Origin: Enterococcus hirae ATCC 9790
Lineage (GTDB): Bacteria; Bacillota; Bacilli; Lactobacillales; Enterococcaceae
Assembly (NCBI RefSeq): GCF_000271405.2
Contig: NC_018081.1
Coordinates: forward strand, 2,462,912 to 2,526,911
Direction: 5' to 3'
Length of the DNA: 64,000 nt
In this document: one piece after another, positions 1-64,000 of the stretch
Layout of the letters: each line of letters starts with the position of its first letter
Position numbering within the stretch: the stretch's first letter is position 1
The notes under the pieces: model-generated
The model's input: the letters and a program-made list of their open reading frames with translations, nothing else
The model's database searches: none
What the model was told of the DNA's origin: nothing
Program-made: the position numbers and the translations under genes

Positions 1-12
1 TAGCTTGTTTAA

Positions 13-48
13 AAAGCGAAGGTCCCTCTTTAGGATCTTCGCTTTTTT
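13..48. terminator. Bidirectional intrinsic terminator
   Basis: Inverted repeat with arms AAGCGAAG and CTTCGCTT, an A-run on one side and a T-run on the other. It sits just past the stop of the clbS-like gene on the minus strand and could also end a plus-strand gene left of the window. Confidence 0.8.
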
Positions 49-59
49 ATTGATTTTAT

Positions 60-595
60 TCATTTATTTTTTTGAGATTGTTTTAACTTCTTGATTGCCC
101 ATTCGTAGTGACTGGAAGTTGCAGAAATGAAATAACTACCTAATGTGGTATTCCCCACCCATGCAAATTGCTTTTTCTGGAATAACTCTTCATTACTCAA
201 GGCGTCTAATTTTTTCATTACTTGCTCATGGCTTTTTTTCAAATAGTTTTCAGCTTCCACTAAAGAAGTTGTTTGATGCTTTTCTACAAACTCTTCATTC
301 ATCTTTCCGTAGGTTCGCCAATTATACGGTTCAGGCAAGAAATTTCTTTCTTCTCCGTTAAAGTTGCTTTCAAGCCATCGTAACAATAGTAAATGCCATT
401 CGTACAAATGGATCAATACATCTTTTAAGTCTTTGTCTCGTCGCCAATGTGCTTCCTTTTTTTCGCCAAAAACTCTTCACTAAATTGAAAGGATTGCTTG
501 CGATCTTCCTCACCCATACCGTTAATTAATTTCCATAAATCATCGAATTGGCTGTTTGCTTTTTCAAGCAATTCATCTTTTGATTTTGGTCGCAT
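60..595 (-). pseudogene. ClbS/DfsB family four-helix protein, frameshifted
   Basis: Two adjacent frames together give one ClbS/DfsB-like protein of about 178 residues. The N-terminal part starts at ATG 595 (MRPKSKDELL), after a GTGGGG-type ribosome binding site. The C-terminal part contains the family-typical stretch LIHLYEWHLLLLRWLE and ends at 60. The break is in a run of seven A (minus strand; 457-463): an eighth A would give ...LAKKKEAHWRRDKDLKDVLIHLYEWH without a stop. Known family members are DinB/ClbS-like four-helix proteins, and ClbS itself is a colibactin-resistance hydrolase; the substrate here is unknown. An in-frame GTG at 607 is an alternative start. The lesion may be a sequencing error (see findings). 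Confidence 0.75.
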
Positions 596-677
596 ATGAC
601 ACCCCACTCTTTTTTGCTAAATCACTTGCTCACCATAAGGAATTTCAAAATGATTTGTAGTAACTTTTATGTGTTCA

Positions 678-1439
678 TTATTTTGTATTACGAGCAACAA
701 AAGCAAAACGATGTTGCAAATTATAAATCGTACCATGTCGTTTCAACTCTTCATAAAGTCCCAATAACTCTTTGAAATTTTTCTCAACTGTAAATCCTGG
801 GTATTCCCATTCAATCGTCCGTACATAAAAGATCAAACTATCCATATCAAAGAATTGTTGATTCAAATAGGCTTCGTCACAAAACAAAAGATCAAAATGG
901 TGCTGTTCTAGTTCTGCTTTCACTAAGGAAAGATGAAAATCAAAACATTCTTTCCTTACTTCTGGCATCAAACGAGAAGCCAAATTCAACCCGTTGAAAT
1001 CTCCTACTTGTTGAGAAATAAATAACCCATCTGGTTTCAAGACACGCTTCACTTCAGCTACTGCAAAAGATTCATGAGAATTGATCACTAGATCAAATGA
1101 ATCATCTGGAAAATCCAATACGTCCTCTTCCCCCACAAATTTTACTGTTACACCTTGAGGGTCAAGTGTTTGTAATAATAGCTGGTAATTAGGCGGATAC
1201 CCTTCCGTTACTGCTGTCTGCTCATAAGGATGGTTAAATGTTTGTAACAATTCACCTCCACCTGTTCCCATATCTAGTAGAAACATAGTTGGAGTTAAAT
1301 AATTTAAAACAAGCTCTCGGTAATCCCACGGAGGCTCTTCACACGACCATTTCCCATCTAAATAGGAAAAATCCCAGCCAGTAAAATTTTTCTGTTGTTC
1401 CTCACTTTTAAGCCACTCTTTTTTTAATTGGTCCATCAT
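678..1439 (-). CDS. Class I SAM-dependent methyltransferase
   Basis: 253 residues with a methyltransferase-11 type fold. Motif I is at about residues 52-62 (LLDMGTGGGELL), the acidic segment FVGEEDVLDFPDDSFDLVI follows motif III spacing, and LKPDGLFISQQVG corresponds to the post-motif strand. The SAM-binding pocket is clear but the substrate cannot be told from sequence; such orphan enzymes often modify small molecules. The start is ATG 1439, with GGAG nine bases upstream and a second ATG directly after. It is monocistronic, with a 12-bp dyad at 1506-1543 in its upstream region. Confidence 0.85.
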   Translation of the reverse strand: MMDQLKKEWLKSEEQQKNFTGWDFSYLDGKWSCEEPPWDYRELVLNYLTPTMFLLDMGTGGGELLQTFNHPYEQTAVTEGYPPNYQLLLQTLDPQGVTVKFVGEEDVLDFPDDSFDLVINSHESFAVAEVKRVLKPDGLFISQQVGDFNGLNLASRLMPEVRKECFDFHLSLVKAELEQHHFDLLFCDEAYLNQQFFDMDSLIFYVRTIEWEYPGFTVEKNFKELLGLYEELKRHGTIYNLQHRFAFVARNTK

Positions 1440-1505
1440 CTTTTATCGCTCCAGTCATTATGATTTTATAATCGTTGACGGCGATATAGTCGATTGGATA
1501 AAGCA

Positions 1506-1543
1506 TACTCGATATAGGTCTATCCATTCCACTATATCGAGTA
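1506..1543. promoter_or_regulatory. 12-bp inverted repeat upstream of the methyltransferase gene
   Basis: Perfect arms TACTCGATATAG and CTATATCGAGTA, separated by 14 bases, lie 67-104 bases upstream of the methyltransferase start. No T-run follows on either strand, so an operator or a leader hairpin is more likely than a terminator. Which protein binds is unknown. Confidence 0.45.
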
Positions 1544-1779
1544 GCTACCTCGTTGTTTTCTCATGTTCATTCTCCTTTTGATTGACTTAAAAACAGTATA
1601 TCATGAAAATCAGGACTAGAAAACGCTTACTAAAAAAACTTGTCTTATGCGTTTGCTTAGATTGTTAGATAATTTGGAAGCTATAATTTTTTTGAGTTTC
1701 AACGACCTCTTTCGCAATTATTTTCCTATACTGAACAACCTTTTAGTACATCAGCTATCTGAATATTTTACATAGAAAA

Positions 1780-1822
1780 AAACTCTTCTATCAGCTTTTA
1801 CTAAAAGCTGTTAAAAGAGTTT
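1780..1822 (-). terminator. Intrinsic terminator of the small membrane-protein operon
   Basis: Stem arms AAACTCTT and AAGAGTTT with an inner AGCTTTTA/TAAAAGCT stem, followed on the minus strand by a run of seven T. It lies 70 bases past the stop at 1893. It closely resembles the sufT terminator at 2614-2656. Confidence 0.8.
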
Positions 1823-1892
1823 AAGTTAGTGTATCAGCCAATAACTCATTATTGATTCAAGATATCCTTTGCTTTCATTTTTTCCATTTCTT

Positions 1893-2138
1893 TTATTGTC
1901 TTTTTTTCTTTGATTCTTTTCCGCCTTCATAAATACAGATCAATGTAATCAAACCAACAATAGGCATTAATATATTTCTAAATGTTAGATTTAAATGACC
2001 TGTCAAAACGATAAAAACAACTAAACCACTGAAAATCACTGGTAAGATCGCTCCCATATATTTATTCCCTATATAACCACTTAGGGTTTGAAACCCAATA
2101 ATACCTGCAATAAATAAAAATTGTATTGTATTATTCAT
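1893..2138 (-). CDS. Small three-helix membrane protein, unknown function
   Basis: 81 residues forming three hydrophobic segments (about residues 5-20, 28-46 and 53-70), ending in a basic tail (GGKESKKKRQ). No recognised domain. The start is ATG 2138, with GGGAGAG upstream lying inside the end of the preceding gene. The two frames overlap by eight bases, so translation is probably coupled. Pairing with a small HTH protein suggests a membrane partner of that regulator, which is inference from context only. Confidence 0.7.
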   Translation of the reverse strand: MNNTIQFLFIAGIIGFQTLSGYIGNKYMGAILPVIFSGLVVFIVLTGHLNLTFRNILMPIVGLITLICIYEGGKESKKKRQ

Positions 2139-2409
2139 CTATACTCTCCCTATGTTTTTTTATAATTTCTTTTGCTACGTCTAAACTTATTTTTTCGTTA
2201 ATCACGAGTTGCATCATTGATACTTCAAAAGAATCTTCTTGCTTTCCATCAAAAAGTTTTATTTTTTCAATTAATCTATCTAACCTTATTCTTACTGTTG
2301 GATAACTAACTTCATACTCTTTTGCTAACTGCTTTAAGGAACCTGATGCCAACAAAAATTTCTTAATAAATACTTGTTCCTCAGGTTCTAAATTAAAAAA
2401 CCATTCCAT
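2131..2409 (-). CDS. DUF2089-like small HTH protein
   Basis: 92 residues. The N-terminal half contains a helix-turn-helix (SGSLKQLAKEYEVSYPTVRIRLDRLIEKI, about residues 22-50), and the C-terminal half resembles the DUF2089 tail (MMQLVINEKISLDVAKEIIKKH). Proteins of this type commonly sit beside small membrane proteins, as here, and are thought to be transcription regulators. The start is ATG 2409 after GGGAGG. It is the first gene of a two-gene unit ending at the 1780-1822 terminator. Its target is unknown. Confidence 0.7.
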   Translation of the reverse strand: MEWFFNLEPEEQVFIKKFLLASGSLKQLAKEYEVSYPTVRIRLDRLIEKIKLFDGKQEDSFEVSMMQLVINEKISLDVAKEIIKKHRESIDE

Positions 2410-2613
2410 TCATTAACCTCCCAACAAAATATAAATATAATTAAACAAAGTTTAACATTATTAAAAACAAAACACAACTTAATTTATTAAGTATAATTTA
2501 TAAAGCATTTCGAGATGCGATTTGAATAGAAAAAGAGAAAGGGATAAAAGTCGTTATCATTTATTCATATTTTGACAATTTTACTTCATCAAGCATCAAT
2601 TTTTACAAAACAA

Positions 2614-2656
2614 AAACTCCTTTATCAACTTTTTCTAAAAGTTGATAAAGGAGTTT
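2614..2656 (-). terminator. Intrinsic terminator downstream of the sufT-like gene
   Basis: Nearly perfect 18-bp stem (AAACTCCTTTATCAACTTTT and its complement) with a short loop, followed on the minus strand by TTTTTGTTTT. It ends the 2697-3041 gene and is related in sequence to the hairpin at 1780-1822. Confidence 0.85.
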
Positions 2657-2696
2657 AAAAGTTGTTTACTCGTTGAATATGAAACCCGTGTCAAAA

Positions 2697-3041
2697 TTAT
2701 CTAATACCAAGTGCAATTCGTGCATAGCGACTCATCTTATCCGTCGTCCAGGCTGGATACCAAACTAGTTTGACTTCTGCCTTAGTTACTTCTGGCACTT
2801 CTTTTAAGGCATCGTGGATTGATTCAGTTAGGATATCAGCTAACGGGCAACCCATGGTTGTTAAGGTCATTTTAATGACTGTTTCTCCGTTTTCTGGATC
2901 AAATTCGATTTCATAGATCAAGCCTAGGTTGACGATATCGATCCCTAGTTCAGGGTCGATGACCATTTCTAAGGCAGCTAAGATTCGTTCCTTGATTTCA
3001 TTGACTTCTTCTGCAGACCATTTTTGGTTTGCTTCGCTCAT
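2697..3041 (-). CDS. SufT-like metal-sulfur cluster assembly factor (MIP18/DUF59)
   Basis: 114 residues from ATG 3041, chosen because GAAGGAG lies eight bases upstream; an upstream in-frame ATG at 3077 lacks such a site. The DUF59 core is visible: IDPELGIDIVNLGLIYEI, then MTLTTMGCPLADIL with the conserved cysteine, and a C-terminal WYPAWTTDKMS. Known relatives (SufT, PaaD, MIP18) help insert Fe-S clusters into target proteins. It is monocistronic in the cytoplasm. The exact client is not predictable. Confidence 0.9.
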   Translation of the reverse strand: MSEANQKWSAEEVNEIKERILAALEMVIDPELGIDIVNLGLIYEIEFDPENGETVIKMTLTTMGCPLADILTESIHDALKEVPEVTKAEVKLVWYPAWTTDKMSRYARIALGIR

Positions 3042-3098
3042 CTTGCAGCACTCCTTCATGCAATTTTCATTTATCATACTCTTTTTTTGCTCATTTGT

Positions 3099-3129
3099 AA
3101 ATGAGAATCGAGAGGTTCTATTCTCATTT
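3099..3129. promoter_or_regulatory. 10-bp inverted repeat upstream of the sufT-like gene
   Basis: Arms AAATGAGAAT and ATTCTCATTT are separated by 11 bases. It lies between the yitT stop (3169) and the sufT-like start (3041). No T-run follows on the minus strand. The half-sites resemble Fur-type half-sites, but the spacing is too wide for a normal 7-1-7 box, so a hairpin is equally possible. Confidence 0.4.
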
Positions 3130-3168
3130 AGCAGGTTGAAAACAGAAAATTCTTCTGACTTATTTAAA

Positions 3169-4113
3169 TCAATTATTGTTTTTAGTTTTTGAAGGAGTTT
3201 TCTTTATTTCGGGAAAGACACCCGTAGAACGGTAAAGATTTTGTTCGCTTTCATTCGCAAAACGGCCAAATACCGAATGCGTTGGTAAAATATTGATAAA
3301 AGCATCTTCGTCGATTTCATGGACGATTTGATCTAAATCATACATTTCATAACGAGTGATCACCATCATGATCGTTTTACCTTCTTTTTTAGAATAGCCA
3401 CCGATTGATGGTAAGAGGGTCATTCCTCGAACCATATTTTGAGCGATCGCTGCGGTCACTTCATCTGGTTTAACCGTCACAATCATGGCGGTCACTTTTT
3501 GATGACTCGTATGAATCGCATCAATCACTTGGGTCATGGCATAGATAGAGATAATCGTATAGAGCGCACTCTCCCAGTTAAAAAGAAAGCCCGCAATCAC
3601 CACGATCAAACCATTTAACATCAACATATAATTTCCAACGGTTTTCCCTGTAGTTTGTGAAAGGACTAAAGAAATAATATCCATTCCTCCAGTTGTAAAC
3701 CCCATTTTAAGTGAGATCCCTACACCAACACCTAACAAAACACCGCCGACTAAGGCATTCATTAAAATATTGTCCGTCACTTGCCCAGTGGGAAGTAAGG
3801 TAGTTGCTACCGATACGGCTACTACATTGACAAAACTTAAAATCGTTGCTCGTCTGCCTACTTTCAAGAACCCTAGAATAAAGACAGGGATATTCAAAAT
3901 AAAGATAAAGGCACCTGTGTCCACTTTTACGTGGAGCCAGTCAGATAATAACGAGGCAATGATTTGGGCAATCCCATTCATCCCTGCGGAAAAGACGTTT
4001 GCTGGAATCAAAAAATAATTTAAGGCAACCGCTGCGGTCAATCCGGTGACTAAGATAACCACAATCTTTTTTAATATTTCATTTCTTTGATACACTGTCA
4101 TAATCTTACTCAC
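3169..4113 (-). CDS. YitT family membrane protein (DUF161 + DUF2179)
   Basis: About 314 residues. Five to six hydrophobic segments fill the first 200 residues (for example VVILVTGLTAAVALNYFLI and GVLLGVGVGISLKMGFTTGG). They are followed by a soluble DUF2179 domain (VTAMIVTVKPDEVTAAIAQNMVRG). GTG 4113 is preferred over GTG 4119 because AAGGAAG is then at normal distance. Family members are widespread in Firmicutes and their biochemical function is not established. Divergent from yajQ. Confidence 0.88.
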   Translation of the reverse strand: MSKIMTVYQRNEILKKIVVILVTGLTAAVALNYFLIPANVFSAGMNGIAQIIASLLSDWLHVKVDTGAFIFILNIPVFILGFLKVGRRATILSFVNVVAVSVATTLLPTGQVTDNILMNALVGGVLLGVGVGISLKMGFTTGGMDIISLVLSQTTGKTVGNYMLMLNGLIVVIAGFLFNWESALYTIISIYAMTQVIDAIHTSHQKVTAMIVTVKPDEVTAAIAQNMVRGMTLLPSIGGYSKKEGKTIMMVITRYEMYDLDQIVHEIDEDAFINILPTHSVFGRFANESEQNLYRSTGVFPEIKKTPSKTKNNN

Positions 4114-4271
4114 AAGCACCTCTTCCTTTCAAAGTTATTCCAATTGTAAGAATAACAGGTTATGAATTAAATTAAAATACTTGAATCATAAATGAGAATA
4201 ATTTTAGTAAAGCTTCAACACAATCATTTGACTATGATACAATAAAATAAAAACAAATCAGGAGGATCACT

Positions 4272-4763
4272 ATGGCAAAAGATGCAAGTTTTGACATTGT
4301 TTCAGAGGTCACAATCGAAGAAGTCAGAAATGCGATCCAGCAAACAATAAAAGAATTAACCAACCGTTTTGATTTTAAAGATTCGACTATTGATATCAAA
4401 TTTGATAACAATAAATTAATCATTCTTAGTGACGACGATTTCAAGATTGAACAAATCAAAGATGTCTTGTTCAGTAAATTAAACAAACGAAATGTTCCAA
4501 TCAAAAATATTCATTTCTCTGAATCAGAGCATGCCCTTGGAGGAAAAGCACGTCAATCCGCTGAACTTATCAATGGCATTGATCGGGAAAATGCCAAGAA
4601 AATCACAACCGAGATCAAAAATTCAAAGATTAAAGTAAAAACCCAGATTCAAGAAGATCAAATTCGTGTAACTGGAAAAAACCGTGATGACCTTCAAGCG
4701 GTGATTGCTTTATTGCGAAAATTAGATCTGCCGATCGAACTTCAGTTTACTAACTATCGTTAA
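4272..4763 (+). CDS. YajQ family nucleotide-binding protein
   Basis: 163 residues, the usual family length, beginning [13 protein letters not shown] and ending ELQFTNYR, both typical of YajQ. The protein has two ferredoxin-like RNP domains. Some homologues bind cyclic di-GMP, while in most Firmicutes the role is uncharacterised. The start is ATG 4272 after CAGGAGG. It is monocistronic, with a terminator at 4825-4868. Confidence 0.92.
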
Positions 4764-4824
4764 CAGATAGCTTTACTTGTCAGACAATGAAACAATTGAT
4801 CAAATACGCGCTTGAATAGATAAG

Positions 4825-4868
4825 ACACCTGAATCTACCAGTCGTTTGTGGTTGATTCAGGTGTTTTT
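4825..4868 (+). terminator. Intrinsic terminator of yajQ
   Basis: Perfect arms ACACCTGAATC and GATTCAGGTGT followed by TTTTT. It lies 62 bases past the yajQ stop and could also serve the convergent helicase gene. Confidence 0.85.
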
Positions 4869-4909
4869 AATTTTAAACTACTAGCGCTAGAGTAATTTCA
4901 CATCTCCAA

Positions 4910-7258
4910 TTATTTACTTTTGTGCCAAAAATCGGTGATTTCTGTTGTGAGTTCAGATAGGTTTCTGACAGTGGTCGCTGACTGCCAATGTCTTGGAAAC
5001 AATTGGCGATAATCCAACCGATTAAAACGCTGATCTGCTAACAAAACGATTCCCTGATCACTGGCATCTCTAATGACACGCCCCGCTGCTTGTAAGACTT
5101 TATTCATACCAGGTAATTGGTACGCATAAGCAAATCCCAGCTGATCTTTTTCGTCATAATATTCTTTGATCAACTCCTGCTCATGGTTCATTTGTGGTAA
5201 TCCAACGCCAACGATCATACTGCCAATTAATCGGGTTCCTTTTAAATCGATCCCTTCTGAAAAGATTCCGCCTAACACACAAAAAGCTAGTAAGGTTTCG
5301 TCTGGATCAATTTGAAACTGCTTCAAAAATGTTTCTCTCTCAATTTCACTCATCATGGTATCTTGAATCAGCACCTTAACATCTGGATGTTTTTCTTGAA
5401 AGGCTGTCACTGCCTGATCCAAATATTGGTAAGAGGGGAAAAATATCAAGTAATTTCCGATCTTTTCTTTTGTAAAATGTTGGATCGTTTCAATCAATCG
5501 AGGCATGTTCTCTTCTCGTTTACGATAGGTTGTTTCTAAATAATTTGTGATCAGCACTTTTTGGTTTTCTTCTGGAAAAGGACTTGGCAAGCGATAAGCT
5601 AAGCTCTCTTTTCCTCCTAGCGTTTCTTGGTAATAAGACAATGGCGAAAAACTAGCGGAAAATAAGATACTACTTCTCCCCTTAGCTAACGATTGTTCTA
5701 AAAAATCACTAGGATCGATGCAAAATGCTTTGATGACGAAATCTTGATAAGTTTTCTCTACAGTTGTTTCATAATGATCATCGTAAAATTCACTGATTTT
5801 CAAAAAGTGAAGTAAGTCAAAATAAAAGGGGAGTAACGTCTCTTGAATGGCATGTTCAGGATACTCTGCCAACCACTCTTGGATGTGCTCACTCAATTGA
5901 TAACCAGCATTAACCAATGTGTCCGCGGGTGCTTTTTGATGGTGGTAGGTCCACCCATCTTCATTTGAAATTTCCTGGATCTGATCGAACGCTTTGAGTA
6001 ATTTATTAAAACGTCGTCTTAGCTTTTTAAATTCTTTTGGAATGAGTGCATAGACGTTTCTAGCGCTTCGATATGAAAGTTTTGCGGAGTACATCTCTCG
6101 GGAACGACTGACCAAATTATGGGCTTCATCAATCAGAAAAAGATGATCCTCATTTTTTTCGCCTTCAAAAAAACGTCGTAAATAAACAGTCGGATCAAAC
6201 AAATAATTATAATCCCCGATAATCACATCACACCATAAACTCACATCTAGCGACAACTCAAAAGGACATAACGTATGTTTCTTCGCATAGGTTTCAATAA
6301 CTTCTCTGGTGATTTGATTTTCATGATTCAATAAATCCCATAATCCTTCATTGATCCGGTTGTAATAACCGTTGGCATATGGACATTGATCTGGATTACA
6401 TGTTGTTTCGTCTAAAAAACAAATCTTATCTTTGGCTGTCAAAGTTACACTTTTGGTCTCAGCACCCACATCTTTTAACGCCTCCAAAGCATCTTCAGCG
6501 ACTTGTCTCGTAATTGTTTTAGCCGTTAAATAAAAAATGCGTTCTCCCTCTTCTTCCCCTATTGCTTTCAAAGCGGGGAACAGTGTAGAAACTGTTTTCC
6601 CAGTTCCTGTCGGTGCTTCGACGAATAATTTTTGTTTTGTACGAATCGTTTTATAGGCAGCGACTGCTAACTCTCTTTGACCTTTACGGTAGTTGTCATA
6701 GGGGAATTTCAAAGCCATCAAAGAAGCATTTCGAACGGTACGCCAATTCTCTTGAAAAATCAGCCATTCCTTATAGTCATCTGTAAGTTTTTTAAAAAAC
6801 TCATTTAATTGTTCGATGGTTTGATGCTCAACTTTTCGGGTAATGATTCCTTCAGTAGTTTGATAATAAGTTAGTTGCAAATTAATTTCTTTTAAATCAT
6901 GTTCATGACAATAAATATAAGCATAGGTTCTTGCTTGATGGAAAAATAATTCAATTTGTTCTTTTTCTAAGTCTTCATACCTCGGTTCCGAAGTTTTTAT
7001 TTCATCAATATAATAGATGCCTTCTTTTTGGAACACGCCATCTGCTCGCCCTTCTATGATTAGCTGGTATTCCTCGAAGTGGACAGTCGTCTTTAAAAAG
7101 ACTTCTTTTTCATAGTCTTCTCCAGCATCTTTTTGAAGCTTCCGATGGATCTTGGCACCTTCCAGTGCGGTATGGTTACTTTTTTTACGATTGTCGATAC
7201 TGCCACGCCTTAAGATAAATTCAACAAGGTTACGTACCGATATTTTTGATTGCTTCAC
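4910..7258 (-). CDS. XPD/DinG-type DNA helicase with N-terminal PD-(D/E)XK nuclease-like domain
   Basis: 782 residues from GTG 7258, selected because AAGGAGTGGGAG precedes it. The N-terminal 190 residues look like a RecB/Cas4-type nuclease: IHRKL, then GRADG (about 70-74) and DEIKT (about 85-89). The rest is a superfamily-2 helicase: Walker A APTGTGKT (about 215-222), four cysteines at about 280, 287, 292 and 331 fitting an XPD-type 4Fe-4S cluster, DEAH at about 377-380, and a C-terminal QAAGRVIRD motif VI. XPD/DinG enzymes unwind 5'-3' in repair. Nuclease activity is inferred from the motif only. Monocistronic. Confidence 0.88.
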   Translation of the reverse strand: MKQSKISVRNLVEFILRRGSIDNRKKSNHTALEGAKIHRKLQKDAGEDYEKEVFLKTTVHFEEYQLIIEGRADGVFQKEGIYYIDEIKTSEPRYEDLEKEQIELFFHQARTYAYIYCHEHDLKEINLQLTYYQTTEGIITRKVEHQTIEQLNEFFKKLTDDYKEWLIFQENWRTVRNASLMALKFPYDNYRKGQRELAVAAYKTIRTKQKLFVEAPTGTGKTVSTLFPALKAIGEEEGERIFYLTAKTITRQVAEDALEALKDVGAETKSVTLTAKDKICFLDETTCNPDQCPYANGYYNRINEGLWDLLNHENQITREVIETYAKKHTLCPFELSLDVSLWCDVIIGDYNYLFDPTVYLRRFFEGEKNEDHLFLIDEAHNLVSRSREMYSAKLSYRSARNVYALIPKEFKKLRRRFNKLLKAFDQIQEISNEDGWTYHHQKAPADTLVNAGYQLSEHIQEWLAEYPEHAIQETLLPFYFDLLHFLKISEFYDDHYETTVEKTYQDFVIKAFCIDPSDFLEQSLAKGRSSILFSASFSPLSYYQETLGGKESLAYRLPSPFPEENQKVLITNYLETTYRKREENMPRLIETIQHFTKEKIGNYLIFFPSYQYLDQAVTAFQEKHPDVKVLIQDTMMSEIERETFLKQFQIDPDETLLAFCVLGGIFSEGIDLKGTRLIGSMIVGVGLPQMNHEQELIKEYYDEKDQLGFAYAYQLPGMNKVLQAAGRVIRDASDQGIVLLADQRFNRLDYRQLFPRHWQSATTVRNLSELTTEITDFWHKSK

Positions 7259-7838
7259 CACTCCCACTCCTTTGACTATAAGCTTACCTGAAAAAGAAAA
7301 GAATCGCAAAATACTAAAATCAAGCTTATCAATTTGCCGATTTATACGCCTAAACAGATGAAAGTATTACAGCTATTTAGTCACTTCTTCCTTTCACAAG
7401 TAGGATCACAAAGCTATAGATTTGTTTACATTATTCAGATATCTCTCTCCCTTTACATTCATCATCGTTCACTTGAAAGTAAAGTAAAACATCCGAAAAT
7501 AGCTTTTTGCATTTTCGGATGCTTCCCTTTGTTTTTCAGAGTTGGACATCACTGTCGCAAGCTCGAATAGGATATAGAATTAGGATTTTTGGATGAGCTC
7601 ACTCTAACACCAACTTATTAAAAAGAAGTGAGAATTTTCTGTTCTCTTGTTTAAAATCTCTCAATACTTTTATTTTACACCTTGTCATTGAAATAAGTGG
7701 TTCATTTAGGAAGCAAGAAAACTCGGCTACAAAAAAACATGACTCAGCTCTACTATATTCAATTAATTCAATTAATTCATTTATTATTCATTCAATTCGA
7801 TTTAGATTCACCGTGGACCATTCCTCAAGTAGGGTCTT
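7259..7838. other. Intergenic region without a supported gene
   Basis: 580 bases between the divergent helicase and metallo-hydrolase genes. Short frames here lack ribosome binding sites and recognisable sequence. The region holds the repeat-like hairpin element at 7480-7568, and the rest is AT-rich with no clear structure. Confidence 0.6.
7480..7568 (-). repeat. Copy of a terminator-linked dispersed element
   Basis: A hairpin with arms CATCCGAAAA/TTTTCGGATG (7490-7521) is flanked by a segment read on the minus strand as CTTGCGACAGTGATGTCC. That segment matches the sequence next to the typA terminator (CTTGTTGATACAGTGATGTT). No minus-strand gene ends here, so this copy is not an obvious working terminator. 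Confidence 0.5.
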
Positions 7839-7867
7839 TTGTTTCATCTTATCAATTGAGTTATACT
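7839..7867 (+). promoter_or_regulatory. Sigma-A promoter for the MBL-fold hydrolase gene
   Basis: TTGTTT, 17-base spacer, TATACT, 32 bases before the start codon. Predicted by eye. Confidence 0.6.
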
Positions 7868-7899
7868 AGAATTAAGTAAGCGATCAGGAGGAACTCTTT

Positions 7900-8526
7900 A
7901 TGCATATTGAACAAATCAAAACTGGGATGATCGAAGAAAATTGTTATTTGGTTTATAACGATGAAGCTTTACTGATTATTGATCCTGGTGAAGATGCAGC
8001 AAAAATCAAAACGCAAATCGAAAAAACGCAACAACAACCCGTAGCGATTTTACTAACACATACCCACTATGACCATATCGGAGCCGTCGAAGAACTTCGT
8101 CAGTTTTATCAGATCCCTGTATATGTTAGTCCATTAGAACAAAGTTGGTTAGGCGATCCGATATTGAATCTTTCTGGTTTGGGAAGACATGATGACATTG
8201 CGAATATCATTGTTTCACCTGCTGAATATGAATTTGAAATGAAACCCTATCGTCTAGGGAATATGACATTTCGGGTCGTCCCTACACCTGGTCATTCGAT
8301 TGGAAGTGTCAGCTTTATCTTTGATGATTTTGTCGTATCAGGTGATGCACTATTTAAAGGCAGTATCGGTCGAACCGATCTATATACTGGGAATCTGGAA
8401 AAGCTGCTACACAGTATTCAAACCCAGTTGTTTGTGTTGCCAGATGAATTTGCCGTTTATCCTGGGCATGGAGATGCTACGACCATTGAACATGAAAAAA
8501 GAACCAACCCTTTCTTTAATGCTTAA
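7900..8526 (+). CDS. MBL-fold metallo-hydrolase (glyoxalase II-like, YqgX type)
   Basis: 208 residues, a normal length for this subfamily. The zinc-binding motif THTHYDHIG is at about residues 53-61. Further metal ligands lie in PTPGHSIGS, SGDALF and the final YPGHGDATT. Relatives are hydroxyacylglutathione hydrolase-like thioesterases, usually of undefined substrate in Firmicutes. The start is ATG 7900 after AGGAGG. A histidine phosphatase gene follows 27 bases later, likely in the same transcript. Confidence 0.9.
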   Translation: MHIEQIKTGMIEENCYLVYNDEALLIIDPGEDAAKIKTQIEKTQQQPVAILLTHTHYDHIGAVEELRQFYQIPVYVSPLEQSWLGDPILNLSGLGRHDDIANIIVSPAEYEFEMKPYRLGNMTFRVVPTPGHSIGSVSFIFDDFVVSGDALFKGSIGRTDLYTGNLEKLLHSIQTQLFVLPDEFAVYPGHGDATTIEHEKRTNPFFNA

Positions 8527-8553
8527 CTAACAAATCGATTGGAGGCTGTAAAT

Positions 8554-9258
8554 ATGACTAAAACCACTCTTTACATCGTCAGACACGGAAAAACGATGTT
8601 CAATACGATTGAACGTGTCCAAGGTTGGTGTGACACACCACTTACCAAACAAGGCCAAGAAGGAATCCACTATCTTGGAAAAGGATTGAAAGACGTTGAT
8701 TTTTCTTTTGCTTATTCTAGCGATAGTGGTCGTGCTATTGAAACGGCACGTATCATCCTCAGTGAACATGCCAAAGGAAAAGATATCACTTACTTTATCG
8801 ATCAAAGGATTCGTGAATGGTGTTTTGGCTCCTTAGAAGGTGGCTATGACATGGAAATGTGGGGAGTTATCCCCCGAGTATTAAACTTCAAAACTTATGA
8901 TGAGATGTTCACGACGGACGTAACTTTTGAACAAATTGCTAATGCTATTTATAACTTGGATACTGCTGGCTGGGCTGAGACCTACGATACTTTAAAAAAT
9001 CGTGTATGGTCAGGATTTGAAGACATTGCGCATCATTGCGAAAAAAATGGTGGTGGCAACGTCCTAGTCGTTTCTCATGGATTGACGATTGGCTTTTTAC
9101 TCAGCCTAATTGACGTACATCAACCTGTTCGAGCAGGCTTATTAAATGGCAGCGTGACAAAAGTGACGTATGAAAAAGGCAATTTTTCAATTGAAGGAAT
9201 CAACGATATTAGTTATATAGAGCAGGGAAAAAAACACTCGCGGGATTCTTTCTTATAA
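8554..9258 (+). CDS. Histidine phosphatase family protein (phosphoglycerate mutase-like)
   Basis: 234 residues from ATG 8554, with GGAGG nine bases upstream; the upstream TTG would overlap that site. The catalytic motif IVRHGKT is at residues 8-14, REWCFGSLEGG carries the acidic catalytic region, and VVSHGLTIG supplies the second histidine. The branch is the broad-specificity phosphatase type rather than glycolytic GpmA, which has a longer, distinct core. Probably co-transcribed with the metallo-hydrolase and ended by the hairpin at 9284-9312. Confidence 0.9.
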   Translation: MTKTTLYIVRHGKTMFNTIERVQGWCDTPLTKQGQEGIHYLGKGLKDVDFSFAYSSDSGRAIETARIILSEHAKGKDITYFIDQRIREWCFGSLEGGYDMEMWGVIPRVLNFKTYDEMFTTDVTFEQIANAIYNLDTAGWAETYDTLKNRVWSGFEDIAHHCEKNGGGNVLVVSHGLTIGFLLSLIDVHQPVRAGLLNGSVTKVTYEKGNFSIEGINDISYIEQGKKHSRDSFL

Positions 9259-9283
9259 TCGTTCTGTTATCAAACACTGGTTT

Positions 9284-9312
9284 GCGAGTACTCACTTGAG
9301 TACTCGCTTTCT
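9284..9312 (+). terminator. Intrinsic terminator after the histidine phosphatase gene
   Basis: Perfect 10-bp arms GCGAGTACTC and GAGTACTCGC with a four-base loop, then TTTCTT. Confidence 0.85.
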
Positions 9313-9360
9313 TATGCCCTCTTGCTATTTCTCAAGTTTTTCTTAACATCAAGAAAGCAT

Positions 9361-9389
9361 TTGGTTTTCATTAGAAAGAACGGTATACT
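9361..9389 (+). promoter_or_regulatory. Sigma-A promoter for uppP
   Basis: TTGGTT, 17-base spacer, TATACT, 34 bases before the uppP start. Confidence 0.6.
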
Positions 9390-9423
9390 TAATACTGTAT
9401 TTTATTTGGGAAGGAAGGTCCGT

Positions 9424-10257
9424 ATGTTTTTTGCAAATATCATCAAAGCAGCTATCTTAGGAATTATCGAAGGGATTACCGAGTGGTTGCCGATCAGTAG
9501 CACTGGTCACTTGATCCTAGCAGATCAGTTCATCAAGCTAGACGCTAGCACACAGTTTATGTCGATGTTCAACGTCGTTATTCAATTAGGTGCTATTTTA
9601 GCAGTCGTCGTTTTATATTTTCATAAATTAAATCCCTTTTCTCCAAGCAAAACCACTATTGAGAAAAAAGATACTTGGACATTATGGTTCAAAGTCGTAG
9701 TCGCTTGTATTCCAGCAATTATTATTGGATTACCTTTAGATGATTGGTTAGAAGAACATTTTCATAAATTTCTACCAGTTGCGATCGTCTTAATCGTTTA
9801 TGGGATTGCATTCATTGTTGTGGAAAAAAGAAACAAGACAAAAACACCACGTTGGACAACCTTAAACGATTTTACTTATCAAGCGGCGTTACTGGTTGGA
9901 TTATTCCAAGTATTAGCGTTAGTTCCTGGAACTTCTCGTTCAGGAGCTACGATCCTCGGAGCCATTTTGATTGGTGCTTCTCGATTTGTAGCAACAGAAT
10001 TTTCATTTTTCCTTGGTATCCCAGTGATGTTTGGTGCCAGTGGTTTAAAAATCGTGAAGTATCTAGCTGAAGGAAACTCCTTTAAAATGGAAGAAACAAT
10101 TATTTTACTCGTTGGAACCCTCGTATCATTTATTGTCTCCGTTTTAGCCATCAAATTCTTGTTAAGTTATTTGAAGAAAAACGACTTTACAATTTTTGGT
10201 TGGTATCGGATTATTTTAGGAATCATTTTGATTGGTTACTGGTTTATCGCAATGTAA
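9424..10257 (+). CDS. uppP: Undecaprenyl-diphosphatase UppP (BacA)
   Basis: 277 residues from ATG 9424, preceded by GGAAGGAAGG. It removes a phosphate from undecaprenyl diphosphate at the membrane, recycling the carrier lipid for peptidoglycan synthesis and giving intrinsic bacitracin tolerance. The signature [14 protein letters not shown] is at residues 16-29, and [10 protein letters not shown], the phosphate-binding loop, lies mid-protein. About eight hydrophobic segments are visible. An upstream extension of the frame to 9322 has no ribosome binding site and overlaps the promoter, so it was left out. Confidence 0.96.
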
Positions 10258-10278
10258 CTGAATAAAACGAAGTCAAAG

Positions 10279-10303
10279 CACCGTATGATTACGGTGTTTT
10301 TTT
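10279..10303 (+). terminator. Intrinsic terminator of uppP
   Basis: Arms CACCGTA and TACGGTG with a four-base loop followed by seven T. Confidence 0.85.
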
Positions 10304-10348
10304 ATATTTATTCTAATTATCCCCTTTCCAAAAACGCGTTATTCTAAA

Positions 10349-10363
10349 TGATAACTATTATCG
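10349..10363. promoter_or_regulatory. Fur/PerR-type operator upstream of the metal ATPase gene
   Basis: TGATAACTATTATCG matches the 7-1-7 Fur-family consensus TGATAAT-N-ATTATCA at 12 of 14 positions. It lies about 75 bases before the ATPase start, in the expected promoter zone. In Bacillus and Listeria the orthologous Fe(II) exporters (PfeT, FrvA) are controlled by PerR and/or Fur, which fits. Confidence 0.6.
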
Positions 10364-10437
10364 TTCTCATTTAGCGATTTTTATTATCAATTAGAATTTT
10401 GGTGTGGTATATTAATTTTGTAAAGGAGGAAACAAAT

Positions 10438-12357
10438 ATGACTCGTTTAATACAGACATTTATCCCGACAATCGGTTGTTTATTACTTATAATCTTAGGT
10501 TTGGCTACTCAATCTTTTGTGCCTTTTCTAAGTATCATCTTTTATTTAGGAGCCATCTCATTCGGTGGTTTCAAGCAGACTCGTGAAGGGTTGACCGAAC
10601 TCTGGCAGGAAAACACATTGAATGTTGACTTATTGATGGCCTTGGCAGCAATTGGCGCTTGTTTGATCGGTGATTTTTTAGAAGGTGCGATGCTTACGTT
10701 TATTTTCTGTTTAAGTGGCGCTCTCGAAGAATATACGACCAGTAAAAGTCAGCAAGAAATTACCGCTTTAATGAATCTACAGCCACGAAAAGCACAACGT
10801 TTAACTGCAAACGAAGAATTAGAAGAAATAGCTGTAACTGATCTTAAGATCAATGATCGGGTATTTGTCCCAAAAGGTGGAACGATCCCAATTGACGGCT
10901 ATTTAGAAAGTCAACAAGCAACGGTTGATGAAGCAACATTGAGTGGTGAATCTGTACCAGTTGAAAAAGTCCCTCATGATGAGTTATTTGCAGGAACGAT
11001 CAATCGAGGGAATCCTTTGATCCTACAGGTGACTAAAAAAAGTGATGAGACCGTTTTTGCTAAAATCATCCAGCTGGTTGAAAAAGCACAAAGCACCCCT
11101 ACAAAGACCGCTTCTTTTATCTCTCGTATTGAAAATACCTACGTTAAAGGTGTGTTAGTCGTTGTTCCATTAATGATTCTTGTTTCATATTTCATTTTTG
11201 GCTGGAGTTTTCAAGAAAGTTTTTATCGGGGAATGGTTTTACTGGTTGTCGCCTCTCCTTGTGCGTTGGTTGCCTCTGCGACACCTGCAACACTAGCAGC
11301 CCTTTCTAACGCTGCCCGCAACGGTGTGCTGATCAAAGGTGGACTCCATTTAGAACAATTAGCTGATTTAAAAGCAATTGCCTTTGATAAAACCGGAACT
11401 TTAACGAAAGGTAAACCGATAGTAACTGATAGCTATTTTGTAAAAGATCAGAATCTGGCGCAACAAATCTTAGTTTCAATGGAACAAAAAACAACGCACC
11501 CCTTAGCTCAAGCAATCGTAACACATTTTGACATTGCTATACCAAAAGACATCCAAAAATTACCAATCGAAGAAATCACGGGGTTTGGTTTACGAACAGT
11601 TTACCAAGAAGCTCAGTGGATTGTAGGTAAATGGGAACCAGAAAAAACGTCGATAGCTGAAAAAGAACTTCTTGATAAAATTCATTTACTCGAACAACAG
11701 GGAAAGACAGTGATTGTTTTAACCAAAGACAATCAATTGATAGCACTCATCGGCTTATTAGATGTGCCGAAAGAAAATGCCCAACAAGTCATTGACTATT
11801 TCAATAACCAGCAAATTGATACCAGCATGATCACTGGAGATAACCAAGGGACTGCTGCAGCTATTGCAGAGAAAATTGGTGTTCAACACTTACTGGCTAA
11901 CTGCACACCATCGGATAAAACACACTATGCACAACAGCAAAAAGAAAAGTATACTGTCACAGCAATGGTTGGTGATGGTGTCAATGATGCCCCAGCTCTT
12001 GCAACTGCTTCACTAGGAGTTGCCATGGGACAAGGAACGGATGTCGCTATGGAAATCGCTGATATCGTCTTGGTAAAAAATGACTTGCAAAAATTAAGTT
12101 ATGCCCACCGTCTTTCACTAAGAATGAAGAAAATCATTAAGCAAAATATTATTTTTTCTCTTACAGTGATTTGTTTACTGATCCTTTCTAACTTTCTGCA
12201 ATTTTTAAATTTACCTCTTGGCGTGATTGGTCATGAAGGAAGCACGATCTTGGTTATCTTAAATGGGTTACGTTTATTGAAACCCTTACCTGAAGATACT
12301 TCCAAAAAATCACGTTGCACTGGCTGTCCCTTACAGCCAAATCACCACTCTATCTAG
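10438..12357 (+). CDS. P1B-4-type metal-transporting ATPase (PfeT/FrvA/PmtA-like, probable Fe(II) exporter)
   Basis: 639 residues from ATG 10438 after AAAGGAGG. It has no N-terminal heavy-metal-associated domain. The actuator motif LSGES is at about 181-185. The membrane metal motif is SPC (about 273-275) instead of CPC, the phosphorylation site is DKTGTLT (D at about 317), then MVGDGVNDAPAL, and helix 8 carries HEGST. SPC plus HEGST defines the P1B-4 group, whose characterised Firmicute members export Fe(II), sometimes Zn or Co. The C-terminus ends in a cysteine/histidine-rich tail (CTGCPLQPNHH) that may bind metal. Fe(II) as substrate is inference. Confidence 0.9.
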   Translation: MTRLIQTFIPTIGCLLLIILGLATQSFVPFLSIIFYLGAISFGGFKQTREGLTELWQENTLNVDLLMALAAIGACLIGDFLEGAMLTFIFCLSGALEEYTTSKSQQEITALMNLQPRKAQRLTANEELEEIAVTDLKINDRVFVPKGGTIPIDGYLESQQATVDEATLSGESVPVEKVPHDELFAGTINRGNPLILQVTKKSDETVFAKIIQLVEKAQSTPTKTASFISRIENTYVKGVLVVVPLMILVSYFIFGWSFQESFYRGMVLLVVASPCALVASATPATLAALSNAARNGVLIKGGLHLEQLADLKAIAFDKTGTLTKGKPIVTDSYFVKDQNLAQQILVSMEQKTTHPLAQAIVTHFDIAIPKDIQKLPIEEITGFGLRTVYQEAQWIVGKWEPEKTSIAEKELLDKIHLLEQQGKTVIVLTKDNQLIALIGLLDVPKENAQQVIDYFNNQQIDTSMITGDNQGTAAAIAEKIGVQHLLANCTPSDKTHYAQQQKEKYTVTAMVGDGVNDAPALATASLGVAMGQGTDVAMEIADIVLVKNDLQKLSYAHRLSLRMKKIIKQNIIFSLTVICLLILSNFLQFLNLPLGVIGHEGSTILVILNGLRLLKPLPEDTSKKSRCTGCPLQPNHHSI

Positions 12358-12372
12358 TTTTTCCACTCTGAT

Positions 12373-12439
12373 GAACCTCACTTTTGTAACCGTTGAAAAA
12401 ATGATATGATTGATGGCAGGAAAGTGAGGTTCTTTTTTT
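12373..12439 (+). terminator. Terminator of the ATPase gene overlapping the next gene's RBS
   Basis: Perfect 12-bp arms GAACCTCACTTT and AAAGTGAGGTTC are separated by 36 bases and followed by seven T that run straight into ATG 12440. The 3' arm contains the only ribosome binding site of the next gene (GTGAGG). The loop holds a possible -10 (TATGAT), so the downstream gene may start its own transcript inside the loop. Confidence 0.65.
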
Positions 12440-12895
12440 ATGGAAAGTTGGATTTTTCTTGGATTGATCATGCTTGTTGCCCTGCTTGCTAAAAATCAAA
12501 GCTTGATCATCGCTACAGGTTTTATATTACTAGTCAAATTGATACCGACATCGAAAGTGTTTCTTACTTGGCTTCAAGGCAAAGGAATTAATCTAGGAGT
12601 CACCATCATCACAGCTGCTATTTTAGTTCCAATCGCTACTGGCGAGATTGGTTTAAAAGATTTACTGGATGCCTTTAAATCACCCATCGGTTGGATTGCT
12701 GTGTTTTGTGGTGGTCTAGTAGCCGTACTTTCTTCCAAAGGAGTCGGTTTGATTGCTTCAGACCCGCAGATTACTGTTGCATTGGTTTTTGGAACAATTC
12801 TCGGAGTCGTTTTCTTAAAAGGGATCGCGGCTGGTCCAGTCATTGCTTCTGGTATTACCTATTGTCTCTTGCAATTATTTTCTTTAAGTAAATGA
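12440..12895 (+). CDS. UPF0756 (DUF441) family membrane protein
   Basis: 151 residues, typical family length, with four hydrophobic segments beginning at residue 3 (WIFLGLIMLVALLAKNQSLI). The glycine-rich FGTILGVVFLKGIAAGPVIASG near the C-terminus is characteristic. Function is unknown throughout the family. The start ATG 12440 is immediately after a T-run, with GTGAGG ten bases upstream inside the terminator stem. Confidence 0.9.
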   Translation: MESWIFLGLIMLVALLAKNQSLIIATGFILLVKLIPTSKVFLTWLQGKGINLGVTIITAAILVPIATGEIGLKDLLDAFKSPIGWIAVFCGGLVAVLSSKGVGLIASDPQITVALVFGTILGVVFLKGIAAGPVIASGITYCLLQLFSLSK

Positions 12896-12972
12896 AAAAA
12901 TCGATCACAGATAAAGTGTTTTGAGTCCTCTGAATCGAATCGTTCGTGATATACTTATTCCGAGGTGATCAC

Positions 12973-13104
12973 ATGTTAGAAAAATTAAAATACTTTATCG
13001 GCACGGTTGGTTGGTTTTTATTAGCGATCGTATTGATTTTAGGACTAGCTTATCTTTTATTTCCAGATCTGATCCAAAATGTGTTCAATACCTACTTTAA
13101 TTGA
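12973..13104 (+). CDS. 43-residue single-span membrane protein
   Basis: MLEKLKYFIG, then a hydrophobic segment at about residues 11-31 (VGWFLLAIVLILGLAYLLF), and a short polar C-terminus ending NVFNTYFN. The start ATG 12973 follows GAGGTGATC at good distance, and a terminator lies directly downstream. No family is recognised with certainty. The clear start signal, the positive-inside N-terminus and the isolated transcription unit support it as a real gene. Confidence 0.65.
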   Translation: MLEKLKYFIGTVGWFLLAIVLILGLAYLLFPDLIQNVFNTYFN

Positions 13105-13117
13105 TCGTGAAAAAAGT

Positions 13118-13163
13118 AAACCCGATAGATGGAGTAAACAAACTTTATCTATCGGGTTTATTG
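13118..13163. terminator. Intrinsic terminator of the 43-residue membrane protein gene
   Basis: Perfect 13-bp arms AAACCCGATAGAT and ATCTATCGGGTTT with a 16-base loop. T-rich sequence follows on the plus strand. Confidence 0.8.
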
Positions 13164-13422
13164 TTTTTTCATTTATCTTTACTTATGGAATCTACTTGAT
13201 AAAAGTTGCGTGAGTTTCATCAAGTATGTTTTTAATGTTCCTACCTCTTCCTCTTACCCCTACACCACTTACCCCCTTTTATGTTTCCTAAAATATTATT
13301 AAATAATCCTCATTTCTTTTTGGCTCCTCCTTTCATTTTTTGTTATACTAGAACACAAGATAGCATCATTTATATTTTTAATCATTCGCTATTATGCTTT
13401 ATATATAGAAAGGAAAACGCTC

Positions 13423-13692
13423 ATGGAAACCTTTGAAGGTCTTTTAATTGATACGTATGTCTTACAAGAACAACCTATGATGTTGACTGGCTTAAATCTT
13501 CAACTGGAAGATCGTGTCATTAACGGTCTGTTGAAAGATCGTTACTTGGCAAAATATATTCTTCGGCTCCCTTTAAATAAATATGTATTAGAAGTCAGTG
13601 GAAAATGGAACCGCCGCAATCAATTAGTCATCAAAAAAATGATGATCAAAAATATTGATGAATACATTAAAATTATTGGGACTCCGGAATAA
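13423..13692 (+). CDS. Small hypothetical protein (89 aa)
   Basis: 89 residues without signal or membrane segment. The composition is mixed alpha/beta (GLLIDTYVLQ, LEDRVINGLLKDRYLAKYILRLPLNKYVLEVSGKW), suggesting a small beta-rich fold. No family is recognised. ATG 13423 follows AAAGGAAAA, and a possible -10 (TATACT) occurs near 13344. It is alone between two terminated units. Function unknown. Confidence 0.65.
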   Translation: METFEGLLIDTYVLQEQPMMLTGLNLQLEDRVINGLLKDRYLAKYILRLPLNKYVLEVSGKWNRRNQLVIKKMMIKNIDEYIKIIGTPE

Positions 13693-13792
13693 ATTTAGAC
13701 ACACCAACGGTTAACGGTTATAAAATAACTAAAGAATGGTATCGTTATGATTGCTTAGTCTACAAGGAACGTATCCCTTTTCAAAAAAAGCT

Positions 13793-13820
13793 TTGCAAAC
13801 GGTTCGCTTTGTTATATAAT
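13793..13820 (+). promoter_or_regulatory. Strong sigma-A promoter of a short transcript
   Basis: TTGCAA, 16-base spacer, consensus TATAAT. The nearest downstream signal is a terminator about 65 bases past the predicted start site, not a gene. Confidence 0.6.
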
Positions 13821-13826
13821 GTTCGA

Positions 13827-13915
13827 GTACCAAACAGTCCCATTCAAATTTTGTTTAAAAAGATAAATTTATCTGCTTTGGTTGAACGCTATTGTCTCCC
13901 ACAATAGCGTTTTTT
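13827..13915 (+). ncRNA. Candidate small RNA of about 90 nt
   Basis: The stretch between a consensus promoter (13793-13820) and a strong terminator (AACGCTATTGT/ACAATAGCGTT plus T-run, 13885-13915) contains no frame with a ribosome binding site. An internal palindrome AGATAAATTTATCT (13861-13874) would form a second stem. It does not look like a tRNA, 6S RNA or a known riboswitch. Alternatively it is a prematurely terminated leader of rpsT, although rpsT has its own promoter. Confidence 0.45.
13885..13915 (+). terminator. Intrinsic terminator of the candidate small RNA
   Basis: Perfect 11-bp arms AACGCTATTGT and ACAATAGCGTT, five-base loop, then TTTTTTA. Confidence 0.85.
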
Positions 13916-14004
13916 ATTTGCCCATTTTCCTTCTCTTTCAATGCTAGTAGAGCCTAGAATTAAGTTTCTTTTAGTGTTAAGGAAAAAAACTTGTCATGTT
14001 CATA

Positions 14005-14033
14005 TTGCAAAGATTACTTCATTTAGGTATAAT
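14005..14033 (+). promoter_or_regulatory. rpsT promoter
   Basis: TTGCAA, 17-base spacer, TATAAT. The leader to the start codon is about 55 bases. Confidence 0.75.
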
Positions 14034-14093
14034 AATGAATGTTGAATTATGCGGTAACACGCGTAAGAACTTAATTTATCGGAGGTGAAACTA

Positions 14094-14348
14094 ATGCCAA
14101 ACATTGAATCTGCAATCAAACGTGTTCGTACAAGCGAAAATGCGAACGTTAAAAATTCATCTCAAACAAGCGCTATGCGTACTGCAATCAAAAAATTTGA
14201 AGATGCTGTAGCTTCAGGTGCTGAAAACGTAGATGCGTTATATAAAGAAGCTGTTAAAGCTATTGATATGGCTGAAACAAAAGGTCTAATTCATAAAAAC
14301 AAAGCTAACCGCGACAAATCTCGTTTAAGCAAAAAAATCGCTAAATAA
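14094..14348 (+). CDS. rpsT: 30S ribosomal protein S20
   Basis: 84 residues, [21 protein letters not shown] to [12 protein letters not shown], the full length and typical lysine-rich helical sequence of bS20, which binds 16S rRNA in the body of the small subunit. ATG 14094 follows CGGAGGTG; the in-frame GTG nine bases upstream lies within that site and was rejected. It is divergent in context from holA (convergent ends), the usual pairing in Firmicutes. Confidence 0.98.
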
Positions 14349-14351
14349 GGA

Positions 14352-14376
14352 AATCGGCTACGGCCGGTTTTTTTAT
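14352..14376 (+). terminator. Intrinsic terminator of rpsT
   Basis: Short GC-rich stem CGGC-TACG-GCCG with seven T after it, directly behind the stop. Confidence 0.75.
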
Positions 14377-14490
14377 TTTGTCTCAAACAGTCTATTCGAT
14401 CACCCTTCTGTTGGGTTTCTTTCCATTCTTTTTATTAGTAAACCAGCTGCGGCTGACTCAGCACTTCCTACTCTAAAACAATTGATGTCT

Positions 14491-14530
14491 AAAAAACGCT
14501 CAAAACATCATCGTTTCAAGCGTTCTTTTT
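14491..14530. terminator. Terminator between rpsT and holA
   Basis: Arms AACGCT/AGCGTT with inner AAAC/GTTT pairing, A-run before and T-run after. It can serve the minus-strand holA (stop at 14561). Confidence 0.65.
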
Positions 14531-14560
14531 GGATTTATTTCGATTGTTTTTCTCTTCTTT

Positions 14561-15592
14561 TTAACTCTTCAAAAGCTGACCTGTTCGTAAGACAAATAAT
14601 TGAAAGCTTAATTCTTTTTCGATTTTACCACTTTTGATTTGGTAATCCATTTCAACCAGATCGTCAAATAAACGCCTTAGGATCTTTTCATCAAATTTAC
14701 GTACCTCTTGCATCGCCAATTTTACACGGTAAGGATGTATCTTTAAAGTCTCAGCAATATTAGCCTGCTGATAACCGATTTTCATCAAAAACTTGGTCTG
14801 TAAAAACAAACGTATTTGTGAAAGCAAGATGGCATTGATCTTAATGGTTTCTTCTCCTTGGGTAATTAAGTCTTCAAACAACCGCAGCGCTTGTTCTGTT
14901 TTCCCGGAAAGAATATATTGTGTCATATCAAAAAGATTATGTTCCAAGGTTTTAGGGACTAACTGTTCCACTTCTTTAACAGTGATCAGTTCTTGTTGTT
15001 GCCCATACAACAGTAATTTATTCAATTCCCTCATCATTTTTGATAGATCGAGATCCGTTAACCTTAAAAACAGATCAATCGCTTTACGGTCCATTTGAAT
15101 CGGTGCATTTTCCAGTGTATTCAATAAATACTGACGTACTTCTTTTTCATTCAATTGCTGAACATTGATGGTCACAGCAGTTTTTTTTAATTGTTTCGTT
15201 ATTTTTTTCCGCTCATCTAATTTCTCATAGGGAGCAAAAAACACTAAAACTGTTGATTCTAAAGGTTCTTTTAAATAATCAATCAGTAGATCCGTATTTT
15301 GTTCAATTCCATTATTCACTTTTTCAGCTGTTAAAAAGTAGGGATTTTCTACAAATACTAGGCGTTGATCACCAAAAAATGGCAAAGTCTCTGCCTCAGC
15401 AACCACCTCATCAATACTAGCATTCCCCATATCAAAACTTAAGAAATTCAAGTCATCTTGACTATCGATTTGAATTTTTTTCTGGATTTCTGCTCTTACC
15501 TGATCCTGTAAATATTTTTCAGTACCTAGAATCAAATAACAAGGCGCAAGCTTTTCTTTACGGATTTTTTGTAAATCTGTTTGAATACTCAT
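14561..15592 (-). CDS. holA: DNA polymerase III subunit delta
   Basis: 343 residues from ATG 15592 (MSIQTDLQKIRKEKLAPCYLILGTEKYLQDQ), a normal HolA length. The delta subunit opens the beta sliding clamp within the clamp loader. Domain 1 shows the degenerate AAA+ fold (LILGTEKYL in place of a Walker A, then VFVENPYFL), and the C-terminal collar is rich in helices (LAMQEVRKFDEKILRRLFDDL). It lies downstream of comEC with a 48-base gap, a conserved arrangement in Firmicutes. Confidence 0.95.
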   Translation of the reverse strand: MSIQTDLQKIRKEKLAPCYLILGTEKYLQDQVRAEIQKKIQIDSQDDLNFLSFDMGNASIDEVVAEAETLPFFGDQRLVFVENPYFLTAEKVNNGIEQNTDLLIDYLKEPLESTVLVFFAPYEKLDERKKITKQLKKTAVTINVQQLNEKEVRQYLLNTLENAPIQMDRKAIDLFLRLTDLDLSKMMRELNKLLLYGQQQELITVKEVEQLVPKTLEHNLFDMTQYILSGKTEQALRLFEDLITQGEETIKINAILLSQIRLFLQTKFLMKIGYQQANIAETLKIHPYRVKLAMQEVRKFDEKILRRLFDDLVEMDYQIKSGKIEKELSFQLFVLRTGQLLKS

Positions 15593-15640
15593 TTCGTTCA
15601 CCACTTTCAAATTTATCCTACCATGAGTAGCTGGGAATTG

Positions 15641-17909
15641 CTAGTCTATCATTGTGTGGATCTTTCCGTTTGGATACCAAAAGGGATGCCATTTAAAAGT
15701 AATTGCGCCTTGACGGTCGGTACGCAAAGGAGTGACTTTATTCTGCTTTAACGTCGCTAGTACGTCTTCATGAGGATGACCAAATAAATTATTCACGCCA
15801 CAGGATAAAACACCATAGGTTGCTTCTAATTGCGAAATGAACTGTGGATGACTAGATGTGCGGCTGCCATGATGTCCTAATTTGATCACATCCGCTTTTA
15901 AATCTGGATAAGCGTTTCCGATCTTTTCTTCTGCATGCTGATCTAAATCACCTAAAAAGAGAAAACGACAGGATTGATGAGTCACTGACAAGCCAATTGA
16001 ATCTTCATTCTCCCCCTTCCCCTGGGTAATCGGAGACAACACAAAAAAATCAAAATAACCTTTGATCCAATCACCCTGCCTGACTTCACAAATAGTAGTT
16101 CCTGCTTTTTCCAATTTCTGCAACTGCGTATGGAGCCAGGTGCTTTTGCCAGCTCCCCAACCAATATAAATCGTATCGATCTTGAAATGTTTTGCTAATG
16201 TCGTGATTTCTCCCACATGATCGATATCGTCATGCGTTAATATCAGTTTATTGATGTGTCGGATGCCATTTCCTTTTAAAAATGGGACAAGATTGAACTC
16301 TGCAGGTGGTCTAACCCTTCGCTCTTGCCAAGCTTCTTTTTGAAAACTCAATTTTCCACCAGTATCAATCATAACGATTTCTTTTAAAAACGGCGCTTTA
16401 AAAAGAATACTGTCTCCTTGCCCTACGTCGTTGAAAGTGATACTACTTCCGAATTGAAGAAAACGACCAAAAATGAGAATAATGGGCACAAGGAGTGCAG
16501 CGGTCACGCATTGACAAGGTTTATGTTGTTTTTTCTCTATAAGCCATAAAAGAAAGCCTAAACTAAATATTAACAACCAGCCATTCGGTCGCCCAATCAC
16601 TAGATTGGCAAATCTCAACGAATCTAGTAATCTCTCGAAATGGACTAAATAAGAATCAAGCAACTCGCTAACACTTGGAGGTAATACCCTGCCAAAAACA
16701 AATAAAAACGTCAAACAAGGAAGAAATACTTTCTTAAAAACAGGAGCAAAAAGAAGAGTCAACATACTCCCTAATAGTGGCCACTCATAAAAATGCCAAG
16801 CTGTCAGTGGCATGATGCCGATACTAAATAACACGATAGTAGTGAACTTTTGAAACTTAGTGGTTGGGCGAGACAACAAAAGAAAGAAGAAGCTCATTCC
16901 TAAACTTAGCTGGCCCTCTACTTGGAAAAGACAAAGCGGCTCGATCAGCAAAAGTATCCATAAAATAATCGAATAATGATCGAAAGAAGAAAATTTGACA
17001 TTGAGGAGTTTTAGCCCTAATTTCAATAAGAATGACAGCCCCGCTCTTTTCACTGACACAGAGCCCCCAGATAAGCTAAAATACCCCAAAGTCCCCCCAA
17101 CTAGTGGGAGATAACTAGCAGTTAATGTCATCCCTCCTCTGCGAAACAGATAATAGAGCCAACCTAAGTAAGTTTGGATGTGCATGCCTGACAAACTGAA
17201 TAAATGAAGTAAGCCAGTTTCTTTATATGTGTCTTCTGATGCTAAAAACTGACTATCTTTATAGCCAAAGATCAAAGCATTCATATAGACACTCACCTTG
17301 TGACTAAAGTGTTCTTGAATAAACGTAATAGACCTTCCTCGTGTTCTGCTCAGCATATTCTGCCAAGCATTACGATTCAAATGTTCTTTGATCTGGCGTA
17401 TCTGAAATCGTCCTTTGATCCGATGTATTTGGTCATACTTTTTTTGATCAAACCCATAAGGATTCCTTTGTTTGGAAGTTTCTTGGTAATCCCCGACTAC
17501 AATTAATTCAATCGCTTCATGTCTAAGAACAAGAAAAGAATTTCTTTCTTGTTCAGATTTGGCATAATAGCTGCAAGAAATCTTTTGCTTGTCCGTTGTG
17601 TGCCCAATAAAAGTCACTAAATCTCCATTCATTTTCACTGTGTCTGAGGCGACCATGATACGTTCCAACGTCCTTTGATCATCGATTGGTTTTGTTTCTT
17701 TAAGCCAGCAAGAAAATAAAACCAGCGTACTACAAATGAGACTTAAACCAATAATTTGTTTATTTTCTTTCCGTAAAAAAACAAAAAAATCCAGCGAAAA
17801 TCAAACGATAATGCCATCTGTCTGTATAATAAAACAAACAAATAAAAATCGAAGAAATCGCTGGAAAAATGAATCGATTCTGTGCTTGATCACAAAATCT
17901 ACTAAACAT
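15641..17909 (-). pseudogene. comEC: ComEC/Rec2 competence DNA channel, frameshifted near the N-terminus
   Basis: The DNA-uptake channel protein. The N-terminal frame starts at ATG 17909 with CAGGAGAAC upstream, overlapping the comEB stop by eight bases. It encodes RFIFPAISSIFICLFYY and continues to a stop at 17760. The main frame, open from about 17800, carries LRKENKQIIGLSLI, the Competence domain helices (LFSLSGMHIQTYLG) and a C-terminal MBL domain (LTHDDIDHVGE, LGHHGSRTSSH). The two frames meet at paired seven-base T runs (plus-strand A, 17775-17789), and one extra T restores about 755 residues. Without it only a 45-codon peptide or internal TTG initiation is possible. May be a sequencing error. 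Confidence 0.85.
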
Positions 17910-18384
17910 GTTCTCCTGATAATTCTTTTTGGAGTTTAGAAAAGTGAGTAGAATCCAATGATACTTGATGAACAGTTGCACCTAATTGTTCGATCAATGA
18001 TTGTGCATACGGATCATTTCGATAATCATGTAAATAGTTGATTTTTTTGATTCCTGCTTGTAATAAGGCTTTTGTACAAGCTAAACAAGGGAAATGAGTC
18101 ACGTAAATCTCTGCGCCCTCCGTAGGTATGCCTAGTTTTGCACATTGTAATAAAGCATTCATTTCCGCATGGATCGTTCGCAAGCAATGACCATCGACGA
18201 TATAACAGCCTTCATCAATGCAATGAACATCCCCGCTAACAGCGCCATTGTAGCCTCCAGCAATGATCCGTTTTTCTCTTACTAAAGTTGCGCCGACTTC
18301 TAATCGTGTACAAGTACTTCTCAATGATAATAATACTGCTTGAGCCATAAAATATTGGTCCCAAGGAATCCGTTCATTGCTCAT
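17902..18384 (-). CDS. comEB: ComE operon protein 2, dCMP deaminase family
   Basis: 160 residues from ATG 18384, chosen since GAGGTG is at good distance from it; GTG 18393 lies within that site. The zinc deaminase signature is complete: [12 protein letters not shown] with His-Ala-Glu and [13 protein letters not shown] with two cysteines. ComEB sits in the competence operon of Firmicutes but is dispensable for uptake in Bacillus; deoxycytidylate deamination is its likely activity. It is 18 bases behind comEA and overlaps comEC. Confidence 0.93.
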
Positions 18385-18402
18385 ATTAGCCACCTCTATC
18401 GT

Positions 18403-19098
18403 TTATTCTATAGTAATTGTAACGAAGTTTTTGATTTTTTCAACTGTCTTCTGACCAATTCCGTCTATTTCTTGAAGCTCGTCAATACTTTTGAACGATC
18501 CATTATCTTGTCTATACTGAATAATTTCTCGGGCTTTTTTTTCACCGATCCCCGGTATTTGTTGCAATTGCGAAAGATCAGCAGTATTAAGATGCACTCG
18601 ATCTGGGTTTGTGTCCACTGAATCTAGCGTCGCTAGACTAGCATTTGAGCTTTCTGGAATTTCTTCTCCTACTTCAGGAACGTACAGCATTTGTTGATCC
18701 GTTATTTTTGCTGCAAAGTTGATCTGTTTCTCGTCAGCTGATTCCGTCAGCCCACCTGCTTTTTGAATAACATCAAAGACCCGATCTTCTGCCACAAAAG
18801 CGTACATTCCAGGTTGTTTCACCGCTCCTTTCACATCGACATAAATCACTGACCTAGTCGATGTACTCACCGTTTCATCAATTGGTTTCGTTTCAGAACT
18901 GTTCTTTTCCGGAGCTTCAATCGATTGGTTTGTCAAAAATAGTTGATCCTTTTTACTTGATTGACTGAAAAAATGAACCATCATTCCACCAAGGATGATG
19001 ACCCCTATGATGCCAAAGATCCCTCCGATCACAAATTTTGGTGAAGAAAAGTTGGTAGTATAGAAACGCTTTCGTTTGTTCTTCCATTCTTCGCTCAT
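18403..19098 (-). CDS. comEA: ComEA competence DNA receptor
   Basis: 231 residues. One membrane segment at about 25-45 (FVIGGIFGIIGVIILGGMMVHFF) anchors it. A linker leads to an SLBB domain (SVIYVDVKGAVKQPGMYAF, about 85-145). The C-terminal 65 residues form two helix-hairpin-helix motifs (LQQIPGIGEKKAREIIQY and LQEIDGIGQKTVEKIKNF) that bind double-stranded DNA outside the membrane. First gene of comEA-comEB-comEC. Start ATG 19098; the ribosome binding site is weak (CGGAAAA). Confidence 0.95.
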   Translation of the reverse strand: MSEEWKNKRKRFYTTNFSSPKFVIGGIFGIIGVIILGGMMVHFFSQSSKKDQLFLTNQSIEAPEKNSSETKPIDETVSTSTRSVIYVDVKGAVKQPGMYAFVAEDRVFDVIQKAGGLTESADEKQINFAAKITDQQMLYVPEVGEEIPESSNASLATLDSVDTNPDRVHLNTADLSQLQQIPGIGEKKAREIIQYRQDNGSFKSIDELQEIDGIGQKTVEKIKNFVTITIE

Positions 19099-19664
19099 TG
19101 TGACTATTTTCCGATTGGCTTCCTTTCATTAAATTATGAAGAAGTTTTTTCTCTTCATGATTAAATACGTCAAACCATTTTTCTACATGAAAATAAACCT
19201 ACTTTTGGGACAATTATTTTATGAAGAATGAATCTTTCATACCTTTAAACATTTCAGGAATAGGCGTTGACCTAGGGTCTATATTTCTCTTTTCATTACC
19301 TAGCAAAAACCATCAAAATCACTTTTACTGACTTTGATGTTTATCTATTTTTCTATTCGTTTTTTAAAAATAGTTTCAAGTTCACACTCTTAGCGAAGCT
19401 CTTCCTTGATTTTTTTGAGCATGTACCCGACTTACCTAAGTAATCCTAAATCCGATATCTTTGCCACTGTCTCTCTAGCGGCTATGTACAATTATTCTCA
19501 CTATACTAAAACGCAACGCCTCGATTATATCAACTTTCCCAGTGTTCAACTATCCTAAATAAGTCAAAGACTCGCTTTTCCTCATGAATAATCGTGAGCT
19601 AGTTTACATAGATTTTATAAGATATTTTTTTACGGACAAAATATTCCATTGTCTAAACTAGTCG
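19099..19664. other. Intergenic region with one hairpin
   Basis: 566 bases upstream of comEA with no supported gene. A hairpin at 19311-19339 (CATCAAA...TTTGATG) resembles the pdh terminator stem and may end the 95-residue gene upstream. No com-box was recognised with confidence. Confidence 0.55.
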
Positions 19665-19952
19665 TTATACCATATCCAGATAGATAACTAGTACGATTAC
19701 GAGACATGTGATGATCATGTAAATGATGTTTTCTAACCGTCTTGTATGATTTTTTAGAATAATCCCAGGATCAGTAGAATTGAAACTAGTCCGATACTCG
19801 ATTGGCACAAAATTACCGATACATATTCCGAATAACAAAAGTAAAGAAGGCCAATTTGTAATAACTCCTCTATTCATAAACGCACCTATGATTGAGCTAA
19901 CATAAATCACCATTTGAATCATTATAATTACAATCGCTTTTTTTCTCATCAT
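19665..19952 (-). CDS. Small membrane protein, unknown (95 aa)
   Basis: 95 residues with three hydrophobic segments: about 5-24 (AIVIIMIQMVIYVSSIIGAF), 34-50 (PSLLLLFGICIGNFVPI) and 73-93 (IIYMIITCLVIVLVIYLDMV). The central loop is polar. No family is recognised. ATG 19952 (or the next ATG) follows GGAGAGG. It is isolated in a 1.4-kb AT-rich stretch between comEA and sepM, which suggests an acquired or fast-evolving gene. Confidence 0.6.
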   Translation of the reverse strand: MMRKKAIVIIMIQMVIYVSSIIGAFMNRGVITNWPSLLLLFGICIGNFVPIEYRTSFNSTDPGIILKNHTRRLENIIYMIITCLVIVLVIYLDMV

Positions 19953-20546
19953 TAATCCTCTCCAAGTAAATTTAGAAAAACAAACAGGACTTGATCACAA
20001 AATAAAAGTGGTAGTTGGTTTTAATAGATTTCAAGAATAAAATTCTCCAGCTCTTTCCTCTATTTTCAGAATACCCAATGAATCGGATAAATGTAAAAAT
20101 CAAAAGCTGTGTGCCAACGTAGTTTTACTAGGGAATCAGTAAAAAAACACTGACTTAGAACGATCTGATCATCTTACTGTATTCATTTTTCTGTCCTTCG
20201 ATTATAACATACATCTTCACTTTATTTCCTATTTTTTCATTTCACCGAAAATTTTTCCATAATAAGTTTAAACTCTTTATCAACTGACGCAATTAAAAAT
20301 AACTTTACCTTTACTGATCCAACGAATATAAAAAGCTTACCTCATACACATAGATCCCCTCATGGCTAGTTTCTATTCATTTTAGTTTCTCTATAAAAAA
20401 GAGACAGACATGCTTTCCGTTAAGGCTGAGTCATTGAAAACATCAATCTTAAAGGAAATTTTGTCTGTCTATTTATTCGTTCAAAAACCGTTTCATGAAC
20501 AACGATAAAAAAATGTTGTTGAAACAAAACGATTTCTAATGAATCT
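19953..20546. other. Intergenic region upstream of the 95-aa gene and downstream of sepM
   Basis: 594 AT-rich bases. Apart from the sepM terminator at 20402-20470 nothing is recognised; short frames lack start signals. Confidence 0.55.
20402..20470 (-). terminator. Terminator downstream of sepM
   Basis: Outer arms AGACAGACA/TGTCTGTCT and inner TTTCC/GGAAA pairing form a long imperfect hairpin, followed on the minus strand by TCTTTTTTA. Confidence 0.6.
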
Positions 20547-22628
<2,082 letters not shown>

Positions 22629-22770
22629 TGACTCACTCCTTTTAAAAATCGTGCTGTTACTAGTATACCAAAAAAAAGATAAAAAAACTTGGATCGCCAT
22701 TAATTTCATGCTTTCTCAAGTTATTTTTATCTTTTTTATTTAAGAGATGAATGATTTACACAAAACAGGT

Positions 22771-23112
22771 TTAAAAGACATGGTCTGCTAAACGAATCTT
22801 AGTATTGATCTCCTCAATCTCAAAACCTTCTTCTTTGACTGGTTGCTTCGTACCAATCTTATCAGCAAAGTTCATTTCGACGTCTGGACGATAAGAGCGT
22901 TCAACTTTGCGAACAAAATGAAGTTTGTTGATTCGTTCTGCAGTTTGCTCAAAAGTGTCTTCATTCAAATACAATACGACATATTTCATTTTACGCGAAA
23001 CGTAATGAAGCAATCCAAATTTCTTCAAATTTTTTAATTGTTTCAAACTGTATACCCAGACAATCAACCCACGTCGTTTCGTTAGTTGAAATTCATTTTT
23101 TTCATCATTCAT
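22771..23112 (-). CDS. ylbG: YlbG family protein (UPF0298/DUF2129)
   Basis: 113 residues from ATG 23112, with GTGGAGG ahead of it. The core KRRGLIVWVYSLKQLKNLKKFGLLHYVSRKMKYVVLY is typical of YlbG, a small cytoplasmic protein of unknown biochemical role always linked to ylbF. The start overlaps the ylbF stop by eight bases. The acidic C-terminal tail is longer than in some homologues. Confidence 0.92.
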   Translation of the reverse strand: MNDEKNEFQLTKRRGLIVWVYSLKQLKNLKKFGLLHYVSRKMKYVVLYLNEDTFEQTAERINKLHFVRKVERSYRPDVEMNFADKIGTKQPVKEEGFEIEEINTKIRLADHVF

Positions 23113-23533
23113 GACAGTTACCTCCACATCCACTACGCCCCTTTTGTTCAAAAAAAGGATTTCCCGCATCAATTTTAATCGTCAACGATACCGTTTCTGC
23201 TAACTGTTGGCTAATTTTATCCAATAGATCTTGCAATTGTGTTTCCATACAACGAAAATCCGCTACTTTTTCATGCAAATCAAGTTGGCGTTTGGCTAAC
23301 CGAACAGCTCTTTGCTTCTCTCGAAATTCTGGTGCATATTTTTGATAAGGAACAACTTTTTCAAACTGTTCTTTTTTTATTGAGAAATCATTAATCAATA
23401 AATTGACATCCGCTGATTGTTCCATCACTTTTTTAGCTTTTAAATATTTTTTCATCGTCTCGCTTTTTTTGATACAATCGGATAAGCTCTGACATTGATC
23501 TTCTAAGGCAAATAATTCCTCATTGATTATCAC
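23105..23533 (-). CDS. ylbF: YlbF family regulator
   Basis: 142 residues with long amphipathic helices, as in YlbF/YmcA. In B. subtilis YlbF, YmcA and YaaT form a Fe-S-containing complex that affects RNase Y and thereby competence, sporulation and biofilm. The C-terminus here ends in GRSGCGGNCHE, a cysteine cluster suited to Fe-S or metal binding. GTG 23533 is the likely start, within the end of the ylbC-like gene (14-base overlap). Confidence 0.9.
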   Translation of the reverse strand: MIINEELFALEDQCQSLSDCIKKSETMKKYLKAKKVMEQSADVNLLINDFSIKKEQFEKVVPYQKYAPEFREKQRAVRLAKRQLDLHEKVADFRCMETQLQDLLDKISQQLAETVSLTIKIDAGNPFFEQKGRSGCGGNCHE

Positions 23534-24647
23534 TGCTATCGGTACTCTCCTTAACTTCTTCTTGCATTAAGACTAACATATTTTCTTTTGAAAAAGCAAT
23601 TCCTAATAGATCGGAAGTGTTAACTAAAAAGCGGTCGTGATAGTACGGATCACTATACAAAAATAAAAATGTAAACGTTGGATCAATCACTGGATGTGTA
23701 AAGACACCGGTCGAATGGGGAAGCTTTCTTTTTGCGACTAACGAATCAATTTCATCAGTAGTCAATGAAAACTTAGCAGTTGCGTTTGTACTACCCGCTA
23801 TTTGTTGCCATTCTGCTAATCGTTCTTTCGTCAAAATATCTTCTGGTCTATTAAGATAATCACTTAAAAGCAATTTCGTTTGAGTAGAAAAACCGGTCGT
23901 CTGCTTATAAAGTGGTAAGCGATCCAATTGCCTTAACTGATTCAACAATCGAACACTATGACCTTCTTTTGCTTGATTGATTTCAGCCCAATCTACTTGA
24001 TCGTCTATTTTATATTGCGGTAAGTCTGAACCAAATACTTGATAGGGATGAAGTTTCAACAAACTAGCTTTATCCAAATAAACGATCGAAAACAGTCCAT
24101 TACTACTTTGGTCGAAGAATAAAATAGCAAACGTATCATTATCAAACGCAATCAACGGTCGATAATTCATATCTTCTTCCATCAATTCGATCCCGACATC
24201 TGTTCCATTGTATTGAAAATTAAAATTCGTATAGATCGTGGTGATCTCTGTTAGATCTTGCATTGTCATCCCTAAGTAAAAAGGAGCAATCGTTGAGTTG
24301 TCCGTATTTAATACTTTAATCGTGGAAACTTTATCTTTTGTGATATTCGCTTCAAAGGATAAGTGATTGATTTGATCATGGTAATATCTTGTTTCAAAAC
24401 CAAACCCACTCGTCAAGCGTTCATAGGGATCACCAAAACGTTGCTCTAATTCATCAACTGATTGACCAACATACGTGGAAAAGCCAGATGTTTCCAACTT
24501 CTGGTATTTCCACGTAGTCATTTGATTTTGAGTGATTTGCTCTGAGCTTTTTTTTACTTCAAGTTTAGGAGGAAACAACACCGGCTGCATGTAAAATGCA
24601 ATGATCACTGATAACAATATCGCACCAAATAACCCTAGCCGTTTCAT
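23520..24647 (-). CDS. YlbC-like protein with CAP-associated N-terminal domain
   Basis: 375 residues. A membrane anchor or uncleaved signal lies at about 4-20 (LGLFGAILLSVIIAFYM). It is followed by a CAP-associated domain (GFSTYVGQSVDELEQRFGDPYERL) and a divergent CAP/SCP-like C-terminal region (VRLLNQLRQLDRLPLYKQT). It resembles B. subtilis YlbC; extracytoplasmic, function unknown. It lies between pycA and ylbF, 13 bases behind pycA. Confidence 0.8.
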   Translation of the reverse strand: MKRLGLFGAILLSVIIAFYMQPVLFPPKLEVKKSSEQITQNQMTTWKYQKLETSGFSTYVGQSVDELEQRFGDPYERLTSGFGFETRYYHDQINHLSFEANITKDKVSTIKVLNTDNSTIAPFYLGMTMQDLTEITTIYTNFNFQYNGTDVGIELMEEDMNYRPLIAFDNDTFAILFFDQSSNGLFSIVYLDKASLLKLHPYQVFGSDLPQYKIDDQVDWAEINQAKEGHSVRLLNQLRQLDRLPLYKQTTGFSTQTKLLLSDYLNRPEDILTKERLAEWQQIAGSTNATAKFSLTTDEIDSLVAKRKLPHSTGVFTHPVIDPTFTFLFLYSDPYYHDRFLVNTSDLLGIAFSKENMLVLMQEEVKESTDSSDNQ

Positions 24648-24660
24648 CTTTTTCCCACCT

Positions 24661-27600
24661 TTATTTTTCAGTTACTTCAATCAATAAGTCACCAGAAGCG
24701 ATCGCATCGCCATCTGTTACATAGACATGCGCAATTTCACCATCAAAACGAGCTTCAATTGCCGTTTCCATTTTCATTGCTTCCGTGATCATCAATGTAT
24801 CGCCTTTTTTGACATGATCTCCTTTTTTGACTAATACATCTAATACAGAACCAGACATCGTTGCACCGATATGTTCACGATTTGTTGGTTCAGCTTTCAC
24901 ACGTGTTTGTACAGTACTGATGATCGAATGGTCGTTCACTGTGATTTCACGACGTTGCCCATTCAAGTTAAAGAATAAGACACGATTTCCTTCAATATCT
25001 GGTTCGCCGATTTCATCCAAGCGAATAATCAAAATCTTGCCTTTTTCAATTTGAACATTCACCGTTTCTCCTAAGCGAATCCCTTGGAAGAATGTTGGTG
25101 TATCAAGTAATGTCACATCACCAAATTGATTATAGGCTGCTTGATAATCTAGAAAGACTTGCGGATACATCAAATAGCTCAGCACTTCTTCTTGTTTAGG
25201 TTCATAGCCGATTTTTTCAGCTAATTCTGCTTTGACTTGTTGGAAATCAACTGGTTTAGCTAAAGCTCCAGGACGTTCAGTAATCGCTTCTCGTCCTTTA
25301 AGGATGATCTTTTGTAATTTTTCCGGGAATCCTCCAACCGGTTGTCCTAGCTCTCCTTGGAAGAAAGTAATGACAGATTCAGGGAAACTCAGTGTTTCAC
25401 CTTTTTCATAGATATCTTCCTCCGTTAAATCATTTTGAACCATGAACAAGGCCATGTCTCCTACAACTTTTGATGAAGGGGTAACTTTCACGATATCACC
25501 AAACATCAGGTTCACTGTATGGTACATCTGTTTGATGTCATCCCATTTATTTCCTAAACCAACTGCTTTGGCTTGTTGTTGGAGATTAGAGTATTGTCCA
25601 CCAGGCATTTCATGCATATATACTTCTGTTTCTGGTGCATTCAAACCGTTCTCAAATGGTTTGTAATACATACGGACATCTTCCCAGTAATGATTCAATT
25701 GTTGTGCATTTTGAATATTGATCTCTGGCAACCGTGGACCGTTGACCAAAGCATAATACAAACTGCTCATACTTGGTTGACTTGTATTCCCACTCATCGC
25801 ACTCATCGCCACATCAACGATATCTACCCCAGCCTTTGAAGCTGCAGAATAGGTAATGATTCCATTTCCACTCGTATCATGTGTATGAAGGTGGATTGGC
25901 AGATCAGTAGTCTCTTTCAATTCACTGATCAAGCGATAAGCAGCTTGTGGTTTCAGCAAGCCAGCCATATCTTTGATCGCAATGATATGCGCCCCAAGTT
26001 GTTCTAGTTCTTTCGCCATGTCCTTGTAATATTGGACATTATATTTTGCACGACTAGGATCATTGATATCTCCGGTATAGCAGATCGCAGCTTCTGCAAT
26101 CTTACCTGTGTCTCGAACCGCTTGGATACTTTTTTCCATTTGCGGTACCCAGTTCAAACTGTCAAAGATTCGAAACACATCAATTCCTTGAGCCGCTGCT
26201 TCTTTCACAAATTCTACTAAGACGTTATCCGGATAATTGGAATAACCGACTGCATTTGAACCTCTGAACAACATTTGTAACAGCGTATTTGGCATCAATG
26301 CTCGGATCTTTCTTAATCTTTGCCAAGGATCTTCATTCAAGAAGCGATAAGCGACGTCAAAGGTTGCTCCTCCCCACATCTCACTTGAGAATAGTTCAGG
26401 TAATCCTTCACCGGTCAATTGAGCAATCTCTTTAAAGTCTTTCGTACGAACACGAGTTGCTAATAAACTTTGATGAGCATCTCTAAATGTCGTATCAGTC
26501 AATAACAAGTTTTCTTGCGATTTGATCCATTGGACTAACGCATCCGAACCATCAGAATCTAAAACATTTTTTGCTGTCAGATAATCTGGGCGTTTAATCA
26601 AATCTTTCGGTACCCGAGGAGATTCATAAAATGGTTTTTCACCATTTTTGATTCCCGGGAAGCCATTCACGGTAATTTCACCGATGTATTTCATTGTTTT
26701 ATTCCCACGGTCGCGTAAACGAGGGAACTCAAACAATTCTTTTGTATTATCGATAAATGTCGTTTTAGCGTTTCCTGATTGAAATTCAGGATGGGAAATC
26801 ACATTCAACATAAATGGAATATTGGTTTTGACTCCACGAATCCGAAATTCTTTTAAGCAACGTTCCATTTTTTGGATTGCCGTATCAAAATCTGCTGCAT
26901 GTGTACAAACTTTGACTAAAAGTGAATCAAAGTATGGGGTAACCACATATCCTGCATAAGCATTACCGACATCTAAACGCACTCCGAAACCACCAGGTGA
27001 ACGGTAAGTATCGATTTTCCCTGTATCAGGAAGAAAATGATTCAACGGGTCTTCTGTAGTGATCCGACATTGAATCGCAGAACCATTTAGTTTGATATCT
27101 GCTTGTTGCGGCAGACCAATTTCACTGTGTAAATCTTTCCCTTGGGCAATCAATAATTGAGTAGTCACGATGTCCACATCGGTAATCATCTCTGTAATCG
27201 TATGTTCCACTTGGACTCGAGGGTTGACTTCGATAAAATAAAAGTCATTTCCTTCAACTAAAAATTCAACCGTCCCAGCATTGACATAACCAACGTGTTT
27301 CATTAATTGAACGGCTGCTTGACAGATGCGTTCTCGTTGTTCAGTCGACATGGAGACACAAGGTGCTACCTCTACTACCTTTTGGTGACGTCTTTGTACA
27401 GAGCAGTCTCTTTCAAATAAATGGATCACATTTCCATGTTTATCGCCCAAAATTTGGACTTCGATGTGTTTAGGATTTGCAATATATTTTTCAACATACA
27501 CTTCATCGCTGCCAAAAGCCGCTTTTGCTTCACTTTTCGCGCGATCATAGCCTTCTCGAGCGCTTTTTTCATCATGGGCGACACGCATTCCTCGTCCCCC

Positions 27601-28089
27601 ACCACCTAGAGCGGCTTTGATCATGATCGGATAACCGTACGTTTCAGCAAAAGACAAAGCATCTTCGACCTTTTCAATCGGTCCATCAGTCCCAGGAATC
27701 GAAGCAATTCCAGCTGCGATAGCTGCTGCTTTTGCTTTGATCTTGTCACCAAAGATATCCAAATGATGTAAGTCTGGTCCTACAAAAGTGATGCCTTCTT
27801 CCTTGCATCGTTTTGCAAAACTTAGATTTTCAGATAACAACCCATAGCCTGGATGGATCGCATCCGCTCCACAGGCTTTCGCAATGGCAATAATCCCTTC
27901 AATATCTAAGTAAGCATCAATCGGTTTTTTCCCTTCGCCAACTAGATATGCTTCATCTGCTTTAAACCGGTGCACGGAATACTCATCTTCTTTTGCGTAG
28001 ATACCTACAGTTTTAATTCCTAATTCTGTACATGCTCGAAACACTCGTACAGCAATTTCTCCTCTGTTAGCAACTAAAACTTTTTCCAT
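24661..28089 (-). CDS. pycA: Pyruvate carboxylase
   Basis: 1142 residues, full length for the single-chain enzyme that makes oxaloacetate from pyruvate, bicarbonate and ATP. Biotin carboxylase domain at about 1-450 (GGGGRGMRV ATP-grasp loop, EVNPRVQVEHT). Carboxyltransferase at about 530-800 (DTTFRDAHQSLLATRVRT). A C-terminal biotin carrier domain has the biotinylation site EAMKMET near residue 1109. ATG 28089 follows TAGGAG. Located 20 bases past ftsW. Confidence 0.97.
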   Translation of the reverse strand: MEKVLVANRGEIAVRVFRACTELGIKTVGIYAKEDEYSVHRFKADEAYLVGEGKKPIDAYLDIEGIIAIAKACGADAIHPGYGLLSENLSFAKRCKEEGITFVGPDLHHLDIFGDKIKAKAAAIAAGIASIPGTDGPIEKVEDALSFAETYGYPIMIKAALGGGGRGMRVAHDEKSAREGYDRAKSEAKAAFGSDEVYVEKYIANPKHIEVQILGDKHGNVIHLFERDCSVQRRHQKVVEVAPCVSMSTEQRERICQAAVQLMKHVGYVNAGTVEFLVEGNDFYFIEVNPRVQVEHTITEMITDVDIVTTQLLIAQGKDLHSEIGLPQQADIKLNGSAIQCRITTEDPLNHFLPDTGKIDTYRSPGGFGVRLDVGNAYAGYVVTPYFDSLLVKVCTHAADFDTAIQKMERCLKEFRIRGVKTNIPFMLNVISHPEFQSGNAKTTFIDNTKELFEFPRLRDRGNKTMKYIGEITVNGFPGIKNGEKPFYESPRVPKDLIKRPDYLTAKNVLDSDGSDALVQWIKSQENLLLTDTTFRDAHQSLLATRVRTKDFKEIAQLTGEGLPELFSSEMWGGATFDVAYRFLNEDPWQRLRKIRALMPNTLLQMLFRGSNAVGYSNYPDNVLVEFVKEAAAQGIDVFRIFDSLNWVPQMEKSIQAVRDTGKIAEAAICYTGDINDPSRAKYNVQYYKDMAKELEQLGAHIIAIKDMAGLLKPQAAYRLISELKETTDLPIHLHTHDTSGNGIITYSAASKAGVDIVDVAMSAMSGNTSQPSMSSLYYALVNGPRLPEINIQNAQQLNHYWEDVRMYYKPFENGLNAPETEVYMHEMPGGQYSNLQQQAKAVGLGNKWDDIKQMYHTVNLMFGDIVKVTPSSKVVGDMALFMVQNDLTEEDIYEKGETLSFPESVITFFQGELGQPVGGFPEKLQKIILKGREAITERPGALAKPVDFQQVKAELAEKIGYEPKQEEVLSYLMYPQVFLDYQAAYNQFGDVTLLDTPTFFQGIRLGETVNVQIEKGKILIIRLDEIGEPDIEGNRVLFFNLNGQRREITVNDHSIISTVQTRVKAEPTNREHIGATMSGSVLDVLVKKGDHVKKGDTLMITEAMKMETAIEARFDGEIAHVYVTDGDAIASGDLLIEVTEK

Positions 28090-28109
28090 CAAACCACTCC
28101 TACATCTTT

Positions 28110-29276
28110 TTAGTATAAACCTAAACTTTTTCGTTTTTCATCTGCACTGATATTCAAGACGAAGCCAACACAAATGGATAACATCAATAAACTAGATCCT
28201 CCCTGACTCAAAAATGGGAAAGTGATCCCAGTTAATGGAATAACGCCGGTTATCCCTCCCAAATTGATAAATATTTGGATCATGAACATGGCACCAATCC
28301 CAATACATAATAGAGAATTAAATGGATCTTTTGAGCGAATCCCCACCAAAAAGATCCGAACAATCATGAAAAACAGTAAAGCAAGAATCAAGATCCCCAT
28401 GATCACGCCTAACTCTTCTACCACAATGGCATAAATAAAGTCCGTCTGCGCTTCATTTAAAAAACCTTTTTTCTGGATACTATTTCCAAGACCTCGGCCA
28501 AAAAGCCCTCCATTGAACATCGCATAATAACCATTAGCTAATTGATGCCCTTTGTTCAACTCATCAGAAAAAGGATTTTGATAAATGGCAAATCGGTTAT
28601 AGATATATTGTAAACGTCCGGGAAATATTTTCCCGTGGGTGATATTGATCAACCAGATTGCTAAAGCACTCAAGCCAACTCCACCGCCCCCAACGATCAA
28701 CGTATAAACGTAGTTGATACCACTAGCCAAAAGTAAGACTAAGATAATTAAAAAAATGACAGTTGCATTACCAAAATCGGGTAAAATAGCAACTAGCGCT
28801 GTTAGTGCCAACACTAACAGTAACGGTCTTTTAACAGTAGAAACAAAATCTTTTTGAACGCTTCTTTGTCTTTTAGATAACGTTAATGCTAAGTACCAAA
28901 TTACAATGATCTTTAAGTATTCAGCTGGCTGGAGAGAGAATCCAGCGATTTGAAGCCATCCTTTCGCTCCATTGATCTCTTTCCCGAAGAATAAAACGAT
29001 CAATAGCAAGATCGTCAGTACAGCAATAGCTGCCATAATCAGTCGTTGATTTTTTAATACGGATGTTTTCATTTTATATAAAAGTCCAATAGCTACTAAG
29101 CTAACGCCCCAAAACAAACTTTGGTTAAAAAAAGAGGCGGAAGGACTGCTTCCATTTTCTAGCAATAAATAAGATGATGAACTATAGACCATGATTAAAC
29201 CTAAAATACATAGAATCAAGTAAGGAATCAAAATACTATAGTTTAATAAATGCCTTTTTTTTACTTTCTTAGGCAA
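28110..29276 (-). CDS. ftsW: FtsW/RodA/SpoVE family cell-cycle protein (lipid II polymerase)
   Basis: 388 residues with about ten membrane helices. SEDS family glycosyltransferases polymerise lipid II at the septum or along the wall. Landmarks are SLQPAEYLKI, GHQLANGYYAMFNGGLFGRGLGNS and GVIPLTGITFPFLSQGGSS. Linkage to ylaN and pycA matches the ftsW of Bacillales rather than rodA. The start is TTG 29276 with AAGGAGG seven bases upstream and no ATG alternative, so a low initiation rate is likely. Three bases separate it from ylaN. Confidence 0.93.
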   Translation of the reverse strand: MPKKVKKRHLLNYSILIPYLILCILGLIMVYSSSSYLLLENGSSPSASFFNQSLFWGVSLVAIGLLYKMKTSVLKNQRLIMAAIAVLTILLLIVLFFGKEINGAKGWLQIAGFSLQPAEYLKIIVIWYLALTLSKRQRSVQKDFVSTVKRPLLLVLALTALVAILPDFGNATVIFLIILVLLLASGINYVYTLIVGGGGVGLSALAIWLINITHGKIFPGRLQYIYNRFAIYQNPFSDELNKGHQLANGYYAMFNGGLFGRGLGNSIQKKGFLNEAQTDFIYAIVVEELGVIMGILILALLFFMIVRIFLVGIRSKDPFNSLLCIGIGAMFMIQIFINLGGITGVIPLTGITFPFLSQGGSSLLMLSICVGFVLNISADEKRKSLGLY

Positions 29277-29278
29277 GT

Positions 29279-29581
29279 TTACTCCTCCTTGCCAATTTCT
29301 TTTTTATCGTAATTTTCTTGGTAAACCTCACTATATAATCGGTTCAGTTCACGCTCTAGCTCACTCAGCAACAATTGTCCTTCCGTTTTATCGATGATGC
29401 CTACACGAACGGCAAATCCGACTTGTTGTGAGAAGCCATACATTTGCGTATCTACTACTTCTTCAAATGCCTTACATTGTGAGATACACAGGCTATTTTT
29501 TTGATTTTTGATCAAGCGTTTGATTCGTTCTGATTCATCTTTAAGCACTTGAACTGCAAATTCATTTGATAGAGAATCCAT
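29279..29581 (-). CDS. ylaN: YlaN family protein (UPF0358)
   Basis: 100 residues, helical and cytoplasmic (ALKDESERIKRLIKNQKNSLCISQCKAFEEVVDTQMYGFSQQVGFAVR). YlaN is conserved before ftsW in Firmicutes; in B. subtilis it has been linked to iron homeostasis and Fur. Start ATG 29581 after GGGGGTAGG. Likely first gene of ylaN-ftsW-pycA. Confidence 0.9.
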   Translation of the reverse strand: MDSLSNEFAVQVLKDESERIKRLIKNQKNSLCISQCKAFEEVVDTQMYGFSQQVGFAVRVGIIDKTEGQLLLSELERELNRLYSEVYQENYDKKEIGKEE

Positions 29582-29636
29582 CTAAGCCTACCCCCATTCT
29601 AAGTTTATTTATTATAACATACTTAAAATTCTAACG

Positions 29637-29672
29637 GGGAAAAATCCCAGTTTTCGCTCAGGGATTTTCTTC
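29637..29672 (-). terminator. Terminator of recQ
   Basis: Arms AAAATCCC/GGGATTTT with a 12-base loop and T-rich flank. It separates recQ (stop 29744) from the ylaN operon. Confidence 0.7.
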
Positions 29673-29743
29673 TTTTTTTACTATTTGCTAGCCTATCATG
29701 AGCAAAAACAATAGATGTACTAATTTTACAAACGATACACTAC

Positions 29744-31495
29744 TTAACTAGAAAGTATCAGTGCTAAAAAAGCGTCCCCGTATTTGTCTAACTTGCTTTG
29801 TCCTACCCCTTTTATCTGCAATAAAGAAAGTCGATCTTTTGGACGTTGTCGACTCATTTCTTTTAAAGTCGCATCTGAAAAAACCACATAAGGCGGCACG
29901 CCTGCTTCAGAAGCTAAGTCAGTGCGTAACTCTCTTAGCGTTTCAAATAAGGTGTCAGCTTCTTCATCAGAAAGTTGTTGGACTTTTTCAGCTTCTTTTT
30001 TAAATACTTTTTGTTTCCCTTTTAACACTTCGATTCCCAGTTCCGTTACTTTCAACGTGGGGTATTCACCGTTCATTGAATACAGATAACCACCAGAAAT
30101 AAGATACTCGATCAACTGAAGAATATCTTTTTGTGCCCATTTTTTTAATAAGCCGTAAGTTGATAACGCTTGAAAACCTAGCATCTTGACTTTTTGTTCT
30201 TTCGAACCAGCTAATACCTTCATCAACAATTGTTTCCCATAATTTTCACCCATGCGTTTCAAGCAAGACAACACCATCTGTGTTTCAGTCGTTACATCGA
30301 CTAGTTCACGTTCATCTAAACAGTTACCACATCTTCCACATGGGATACTTTTTTCGCCAAAATAAGTAAGAATATATTGTTGCAGACAGGATTCGATGTA
30401 GACGTATTCCGTCATTGCTTTTAATTTTTCGTATTCTTTTTGTTTTTGTGACTCTTCTCGTTGAGATTGTTGGATAAAAAATTTTTGGACCTGTATATCT
30501 TGGGGAGCAAACAACAAGACAGCCTCACTTAAGAGCCCATCACGACCTGCTCGTCCCGCCTCCTGATAGTAAGCTTCTAAAGAACCAGGAATCTGATAGT
30601 GAATGACGAAGCGGATGTTACTCTTATTGATCCCCATGCCAAAAGCATTCGTTGCAACTAATAATTCTGTACGGTCATATAAAAAGTCTTCTTGGATTTC
30701 TGTTCGTTGGCTTTCACTCATCCCACCATGATATCTGCCAACACTGAAATCAAATTTCTTTAACAAATGATAGATTCGATCAACTTCTTTGCGGGTAGCG
30801 GCATAAATGATCCCTGATTGCTTTTTATTGATACGTAGATACTCAATTAAGTACTGCTCTTTTTTTTGATCTTTTACTACTTGTAAACGTAGATTTTCTC
30901 GTGCAAAACCCGTTTGAATATGATTATCCATTGGTATCTTTAAAAGTCTTTTAATATCTTCTGCTACTTGCTTTGTTGCAGTAGCAGTCAATGCCACAAT
31001 GACCGGTCGTTGATCAAACGTGTTTAATGTTTCTGCCATATGAAGATAGCTTGGACGAAAATCATGTCCCCATTGTGAAATACAATGCGCTTCATCAATC
31101 GCTATCAGTTGCACGTGCCAACGTTTCATTGATTGGATAAAATCTGGCATGATAAACCGTTCTGGCGCAACATATAATAATTGGATTTGTTGCTGTTCGA
31201 GTAATCGAAACCGAGAAGCAGTCTCATAACTATCCAATGAACTATTGATAAATGTCGCTGAAATGCCTAACTGATTGGCAGCATCTACTTGATCTTTCAT
31301 CAGAGAGATCAAGGGAGAAATGACCACAGTCAAGCCATCCAGCATCAACGCTGGCAATTGATAACAAATGGACTTCCCACTTCCTGTAGGCATGATCCCT
31401 AGGACGTCTTCATGACCAAGTACCTTTCGGATAATTTCTTTTTGTCCAGGGCGAAATACTTCATAACCAAAGTATTGTTTTAATATATCATTCAT
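29744..31495 (-). CDS. recQ: ATP-dependent DNA helicase RecQ
   Basis: 583 residues. Walker A TGSGKS (37-42), DEAH (134-137) inside IDEAHCISQWGHDFR, and the helicase C-terminal QEAGRAGRDG. Zinc ligands lie in the cysteine set around YIESCLQQ and IPCGRCGNC. A winged-helix region follows, and the HRDC domain is at the end (LFETLRELRTDLASEAGVPPYVVFSD). RecQ unwinds 3'-5' in recombination repair. ATG 31495 has only a modest ribosome binding site (TAGGGAT). The leader directly upstream contains the hairpin repeats. Confidence 0.95.
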   Translation of the reverse strand: MNDILKQYFGYEVFRPGQKEIIRKVLGHEDVLGIMPTGSGKSICYQLPALMLDGLTVVISPLISLMKDQVDAANQLGISATFINSSLDSYETASRFRLLEQQQIQLLYVAPERFIMPDFIQSMKRWHVQLIAIDEAHCISQWGHDFRPSYLHMAETLNTFDQRPVIVALTATATKQVAEDIKRLLKIPMDNHIQTGFARENLRLQVVKDQKKEQYLIEYLRINKKQSGIIYAATRKEVDRIYHLLKKFDFSVGRYHGGMSESQRTEIQEDFLYDRTELLVATNAFGMGINKSNIRFVIHYQIPGSLEAYYQEAGRAGRDGLLSEAVLLFAPQDIQVQKFFIQQSQREESQKQKEYEKLKAMTEYVYIESCLQQYILTYFGEKSIPCGRCGNCLDERELVDVTTETQMVLSCLKRMGENYGKQLLMKVLAGSKEQKVKMLGFQALSTYGLLKKWAQKDILQLIEYLISGGYLYSMNGEYPTLKVTELGIEVLKGKQKVFKKEAEKVQQLSDEEADTLFETLRELRTDLASEAGVPPYVVFSDATLKEMSRQRPKDRLSLLQIKGVGQSKLDKYGDAFLALILSS

Positions 31496-31520
31496 TTTAT
31501 CCCTACTTTTTAGTTGATTT

Positions 31521-31641
31521 AAGAGGTTGTGAAAGAAGCGATCAGCTCCGAGCGAATAAGAGAGGATTTTTTAAAATAGCTTCTCATATTTTAGAAAATC
31601 ATCGCTTATTGCTGAGGAGTTGCTTCTTGAACACCGTGAAT
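31521..31641. repeat. Tandem long-hairpin repeat, copy 1
   Basis: 121 bp beginning AAGAGGTTGTGAAA and ending TTGAACACCGTGAAT. The interior folds end to end: GAAGC/GCTTC, CTCC/GGAG, AATAAG/CTTATT and TAAAATA/TATTTTA around the loop GCTTCTCA. It starts 26 bases before the recQ start codon. Confidence 0.8.
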
Positions 31642-31762
31642 AAGAGGTTGTGAAAGCATCGGGAAGCTCCGATGACAATAAGAAAGAATTTTTTAAAACA
31701 GCTTCTCATGTTTTGAAAAATTCAGGCTTATTTCAAGGAGCTGATGCTTGAACACCGTGAAT
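31642..31762. repeat. Tandem long-hairpin repeat, copy 2
   Basis: 121 bp with the same ends and loop as copy 1. Stem bases have changed in matched pairs: GCATC/GATGC at the base, GCTCC/GGAGC, ATAAG/CTTAT, AATTTTT/AAAAATT and AAACA/TGTTT beside the loop GCTTCTCA. Confidence 0.8.
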
Positions 31763-31919
31763 AAGAGGTTGTGAAAAGAGCGCTTTGACCTGAGCGCTCA
31801 CCAAGTAAAAACTGCGACGAGTAATCGCAGGAGCATTAAGGATGATAATCTTGAAACAGCTCCCCATGTTTTACGAAATTCAGCTTTATGTCAAAAAACT
31901 GTCGCTCGTCCACGGTTTA
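31763..31919. repeat. Tandem long-hairpin repeat, copy 3 (divergent, expanded)
   Basis: 157 bp. It starts AAGAGGTTGTGAAA and keeps AAACA-GCTCCCCA-TGTTT at the apex and GAGCG/CGCTC at the base. The 5' arm carries an insert of about 35 bp with its own small hairpin (CTGCGACGAGTAATCGCAG). The 3' end is degraded (CGTCCACGGTTT). Confidence 0.7.
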
Positions 31920-32313
31920 GTTTTTTTATTTATAAAAAGCCTAGAGCAATCTTTTATTATTGACTCTTCTATCGCCCCTCTATAACTATAATACGTCAAT
32001 TATATTTTACTTCTCCAAGCAATCAAGTACAACATTCTTTTTGTGAAACTTTCGCTTTTCGTGAAACAAAAACCGAGGTAATTAAAGATTTTAAAAAGAC
32101 TTTTAATAAACTTTTAGCGTACTTATTGAATTTTTCTTTTGATTTTTATTAACTTCTCCACAGATAACAATTTTAGAAAAAGGAAAAACAATTCTCTCCT
32201 TTTAATTTCAAACAATTGAATACGTTCTAAAAAATTGAGAAGCAAAATTTGCCGACAGTATTTTTCTTTTCATCCACTTTAATGCTGATTTACCAGTCAT
32301 CTGAACAAAAAAT
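31920..32313. other. AT-rich intergenic region between the hairpin repeats and the typA terminator
   Basis: About 390 bases without a supported gene or clear motif. If the recQ transcript starts here its promoter was not identifiable with confidence. Confidence 0.5.
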
Positions 32314-32404
32314 AAACCGAAGATGCCCGAAAATAGTTACTCCTATTTTTGGACTTCTTCGGTTTATTTCTCAAAGCTAAACATCACTGTATCAACAAGT
32401 TGAA
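32314..32404 (-). terminator. typA terminator within a dispersed element
   Basis: Hairpin AAACCGAAGA/TCTTCGGTTT (32314-32365) with inner CCGAAAATAG/CTATTTTTGG pairing, followed on the minus strand by TTTATTTTTTG. The flank between the hairpin and the typA stop (minus strand CTTGTTGATACAGTGATGTT) recurs near 7550. Confidence 0.75.
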
Positions 32405-32411
32405 CAGATGA

Positions 32412-34241
<1,830 letters not shown>

Positions 34242-34392
34242 TGTAACTAACTCCTTCTCGGTTCTTTATGACAGTGCAATTTTACTCGACTGTTTATTAT
34301 AGCAAACTTTTTTCATGAAATATAGTAAAATGTTTTCATTTTTTCGAGAAAATTAATATTTTAGCCATATTTTTCTTAATTTTGCGGTTTTT

Positions 34393-35181
34393 TTACTTAT
34401 TTAGCGAATCAGCCGCAGCAATAAGTGCCCGAATTTCATCATAGGCCTGAGGTGTAGCCGCAATATAATATTCTCTTCCTCGAAATTTTAGCTTTTCTCC
34501 TGAGATACCGCTATATTTCATTCCAAATTCAGCGAGTAAAACATTCCCTGCGCCATAGTCCCACGGGCTCAAATTTGCAATATAACCAATATGTTTCCCT
34601 TTTAAAAGTGCAATCATTTCTAGTCCTGCACATCCATAAATACGAACACCCATACTTTGTTCACCAATCGTTCGGACATTCCACCGATTATGACTAAAAA
34701 GATAACCGTTCAAACCAATAAGTCCATCTTTTAAACGAAGGTCTTCTGGCTTAGTTAACGGATGGTCATTCATATAAACACCTAAATCTTTTCCACCCCA
34801 ATACAGCGCTTCTTTCATCACGTCATAAATAAAACCAAGTTGTCCAACACCATCTTGATAAACGCCTAACATAATACAAAAATTCTCTTGTTCAAGTACG
34901 AAGTTCATGGTTCCATCAATTGGATCAATAACAAATACTTGCCCTTCAAAGCTTTCTAACTCACTGTAACCTTCTTCTTCTGCGAGAATCTTTGCTTCTG
35001 GATTATACGCCTGAATCTTTTCAATCAAAAAAGCTTGGACTTCACGATCCATATTGGTAACCAGATCTTTTCGATTGGTTTTTTGATCAACTTTAAGCGT
35101 CTTGATTTGTACCGCACGAATTTTCTCAGCTGCTTCTTTAAGCCAAATTTTGATCTGATGGATCAGTTCTTGTTTATTCAT
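34393..35181 (-). CDS. Inositol monophosphatase family protein
   Basis: 262 residues from ATG 35181. The metal-binding motif DPIDGTMNF and the second signature SPWDYGAGNVLLAE are complete, along with LAEEEG near residue 68 for metal I. Family enzymes dephosphorylate inositol-1-phosphate, fructose-1,6-bisphosphate or PAP, and the substrate here is open. It follows the UPF0223 gene by four bases, the conserved Firmicute order UPF0223-suhB-typA. Confidence 0.92.
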   Translation of the reverse strand: MNKQELIHQIKIWLKEAAEKIRAVQIKTLKVDQKTNRKDLVTNMDREVQAFLIEKIQAYNPEAKILAEEEGYSELESFEGQVFVIDPIDGTMNFVLEQENFCIMLGVYQDGVGQLGFIYDVMKEALYWGGKDLGVYMNDHPLTKPEDLRLKDGLIGLNGYLFSHNRWNVRTIGEQSMGVRIYGCAGLEMIALLKGKHIGYIANLSPWDYGAGNVLLAEFGMKYSGISGEKLKFRGREYYIAATPQAYDEIRALIAAADSLNK

Positions 35182-35185
35182 GTTC

Positions 35186-35460
35186 TCACCCATTCATTTT
35201 TAGGATTTTTTTCTGATTCTTTTTTGCTGCTTGAACTGTTCGATACAATGAATAACCTGATACTTTTTCAAATTCTTTTCCTAATTTTTTTCTTCCCCGA
35301 TAGATGGAATGACTGTTTTGAATTGTTGGTATGATTTTAAAAACCGAGCATTATCGATGCCCTTTTCATTCGCTAACTCTAAATCCTCCCACATCTTCAT
35401 CACAATGACCATTTCTTCGGTGGTCCAATCTAAATCAAGCGGGTATTGATAATCTTGCAT
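35186..35460 (-). pseudogene. UPF0223 family protein (YktA-like), frameshifted
   Basis: ATG 35460 after AGGAGA opens MQDYQYPLDLDWTTEEMV, the typical UPF0223 start. It reads to ...TVIPSIGEEKN and a stop. The next frame continues LGKEFEKVSGYSLYRTVQAAKK to a stop at 35186, exactly the missing second half. The junction is a seven-A run (minus strand; 35285-35291): eight A would give EEKKLGKEF and a 91-residue protein. Function of the family is unknown. Likely sequencing error or a recent mutation. Confidence 0.85.
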
Positions 35461-35637
35461 ACTTCATTCTCCTATTTCCTATAGTCAAAATCAGTGTATC
35501 ATAAGAATAAGTACATAACCAAATAGTTTCGATTTTCTAGTTTACATAATTAATTTATAGTTGAATAACTATGTTTTATCGCTAGCTAAGAAAAATAAGT
35601 AATAGTCTATAAAAATTCACATGTTCATACAAAGAAC

Positions 35638-35678
35638 CGTCACTAACAAAATAGAGAAAATAAATTCTGTCGGTGACG
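35638..35678 (-). terminator. Possible terminator of the HTH operon
   Basis: Arms CGTCAC and GTGACG with additional TGT/ACA pairing; TTCTTTG follows on the minus strand. Weak T-run. Confidence 0.45.
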
Positions 35679-35748
35679 TAGGTTTATTTATTAAGATAAG
35701 AGAAAAAGATCTAACATTTTTACTTTTCCTAAGGGATTTCATATGAAA

Positions 35749-35883
35749 CTAACGTCCTTCATGTTCAGGTATGTTTAACGAGCTCATAGACGCTTCATTC
35801 TCTGTCGTGAAATTATGATTTGACAATTCATCGGATAAATTGTCCGATTCTTGACGTTCACTTAATCCCATTACATACTTCAT
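35749..35883 (-). CDS. 44-residue acidic protein coupled to the HTH gene
   Basis: MKYVMGLSERQESDNLSDEL at the N-terminus and NIPEHEGR at the end. It is hydrophilic, acidic and probably disordered. Its ATG overlaps the stop of the upstream HTH gene as ATGA, so translation would be coupled. No family is recognised. Support comes from the overlap and the hairpin downstream; the coding status remains uncertain. Confidence 0.5.
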   Translation of the reverse strand: MKYVMGLSERQESDNLSDELSNHNFTTENEASMSSLNIPEHEGR

Positions 35884-36398
35884 TGGTTTTTTCCTGAGTT
35901 TAATGTCTCATCAAATCTCATTAATATTTCCGTTATTTCTTCTGTCATGAGACTATTTCTATCTAACTGTAAAATTTCATTTTCTGACGATGTTTTATAT
36001 TGCATCTCTTCCTTCTGTTCTCTTACTTTCTTTATTTTCATCAAAATGGTTCTCGCTGATCCGTTAAATCTATTAACAAGTTTACTTAACCACAACTCTC
36101 CTGCTAAATATGCTTCGATATTTTGATTATTGCTGTCTTCCTTTTCTTTAGTTGTCTCATTCGTTAAGCTTTGCTGTTGCAGATTTTGCTCTTTTAGACT
36201 ATGTGTTACATTTCCAATGGTTCTCTTTGATACTCCAAATCGCTCAGCAAGTCCTGCTATCGGTGTATTTTTTGTTTGGTATGCTTCTATAATCCTTTCA
36301 TTTCTCTTTTTAATTGAATTATTAGGACCGCCAATTTCATTATTCTTTTCATTCTCATGACAGTCTCCTTGAAGTGTTTTAATCGTTTCTTTTCTCAT
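35880..36398 (-). CDS. Putative DNA-binding protein with two related HTH segments
   Basis: 172 residues. Two segments align with each other: RIIEAYQTKNTPIAGLAERF at about 34-53 continuing GVSKRTIGN, and NIEAYLAGELWLSKLVNRF at about 93-111 continuing NGSARTILM. Both look like homeodomain-type helix-turn-helix units, joined by a charged glutamine-rich linker. ATG 36398 follows AAAGGAG. No family name can be given. It has no metabolic neighbours, AT-rich composition, and is followed by a coupled 44-codon frame. Confidence 0.7.
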   Translation of the reverse strand: MRKETIKTLQGDCHENEKNNEIGGPNNSIKKRNERIIEAYQTKNTPIAGLAERFGVSKRTIGNVTHSLKEQNLQQQSLTNETTKEKEDSNNQNIEAYLAGELWLSKLVNRFNGSARTILMKIKKVREQKEEMQYKTSSENEILQLDRNSLMTEEITEILMRFDETLNSGKNQ

Positions 36399-36732
36399 AA
36401 AGTGAATCTCCTTTAAAGTGATTAAAATTTAGTTAGTAAACAACTAGTTCCGCTAGTCAAATCATTGATATAGAAATATGCTGATCTGATTGCTTTTACC
36501 ACATTTATTCTAACACCCTCTTTCAAAAAGCTTGACTTTCTTTTTTGTTTTTCAGAAAAAGAGGTTTTGAAAAGACCACAAAAAACATCAAAGCTAGCAT
36601 TTTTGCTAACTTTGATGTTTGATCGATCATGTATCAATTCAATTTGTCAAAAAGATGTTTTTAACCTGGTAACTATCGCCAGCGTCCATACTTTTTTTGA
36701 AACAGCTCGGATAAAATATCCCAATTGCTAAA
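36399..36732. other. Intergenic region upstream of the HTH gene and downstream of pdhD
   Basis: 334 bases holding the pdh terminator and the HTH gene's promoter region (an imperfect ACTAGCGGAACTAGT dyad at about 36442-36456). No gene is supported. Confidence 0.5.
36581..36620 (-). terminator. Terminator of the pdhABCD operon
   Basis: Arms AACATCAAAG and CTTTGATGTT with inner TAGCA/TGCTA pairing, then TTTTTTG on the minus strand; it lies about 115 bases past the pdhD stop. Confidence 0.75.
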
Positions 36733-38139
36733 TTAAATATGGATTGGTAAACCTAAAGCGAGTTCAGCAGCATCCATCGTAATTTCACCTAGCGATGGAT
36801 GCGGATGGATCGTTAATGCAATGTCTTCGGCATTCATTCCTGATTCAATGGCTAAAGCAAGCTCAGAAACCATATCACTAGCACCTACACCACCGATTTG
36901 CGCTCCAATGATGACGTTGTCTTCATTGGTCGTCACTAAACGGATAAAACCTTCTGTTTTTGCAAGCGATAACGCCCGTCCATTTCCTGAAAACGGAAAT
37001 TTATATGCAGTAGCTTCAATACCAGCTTCTTTTGCTTCTTTGATCGTCATCCCAACAGAAGCTAATTCTGGATCTGTAAAGGCAACCGCAGGCATTGCTT
37101 TATAGTCAACTGCTACTTTCTTACCTGAGATAGCTTCTGCAGCAATTTTTGCTTCATAACTTGCTTTATGCGCTAAAGCAGCACCTGGTACGATATCCCC
37201 AATTGCAAAAATGTTTGGCACATTCGTACGCCCTTGTTGATCCACTGGAATCAATCCACGTTCACCGACTTCGACACCCGCTTGTTCTAATCCCATATCG
37301 TCAGTATTTGGACGACGGCCAACTGTTACCATAACATAATCTGCTGTCACTGTTTCTTCTTTACCGTCAACAGTATATTTGACTGTCACACTGTCCCCAT
37401 TATCAACAGCTTCTTTCGCCATTGCATTGGTTACGATTGTCACACCTTTTTTCTTGAAGTCGTCTTCCACTAATTTCACCATATCTTTTTCATAGGTAGG
37501 TAAAATTTGAGGAGAACCTTCAAGAATCGTTACCTCAGCACCTAAGTTAGCATAGGCTCCACCTAATTCTGCTCCAATAACTCCGCCACCAATGATGACG
37601 AATTTTTTTGGTACTTCTTTTAAAGCTAAGCCGCCTGTTGAGTCAAGTACACGTCCGCCAAACTTGAAGCCTGGGATTTCGATCGGACGGGAACCAGTAG
37701 CAATGATTGCATTATTGAAAGAATACGTTTGAGCAGAATCAGGATGGATCACACGTAATGTATGATCATCGACGAAGAATGCTTCACCTTCGATTGTTTC
37801 TACCTTGTGTTTTTTCAATAAGAAACCAACACCAGAAGTCAGTGTTTTCACTACTTTATTTTCTTTCCAGTCTTGTGTTTTTGCAAAATCAAGTGTGACA
37901 TTTTCACTCGTGACACCGAATAAAGTTGAATCAAGAGATTCTTGATAATGATGTCCTGCAGCAATCAGCGCTTTTGAAGGAATACAACCAACGTTTAAAC
38001 AAACACCACCGATGTATTCTCTTTCAATGATTGCCACTTTTTGTCCCATTTCAGCAGCACGGATGGCAGCAACATAGCCACCAGGTCCCGCACCGATTAC
38101 AACTGTGTCTAATTCTACAGCAAAATCTCCAACTACCAT
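36733..38139 (-). CDS. pdhD: Dihydrolipoyl dehydrogenase (E3 of pyruvate dehydrogenase)
   Basis: 468 residues. FAD site [13 protein letters not shown] (about 17-29), redox disulfide in [18 protein letters not shown] site [14 protein letters not shown], and the C-terminal catalytic HPHPSLGE. It reoxidises dihydrolipoyl groups on E2 with NAD+. ATG 38139 follows AAGGATG. Last gene of pdhA-B-C-D, seven bases after pdhC. Confidence 0.97.
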
Positions 38140-38146
38140 TTGTTTA

Positions 38147-39784
38147 TCATCCTTCCATCATCAATAACTCAGGATCAGCTAAAAGTCGTTTGATATTGTT
38201 CATTGCTTGTTGAGCTGTTGCTCCGTCTACGATACGGTGATCAAAGCTTAAGGAAAGTTTCATCACTCGTCCAACAACGATTTCACCTTCACCATTAACG
38301 ATCGGTTGTTGTGCAATTGTTCCCACACCTAAAATTGCTACTTCAGGGTAGTTGATTACTGGTGTAAACCAACCGCCACCTACAGAACCAATGTTACTGA
38401 TCGTAATAGTGCCATTTCGCATATCTTCAGCTGCTAATTTACCTTCATGAGCTAGTTTTGCTTTTTCATTGATTTCATCCGCAATCGCAAACATGCCTTT
38501 ACGGTCTGCATCTTTTACATTTGGTACATACAAGCCATGATCTGTATCAGTTGCAATTCCGATGTTATAGTAATTTTTATAAACGATTTCTTGGTTCGCA
38601 TCATCAATTGACGCATTCAAAATAGGGAATTTCTTCACAGTAGCAGTTAATGCTTTTACCACGTATGGCAAGAAAGTCAATTTTGTCCCATTCGCAGCTG
38701 CCACTTCTTTAAATCTCTTACGATTATCCCAAAGTTTAGAAACCTCTACTTCATCATGTAAAGTAACATGTGGCGCTGTTTGCTTGCTATTGACCATTGC
38801 TTTAGCAATCGCTTTACGTGTCGGTGTCATCGCTACACGTTCTTCCAATTCACCTAAATTAGATTTGAACGCTTTTGCTGGTGCTGCTGGCTTGCTTTCA
38901 GCTTTCGCTTCAACCGCTTTTTCTGACGCAGGTGCAGCTGGTTCAGCTGATGCTGTTTGACTCGCATGCCCACCTGATAGATAACTTTCAATATCTTCTT
39001 TTGTCACACGTCCGCCTTTACCAGTTGCAGTGACTTGTGTGATATCCACATCTTTTTCACGAGCAAATTGTCGAACTGATGGCATAGCCAAAACACGTTT
39101 GTTAGGATCAGCTGCCTCAGCTACTGATGCTGAACCAGAAGTTTCTACTTTAGCATCAGTTGATTCAGCTGTTTTTTCTGATGTAGTAGAAGGCGCACTA
39201 TTATGTCCTGGTGCATCGATTTCTACTAATACATCACCAACAGTTGCAACTGTTCCTTCTGATACCAAGATGTTTTTAACCGTTCCAGTCACTGGTGACG
39301 GGATTTCTTCTACCGATTTATCGTTTTGTACTTCTAACAATGTGTCATCTTCATTGATGGTATCGCCTGGTTTCACAAACCATTTAACGATTTCACCTTC
39401 TGCGATTCCTTCACCAATATCGGGTAATTTAAATTCAAAGACCCCACCATCGGCACTAGCTTCAGTTGGTTCAGCAGCTGGATGTTCAGGTGTTTGCTCT
39501 TTCGCTGCTACTCCAGCATCGCCACTTGTTTCATTGTCTTCATGTCCTGGTGCATCGATTTCTACCAGTACATCGCCAACATTCGCGACTGTTCCTTCAG
39601 GTACGATGACGTTTTTCACTGTCCCAGTAACTGGGGATGGAATTTCTTCTACTGATTTATCATTTTGAACTTCTAATAACGTATCATCCTCATTGATGGT
39701 ATCGCCTGGCTTGACAAACCATTTGACGATTTCGCCTTCTGCGATTCCTTCACCAATGTCAGGTAATTTAAATTGGTATGCCAT
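38147..39784 (-). CDS. pdhC: Dihydrolipoamide acetyltransferase (E2) with two lipoyl domains
   Basis: 545 residues. Two almost identical lipoyl domains at about 2-78 and 115-192, each with the lipoyl lysine in [10 protein letters not shown], separated by Ala/Pro/Glu-rich linkers. A peripheral-subunit-binding domain at about 229-268 ([18 protein letters not shown]). The catalytic domain ends with the active-site DHRIVDG. It is the core of the complex, transferring acetyl groups to CoA. It is 26 bases after pdhB. The duplicated segments also create a long antisense open frame that is not a gene. Confidence 0.97.
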
Positions 39785-39810
39785 GATTTACTTACGTCCC
39801 TTCTTATTTC

Positions 39811-40788
39811 TTAGAATTCTGCAATTTCTTTGACTTTTGCTTCAATATCAGCCGCATTTGGTAACCAGATGTTTTCAGCTTGTCCAAATGGAAAAACAGT
39901 ATCTGGTGCTGCTACACGTCCAATTGGTGCTTCTAATGAAAGGATCGCACGTTCTGAGATTTCAGCAATCACTTGGGCACTTACACCTGCTTGTCGTTGC
40001 GCTTCTTGAACGACTACCACACGACCAGTTTTCTCAACTGATTGAATGATTGTGTCAATATCTAGCGGTGCGACTGTTCTTAGGTCAACGACTTCTACTG
40101 AAATATCCTCTTTCGCAAGATTGTCAGCTGCTTTGATCGCTTCACGAACCATTGCGCCATAGGTGATGATTGAAACGTCTGTTCCTTCACGAGTAATTGC
40201 CGCTTTGTCCAATGGTACTTCATAAGCTTCATCTGGAACTTCTTCACGGAATGAACGATAAAGTTTCATATGTTCCAAAAATACAACTGGGTCATTGCTG
40301 CGGATAGAAGAGATCAATAATCCTTTTGCATCATAAGGATTTGATGGAATGACTACGCGAATTCCTGGAGATTGAGCAATCAATCCTTCTAAGTTATCTG
40401 AATGAAGTTCTGGTGTGTGAACCCCACCACCAAATGGTGAACGAATCGTGATCGGTAGATTTCTAGTCCCACCCATTCGATATCTTGTACGTGCCATTTG
40501 TGCGACTACTTCATCCATGGCTTCAAAAATAAATCCAAAGAACTGAATTTCAGGTACTGGACGAAAACCTTCTAAAGCTAACCCAAAACTCATACCAGCA
40601 ATCCCTGATTCAGCTAATGGGGTATCGAAAACGCGTTCTTCGCCAAATTTTTCTTGCAATCCTTCCGTTGCACGGAAAACTCCACCGTTTTTCCCAACAT
40701 CTTCACCAAAAACGATTACGTTCTCATCATTTTCAAGTTCAAGTGCTAGGGCATCTGTGATTGCTTGAATCATTGTTTTTTGTGCCAT
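39811..40788 (-). CDS. pdhB: Pyruvate dehydrogenase E1 component, beta subunit
   Basis: 325 residues, standard length. [20 protein letters not shown] at the start, [14 protein letters not shown] with the catalytic glutamate region, [16 protein letters not shown], and a transketolase C-terminal domain ([15 protein letters not shown]). Pairs with PdhA to decarboxylate pyruvate using thiamine diphosphate. Two bases separate it from pdhA. Confidence 0.97.
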
Positions 40789-40790
40789 GA

Positions 40791-42295
<1,505 letters not shown>

Positions 42296-42331
42296 TAAAA
42301 AGCAACAGCAAGGAATCTCCTTAACTGTTGC
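42296..42331 (-). terminator. Terminator of the MocR-like gene
   Basis: Arms GCAACAG/CTGTTGC extended by AAGGA/TCCTT; TTTTTAATT follows on the minus strand. Confidence 0.8.
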
Positions 42332-42358
42332 ACATGAACCTGTTCTTTTGATCATGAA

Positions 42359-43798
42359 TTAAACGGATAAACGTTTTGCTAATTTTGCCATTTCCGCTTG
42401 AAAAAATGGCAGCCTTTCTTCAGTTAAACGACTAAAATTGATACGTAACCCGTTGGTCTCTTCTCCAAACAAAAAACTTGGTGCAATGCCTAACCCTGAG
42501 CGGATCAATTCTTCCGCAATATCTCTTGTCAATTGCTGTCCTTTCCACGTAATCCACGCATAGTACCCACCATAAATGGGCCAGACTTCAAAAAAGTTTT
42601 GCGTTTTTTCCCATTCAACCAGTGTCAAACTTCTTTTGTATAATTCTTCCCTCACAATGGCGATCTTTGTGCTATAACTTTCTTCAAATACAGTCATCGC
42701 CACATTTTGGGGAAAGATGCTCATCGAAAATTCCATCATTTCCTGCGCTTTCGCTAAGCGGTCGATAAAGGAACGCAGCCCAACGATCCAACCTATCTTG
42801 GTCGTTTGTCCTAATACCCTAGATAATGATCCGACATATAAGACGTTTTCCGGATCAATCGAATGAATCGCAGTTGGTTTATGCTTTTCACTATCATGAA
42901 AGGATAAGTCACTAAAAACGTCGTCTTCAATGATCGGTAATTGATAGTTGCGACAAAGGGTCACTAATGCTTCGCGACGTTTTTGGGACATCACTTTCCC
43001 TGTTGGATTTTGAAAGTTTGGATTAACTAAGACAGCTTTCAATTTATTTTTCTTGATCAACACTTCTAGCTTATCCAGCTCAATACCTTCTCTATCCATG
43101 GGTACACCAAATAGACGAATCCCTGTCGCTTTAAATAAGGACAAACGATAAAAAAACGAAGGCGCTTCTACCGCAATAGCATCACCACTAGATAAAATCG
43201 TCTGTAAAATTAGAAAAATAGCCTGTTGACCCCCACTCGTAACTAATAATTGCGTTTTAGTAAAATCAAAATAAAATTTTTCGATCAAGTAATTTTTTAT
43301 TTTTGCTACTAATGGAAGATAACCTAGACAGGTGATTTGTTGCTCTTTTTCAATAATCTCATTCATTGAGTATGCTGGAAATTGAACGTTTGGTAATAAG
43401 TCTGTAGGCATCTCGCTCGAAAATAAATCGAGAAAATAAGGGTTCAGTTTTCCTACTTCGATCATTTTTTCATAACTATCATCGATTTGTTCATAGCGTT
43501 GGGAAAATAATTCGCGCCAATTCACTCTCGGGACAGAATACCGCCCCCATTCGGTTTGATTCACAAAACGTCCACTACCTCGGCGACTGATAAGAACGCC
43601 AAGATCTCGTAATTCATCCAACGCTCGAACCACAGTTGTGCGATTTGTTTGAAAAATAACTGCCAATTTCCTTTCAGAGGGCAAGGGTACGTTGGGATCT
43701 AAATTCCCATTTTCAATATTTTTCATCACCTGATCCATAATTTGTCGATAAATTGGTCTTTGTTTCTTATCTATGACTTCCCACATGTTCTGCTCCAT
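42359..43798 (-). CDS. MocR/PdxR-type GntR regulator with aminotransferase domain
   Basis: 479 residues. N-terminal GntR winged helix (PSERKLAVIFQTNRTTVVRALDEL, about 40-63) and a class I aminotransferase-like domain (TSGGQQAIFLILQ, NPNFQNPTG, IEDDVFSDL). In the usual PLP-lysine motif (GS-[FLY]-SK) this protein has GSLSR, with arginine 327 encoded by AGG at 42818-42820. The cofactor lysine therefore appears replaced, and it may sense a ligand without a Schiff base. Such regulators often control vitamin B6 or amino-acid genes. It is next to guaC but probably separate. Confidence 0.88.
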   Translation of the reverse strand: MEQNMWEVIDKKQRPIYRQIMDQVMKNIENGNLDPNVPLPSERKLAVIFQTNRTTVVRALDELRDLGVLISRRGSGRFVNQTEWGRYSVPRVNWRELFSQRYEQIDDSYEKMIEVGKLNPYFLDLFSSEMPTDLLPNVQFPAYSMNEIIEKEQQITCLGYLPLVAKIKNYLIEKFYFDFTKTQLLVTSGGQQAIFLILQTILSSGDAIAVEAPSFFYRLSLFKATGIRLFGVPMDREGIELDKLEVLIKKNKLKAVLVNPNFQNPTGKVMSQKRREALVTLCRNYQLPIIEDDVFSDLSFHDSEKHKPTAIHSIDPENVLYVGSLSRVLGQTTKIGWIVGLRSFIDRLAKAQEMMEFSMSIFPQNVAMTVFEESYSTKIAIVREELYKRSLTLVEWEKTQNFFEVWPIYGGYYAWITWKGQQLTRDIAEELIRSGLGIAPSFLFGEETNGLRINFSRLTEERLPFFQAEMAKLAKRLSV

Positions 43799-43847
43799 TC
43801 CTCTTTCTTCTACTGCCTATTTTATCTTATAAAAAAGGGATCGAAAA

Positions 43848-43900
43848 GCAAAGAAAAAGCAAAGTATGATGCGAGAGCATCTACTTTGCTTTTTCTTTGC
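43848..43900. terminator. Long perfect-stem terminator of guaC
   Basis: A 19-bp arm (GCAAAGAAAAAGCAAAGTA) and its exact complement enclose a GATGC/GCATC stem-loop. T-rich ends in both directions suit both guaC and a convergent transcript. Confidence 0.85.
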
Positions 43901-43903
43901 TTA

Positions 43904-44881
43904 TTAAATGGTATCTCCGTTAAAAATGGAGTTTTTAACAATCACATAATCAACTTTGCGAATAGCTTCAATATCTTTCCCACCCGCGTAAGAAATAGAA
44001 GATTGTAAATCTTGTTGCATTTCAACCAACGTGTCTTTCAAAGACCCTTTATGTTGGATCCAAATTTTCTTACCTTCTACATTTTTCTTTTCACCTTTTT
44101 GAAACTCGGAGGCAGAGCCGAAGTATTCTTTGTACACTACGCCATTTTCCACCATTGTCTCACCAGGCGATTCTTCATGTCCGGCAAATAGCGAACCGAT
44201 CATAACCATTGTTGCGCCAAAACGAACGGATTTTGCAATATCACCATGGGTACGAATACCCCCATCAGCAATAATCGGTTTTCTGGCAGCTTTCGCACAC
44301 CATCTTAAGGCAGCAAGTTGCCAACCACCGGTACCAAAACCGGTTTTGATTTTTGTGATACAAACTTTACCAGGTCCAATTCCAACCTTTGTTGCATCAG
44401 CTCCGGCATTTTCTAATTCCCGAACAGCTTCTGGTGTACCAACGTTTCCTGCAATAACGAACGTTTCTGGTAAATGTTTTTTGATATGTTGGATCATTTC
44501 AATCACCGCATTTGAATGACCGTGCGCAATATCAATCGTGATATAATCAGGAACTAAATTTAACTGTGCTAATTCTTCAACAAATGAATATTCTTCTTGT
44601 TTTACGCCAACACTGATTGAAGTAATCAATTGTTGCTCCTTCATTTTTTGCACAAAGGGGATTCTTGCTGCTTCATCAAATCGATGCATAATATAGAAGT
44701 AACCATTTTCTGCTAAAAATTGTGCAATTGACTCATCGATGATCGTTTGCATATTCGCAGGGACAACAGGCATTTTAAAAGTATGCTTTCCTAGTGTCAC
44801 TGTCGTGTTACATTCTGAACGGCTACTTACAATACATTTATTAGGAATGAGTTGGATATCTTCGTAATCAAACACTTTCAT
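43904..44881 (-). CDS. guaC: GMP reductase
   Basis: 325 residues from ATG 44881 ([18 protein letters not shown]), the conserved family N-terminus; AGGAGG lies nine bases upstream, whereas ATG 44887 would be too close. The catalytic cysteine is in [15 protein letters not shown], and [15 protein letters not shown] binds phosphate. It converts GMP to IMP with NADPH, returning guanine nucleotides to the IMP pool. It is preceded by two inverted PurBox-like motifs. Confidence 0.96.
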
Positions 44882-44897
44882 GGACATGATCCTCCTG

Positions 44898-44925
44898 ATG
44901 TTCGAATTCAGTAAAACACGAACAT
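44898..44925. promoter_or_regulatory. Inverted pair of PurBox-like motifs upstream of guaC
   Basis: ATGTTCG and CGAACAT, 14 bases apart, lie 17-44 bases upstream of the guaC start. The plus-strand site continues AACACGAACATTA, identical over 13 bases to the motif before purC. The inverted CGAA/TTCG arrangement is like the PurR operators of Bacillus. Confidence 0.65.
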
Positions 44926-45097
44926 TATTTGCTTTTTGGGTGTTTATTTTTAGCACCTTATGTAATTTACCGTATTTAAACTAAAAAATCAAGGGGAATA
45001 TAAACAAAAAATAAAAACTCCTTAATCTGAAATAACACTGTCTAGCCATCAAACTTTTCGACAAATAAACAATCAGCTGTTTGTCGCTTATAGCTAC

Positions 45098-45613
45098 TCA
45101 ATCTCTACCAGGTGGTTCATTCTTTTGTTGATTTCCAGCTTCTTTTGATTGGTTTGTTTTCTCTTGATTGTTTTCATTCAGAGTTCCGGGTTGAACGATT
45201 GCTTTTTTAGCGTCAGAAATAATATTAGTCAATCTGTTATAAACCCGTTTTTGACCGTTAGGGTTTTCTTTATCTTTAGATAACTTTGTTTGCGAAATGT
45301 TCGAACTTTTTTCTAGCTCTTTTTCTCTATCCTTTTTGAATTTCTCCATACCAGCAAGTACTTTAGGGCTAAAATAGCTTTGCGCTATTTCTTGGATCAT
45401 TCCAAGTAGAGCTCTATTAGGTTTATTTGATTTTGCAGATTTCGTTTTATTTATTGCGTGTGTCATTACTCCAAGACTATAGCGTTGGGGGTCTAGTTTT
45501 AGATTGCCTTTCGCTTCTTTACCATCACTGACATTTTCATACGCTGCTCTATGAGCGTTTAGCTCACTTTCTGGCATTGACGAATTATTGTCCCATTTAT
45601 TTAGATATCCCAT
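45098..45613 (-). CDS. Orphan hydrophilic protein (171 aa), unknown
   Basis: 171 residues from ATG 45613, preceded by AAGGGGAG. It is charged and helical, with no membrane segment or signal peptide. The middle is ALLGMIQEIAQSYFSPKVLAGMEKF, and the C-terminal third is a low-complexity Asn/Gln/Glu/Lys tail ending NEPPGRD. No family is recognised. It stands alone, AT-rich and Lys-rich like the coiled-coil gene at 61617, with an 9-bp inverted repeat 56-84 bases upstream. It may be an acquired gene. Confidence 0.6.
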   Translation of the reverse strand: MGYLNKWDNNSSMPESELNAHRAAYENVSDGKEAKGNLKLDPQRYSLGVMTHAINKTKSAKSNKPNRALLGMIQEIAQSYFSPKVLAGMEKFKKDREKELEKSSNISQTKLSKDKENPNGQKRVYNRLTNIISDAKKAIVQPGTLNENNQEKTNQSKEAGNQQKNEPPGRD

Positions 45614-45668
45614 TTTACTCCCCTTTTCGTAGATTCTTAGTGACGTTCCTCGCATCAATATATGTAGA

Positions 45669-45697
45669 AGTCATTAGCGAACAAGCAACTAATGACT
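45669..45697. promoter_or_regulatory. 9-bp inverted repeat between the aldo-keto reductase and orphan genes
   Basis: Arms AGTCATTAG and CTAATGACT, 11-base spacer. No T-run follows on the minus strand, so an operator for the orphan gene is as likely as a terminator for the reductase gene. Confidence 0.4.
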
Positions 45698-45721
45698 GTT
45701 TCATTCAATGTTTTTTCATGT

Positions 45722-46636
45722 CTATGGTAGGATATTGCCAGCTTCGCGATACAGCGCATACCAGTCTTCACGACTCAGTTCAACGTCTGATGCTTGTGCA
45801 ATTTCCTTGATTCGCCCTACATTCATCGTTCCTGCAATCACTTGGATATTCGCAGGATGGCGTAAAATCCAAGCTGAAGCTAAACCTGTTGGCGTTGTAT
45901 GATATTTTTCAGCAAGTTCTGCTAATTTTTGATTCAATTTAGGAAACTTTTCGTTACCGATAAATACCCCTTCAAAAAAACCATATTGATAAGGCGACCA
46001 TGCTTGGATCGTCATTTCATTCAAACGTGAATAATCCAAGACACTACCATCGTGGTCAACGCTAGCTTCATCTGTCATATTCACATGGATCCCTTGATCA
46101 ATCATTCCAGAATGTTTCAATCCAAATTGCAATTGGTTGATCAACAAAGGTTGTTTGACGTATTTCTTTAGCAATTCGACTTGCATTGGTTTCTGATTAC
46201 TTACACCGAAATAACGTACTTTACCTGACTTTTCTAATTCATCGAATGCCTCTGCCACTTCCTCAGGTTCAACTAAGGTATCAGGACGATGTAATAGCAA
46301 CGCATCAACATAATCCATTTTTAACCGTTTGAGGCTACCTTCTACTGATTCAGTGATGTGCTTTTTGGAAAAGTCAAACATCACACCGGGAACAATCCCA
46401 CATTTTGTTTGAATAAATAGCTCTTCTCTCTTTATTGAAGTTTTTGCTAACGCACTAGCAAAGATGTTTTCACATTCTCCACCACCATAGATATCCGCAT
46501 GGTCAAAAAAATTGATACCGTTATCAAAAGCAGTTTCAATAATACGTTCTGGATGCTCAGCGCCATTAATCCTCATACATCCGAGAATGACCGACGACAC
46601 CTTTTGATTTGAAGTTCCCAATTGAATCTGTTTCAT
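45722..46636 (-). CDS. Aldo/keto reductase
   Basis: 304 residues from ATG 46636 (MKQIQLGTSNQKVSSVILG) after AAAGGAA. TIM-barrel family motifs: FFDHADIYGGGECE with the catalytic Asp and Tyr, LLLHRPDTL, FGVSNQKPMQVELL, and a C-terminal NADPH-binding segment (WILRHPANIQVIAGT). It resembles the YdhF-like oxidoreductase group; the carbonyl substrate is unknown. Monocistronic. Confidence 0.92.
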   Translation of the reverse strand: MKQIQLGTSNQKVSSVILGCMRINGAEHPERIIETAFDNGINFFDHADIYGGGECENIFASALAKTSIKREELFIQTKCGIVPGVMFDFSKKHITESVEGSLKRLKMDYVDALLLHRPDTLVEPEEVAEAFDELEKSGKVRYFGVSNQKPMQVELLKKYVKQPLLINQLQFGLKHSGMIDQGIHVNMTDEASVDHDGSVLDYSRLNEMTIQAWSPYQYGFFEGVFIGNEKFPKLNQKLAELAEKYHTTPTGLASAWILRHPANIQVIAGTMNVGRIKEIAQASDVELSREDWYALYREAGNILP

Positions 46637-46681
46637 TAAAATCATTCCTTTCTTTCCCATTAGATTTTAACACATTTACTT

Positions 46682-46750
46682 CAAAAAGGGGGCAAAAAGA
46701 GGCATGCCACTTTTTTCTCAAAAAAGAAAAAAATGTTATCCCCCTTTTTG
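46682..46750 (-). terminator. Terminator of the purine operon (after purD)
   Basis: Outer arms CAAAAAGGGGG and CCCCCTTTTTG with inner CTTTTTTCTC/AAAAAAG pairing, directly behind the purD stop at 46756. Confidence 0.75.
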
Positions 46751-46755
46751 TTGTG

Positions 46756-48030
46756 CTAGTGATTCTTAGAAAAAACGTTGATTGCTTTCATTCCAATATC
46801 TTTCCGATAAAATGTCCCCTTTGTATCTTTTGATTCTAACACGTTGTATATTTTTTCCCTCGCTTCTTCAATTGTTTCCCCATAGGACTCCACTAAGTAG
46901 ATTCGACCACCTGAACCTTTTAAAATTCCTTTTTCCTCTTGAACACCCGCATAATAGACAGTTGCCTCCTCTTCAGGAAAATCGGGCAAATCCATAGCAG
47001 TTAAATACTGATTAGGATAACCTTCTGCTGCAACTACAACCCCTAAACGATATCCAGTTTCCTCCCAAATTAAATGAACCGGCTTATGGTCTAACAAATC
47101 GGTGATCACTTGCGCCAAGTCACTCTTCAATCGAGGTAAAATGACTTGTGTCTCAGGATCGCCAAATCTCGCATTAAATTCAATCACTTTCGGTCCATCT
47201 GAAGTGGCGATCAATCCTGCATACAATACACCGATAAACGGACGACCAATTTCGCTCATCCCTTTAGCTGCAGGTTTTATTACTTTTTCGATTCCCGCTT
47301 CAATGATCGCTTCAGAAATATGAGGTACTGGAGAATAGGCACCCATCCCCCCAGTATTCGGCCCTTGATCTCCATCATACGCTCGTTTATGATCTTGTGA
47401 GATTTCCATTGGATAAACTGCTTCGCCATCCACAAACGCTAATAAAGAGAACTCTTCTCCTTCTAAAAATTCTTCCACAACGATTTGATGTCCACTTTGT
47501 CCAAAGCGATGTTTTTCCAGCATATCGCTGGCTGCCTGTAACGCTTCGGCTTTTGTCATCGCTACGACCACGCCTTTGCCAGCAGCTAAACCGTCCGCTT
47601 TGATCACAATTGGGGTGCCCTTCTCTTCGATATATCGTTTGGCTTCAAGATAGCTGGTAAAAGTTTTAGATTCAGCAGTTGGAATCTGACAACGCTCCAT
47701 CAATTCTTTGGCGAAACTCTTAGATCCTTCGATCAATGCGGCAGCTTTCGTTGGGCCAAATATTTTTAATTCTGCTTTTTTAAAATCATCTACGATCCCA
47801 TTTAGTAATGGAATTTCTGGGCCAACAAAACTCCAAGTAATTGACGCTTTCTTAGCAAACTCAATCAATCCTTGATGATCAGTTTCTTTAATATCAACGA
47901 TTTTGACCCCATCACGTGTCATGCCAGGATTCCCCGGTGCACAATAAACGTTTTCGACTAGCGGACTTTGTAAGATTTTACTCGCAATCGCATGTTCACG
48001 CCCACCAGTTCCTATGATCAATACATTCAT
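46756..48030 (-). CDS. purD: Phosphoribosylamine-glycine ligase
   Basis: 424 residues, standard length. Begins MNVLIIGTGGREHAI. ATP-grasp features IVIKADGLAAGKGVVVA, GEEFSLLAFVDGE and EFNARFGDPETQ. Makes glycinamide ribonucleotide (step 2 of purine synthesis). Last gene of purCSQLFMNHD, 17 bases after purH. Confidence 0.97.
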   Translation of the reverse strand: MNVLIIGTGGREHAIASKILQSPLVENVYCAPGNPGMTRDGVKIVDIKETDHQGLIEFAKKASITWSFVGPEIPLLNGIVDDFKKAELKIFGPTKAAALIEGSKSFAKELMERCQIPTAESKTFTSYLEAKRYIEEKGTPIVIKADGLAAGKGVVVAMTKAEALQAASDMLEKHRFGQSGHQIVVEEFLEGEEFSLLAFVDGEAVYPMEISQDHKRAYDGDQGPNTGGMGAYSPVPHISEAIIEAGIEKVIKPAAKGMSEIGRPFIGVLYAGLIATSDGPKVIEFNARFGDPETQVILPRLKSDLAQVITDLLDHKPVHLIWEETGYRLGVVVAAEGYPNQYLTAMDLPDFPEEEATVYYAGVQEEKGILKGSGGRIYLVESYGETIEEAREKIYNVLESKDTKGTFYRKDIGMKAINVFSKNH

Positions 48031-48047
48031 TTCTTACTCCTTCTATC

Positions 48048-49582
48048 TTAATGTCTAAAGTGACGGACGTTCGTAAAGACCATGGCAATTCCATGTTTAT
48101 TAGCCATATCAATCGACGCTTGGTCCTTGATACTTCCACCAGGCTGAATGATCGCATTGATTCCGTGTTTAGCTGCATATTCCACCGAATCATCCATTGG
48201 GAAATAAGCATCGCTTGCCAAAACAGCTGCTTGTGCTTTTTCTCCAGCTTGTTCAATCGCAAGTTTGACAGAACCGACACGATTCATTTGTCCTGCACCA
48301 ATCCCTAGTGTCTGATACCGATTACTTACAACGATCGCATTTGATTTGACGTGCTTAACAGCTTTCCAAGCAAATGCTAATGCAGCCATTTCATCAGATG
48401 TTGGCTGACGATCGGTTACTACTTGCCACGTAGTTGGTTTTTCCATTGCTGTATCTTTTTCTTGGACGAGTAACCCTCCAAGGACTGAAACAATTTCATT
48501 AGATGCTTTTGTTAATTGCGAGTTAAAGTCAACCGTTAATAATCGTAAATTCTTCTTGGCTTTTAAAACTTCTAAACTTTCTGGTGTATAAGACGGTGCA
48601 ATGATAATTTCTAAAAAGAGTTTATACATTTCTTGAGCTGTTGCTAAATCGACTTCCCGATTCAATACCACAATCCCACCAAAAATCGAAACAGGATCTG
48701 CTTCATAAGCTGCTAGCCAAGCATCGAAAATCGTGTGAGCTGAGCCAATACCACAAGGATTCATGTGTTTGAGTGCTACGACTGTTGGTTCTTGGTATTC
48801 ACTCATGATCCGCAAAGCAGCATCTGCATCACGAATATTATTAAAAGATAGTTCTTTTCCATGAAGCTGTTTTGCTTGAGCAATCGAATAACGTTCTGGT
48901 AGAGCAGATTGATAAAAGACAGCTTGCTGATGACTATTCTCGCCATAGCGGAGGTCTTGCTTGCGTTCAAAAGTAAGAGTCAATTTTTCCGTCTTTTCTT
49001 CCTTCACTTGCTCCGTTAAATATTGAGCAATCAATGCATCATAGGCTGCTGTGTGACGAAATACTTTCGCTGCCAGTTTCTGACGTGTCGCTAGAGAAGT
49101 AGTCCCTTGATTTCTCAGTTCATCTAAAACAATTGGATAATCGTTCGGATCAACGATCGCCGTAACAAATTCATGGTTTTTGGCAGCACTACGCAACATA
49201 CTTGGTCCACCAATATCAATATTTTCAATGGCTTCTTTTTCACTAACATCCGGTTTCATGATTGTTTCTTTGAAAGGATACAAATTGACGCAAACAAAAT
49301 CAATCGGCAAAATCTCAGAAGCTGCCATTGCATCTCTGTGACTAGCAAGATCACGACGTGCTAATAATCCCCCATGAATCTTAGGATGCAAAGTTTTGAC
49401 ACGTCCGTCCATCATCTCAGGAAAGCCAGTGACATCTTCGATTGCGATGGTTAAGATTCCCGCTTCATCAAGTGTTTTTTGGTGCCCCCAGTTGAAATGA
49501 TCTCAATTTCCAAAGCTTGTAATCCCTTGGCAAATTCAACAATTCCTTTTTTATCCGATACACTTAACAATGCTCTAGTCAT
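48048..49582 (-). pseudogene. purH: Bifunctional AICAR transformylase/IMP cyclohydrolase, frameshifted
   Basis: ATG 49582 opens [20 protein letters not shown], the normal PurH N-terminus. It stops after ...[14 protein letters not shown]; the correct continuation [36 protein letters not shown] lies in another frame and runs to 48048. The junction is a six-base T run on the plus strand (49475-49480); a seventh would restore about 511 residues. The downstream part is intact ([27 protein letters not shown]). Loss would block the last two steps of IMP synthesis, so a base-calling error is plausible. The start overlaps the purN stop by eight bases. Confidence 0.92.
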
Positions 49583-50168
49583 TTTTTTCTTCCTCCACTT
49601 TTTGCATTTCTTTGATGACTGCTTCGATTATTTTAGGATAGGTCTGATGTTCGATTTGATGAATCTTTGCTTCTAAGCTATCCAATGTGTCTTCTTTCGT
49701 GATCTCTATGGTTTCTTGGTGAATGATGGGTCCTGTATCTATCCCTTTATCAATGTAATGAATCGTTATACCTGTTTCTTTGACTTCCGCAGCAAACGCA
49801 TCACGAATCCCATGTAAGCCAGGAAAATCAGGTAAAAGAGAGGGGTGGATATTAATGATCCTTGACTCATAAGCATTCAATAAAGTCGGACCAATAATCC
49901 GCATGTATCCTGCTAATACAATGAGTTCAATTTCTTTTTCCACTAGGATCTCTAAAATTTTTTCTTCATATTCTCTTTTAGATGAAAATTCTTTTGGTGA
50001 AAAAAAATGAAATGGTACATGTAACTTTTCTGCCCGTTCTAAGACAAAAGCATTCGGCTGGTCACAAAAAAGCCATTCAAAGGTATCTGGCAACTTATTT
50101 TCCCGAAAATAGTCAACTAAAGCTTGAAAGTTGCTGCCATTTCCTGAAGCAAATACGGCAATCTTCAT
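49575..50168 (-). CDS. purN: Phosphoribosylglycinamide formyltransferase
   Basis: 197 residues. [20 protein letters not shown] (phosphate loop), [13 protein letters not shown], the catalytic [16 protein letters not shown] with Asn and His, and [13 protein letters not shown]. Transfers formyl from 10-formyl-THF to GAR. ATG 50168 overlaps the purM stop by four bases. Confidence 0.97.
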
Positions 50169-51207
50169 TTTTCTTCCTCATCAAACAACACTGTTTTATT
50201 TTTTAAGGGAATTACTTCACCGATTCGATAAGCTGCTTCTCCTTGCTCATTGATTTTTTCAATGACTTCATCGACTTGAGAAGCTGCTACTGCTACAACC
50301 ATTCCAATACCCATATTAAAAATCTCAAACATCTCTTGTTCAGGGATTTCACCTAAACGTTGGAGACAATCAAAAATCGGCAAGCTAGGCCATGAACCTA
50401 ATTGAATTTGCGCGGCCGTCCCTTCCGGCAACATCCGAGGAATATTTTCTACGAATCCACCACCAGTGATATGTGCCGCACCTTTGATCTTTTGTTCTTT
50501 TATGATTGGCAGCAAAGCTGATACATAGATTTTTGTCGGCTTTAACAATTCTCGGTCCAGTGTTTCAGACAGACCCTCTATCTGATCGGTTAATGTGTAA
50601 CTATTTTGTTCAAAAAACACTTTCCGAACCAATGAATAGCCGTTTGAATGAATCCCGCTAGAAGGTAAGCCTAACAGAACATCACCAACTTCGATTTCAC
50701 TTCCTGTGATCAATTGCGACTTTTCTGCAACCCCAACTGCAAAACCAGCAAGATCATACTCATTTTCCGCGTACATCCCTGGCATCTCTGCGGTTTCGCC
50801 ACCGATCAACGCAAGATTACCTGCTACACAACCATCCGCCACGCCAGCGACGACTTTTTCTAATTTTCGTGGATCATTTTTTCCAGTAGCTAAATAGTCT
50901 AAGAAATATAAAGGTTCCGCACCTTGAGCTAAAATATCATTGACACACATCGCCACACAATCGATTCCGATCGTTTCATGTTGATCCGCTTCGATGGCTA
51001 CTAACAATTTTGTTCCTACCCCATCTGTCCCTGATACCAAAACTGGTTCTTTTAATTGGTAAGAACTTAAATCAAAACAGCCACCAAAACCGCCTAAAGC
51101 ACCCATTACCCCTAGTCGCTCTGTTTTTTCACGTGTTTCTTGATTCGTTCTACTACTTCATAGCCAGCTTCTACATCCACACCAGCATTCGCATAGGCAT
51201 TGCTCAT
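50165..51207 (-). pseudogene. purM: Phosphoribosylformylglycinamidine cyclo-ligase, frameshifted
   Basis: ATG 51207 after AGGAGG opens [20 protein letters not shown] and reads to KKHVKKQSD and a stop. The continuation [20 protein letters not shown] is in another frame and is intact to 50165 ([21 protein letters not shown]). The junction is a six-T run on the plus strand (51124-51129); seven would restore about 347 residues. As for purH, a homopolymer under-call is the simplest cause. Internal initiation at the GTG or ATG near 51106 would lack the N-terminal strand. Confidence 0.92.
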
Positions 51208-51220
51208 GTTACTTCCTCCT

Positions 51221-52663
51221 TTATTGAAAAAAAGATACTTTTTCTTTCAATGATTCACGGTATTTTTCTTCATAGTCGTATAAAGGCGTCGGATAATCAC
51301 CATTAAAATAAGCCATACATAACCCAGAATAAGGAGCTGCTTCTTTTAATCCGATTGCTTGGATCAATCCATCCTCACTCAAAAATTCCAATGAATCTGC
51401 TTCGATACATTGTCTGATTTCTTCGATACTATGATTCGCTGCAATTAGTTCTTTTCTCGTTTGAATATCGATGCCGTAAAAACAAGGATATTTTAACGGT
51501 GGTGAAGCAATTCGTACATGAACCTCTTTTGCTCCTGCTTCTTTTAATAGACGTACGATTCGCCGGCTCGTTGTTCCTCTAACGATCGAATCATCCACCA
51601 TCACGATTCGTTTGCCTTTAACAACTCCTCTGACAGCCGAAAGTTTCATCCTGACACCCTGTTCCCTTAACGCTGGTGTAGGTTGAATAAAGGTTCTGGC
51701 AATGTATTGATTTTTTACTAGTCCAATCTCATAAGGGATGCCACTAGCTTCGGCATAGCCACTGGCTGCTGATAGCGAAGAATTTGGAACACCTACAACC
51801 ATGTCAGCATCAATTGGCGCTTCCTGTGCTAAATTTCTCCCCATATTTTTACGAGCAGTGTGTACATTGACACCAGCGATATTTGAATCTGGTCGTGCAA
51901 AGTAGATATATTCCATGGAACAAATCGCTAACTGGGTTTCGGTCGTATAAGTATCGATCGTGTAGCCTGAGTCATCAATGATCACTACTTCCCCTGGACG
52001 AACATCTCGAATAAACCGCGCACCGATGACTTCCAGTGCACAAGTTTCAGAAGCAATCACATATGCACCATTTTTCATTTGACCGATTGCCAAAGGTCGA
52101 AAACCATTCGGATCAAGAGCGGCGATCATGGCATCTTCTGTTAAAAGCAAATAGGCAAATCCGCCTTTCACTTCATTTAATGCTTCTTTTAAACGATCGA
52201 GCAATGTTGTTTTTTTACTTCGACGAATCAAATGCATCAAAATCTCTGTATCTGAATTGGAATGGAAAATCGCACCGTCTTTTTCTAACGACGTTCTCAA
52301 CGAACGGGCATTCGTAAGATTACCATTGTGAGCTAGACCGATTGACTGGTCATAAAATTTAAATAAAAAGGGTTGGATATTGTCCACACTACCATTACCT
52401 GCTGTAGCATAACGCACATGTCCAATCGCTGCTTGTCCAGAGAGTGCAGCTAGCTTTCTTTGATCTTTGAAAACTTCTGAGAGTAAACCTAGATCCCGGT
52501 GTCCTAATAGTTTCCCTTGATCATTTGAAACGATCCCAGCACCTTCTTGACCACGGTGCTGAAGACTATGAAGCCCAAAATACGTTACGCTAGATGCTTC
52601 TTGATGTCCCCAGACACCAAACACCCCACATTCTTCATTTAAACTTTTTACTTCATAAGACAT
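51221..52663 (-). CDS. purF: Amidophosphoribosyltransferase
   Basis: 480 residues from ATG 52663 ([16 protein letters not shown]) after GGGAGGACG. The short propeptide precedes the catalytic Cys of ECGVFGVWG, as in the Bacillus Fe-S type enzyme. [17 protein letters not shown] is the PRPP site. First committed step of purine synthesis. The gene starts inside the end of purL (16-base overlap). Confidence 0.97.
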
Positions 52664-54870
52664 TCGATTGCGTCCTCCCAGCATTTTTTAGCTGTTGTAA
52701 CAGCTAGATGGATTTCCCCATCACTTGCTTGGATCACGATATTACTTGACTCAGTCACTTTACCGATACAACTTGCTTTTTCGCCCATCAAACGTTCAAA
52801 TTCCTCACGATCTTCTGGAAGGATGGTGACCACAAATCTTGATTGTGTCTCTGAAAAAAGTTGTGCTGTCGTCAGATTTACTGTGACATCTAATCCCAAT
52901 TGGGTACCAAAAGCTGCTTCAGCCAACGCCACAGCCAAACCGCCTTCCGAACAATCATGCGCACTGGTTACCACTCCTGCTTGAATAGCCGCCAGTAGAC
53001 TTTCTTGGTTTTGTTGTTCCGTCAATAGATCAAAATGCTCGATGTCCCCTTCAATTTTTCCTAATTGCATTTTTTGCAATTCACTACCATTGAAATCGTC
53101 ATAAGTTTCACCAACAAGATAAATCAAATCATCCGCCATTTTGAAAGATTGAGTGGTGATGTGTTGGTGGTCTTTGATCAATCCGACCATGCCGATCATC
53201 GGGGTAGGATAAATCGCTTTGCCATCCGTTTCATTGTATAAAGAAACATTCCCGGAGATCACAGGTGTCGCAAAGACTTCACATGCTTTGGCAATCCCGT
53301 CTGCTGATTTGACCAGTTCCCAAAATACTTCTGGCTTATCAGGAGAACCATAATTCAAGCAGTCTGTGATCGCCAATGGACGTCCGCCACTAGCTACAAT
53401 GTTTCTGGCAGCCTCTGCAACAGCAATTTGGCCACCTATCTCGGGGTTTAAGTAAAGGTAGCGGGCATTACAGTCAGTCGTCATAGCAATTGCTTTTTCA
53501 GTTCCACGAATACGCAATACGGCAGCATCACTTCCAGGGGAAACTACTGTATTGGTTTGTACTTGAGAATCATAGGTTTCATAAATCGCATGTTTTGAAG
53601 CTATTGTCGGTTGTTTCAATAAATCTAGCAATAATTGATTCGCATCTTCAATGATTGGTTGATATTGCCCTAACTGTTTAAATTTTTCGATTCGAGCGGG
53701 TTCTTGCACTGCCTTTTCATAAACAGGTGCATCTTCGGCTAAGGCATCAACTGGTAAGTTAGCCACTTCTTCCCCATGATGGTACAAGCGATACAAGCCA
53801 TCATCGGTGACTTCTCCAATCGTAACAGCATCCAAATCATATTTTTTAAACAATTCTTTGACTCTTTCCTCTGCCCCAGCTTTTACACAAATCAACATTC
53901 GTTCCTGTGATTCTGAAAGCATCATTTCGTAAGGAGTCATATTTGTTTCTCGTTGTGGCACATCGTCTAATGTCAAAATCAAACCAGATCCAGCTTTTGA
54001 TGCCATTTCCGAACTTGAAGAAACCAATCCAGCAGCGCCCATGTCTTGGATCCCTACTAAAATGTCCGCATGTTCCAGGATCAATTCTAAGCAAGCTTCA
54101 AGTAATAGTTTTTCCATAAAAGGATCGCCTACTTGAACTGCGGAACGTTGCTGTTCTTCTTCTTGACTGAACTCTTCTGAAGCAAAAGTCGCACCGTGAA
54201 TGCCGTCGCGTCCTGTTTTCGCACCGACATACATGATCGAATTACCCACACCAGAAGCTTGCCCTTTTTGAATGTCTTTGTGATCGATCAATCCTACACA
54301 CATGGCATTAACTAACGGATTCCCTTCATAACAAGGATCAAACGCTACTTCTCCTCCAACCGTCGGTATTCCGATACAATTACCATACCCAGAAATCCCT
54401 GCGACTACTTCTTCCAATAAGTACTTGGTTCGTGGTTGGTCTAACTCGCCAAAACGTAAGGAGTCAAGTAAAGCAATCGGACGTGCACCCATACTGAAAA
54501 TATCACGGATGATCCCACCAACACCGGTTGCCGCTCCTTCATAAGGTTCTACTGCTGAAGGGTGATTATGACTTTCCGCTTTAAACACAACTGCTTGACC
54601 ATCACCGATATCCACGATACCAGCTCCTTCTCCTGGACCTTGAAGAACATGCGGTCCACTTGTTGGGAATTTTCGTAAAATCGGTTTAGAATTTTTGTAA
54701 GAACAATGTTCACTCCACATGACTGAAAACAAACCTGTTTCGGTGTAGTTAGGCATTCTCCCCAATATATCTTCTTCGATCATTCGATATTCTTCATCTG
54801 TCAATCCCCATTCAGCATAAATTTTCTTTTCTTTGATCTCTAAGGGACTTGGTTCATTCCGTGTTTTCAT
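52648..54870 (-). CDS. purL: Phosphoribosylformylglycinamidine synthase subunit PurL
   Basis: 740 residues, the small (Gram-positive) PurL that works with PurQ and Pur[16 protein letters not shown] near residue 50, [16 protein letters not shown] and [16 protein letters not shown] for ATP binding, and [23 protein letters not shown] segment near the C-terminus. It amidates FGAR with ammonia from PurQ. One base behind the purQ stop. Confidence 0.97.
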
Positions 54871-54871
54871 C

Positions 54872-55543
54872 TTAGACAGTCACCTTTCCAAAATTTTTTA
54901 ACATCGATGCAAAAAATCGTTTTCCGTCTTCTGATCCTAGTAACGCCTCCATTGCCCGTTCTGGATGAGGCATCATTCCCAACACATTTCCTGCTTTATT
55001 GGTGATCCCTGCAATATTTGCGACACTACCATTGATATTCTCAGCGTAAGTAAAAACGATTTGATTATTGGCTTTTAACTCTTGCAACGTTTGATCATCG
55101 CAAAAATAATTTCCTTCGCCATGAGCGACAGGCAGCTGAATGATCTCATCGGTTTCATACTCCGAAGTAAAGGCTGTCTGGTTGTTAACTTTCAAAGGAA
55201 CAGTTTTGCAAATGAAGCGCAAAGAATCATTTTTTCTTAACACGCCTGGAAGAAGACCCGCTTCTGTAAGGATTTGAAACCCATTACATGTACCAAAGAC
55301 TGGTTTTCCTTCCTCCGCAAAACGAACAACTTCTTTCATGATAGCTGAAAAACGCGCAATAGCTCCACAGCGTAAGTAATCGCCATAAGAAAAACCACCA
55401 GGGAGCAATACGCCGTCATAGCCTTGTAGAGAGGTTTCATCGTAACGAACATACTCAGCTTCTACTCCCACAATGTCACGAATTGCCCACAGCATATCCG
55501 CATCACAGTTCGAACCAGGAAAGACAATCACGGCAAATTTCAT
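54872..55543 (-). CDS. purQ: Phosphoribosylformylglycinamidine synthase subunit PurQ
   Basis: 223 residues from ATG 55543 ([17 protein letters not shown]) after GGAGGG. Class I glutamine amidotransferase triad: Cys in [10 protein letters not shown], His and Glu in [10 protein letters not shown]. Supplies ammonia to PurL. One base separates it from purS. Confidence 0.97.
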
Positions 55544-55544
55544 G

Positions 55545-55799
55545 CTAGATTCCCTCCAATTGTTCGATTTCATAACGATACGTTTCCATGTTGACGTTAG
55601 CTAATAGTTTGTCACAAATTCCTTCAATCGTTTCCTCTACTGCGCTAGCTTCTGCTGAAACTTGGATCTCAAAATATTTACCGATTCGGATATCTTCAAC
55701 AGTTTCATATCCCAAACGATGGACCGCATTTTTCACTGCTTCTCCTTGAGGATCTAATACAGAATCTTTATAGGTGACATAAACTTTTACAAAATACAT
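55545..55799 (-). CDS. purS: Phosphoribosylformylglycinamidine synthase subunit PurS
   Basis: 84 residues from ATG 55799 ([19 protein letters not shown]) with GAGGGGAAA upstream, typical PurS length and sequence ([21 protein letters not shown]). Bridges PurL and PurQ. It starts 14 bases after purC. Confidence 0.96.
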
Positions 55800-55813
55800 T
55801 TCATTTTCCCCTC

Positions 55814-56530
55814 TCATAAACCAACTTGTGTTAAACGTGTCAAAACTTCTTGATATACTGGGACAATCTCCCCAATTTTTCGTCGATAAACATCTTTGTC
55901 CATGTGTTCGTTTGTTTTCAGATCCCATAATCGACAAGTGTCAGGCGAAATTTCATCTCCTAATACGATTTCGCCCGTAGCTGTTTTCCCAAATTCCAGT
56001 TTGAAATCAATTAACTGTAAATCGATTTTCTCAAATAGTTGGATTAACAAATGATTGATTTTTCTAGCCTGTGTCTTTAATTCAGTAATTTCAGCTTCAT
56101 CTGCAATTTGTAAAAACAGCACATGTTCATCATTGATAAATGGATCATCTAATTGATCGTCTTTGAAATAAAATTCGACAATTGGTGTGGGTAATTTTTG
56201 TCCTTCAGGAATTGCCAACCGTTTTGAAAAACTACCAGCTGCACTATTTCTGACTACCACTTCTAAGGGAAGAATATTTAATTTTTTCACTAATTGTTCG
56301 TCTTTTCCGATTTGTTGAATAAAGTGATTGGCAATCCCTTGTTCGGATAAATAATGGAAGACTTTACTTGTGATTTGATTGTTCAGTTCCCCTTTTCCAT
56401 TTACTTGGTCTTTCATCAAGCCATTTAAAGCGGTAGCTTGGTCCAAGTATTCCACCCAAATCACCTGTTCATCTGAAGTATGGTACATTTTTTTGGCTTT
56501 TCCTTCATACAGCAAATCTTTCTGTTCCAT
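55814..56530 (-). CDS. purC: Phosphoribosylaminoimidazole-succinocarboxamide synthase
   Basis: 238 residues. LLYEGKAKKMYHT at the N-terminus, VVRNSAAGSFSKRLAIPEG, and LIDFKLEFGKTATGEIVLGDEISPDTCRLWD are SAICAR synthetase signatures. First gene of purCSQLFMNHD, ATG 56530 after AAGGAGATG. The promoter carries a PurBox overlapping its -35. Confidence 0.97.
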   Translation of the reverse strand: MEQKDLLYEGKAKKMYHTSDEQVIWVEYLDQATALNGLMKDQVNGKGELNNQITSKVFHYLSEQGIANHFIQQIGKDEQLVKKLNILPLEVVVRNSAAGSFSKRLAIPEGQKLPTPIVEFYFKDDQLDDPFINDEHVLFLQIADEAEITELKTQARKINHLLIQLFEKIDLQLIDFKLEFGKTATGEIVLGDEISPDTCRLWDLKTNEHMDKDVYRRKIGEIVPVYQEVLTRLTQVGL

Positions 56531-56641
56531 TTCGACATCTCCTTAAATTCTTGACGATCACAACAAATATTATTTTTTTGTTCGTCTTTTCGCTTTAAAT
56601 TTTAACAAGTGTTTTTATCCTGTTCAATAAAAACATGTACA

Positions 56642-56676
56642 TTTATAGCATTAAAATTGTCTAATGTTCGTGTTTA
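56642..56676 (-). promoter_or_regulatory. purC promoter with PurBox
   Basis: On the minus strand AACACGAACATTA (56662-56674) contains the PurBox core. CGAACA stands where a -35 should be, 17 bases before TATAAA (56642-56647). The leader is about 110 bases. The same CGAACA-17-TATAAT layout recurs before purE. Confidence 0.65.
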
Positions 56677-56710
56677 ATCAAAAAATTCTTCCCTGGAAAA
56701 ATAATAAGCG

Positions 56711-56739
56711 TTTACACCTATAATAATTGATGCTATAGT
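56711..56739 (+). promoter_or_regulatory. Promoter of the 125-residue gene
   Basis: TTTACA, 17-base spacer, TATAGT, about 50 bases upstream of ATG 56792 and divergent from the purC promoter. Confidence 0.6.
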
Positions 56740-56791
56740 AGGATTAGAATGATTCTGGATATTTATTCAAGGAATTCAAGGAGGTAGCGAA

Positions 56792-57169
56792 ATGGAAGAG
56801 GCCGCAGTTTGTGCCCAATGTTTTTTAATGGATTTATCGCCCGAGGAAACGTCACGTTTATATAATGACCTGTTGTCTATCAAAGATGTCTACTTATGTA
56901 ATAAAGATACGAGTTTTTATACCTTCAGAAAAATCCGTCGTGCGGCAAAGCGCCATACTGAGTGTCGAAAGCGCACATTTGAATATCAAACATTTTCTGA
57001 ACATCAACTCGTGATCAGTCAGATACACGAACAAAAATTATTCAAAAATCATTATCGTATCCAAGTCACTTATGATCAGCAAGAATTTGATTATACTTTT
57101 ATCGAAGAATTATTGAGTTTGCTTCATACTAAACATTTTAACTATTCCGCTCAAGCCCTTTACGGATAG
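56792..57169 (+). CDS. Hypothetical protein (125 aa), cysteine-containing
   Basis: 125 residues, on the strand opposite to the flanking pur genes. No membrane segment. It begins MEEAAVCAQCFLMDLSPEE with a CxxC pair at residues 7-10, then a basic helix (RKIRRAAKRHTECRKR) and a beta-rich C-terminal half (HYRIQVTYDQQEFDYTFIEELLSLL). No family is recognised. It has a clear AAGGAGG site, promoter and terminator. It separates purEKB from purCSQLFMNHD. Confidence 0.7.
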   Translation: MEEAAVCAQCFLMDLSPEETSRLYNDLLSIKDVYLCNKDTSFYTFRKIRRAAKRHTECRKRTFEYQTFSEHQLVISQIHEQKLFKNHYRIQVTYDQQEFDYTFIEELLSLLHTKHFNYSAQALYG

Positions 57170-57218
57170 TTTTCTCATGCTATTATCAAGCAACATCATG
57201 AAATGAATCAAAATAGCT

Positions 57219-57266
57219 AAAAAGAACCCCGACTAGTTGAGTTATTTGTGTCAAGGTTCTTTTTTA
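57219..57266 (+). terminator. Terminator of the 125-residue gene
   Basis: Arms AAAGAACC/GGTTCTTT, 26-base loop region with inner pairing, T-run after. Confidence 0.75.
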
Positions 57267-57282
57267 TTACATTTCAGTAAAA

Positions 57283-57318
57283 GAGTGGCTGCTTCTAGCA
57301 ATCCGAAGCAAGCCACTC
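57283..57318 (-). terminator. Terminator of purEKB
   Basis: Arms GAGTGGCT/AGCCACTC extended by GCTTC/GAAGC; TTTT follows on the minus strand. It ends the purEKB unit seven bases past purB. Confidence 0.8.
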
Positions 57319-57325
57319 ATTTTGA

Positions 57326-58633
57326 TTATTTGTCTTTTTCTCCTAAACCAACACGGTCAAAGATCACATCCACATTTTTCAAGTGATGATGGTAGTCAAA
57401 TGCGTCATCGATCTCTTCTTTTGTTAAAACAGAAGTAACCGTTGGATCCTCTTCAAGTAAAGGTCTAAATTGAACTTGATGATCCCATGCATAAGCTGTT
57501 TTAGGTTGAACCAAGTCGTAAGCTTCTTCTCTTGTCATACCTTTGTCAATCAGTTTCAACATCACACGTTGACTATAGATCAAGCCAAAAGTAGCTTCCA
57601 TGTTACGTTTCATATTCTCAGGAAAGACCGTCAGATTTTTTACGATATTTCCAAAACGATTCAACATATAGTCCAATAAAATTGTTGTATCAGGTAAAAT
57701 GATTCGTTCTGCTGACGAATGAGAGATATCTCTTTCATGCCACAACGAAACATTTTCATAGGCTGTGACCATATGACCACGAATCACTCGAGCAAGTCCA
57801 GCCATGTTTTCTGAACCGATTGGGTTTCGTTTATGAGGCATTGCTGAAGACCCTTTTTGTCCTTTAGCGAAGAACTCTTCTACTTCTCTCGTTTCTGATT
57901 TTTGCAAACCACGGATTTCTGTTGCAAAACGTTCGATGCTGGTAGCAATCAATGCCATAGTCGCAAAGTACTCTGCGTGGAGATCACGTGGGAGCACTTG
58001 CGTAGATATCTCTTGCGGACGAATCCCTAATTTTTCACACACATATTCTTCAATAAATGGCGGAATGTTCGCAAATGTTCCTACCGCTCCTGATATCTTA
58101 CCTGCTTCAACACCTTTGGCTGCATGCTCAAAACGTTCAATATTTCGTTTCATTTCTGAATACCAAGTAGCTAATTTCAAGCCAAATGTCGTTGGTTCAG
58201 CATGAACGCCATGCGTTCTTCCCATCATCACTGTGTACTTATGTTCTTTAGCTTTTTCACCAATAATTGCCGTAAAACGTTTCAAATCATCTCGTAAAAG
58301 ATCATTTGCTTGTTTGATTTGATAGCCATAAGCTGTATCCACGACATCAGTACTCGTTAAGCCGTAGTGGACCCACTTACGTTCTTCGCCTAATGTTTCA
58401 GAAACTGCTCGAGTAAAGGCAACAACGTCGTGACGTGTTTCCTTTTCAATTTCCAAAATACGTTCAATATCAAAAGATGCATGTTCACGAATTTTTTTGA
58501 CATCTTCTTTAGGAATTTCTCCTAATTCTGCCCATGCTTCGTCAGCTAAAATTTCTACCTCCAGCCAAGCTTGGTATTTGTTTTGTTCTGTCCAGATATT
58601 GCCCATTTCAGGTCGTGTATAACGTTCTAACAT
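57326..58633 (-). CDS. purB: Adenylosuccinate lyase
   Basis: 435 residues from ATG 58633 ([14 protein letters not shown]) with AAAGGAG eight bases upstream; the preceding TTG was rejected. The superfamily signature [11 protein letters not shown] is complete, and [14 protein letters not shown] carries the catalytic His. It acts both in IMP synthesis (SAICAR to AICAR) and in AMP synthesis. It is 13 bases after purK. Confidence 0.97.
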
Positions 58634-58646
58634 CAATTTTTCTCCT

Positions 58647-59780
58647 TTAATCCCAAATATTGGTTTTCTTTATTTCATCCAAAGTTTGTTGAATGTCTTC
58701 AGTTACGATAGTAATATGCCCCATTTTACGACCCTTTTTCGCTTGTGCTTTCCCATAAAAATGAAATTGCCAATCTGGTTTTTTATCGATCAAATGATAG
58801 CTTTCTAATAACTGCTCGCCCAATACATTGACCATCACTGCCTCACTCAATAAACGGACTTTTTTACTTAATGGCCAACCACATATTCCCCGAATATGGG
58901 CATCAAATTGACTCATCGAGCATGCTTCAATGGAGTAATGTCCCGAGTTGTGAGGTCGTGGTGCTAATTCATTCACATATAAACCACCAGTTTTTGTTAA
59001 AAACATTTCAATGCAAAGTACGCCAGATAAGCTCATTCCTTCAGCGATGACTCGAGCAATCCGCTCTGCTTCTTCAACAACCTCATCAGCGATTGCTGCT
59101 GGTGCAATCGTTTCATGTAAAATGTTGTTACGGTGGATATTTTCGACCACTGGAAATGTACTATAATCCCCTTGTCCGTTTCCAGCAACTAAGATCGAGA
59201 TTTCTTTTTCAAAGGGAATCCATGCTTCCAATACACAGGTCCCTTCCCTTAGTAAATCCATTGCTGGCGCAAGGTCTGCCCGACTTTTCAAGACGTATTG
59301 TCCCTTGCCGTCATATCCACCTCGTGTCGTTTTCAACACACAAGGATAACCAATACCATCAATGGCATCTTGAATATCGGTTGGACTTACAATTGTCGCA
59401 TAAGGGGCAATAACGATATTATTCGTTTCTAAAAAAGATTTTTCTAAAAGACGATCTTGGGTGATCGCTAATAAATCAGTTCCTTGAGGAATAAACGACA
59501 TAGAGGAAATGGCATTTAATGCTTCCACACTGACGTTTTCAAATTCATACGTGATAACATCTGTTCGTCTAGCAAGTTCTTCCAATGCAAAAGTATCATC
59601 GTATGTTCCTTGAATATACCAATCAGCTACTTGAGCTGCTGGACAATTCGTTACAGGATCAAGAACCCCGACTTTAAAGCCCATTTCTTTTGCACTGATC
59701 GCCATCATCAGTCCTAATTGTCCGCCACCGACAATTCCGATCGTTGATCCAGGCAACAAAGGTTTAACCAAGTTGATCAC
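58647..59780 (-). CDS. purK: N5-carboxyaminoimidazole ribonucleotide synthase
   Basis: 377 residues from GTG 59780. [21 protein letters not shown] (N-terminal Rossmann), [17 protein letters not shown] (ATP-grasp loop), and [16 protein letters not shown]. Converts AIR to N5-CAIR with ATP and bicarbonate. The start lies inside the end of purE (17-base overlap) with a poor ribosome binding site, so translational coupling is likely; the exact start is uncertain. Confidence 0.95.
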
Positions 59781-60252
59781 TACTTTCTATCACAGTTTCA
59801 GCTAACATTAACCGTCTTTTCGCTAACTTAGCCTCCAACTTTAAATCATACATTGAAAGCATCTCAACCGCAAGTAGTCCAGCGTTAATTGCCCCCGCTT
59901 TTCCAATCGCCGTCGTTGCCACAGGAACACCACCAGGCATCTGGACAATAGATAATAGCGAATCTAATCCGTTCAATGTTCGTGTTTGTACCGGAACGCC
60001 AATTACTGGTAAGGTTGTTTGAGAAGCCACCATTCCTGGCAGATGAGCGGCTCCACCTGCTCCAGCAATGATTACTTTGATTCCCCTTGCTCGTGCTTCT
60101 TTGGCATACTGAAACATCAAATCAGGTGTACGATGCGCAGAGACGACTTTCTTTTCATAAGCCACCTCAAACTCTTCTAGAATCTCGCAAGTATTTTTCA
60201 TCGTTTCCCAATCAGATGTACTCCCCATAATTACCGCAACCTTGATTGTCAT
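59764..60252 (-). CDS. purE: N5-carboxyaminoimidazole ribonucleotide mutase
   Basis: 162 residues, class I Pur[11 protein letters not shown] (phosphate site), [10 protein letters not shown] and [14 protein letters not shown] are all present. Interconverts N5-CAIR and CAIR. ATG 60252 after AAAGGAG. First gene of purEKB, about 70 bases behind a PurBox promoter. Confidence 0.97.
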
Positions 60253-60325
60253 ACATTTCTCCTTTCTCTACTTTCACATTCATATTTTAGCAATCGATTT
60301 TTTTGATGTCAAAGAATTTTCGAAT

Positions 60326-60360
60326 ATTATAAAGATTTTCAGCTTCAATGTTCGGTATTT
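60326..60360 (-). promoter_or_regulatory. purE promoter with PurBox
   Basis: On the minus strand AAATACCGAACATTG (60346-60360) fits the PurBox WWWWCCGAACWWT. Its CGAACA is 17 bases before TATAAT (60326-60331). The decayed insertion sequence begins only 16 bases further upstream. Confidence 0.7.
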
Positions 60361-60376
60361 ATATCAGCAAAAAAAC

Positions 60377-61411
60377 GAGAGTGAGACAATCGTTCTTTCT
60401 CAAAAAGAAAATAAGTTCGATTTTGATGTTTATTGTCAAAATCGAACTTATTTTTTCTGTTATGCGCACTTTCCTCTCCATATATTTTCCTTATTTCCTT
60501 AAATTTAATGCCATCAGTGCCAAACCAATATCTATCGTTGCTCCTTGTTTCCCACGCAAATGGAAACGATGGAACGCCAAGTGAGCCTTCAGATATCCGA
60601 ATGCGGGTTCGACATCCATTTTTCGTTTCCGATAAATCGAACCAGTTTTCTCCTCTAGAAGCTTTTTTCTGCATTCTGCTTTGAAATAGCGCCAATTATT
60701 ATTTACTTGAATTTTTCGCTTTTGTTCACTTTTCACACGCGTACATTGACGACGAACTGGACAGTTCCGACAATCCTCACATTCATAGATTTTGAAATCT
60801 CGAATAAAGCCGCCTTTCTCTTTTCTGCGACTATAATTTTTGAACGGTACCGGACGATTCGCCGGGGTCTTGTTCTTCAAGATAACGCCAATTCTCCACG
60901 TTAAACGGATTCTCCTTGTCCTTCTTTTTATTTTCTTTGTAATAACTGCCATAGGTAATCAAGGGAGTTATATGTAGAACATCGTTGATATACATGTAAA
61001 TTTCTTCGCTACCATACCCTGCATCTGCCACAATGTACTCCGGCAACTCCTTATGTTGGTCTAAAAAACTATCTAAAAATGGCTTCAATATTTTGGTGTC
61101 TGTGGGATTCGGAAATAATTCATAGCTCAAAACATACTGATTTTCGGTGGTGATTTGTAAATGATAACCTGGTTTGAGCTGTCCATTTCGCATATAATCG
61201 TCTTTCATCCGCATAAAGGCGGCATCAGTAAATGTTCTACATCTAGTGGTAAAGTTGTTTGGTTGATGGTATTATTTTTAAACATAAAGCACACTCCTTT
61301 GATTTTTGTTTAAGCACTTGAATCATACAAGGTTGTGTGCTTTTTGTGTGCCTTAAAATCAAAAAAAAATGGGACAATAATCAGATTTTTTCTGACTATT
61401 GTCCCACTCTC
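60377..61411 (-). mobile_element. Decayed IS1182-family insertion sequence
   Basis: The outer ends match as inverted repeats: GAGAGTGAGACAAT at 60377 and, on the other strand, GAGAGTGGGACAAT ending at 61411. The right end has an internal palindrome (GGGACAATAATCAGA/TCTGACTATTGTCCC, 61371-61405), and the left has an 18-bp perfect hairpin (60409-60453). The element is 1035 bp, well under the 1.6-1.9 kb expected for IS1182, because of an internal deletion. No target duplication could be recognised. Confidence 0.8.
60491..61285 (-). pseudogene. IS1182-family transposase remnant
   Basis: ATG 61285 (after AAAGGAG) encodes MFKNNTINQTTLPLDVE, the normal IS1182-type N-terminus. The reading then jumps by deletion to TDAAFMRMKDDYMRNGQLKPGYHLQ in another frame. 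It runs through DAGYGSEEIYMYI and breaks again near 60870, and the last frame holds KNYSRRKEKGGFIRDFKIYECEDC, CPVRRQC and EPAFGYLKAHLAFHRFHLRG, the C-terminal DDE domain. Roughly 230 residues of the N-terminal half are missing. Not functional. Confidence 0.85.
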
Positions 61412-61565
61412 TAATCTTAGTATGTTTTTGTAAATGGAAACAATAAATTTCGTGGGAACTATCATATCCTTTGTATAGATTTATGTAATTATCCATTATA
61501 CAAGTAGAAGAAAAGAGTAGTTTTTCATCTTTTCCTAACAAAAGAAATTATTAGAATATAACTAT

Positions 61566-61585
61566 AATCTTAACGTGTTAAGATT
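61566..61585. promoter_or_regulatory. Perfect 20-bp palindrome upstream of the coiled-coil gene
   Basis: AATCTTAAC-GT-GTTAAGATT, overlapping a possible -10 (TATAAT, 61563-61568) and 32 bases before the start codon. The position suits a repressor operator. Confidence 0.6.
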
Positions 61586-61616
61586 GAACTATGAATAAAA
61601 ATAGAGGAGTGAAGAG

Positions 61617-62894
61617 ATGAAAGAATGGTATGAAGGGTTTTACTTTACAAAAGATGAGATTAACAGTCAAAGAAAAATAACTGAAAAAGCAAAACAAGCC
61701 CTTAATGTGAAACATGAATATTCATCAGCGAGCAAAGTGGCGAAAGAAAACTACGAAAAAGAAAATAAATGCTTGGAATATATGAAAAGTCATCATCAAG
61801 AAGAAAAGGATCAATCAGCATTTAGCGCAAAAGAAATAGATGAAGCAAAAGTACAAGTGTATAAATTGGAAATGCAGCATGCTCGGATATCCGATCCTTT
61901 TGGCAATGAAGCATTAAAAATATCAGAAAAACTTAAATATGCCAAAAACAGATACAATCATATGGAAAACATAAATAAACCCAAAGTACAACGACAGCAA
62001 AAAGCGAAAGAGACAGAACAAGCAGCGGCTAATTTGGGCACGTTACAAGCACTGAGAGAACAAAGAGAAGAACCTGATGATAAAAAAATTAAGGTGTATA
62101 TGGACAATTTTAAAAAGTCAAACAACCAGTTAGAAGCAAAATACAATAACTTAACGACTAACAGTCCTGATAAAAATGGAAAACTCAAAGAAAACCAATT
62201 TGAGGAAATCACAAACACTGTGCAGTATGTTAAAGATAATAAACATAAAATGTCCCTGCTAGATAAAAAAGAGTCTAGAATCCAAGATAAATTAAGTAAT
62301 GAAAAAGAGAGCCGAAAGAACATAAAAAATCAAATAAATGAAATAGATAATTCGTCATTTTTCAATAAAATTATAGTGTATTTTACAGGAGAGAAGAGAG
62401 ATTTAACGAAAAAATTAGACACAAAAGATCAAAATATAGTAACTTATAATAAAGAATTGAGTACGATATCTGTAGATAAAGCAGCATATATAATGGAGAG
62501 TGAAGCAGCAATAGATAAAATGTTACCCATAAGTCAAGAAAAACAGGCTGAGCTTAATGCTTTAAAAACGAATCTCAAAACTTTGATGAATGAGGTGAAT
62601 CATTTATCTAAAAATACACAAGTAACCCAACAAATTGATCCCAAATTCAAGGATGATTTGACAAACTTAGAAAATTCGAATAAAATACTTTCGGAAAAAA
62701 TTAAGAATTCAATAAAAATAGTTCAAAATTTAGCTGACCAAAAAAAGGAATTTGCAACAATGAGGGGTCAAAGTACATTTATTGATCTAAAAGAAAATGC
62801 GAAGGAAAAACAAAGTGAAATTGTAAGTCAAGGGAAACAACCTGAAAAAAGTAAACAACCAGATAAATCAGAGCGGGGTTCCTCTTTTGCATAG
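61617..62894 (+). CDS. Orphan coiled-coil protein (425 aa), unknown
   Basis: 425 residues, very rich in Lys, Glu, Asn and Gln, with heptad-like helical stretches over most of the length. No signal peptide. A single mildly hydrophobic stretch lies at about 245-254 (FFNKIIVYFTG). The N-terminus MKEWYEGFYFTKDEINSQRK is aromatic and distinct. The C-terminus is a repeat-like tail (GKQPEKSKQPDKSERGSSFA). AT-rich and flanked by an insertion remnant and a repeat element, so probably acquired. ATG 61617 follows AGAGGAGTG. Function unknown. Confidence 0.7.
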   Translation: MKEWYEGFYFTKDEINSQRKITEKAKQALNVKHEYSSASKVAKENYEKENKCLEYMKSHHQEEKDQSAFSAKEIDEAKVQVYKLEMQHARISDPFGNEALKISEKLKYAKNRYNHMENINKPKVQRQQKAKETEQAAANLGTLQALREQREEPDDKKIKVYMDNFKKSNNQLEAKYNNLTTNSPDKNGKLKENQFEEITNTVQYVKDNKHKMSLLDKKESRIQDKLSNEKESRKNIKNQINEIDNSSFFNKIIVYFTGEKRDLTKKLDTKDQNIVTYNKELSTISVDKAAYIMESEAAIDKMLPISQEKQAELNALKTNLKTLMNEVNHLSKNTQVTQQIDPKFKDDLTNLENSNKILSEKIKNSIKIVQNLADQKKEFATMRGQSTFIDLKENAKEKQSEIVSQGKQPEKSKQPDKSERGSSFA

Positions 62895-62960
62895 CATAAA
62901 TAGCATATAATAAGTATAGAATATTGATTTTAGCGTATACATAAAGAAATAAACTAGAAC

Positions 62961-63079
62961 GAGGTTGAGACAAAGGTATTTAGCGTCAAGAAATAAGCAG
63001 GAATTTCCAAAATTTGCTTTTCAACTTTTTGGTCAATCCCTGCTTATTTTTCGAAGATGTTACTTTTGTCTCAGTCTCA
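62961..63079. repeat. Palindromic repeat element / possible terminator of the permease gene
   Basis: 119 bp with nested inverted repeats: GAGGTTGAGACAAAGGTA against TTACTTTTGTCTCAGTCTC at the ends, and AAATAAGCAGG against CCCTGCTTATTT inside. It lies 19 bases past the permease stop on the minus strand. Ends and size recall the hairpin repeats at 31521-31919. Confidence 0.7.
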
Positions 63080-63097
63080 TTTTTAGGACGATTCAAG

Positions 63098-64000
63098 TTA
63101 TTTTTTTGCTAATGCTTCTTCAATAATCTCTTCATCTTTTTTCAACCCGTTAAAAACAAGATTCAAAACGATCGCTGTCACGCTACTCATGACGATCCCA
63201 TTCCCCGTAAACATTTGAACTGTTGGGGGTAATTGGCTAAATAAAGTCGGCATAATATTGAATCCTAAGCCAAAACCAATCGAAACAGCAGTAATCAAGA
63301 GATTTTTGTCATTCGTAAAATCAACTTCCATCAACATCCGAATACCTTGAACAGCAACCATCCCAAACATGACTAACATACCGCCACCTAGAACTGGCTC
63401 TGGAATGATTTGTGCTAAAGCACCTATTTTAGGAAATAATCCAAGAATAATCAAAAAAATTGCAGAGAAATAAATTGGTTTTCTTGTCTTGATACCAGAA
63501 AGTTGGACTAGCCCAACATTTTGAGAAAAACCAGTGTAAGGGAAAGTATTGAAAATCCCACCTAAAATAACCGCCAGACCTTCGGCACGATAGCCTTTTT
63601 TCAATTCTTCTTCGCCCACTTTTTGTCCAGTGATATCCCCTAGCGCAAAGTAAACACCTGTTGACTCTACCATACTCACAATAGAAATAATGATCATCAA
63701 CAAGATCGACCAGACATCAAAAGTTGGTTTTCCAAAATAAAAAGGTTGAGGCACGTGAAAAACAGGTGCTTGACCAATCGCACTTAAATCCACCATTCCC
63801 AGTACAGCAGCTAAAATACTCCCGCCAACTAAACCGATCAGTACAGCAATCGAGCGAACAAACCCTTTAGCTAACATTTGTACTCCGACGATCAGTGCAA
63901 TTGTAACGAAAGCTAGCAATAAATTGGTTTGATTTCCAAAATTAGTCGCAGATGAATCGCCACCGCCCATTTTTTCGATTGCAACTGGAATCAACGTCAA
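63098..64000 (-). CDS. Xanthine/uracil permease family protein (NCS2), 5' part outside window
   Basis: 300 residues to the stop; the N-terminus continues past the window edge. NCS2 features: STGVYFALGDITGQKVGEEELKKGYRAEG with the family's substrate-binding region, NTFPYTGFSQNVGLVQLSGIKTRK, and about eight hydrophobic helices. The sequence is closest in type to PbuX-like xanthine permeases. Proximity to the pur operon supports purine base uptake, but uracil or guanine transport is not excluded. Confidence 0.88.
   Translation of the reverse strand: MTLIPVAIEKMGGGDSSATNFGNQTNLLLAFVTIALIVGVQMLAKGFVRSIAVLIGLVGGSILAAVLGMVDLSAIGQAPVFHVPQPFYFGKPTFDVWSILLMIIISIVSMVESTGVYFALGDITGQKVGEEELKKGYRAEGLAVILGGIFNTFPYTGFSQNVGLVQLSGIKTRKPIYFSAIFLIILGLFPKIGALAQIIPEPVLGGGMLVMFGMVAVQGIRMLMEVDFTNDKNLLITAVSIGFGLGFNIMPTLFSQLPPTVQMFTGNGIVMSSVTAIVLNLVFNGLKKDEEIIEEALAKK

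Follow-up and report, generated by a model that had tools for sequence, protein, structure and literature searches.

The closest described relatives of the hairpin repeats treated here are the EFAR repeats. The 2007 EFAR paper of Di Nocera and co-workers reportedly describes repeats of Enterococcus faecalis with two adjacent stem-loops and a length of about 165-170 bp. These elements are said to integrate into stem-loops, whereby most of the target hairpin is lost, and to be variably assembled from several sequence types. REP/BIME elements and REPINs with RAYT (TnpA-REP) are, like the family described here, short dispersed extragenic hairpins that occur in clusters and near gene 3′ ends; in contrast, the present unit comprises about 116 nt with internal loops, and no match to a Y1 transposase was obtained in its host genome (E ≤ 1e-8). 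ERIC, NEMIS/Correia, YPAL, RUP and BOX are also hairpin-forming, MITE-like intergenic repeats, and BOX repeats are also modular. Compared by description, the present family differs from them in that its neighbors are joined head to tail, are heterotypic, and show a strand-biased conservation of the fold. The attC sites of integrons are structure-conserved, sequence-variable single-strand hairpins, often located directly after a stop codon. In contrast to attC sites, an unsystematic survey showed no gene cassettes here, and linked no integron integrase to the units. According to PMC2267715, Efa-1 has a length of 163 bp and is a pair of adjacent stem-loops. PMC1590033 states that Efa elements adjoin the 3′ ends of coding sequences and mentions unpublished preliminary mRNA stability data, and PMC3733652 names "EFAR elements in Enterococci" among the MITEs; passages of PMC2864571 contained nothing that could be linked to the hairpin family. 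EFAR and Efa-1 share with this family that they are enterococcal palindromic repeats with dozens of copies.

The hairpin array in the recQ leader

A repeat search of the window, the whole stretch of 64,000 nt from Enterococcus hirae ATCC 9790 that was analyzed, revealed three hairpin units arranged head to tail at 31520-31918, between recQ and typA, which are both encoded on the minus strand and flank the array. The features are as follows:

29744-31495, minus strand: recQ (TIGR01389, 785.7 bits), downstream of the array
31522-31637, plus strand: unit 1, subtype A (covariance model, 114.4 bits)
31579-31586, plus strand: apical loop of unit 1, GCTTCTCA, read from the sequence
31643-31758, plus strand: unit 2, subtype B (covariance model, 108.2 bits; z −6.7)
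31701-31708, plus strand: loop of unit 2, GCTTCTCA, read from the sequence
31763-31918, plus strand: unit 3, subtype C, with an extra arm of about 40 nt and an aberrant 3′ arm
31812-31830, minus strand: intrinsic-terminator-like hairpin CTGCGATTACTCGTCGCAG followed by TTTTT, in the extra arm of unit 3 and in recQ direction
31859-31866, plus strand: loop of unit 3, GCTCCCCA, read from the sequence
32004-32032, minus strand: TTGTAC-N17-TAAAAT, the conserved promoter of recQ, upstream of the array

The first-pass annotation had proposed three tandem hairpin repeats upstream of recQ, with matched changes of stem bases between the copies. The repeats were verified by the spacing of the unit starts (121 and 121 bp, repeat family D2), by the model matches and by the located loops, and the matched changes are present in the array. 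The linkers between the units are 5 and 4 bp long. A copy of unit 1, 117 bp long and 100% identical, is present elsewhere in the same genome (C2:1335874-1335990). Unit 3 yielded only a weak match to the covariance model (31807-31916, 26.5 bits). Its first 111 bases are 82-95% identical to other long C copies and the remainder has no match; it joins a 5′ arm of type C to a 3′ arm that differs from the one in other C copies and, to our reading of the sequence, resembles a diverged B arm.

Folding was compared with dinucleotide shuffles for both strands. On the plus strand the z-scores of copies 1-3 were −6.3, −6.7 and −2.4, and that of the whole array was −9.6, while the respective values on the minus strand were −4.7, −5.9, −1.7 and −6.3. 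All three copies thus fold better than the shuffles, as the earlier statement had it, but copy 3 by itself only modestly so (z −2.4 on the plus strand). The fold is conserved on the plus strand, which is antisense to recQ.

The location in the recQ leader, which had also been proposed, was confirmed: the conserved promoter lies upstream of the array, and 26 nt separate the array from the start codon. Among the named RecQ proteins found, the closest belongs to E. villorum (89% identity). The same promoter pattern was present at 11 of 12 recQ loci of relatives, and the twelfth (L113) is interrupted by a run of N. The distance from the −10 box to the recQ start codon was 19-117 nt at the 11 loci versus 508 nt here, and no unit was detected at recQ in the 12 other Enterococcus genomes (0 model matches in 92.9 kb, which include the N run upstream of recQ in L113). 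Most simply, the array is therefore an addition in this lineage. The leaders of the relatives are too diverged for a target duplication or an exact empty site to be discerned at recQ. The terminator-like hairpin at 31812-31830 has a folding energy of −9.2 kcal/mol (z −3.2) and five U; the terminator scan of the region yielded 1 site versus a mean of 0.4 (sd 0.6) in shuffles, which is weak by itself.

Conserved fold and strand bias

The fold was characterized with an alignment of 42 units, 2 from the window and 40 from relatives. The latter originated from 83 profile hits, 63 of which were full length with a score of at least 30; 22 of these were removed as redundant or longer than 125 nt, and 1 degenerate unit was removed by hand. 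For the alignment of units from the own genome, 4 of 64 units had been left out beforehand. The consensus contains 41 pairs, and 33 of these exhibit at least one two-sided compensatory change. The fraction of cells that pair was 94.7%, compared with 74.9% in shuffles, and it dropped to at most 50.3% when the partners were shifted by 1-3 columns. The covariation score was 0.559, compared with 0.192 in shuffles; for both measures none of 500 shuffles reached the observed value. Selection for structure, as postulated in the first-pass annotation, is thus supported by the pairing and the compensatory changes. Of the two outcomes named there as refuting, a lack of copies in related genomes and a lack of statistically supported covarying pairs in a larger alignment, neither occurred, the statistical support here being that against shuffles.

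As read from the alignments, GGU-U-GU is followed by an internal loop (GA/GA), stem 1, a bulge of 4 nt and stem 2; then come another loop with GA, stem 3, stem 4, which is variable, and a tip whose loop has 8 nt and is of the GCUYYYCA type. The unit ends pair imperfectly in the 42-unit consensus. The letters vary across the units, and the structural plan stays constant. Some units, namely type C units such as that of the window (31795-31835) and the one at locus L065 (1746-1915), have stems 2 and 3 separated by an additional arm; both forms contain CCAAGTA, which suggests a three-way-junction variant. An Rfam scan of the array yielded no family at gathering score, and with a relaxed threshold the best match was the sub-threshold MIR1888 (E 0.022). 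At 20 related loci one match with E ≤ 0.01 was obtained (mir-186, below the gathering score).

The fold has a preferred strand. RNAalifold predicted −44.9 kcal/mol for the 42 units on the plus strand versus −20.5 kcal/mol on the other strand. A first count of 110 G.U versus 23 A.C pairs was set aside, because it was biased by a structure that had been chosen on the plus strand, and this structure was replaced by a strand-neutral one, which scores only Watson-Crick pairs. In the strand-neutral test the 42 units had 75 G.U versus 23 A.C pairs. For a larger set, 150 of 176 matches were aligned and reduced to 81 non-redundant units (those shorter than 95 nt or at least 85% identical were dropped), and the counts were 193 versus 62 in the alignment of the model and 201 versus 92 (29 versus 11 columns) in a structure-free alignment. 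The observed excess is 2-3 fold, and the ratio in shuffles was about 1.4 to 1. When only the pairs common to the structures of both strands were counted, the numbers were 23 versus 15. The excess of G.U over A.C on one strand indicates that one folded single strand, RNA or ssDNA, seems to be under selection, and it weakens the alternative of a symmetric DNA cruciform, which had been considered earlier.

Dispersal, gene ends and relation to EFAR

The array is not a singular structure in the E. hirae genome. It had 69 blastn matches in its own genome, and the 14-mer end AAGAGGTTGTGAAA occurred 49 times with up to one mismatch, compared with once for a reversed control. In the fetched pieces of the genome at least 88 units were found in 44 clusters, numbers that are lower bounds. 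They comprise three main subtypes, A, B and C, which correspond to copies 1, 2 and 3 of the array, respectively, and which each occur alone as well as in mixed arrays; together with a subtype C′ they combine in many orders. Instead of being one unit that diverged in place, the three copies belong to dispersed subtypes, and the compensatory changes between them are thus differences among older subfamilies and were not made in the array. The neighborhood was analyzed for 65 units with both end motifs, which form 33 arrays, 19 of them multi-unit. In 32 of 32 neighboring pairs the units had the same orientation, and in 32 of 32 they differed in subtype (5 of these pairs include an unclassified unit). 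One looser cluster among the 44 contains an inverted, diverged unit (1401362-1401445). The uniform orientation suggests oriented joining, and a loss of near-identical tandem neighbors by recombination may explain that neighbors are heterotypic. Chimeric units with one foreign arm also occur in the family.

Within the window, a further unit was found at 62960-63075 on the plus strand (62.1 bits), which has the ends GAGGTTGAGACAAA and TTTGTCTCAGTCTC, is followed by a T-rich stretch, and sits between two convergent ORFs. The hairpin after typA (32308-32373) matched the part of the unit from stem 3 to the tip (28.4 bits, E 1.2e-4), and thus some terminators may be decayed units or mere look-alikes. 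Weak model matches were obtained for both strands at 7455-7565 (24.0 and 23.9 bits).

The placement relative to genes was tallied for 116 classified loci, some of which are related and for which ORF calling was crude. The units were located between convergent genes at 42 loci, between divergent genes at 13, in tandem contexts in sense at 39 and in tandem contexts in antisense at 22. The excess of convergent and sense-tandem contexts shows that the units favor gene 3′ ends. For tandem loci the sense preference was clear in E. faecalis (11 versus 1) and weak in E. hirae (15 versus 11). Of the 28 E. hirae clusters in sense orientation relative to the upstream gene, 16 start at most 20 bp from its stop codon or overlap it. 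In the context set that includes L171 (minus strand), 19 of 22 loci were sense to the upstream gene. The context of distant families was analyzed for 24 of 29 loci (2 own, 2 same-family and 1 short locus were excluded). The loci include duplicates: L061, L062, L064 and L085 share one plasmid-type gene, L151/L174 and L152/L170 are sites common to two strains, and L080 and the G016 loci belong to one genome.

In three Enterococcus genomes, units lie in sense 54-56 bp before a presumably hemW-like gene (L195 1501-1617, L066 1501-1616, L074 1396-1633). At this site, which is also represented by L225-L227, E. hirae has one unit, genome G001 has two, and G011 has one of the other type. The tail just before these units presumably stems from a lost integrase-like gene. 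It had suggested a tyrosine recombinase as the mover, a candidate that was dropped, only a short remnant being left.

The taxonomic spread was determined with covariance model R1, counting matches with E ≤ 1e-4 and strict filters in taxon samples that overlap. Within the taxonomic family, 82 of 105 genomes gave matches; matches were also obtained in 60 of 295 genomes of the order (23 of these outside the family), in 14 of 299 genomes of the class (12 outside the family), and in 1 of 299 genomes of the phylum sample, which was the own genome. Most of the distant members inspected retain the structural plan, and the distant relative L206 has seven similar units in a row. A typed consensus matched 117 plasmid records, including 93 of Enterococcus, 13 of Lactococcus and 6 of Lactiplantibacillus. 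A plasmid search with units from other taxonomic families yielded no match. Two further groups of matches were not used, namely 41 "Listeria phage" records, which would have indicated a spread to Listeria and of which the one inspected was an UNVERIFIED wastewater assembly node, and a Klebsiella plasmid match with no annotation beneath it. A description of the order-wide reach, the strand-biased covariation or the heterotypic head-to-tail arrays was not found in the literature, with most subscription papers, including the EFAR paper, outside the scope. Thus, the order-wide reach and the strand-specific shape look new, while the kind of element is partly known from enterococci (EFAR).

The link to EFAR comes from E. 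faecalis. In most of the full-length units inspected in this species, the unit is followed by a spacer and then by a second terminator-like hairpin, about 165 bp in total, which reads as an EFAR-like plan with two adjacent stem-loops. Loci of the E. faecalis strain IDRL-9065 were set against the fetched parts of genome G016, which is assigned to the same species by flanks 99-100% identical to those of IDRL-9065. Of ten loci, 3 were filled in one strain and empty in the other, 2 were filled in both, and 5 lay outside the comparison. At 2 of the 3 filled/empty sites a simple terminator hairpin occupies the place of the element in the empty strain, with the A and T tracts kept; at the third it has a weaker repeat that is not a clear terminator. 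At all three the difference may be a gain or a loss of the element. The E. faecalis units thus resemble EFAR and Efa-1 in having two stem-loops in about 165 bp, in adjoining gene 3′ ends, and in varying between strains at three sites. An assembly from several sequence types was also found here (A, B, C and C′, with heterotypic neighbors). In E. hirae a spacer of the same kind follows 20 of 33 arrays, and a strict terminator scan detected a terminator-like hairpin after 10 of 33. After the recQ array neither was found, and therefore it is EFAR-type and not a typical EFAR element. It differs from EFAR/Efa-1 in its occurrence in another species, in consisting of three first-hairpin modules without a spacer, in its location in a 5′ leader, and in its antisense orientation. 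The assignment of the family as EFAR-type is probable and is based on the structural plan and the reported features of EFAR.

Origin of the recQ array and alternative readings

With a probability of about 75%, the array consists of three head-to-tail EFAR-type mobile hairpin modules, which entered the recQ leader after the split from the nearest sampled relatives. Among the options named in the first-pass annotation, a MITE/REP-like mobile hairpin fits best, given the dispersed copies and the copies in relatives. It is unlikely that the array has been recruited as a functional multi-hairpin cis-regulator of recQ that acts by termination and structure in the 5′ leader. It lies between the conserved promoter and recQ, the terminator-like hairpin in unit 3 faces recQ, and folding is strong on the recQ-sense strand, too (z −6.3 for the array). 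However, the 12 other Enterococcus genomes (one with a gap) have no unit at recQ, the conserved fold is on the opposite strand, and identical module types are present in 44 clusters genome-wide. The array is thus regarded as an EFAR-type repeat array, and the idea of a conserved multi-hairpin regulator of recQ was not supported.

A known mutational mechanism, quasipalindrome correction, could match the two arms by template switching inside the hairpin at replication, and the compensatory changes would then be unselected. Chimeric units with one foreign arm and the small difference between G.U and A.C in the pairs common to both strands' structures (23 versus 15) would be in accordance with this, but the mechanism is strand-symmetric, whereas G.U exceeded A.C in three strand-neutral alignments beyond the 1.4 to 1 of shuffles, and internal loops and bulges were retained and not erased; it is therefore very unlikely to account for the pattern. 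A free-standing small RNA or an RNA gene array transcribed from the plus strand, antisense to recQ, would explain why the fold is conserved on this strand and why many relatives are placed in sense shortly behind a stop codon. This is highly improbable: within the 1.2 kb that were scanned, the plus strand has a single promoter-like site, 32235-32264, which lies beyond the array, and no Rfam family reached the gathering score over the array.

For the preferred reading, EFAR-type mobile modules, a course of events can be proposed. The family would spread by insertion at, or replacement of, stem-loops. Most of these events would take place at gene 3′ ends, and the sense strand would there become a 3′-UTR hairpin, followed by the element's own second hairpin. 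Such 3′-UTR hairpins plausibly protect or end the mRNA. At recQ the insertion would have occurred the wrong way round, in antisense, downstream of the promoter but ahead of the ribosome-binding site, and without the usual spacer. The likely consequence would be side damage or a mild attenuation by the long structured leader and the terminator-like hairpin facing recQ, and the expectation is that the array would lower recQ expression.

As to the mover, no match to the Y1 transposase PF01797 or to a reverse transcriptase was obtained in the own genome (E ≤ 1e-8), and PF01797 is present in 66 of 105 genomes of the taxonomic family. Therefore, neither enzyme needs to be resident now, and a loss after movement is possible. 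The searches for Y1 and reverse transcriptase linked no transposase to the hairpin family, and a clear target duplication was not read at the recQ loci of relatives or at the filled/empty sites of E. faecalis. The strand-biased fold, the oriented joining and the hairpin targets would fit a movement as a folded single strand. It is tempting to speculate, albeit rather doubtful, that the units are a cassette-like mobile element moving as folded RNA or ssDNA, and that a structure-reading enzyme links them head to tail and exchanges them for terminator hairpins, with the fold and not the sequence as the substrate of an order-wide class. If the overall reading is right, the E. faecalis repeat class would be the visible tip of a large structure-conserved mobile hairpin family, which would span the order and some families beyond it in the class and which had no match to Rfam release 15 in the scans performed. 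By swapping terminators the family would remodel gene ends, and it would be a case of a mobile element in which strand-biased covariation could be taken as evidence of a single-stranded intermediate or of a role in mRNA 3′-UTRs.

Three further features were noted in the window. For a protein of 172 aa encoded at 35880-36398 on the minus strand, the match to a variant of the IS256-family transposases stayed below the threshold (28.6 bits; cut-off 150). At 60491-61214, also on the minus strand, two ORFs overlap in different frames and are presumably pieces of a broken transposase. At 61285-61349 on the plus strand, Rfam matched the Enterococcus sRNA Ref64 with 45.6 bits.
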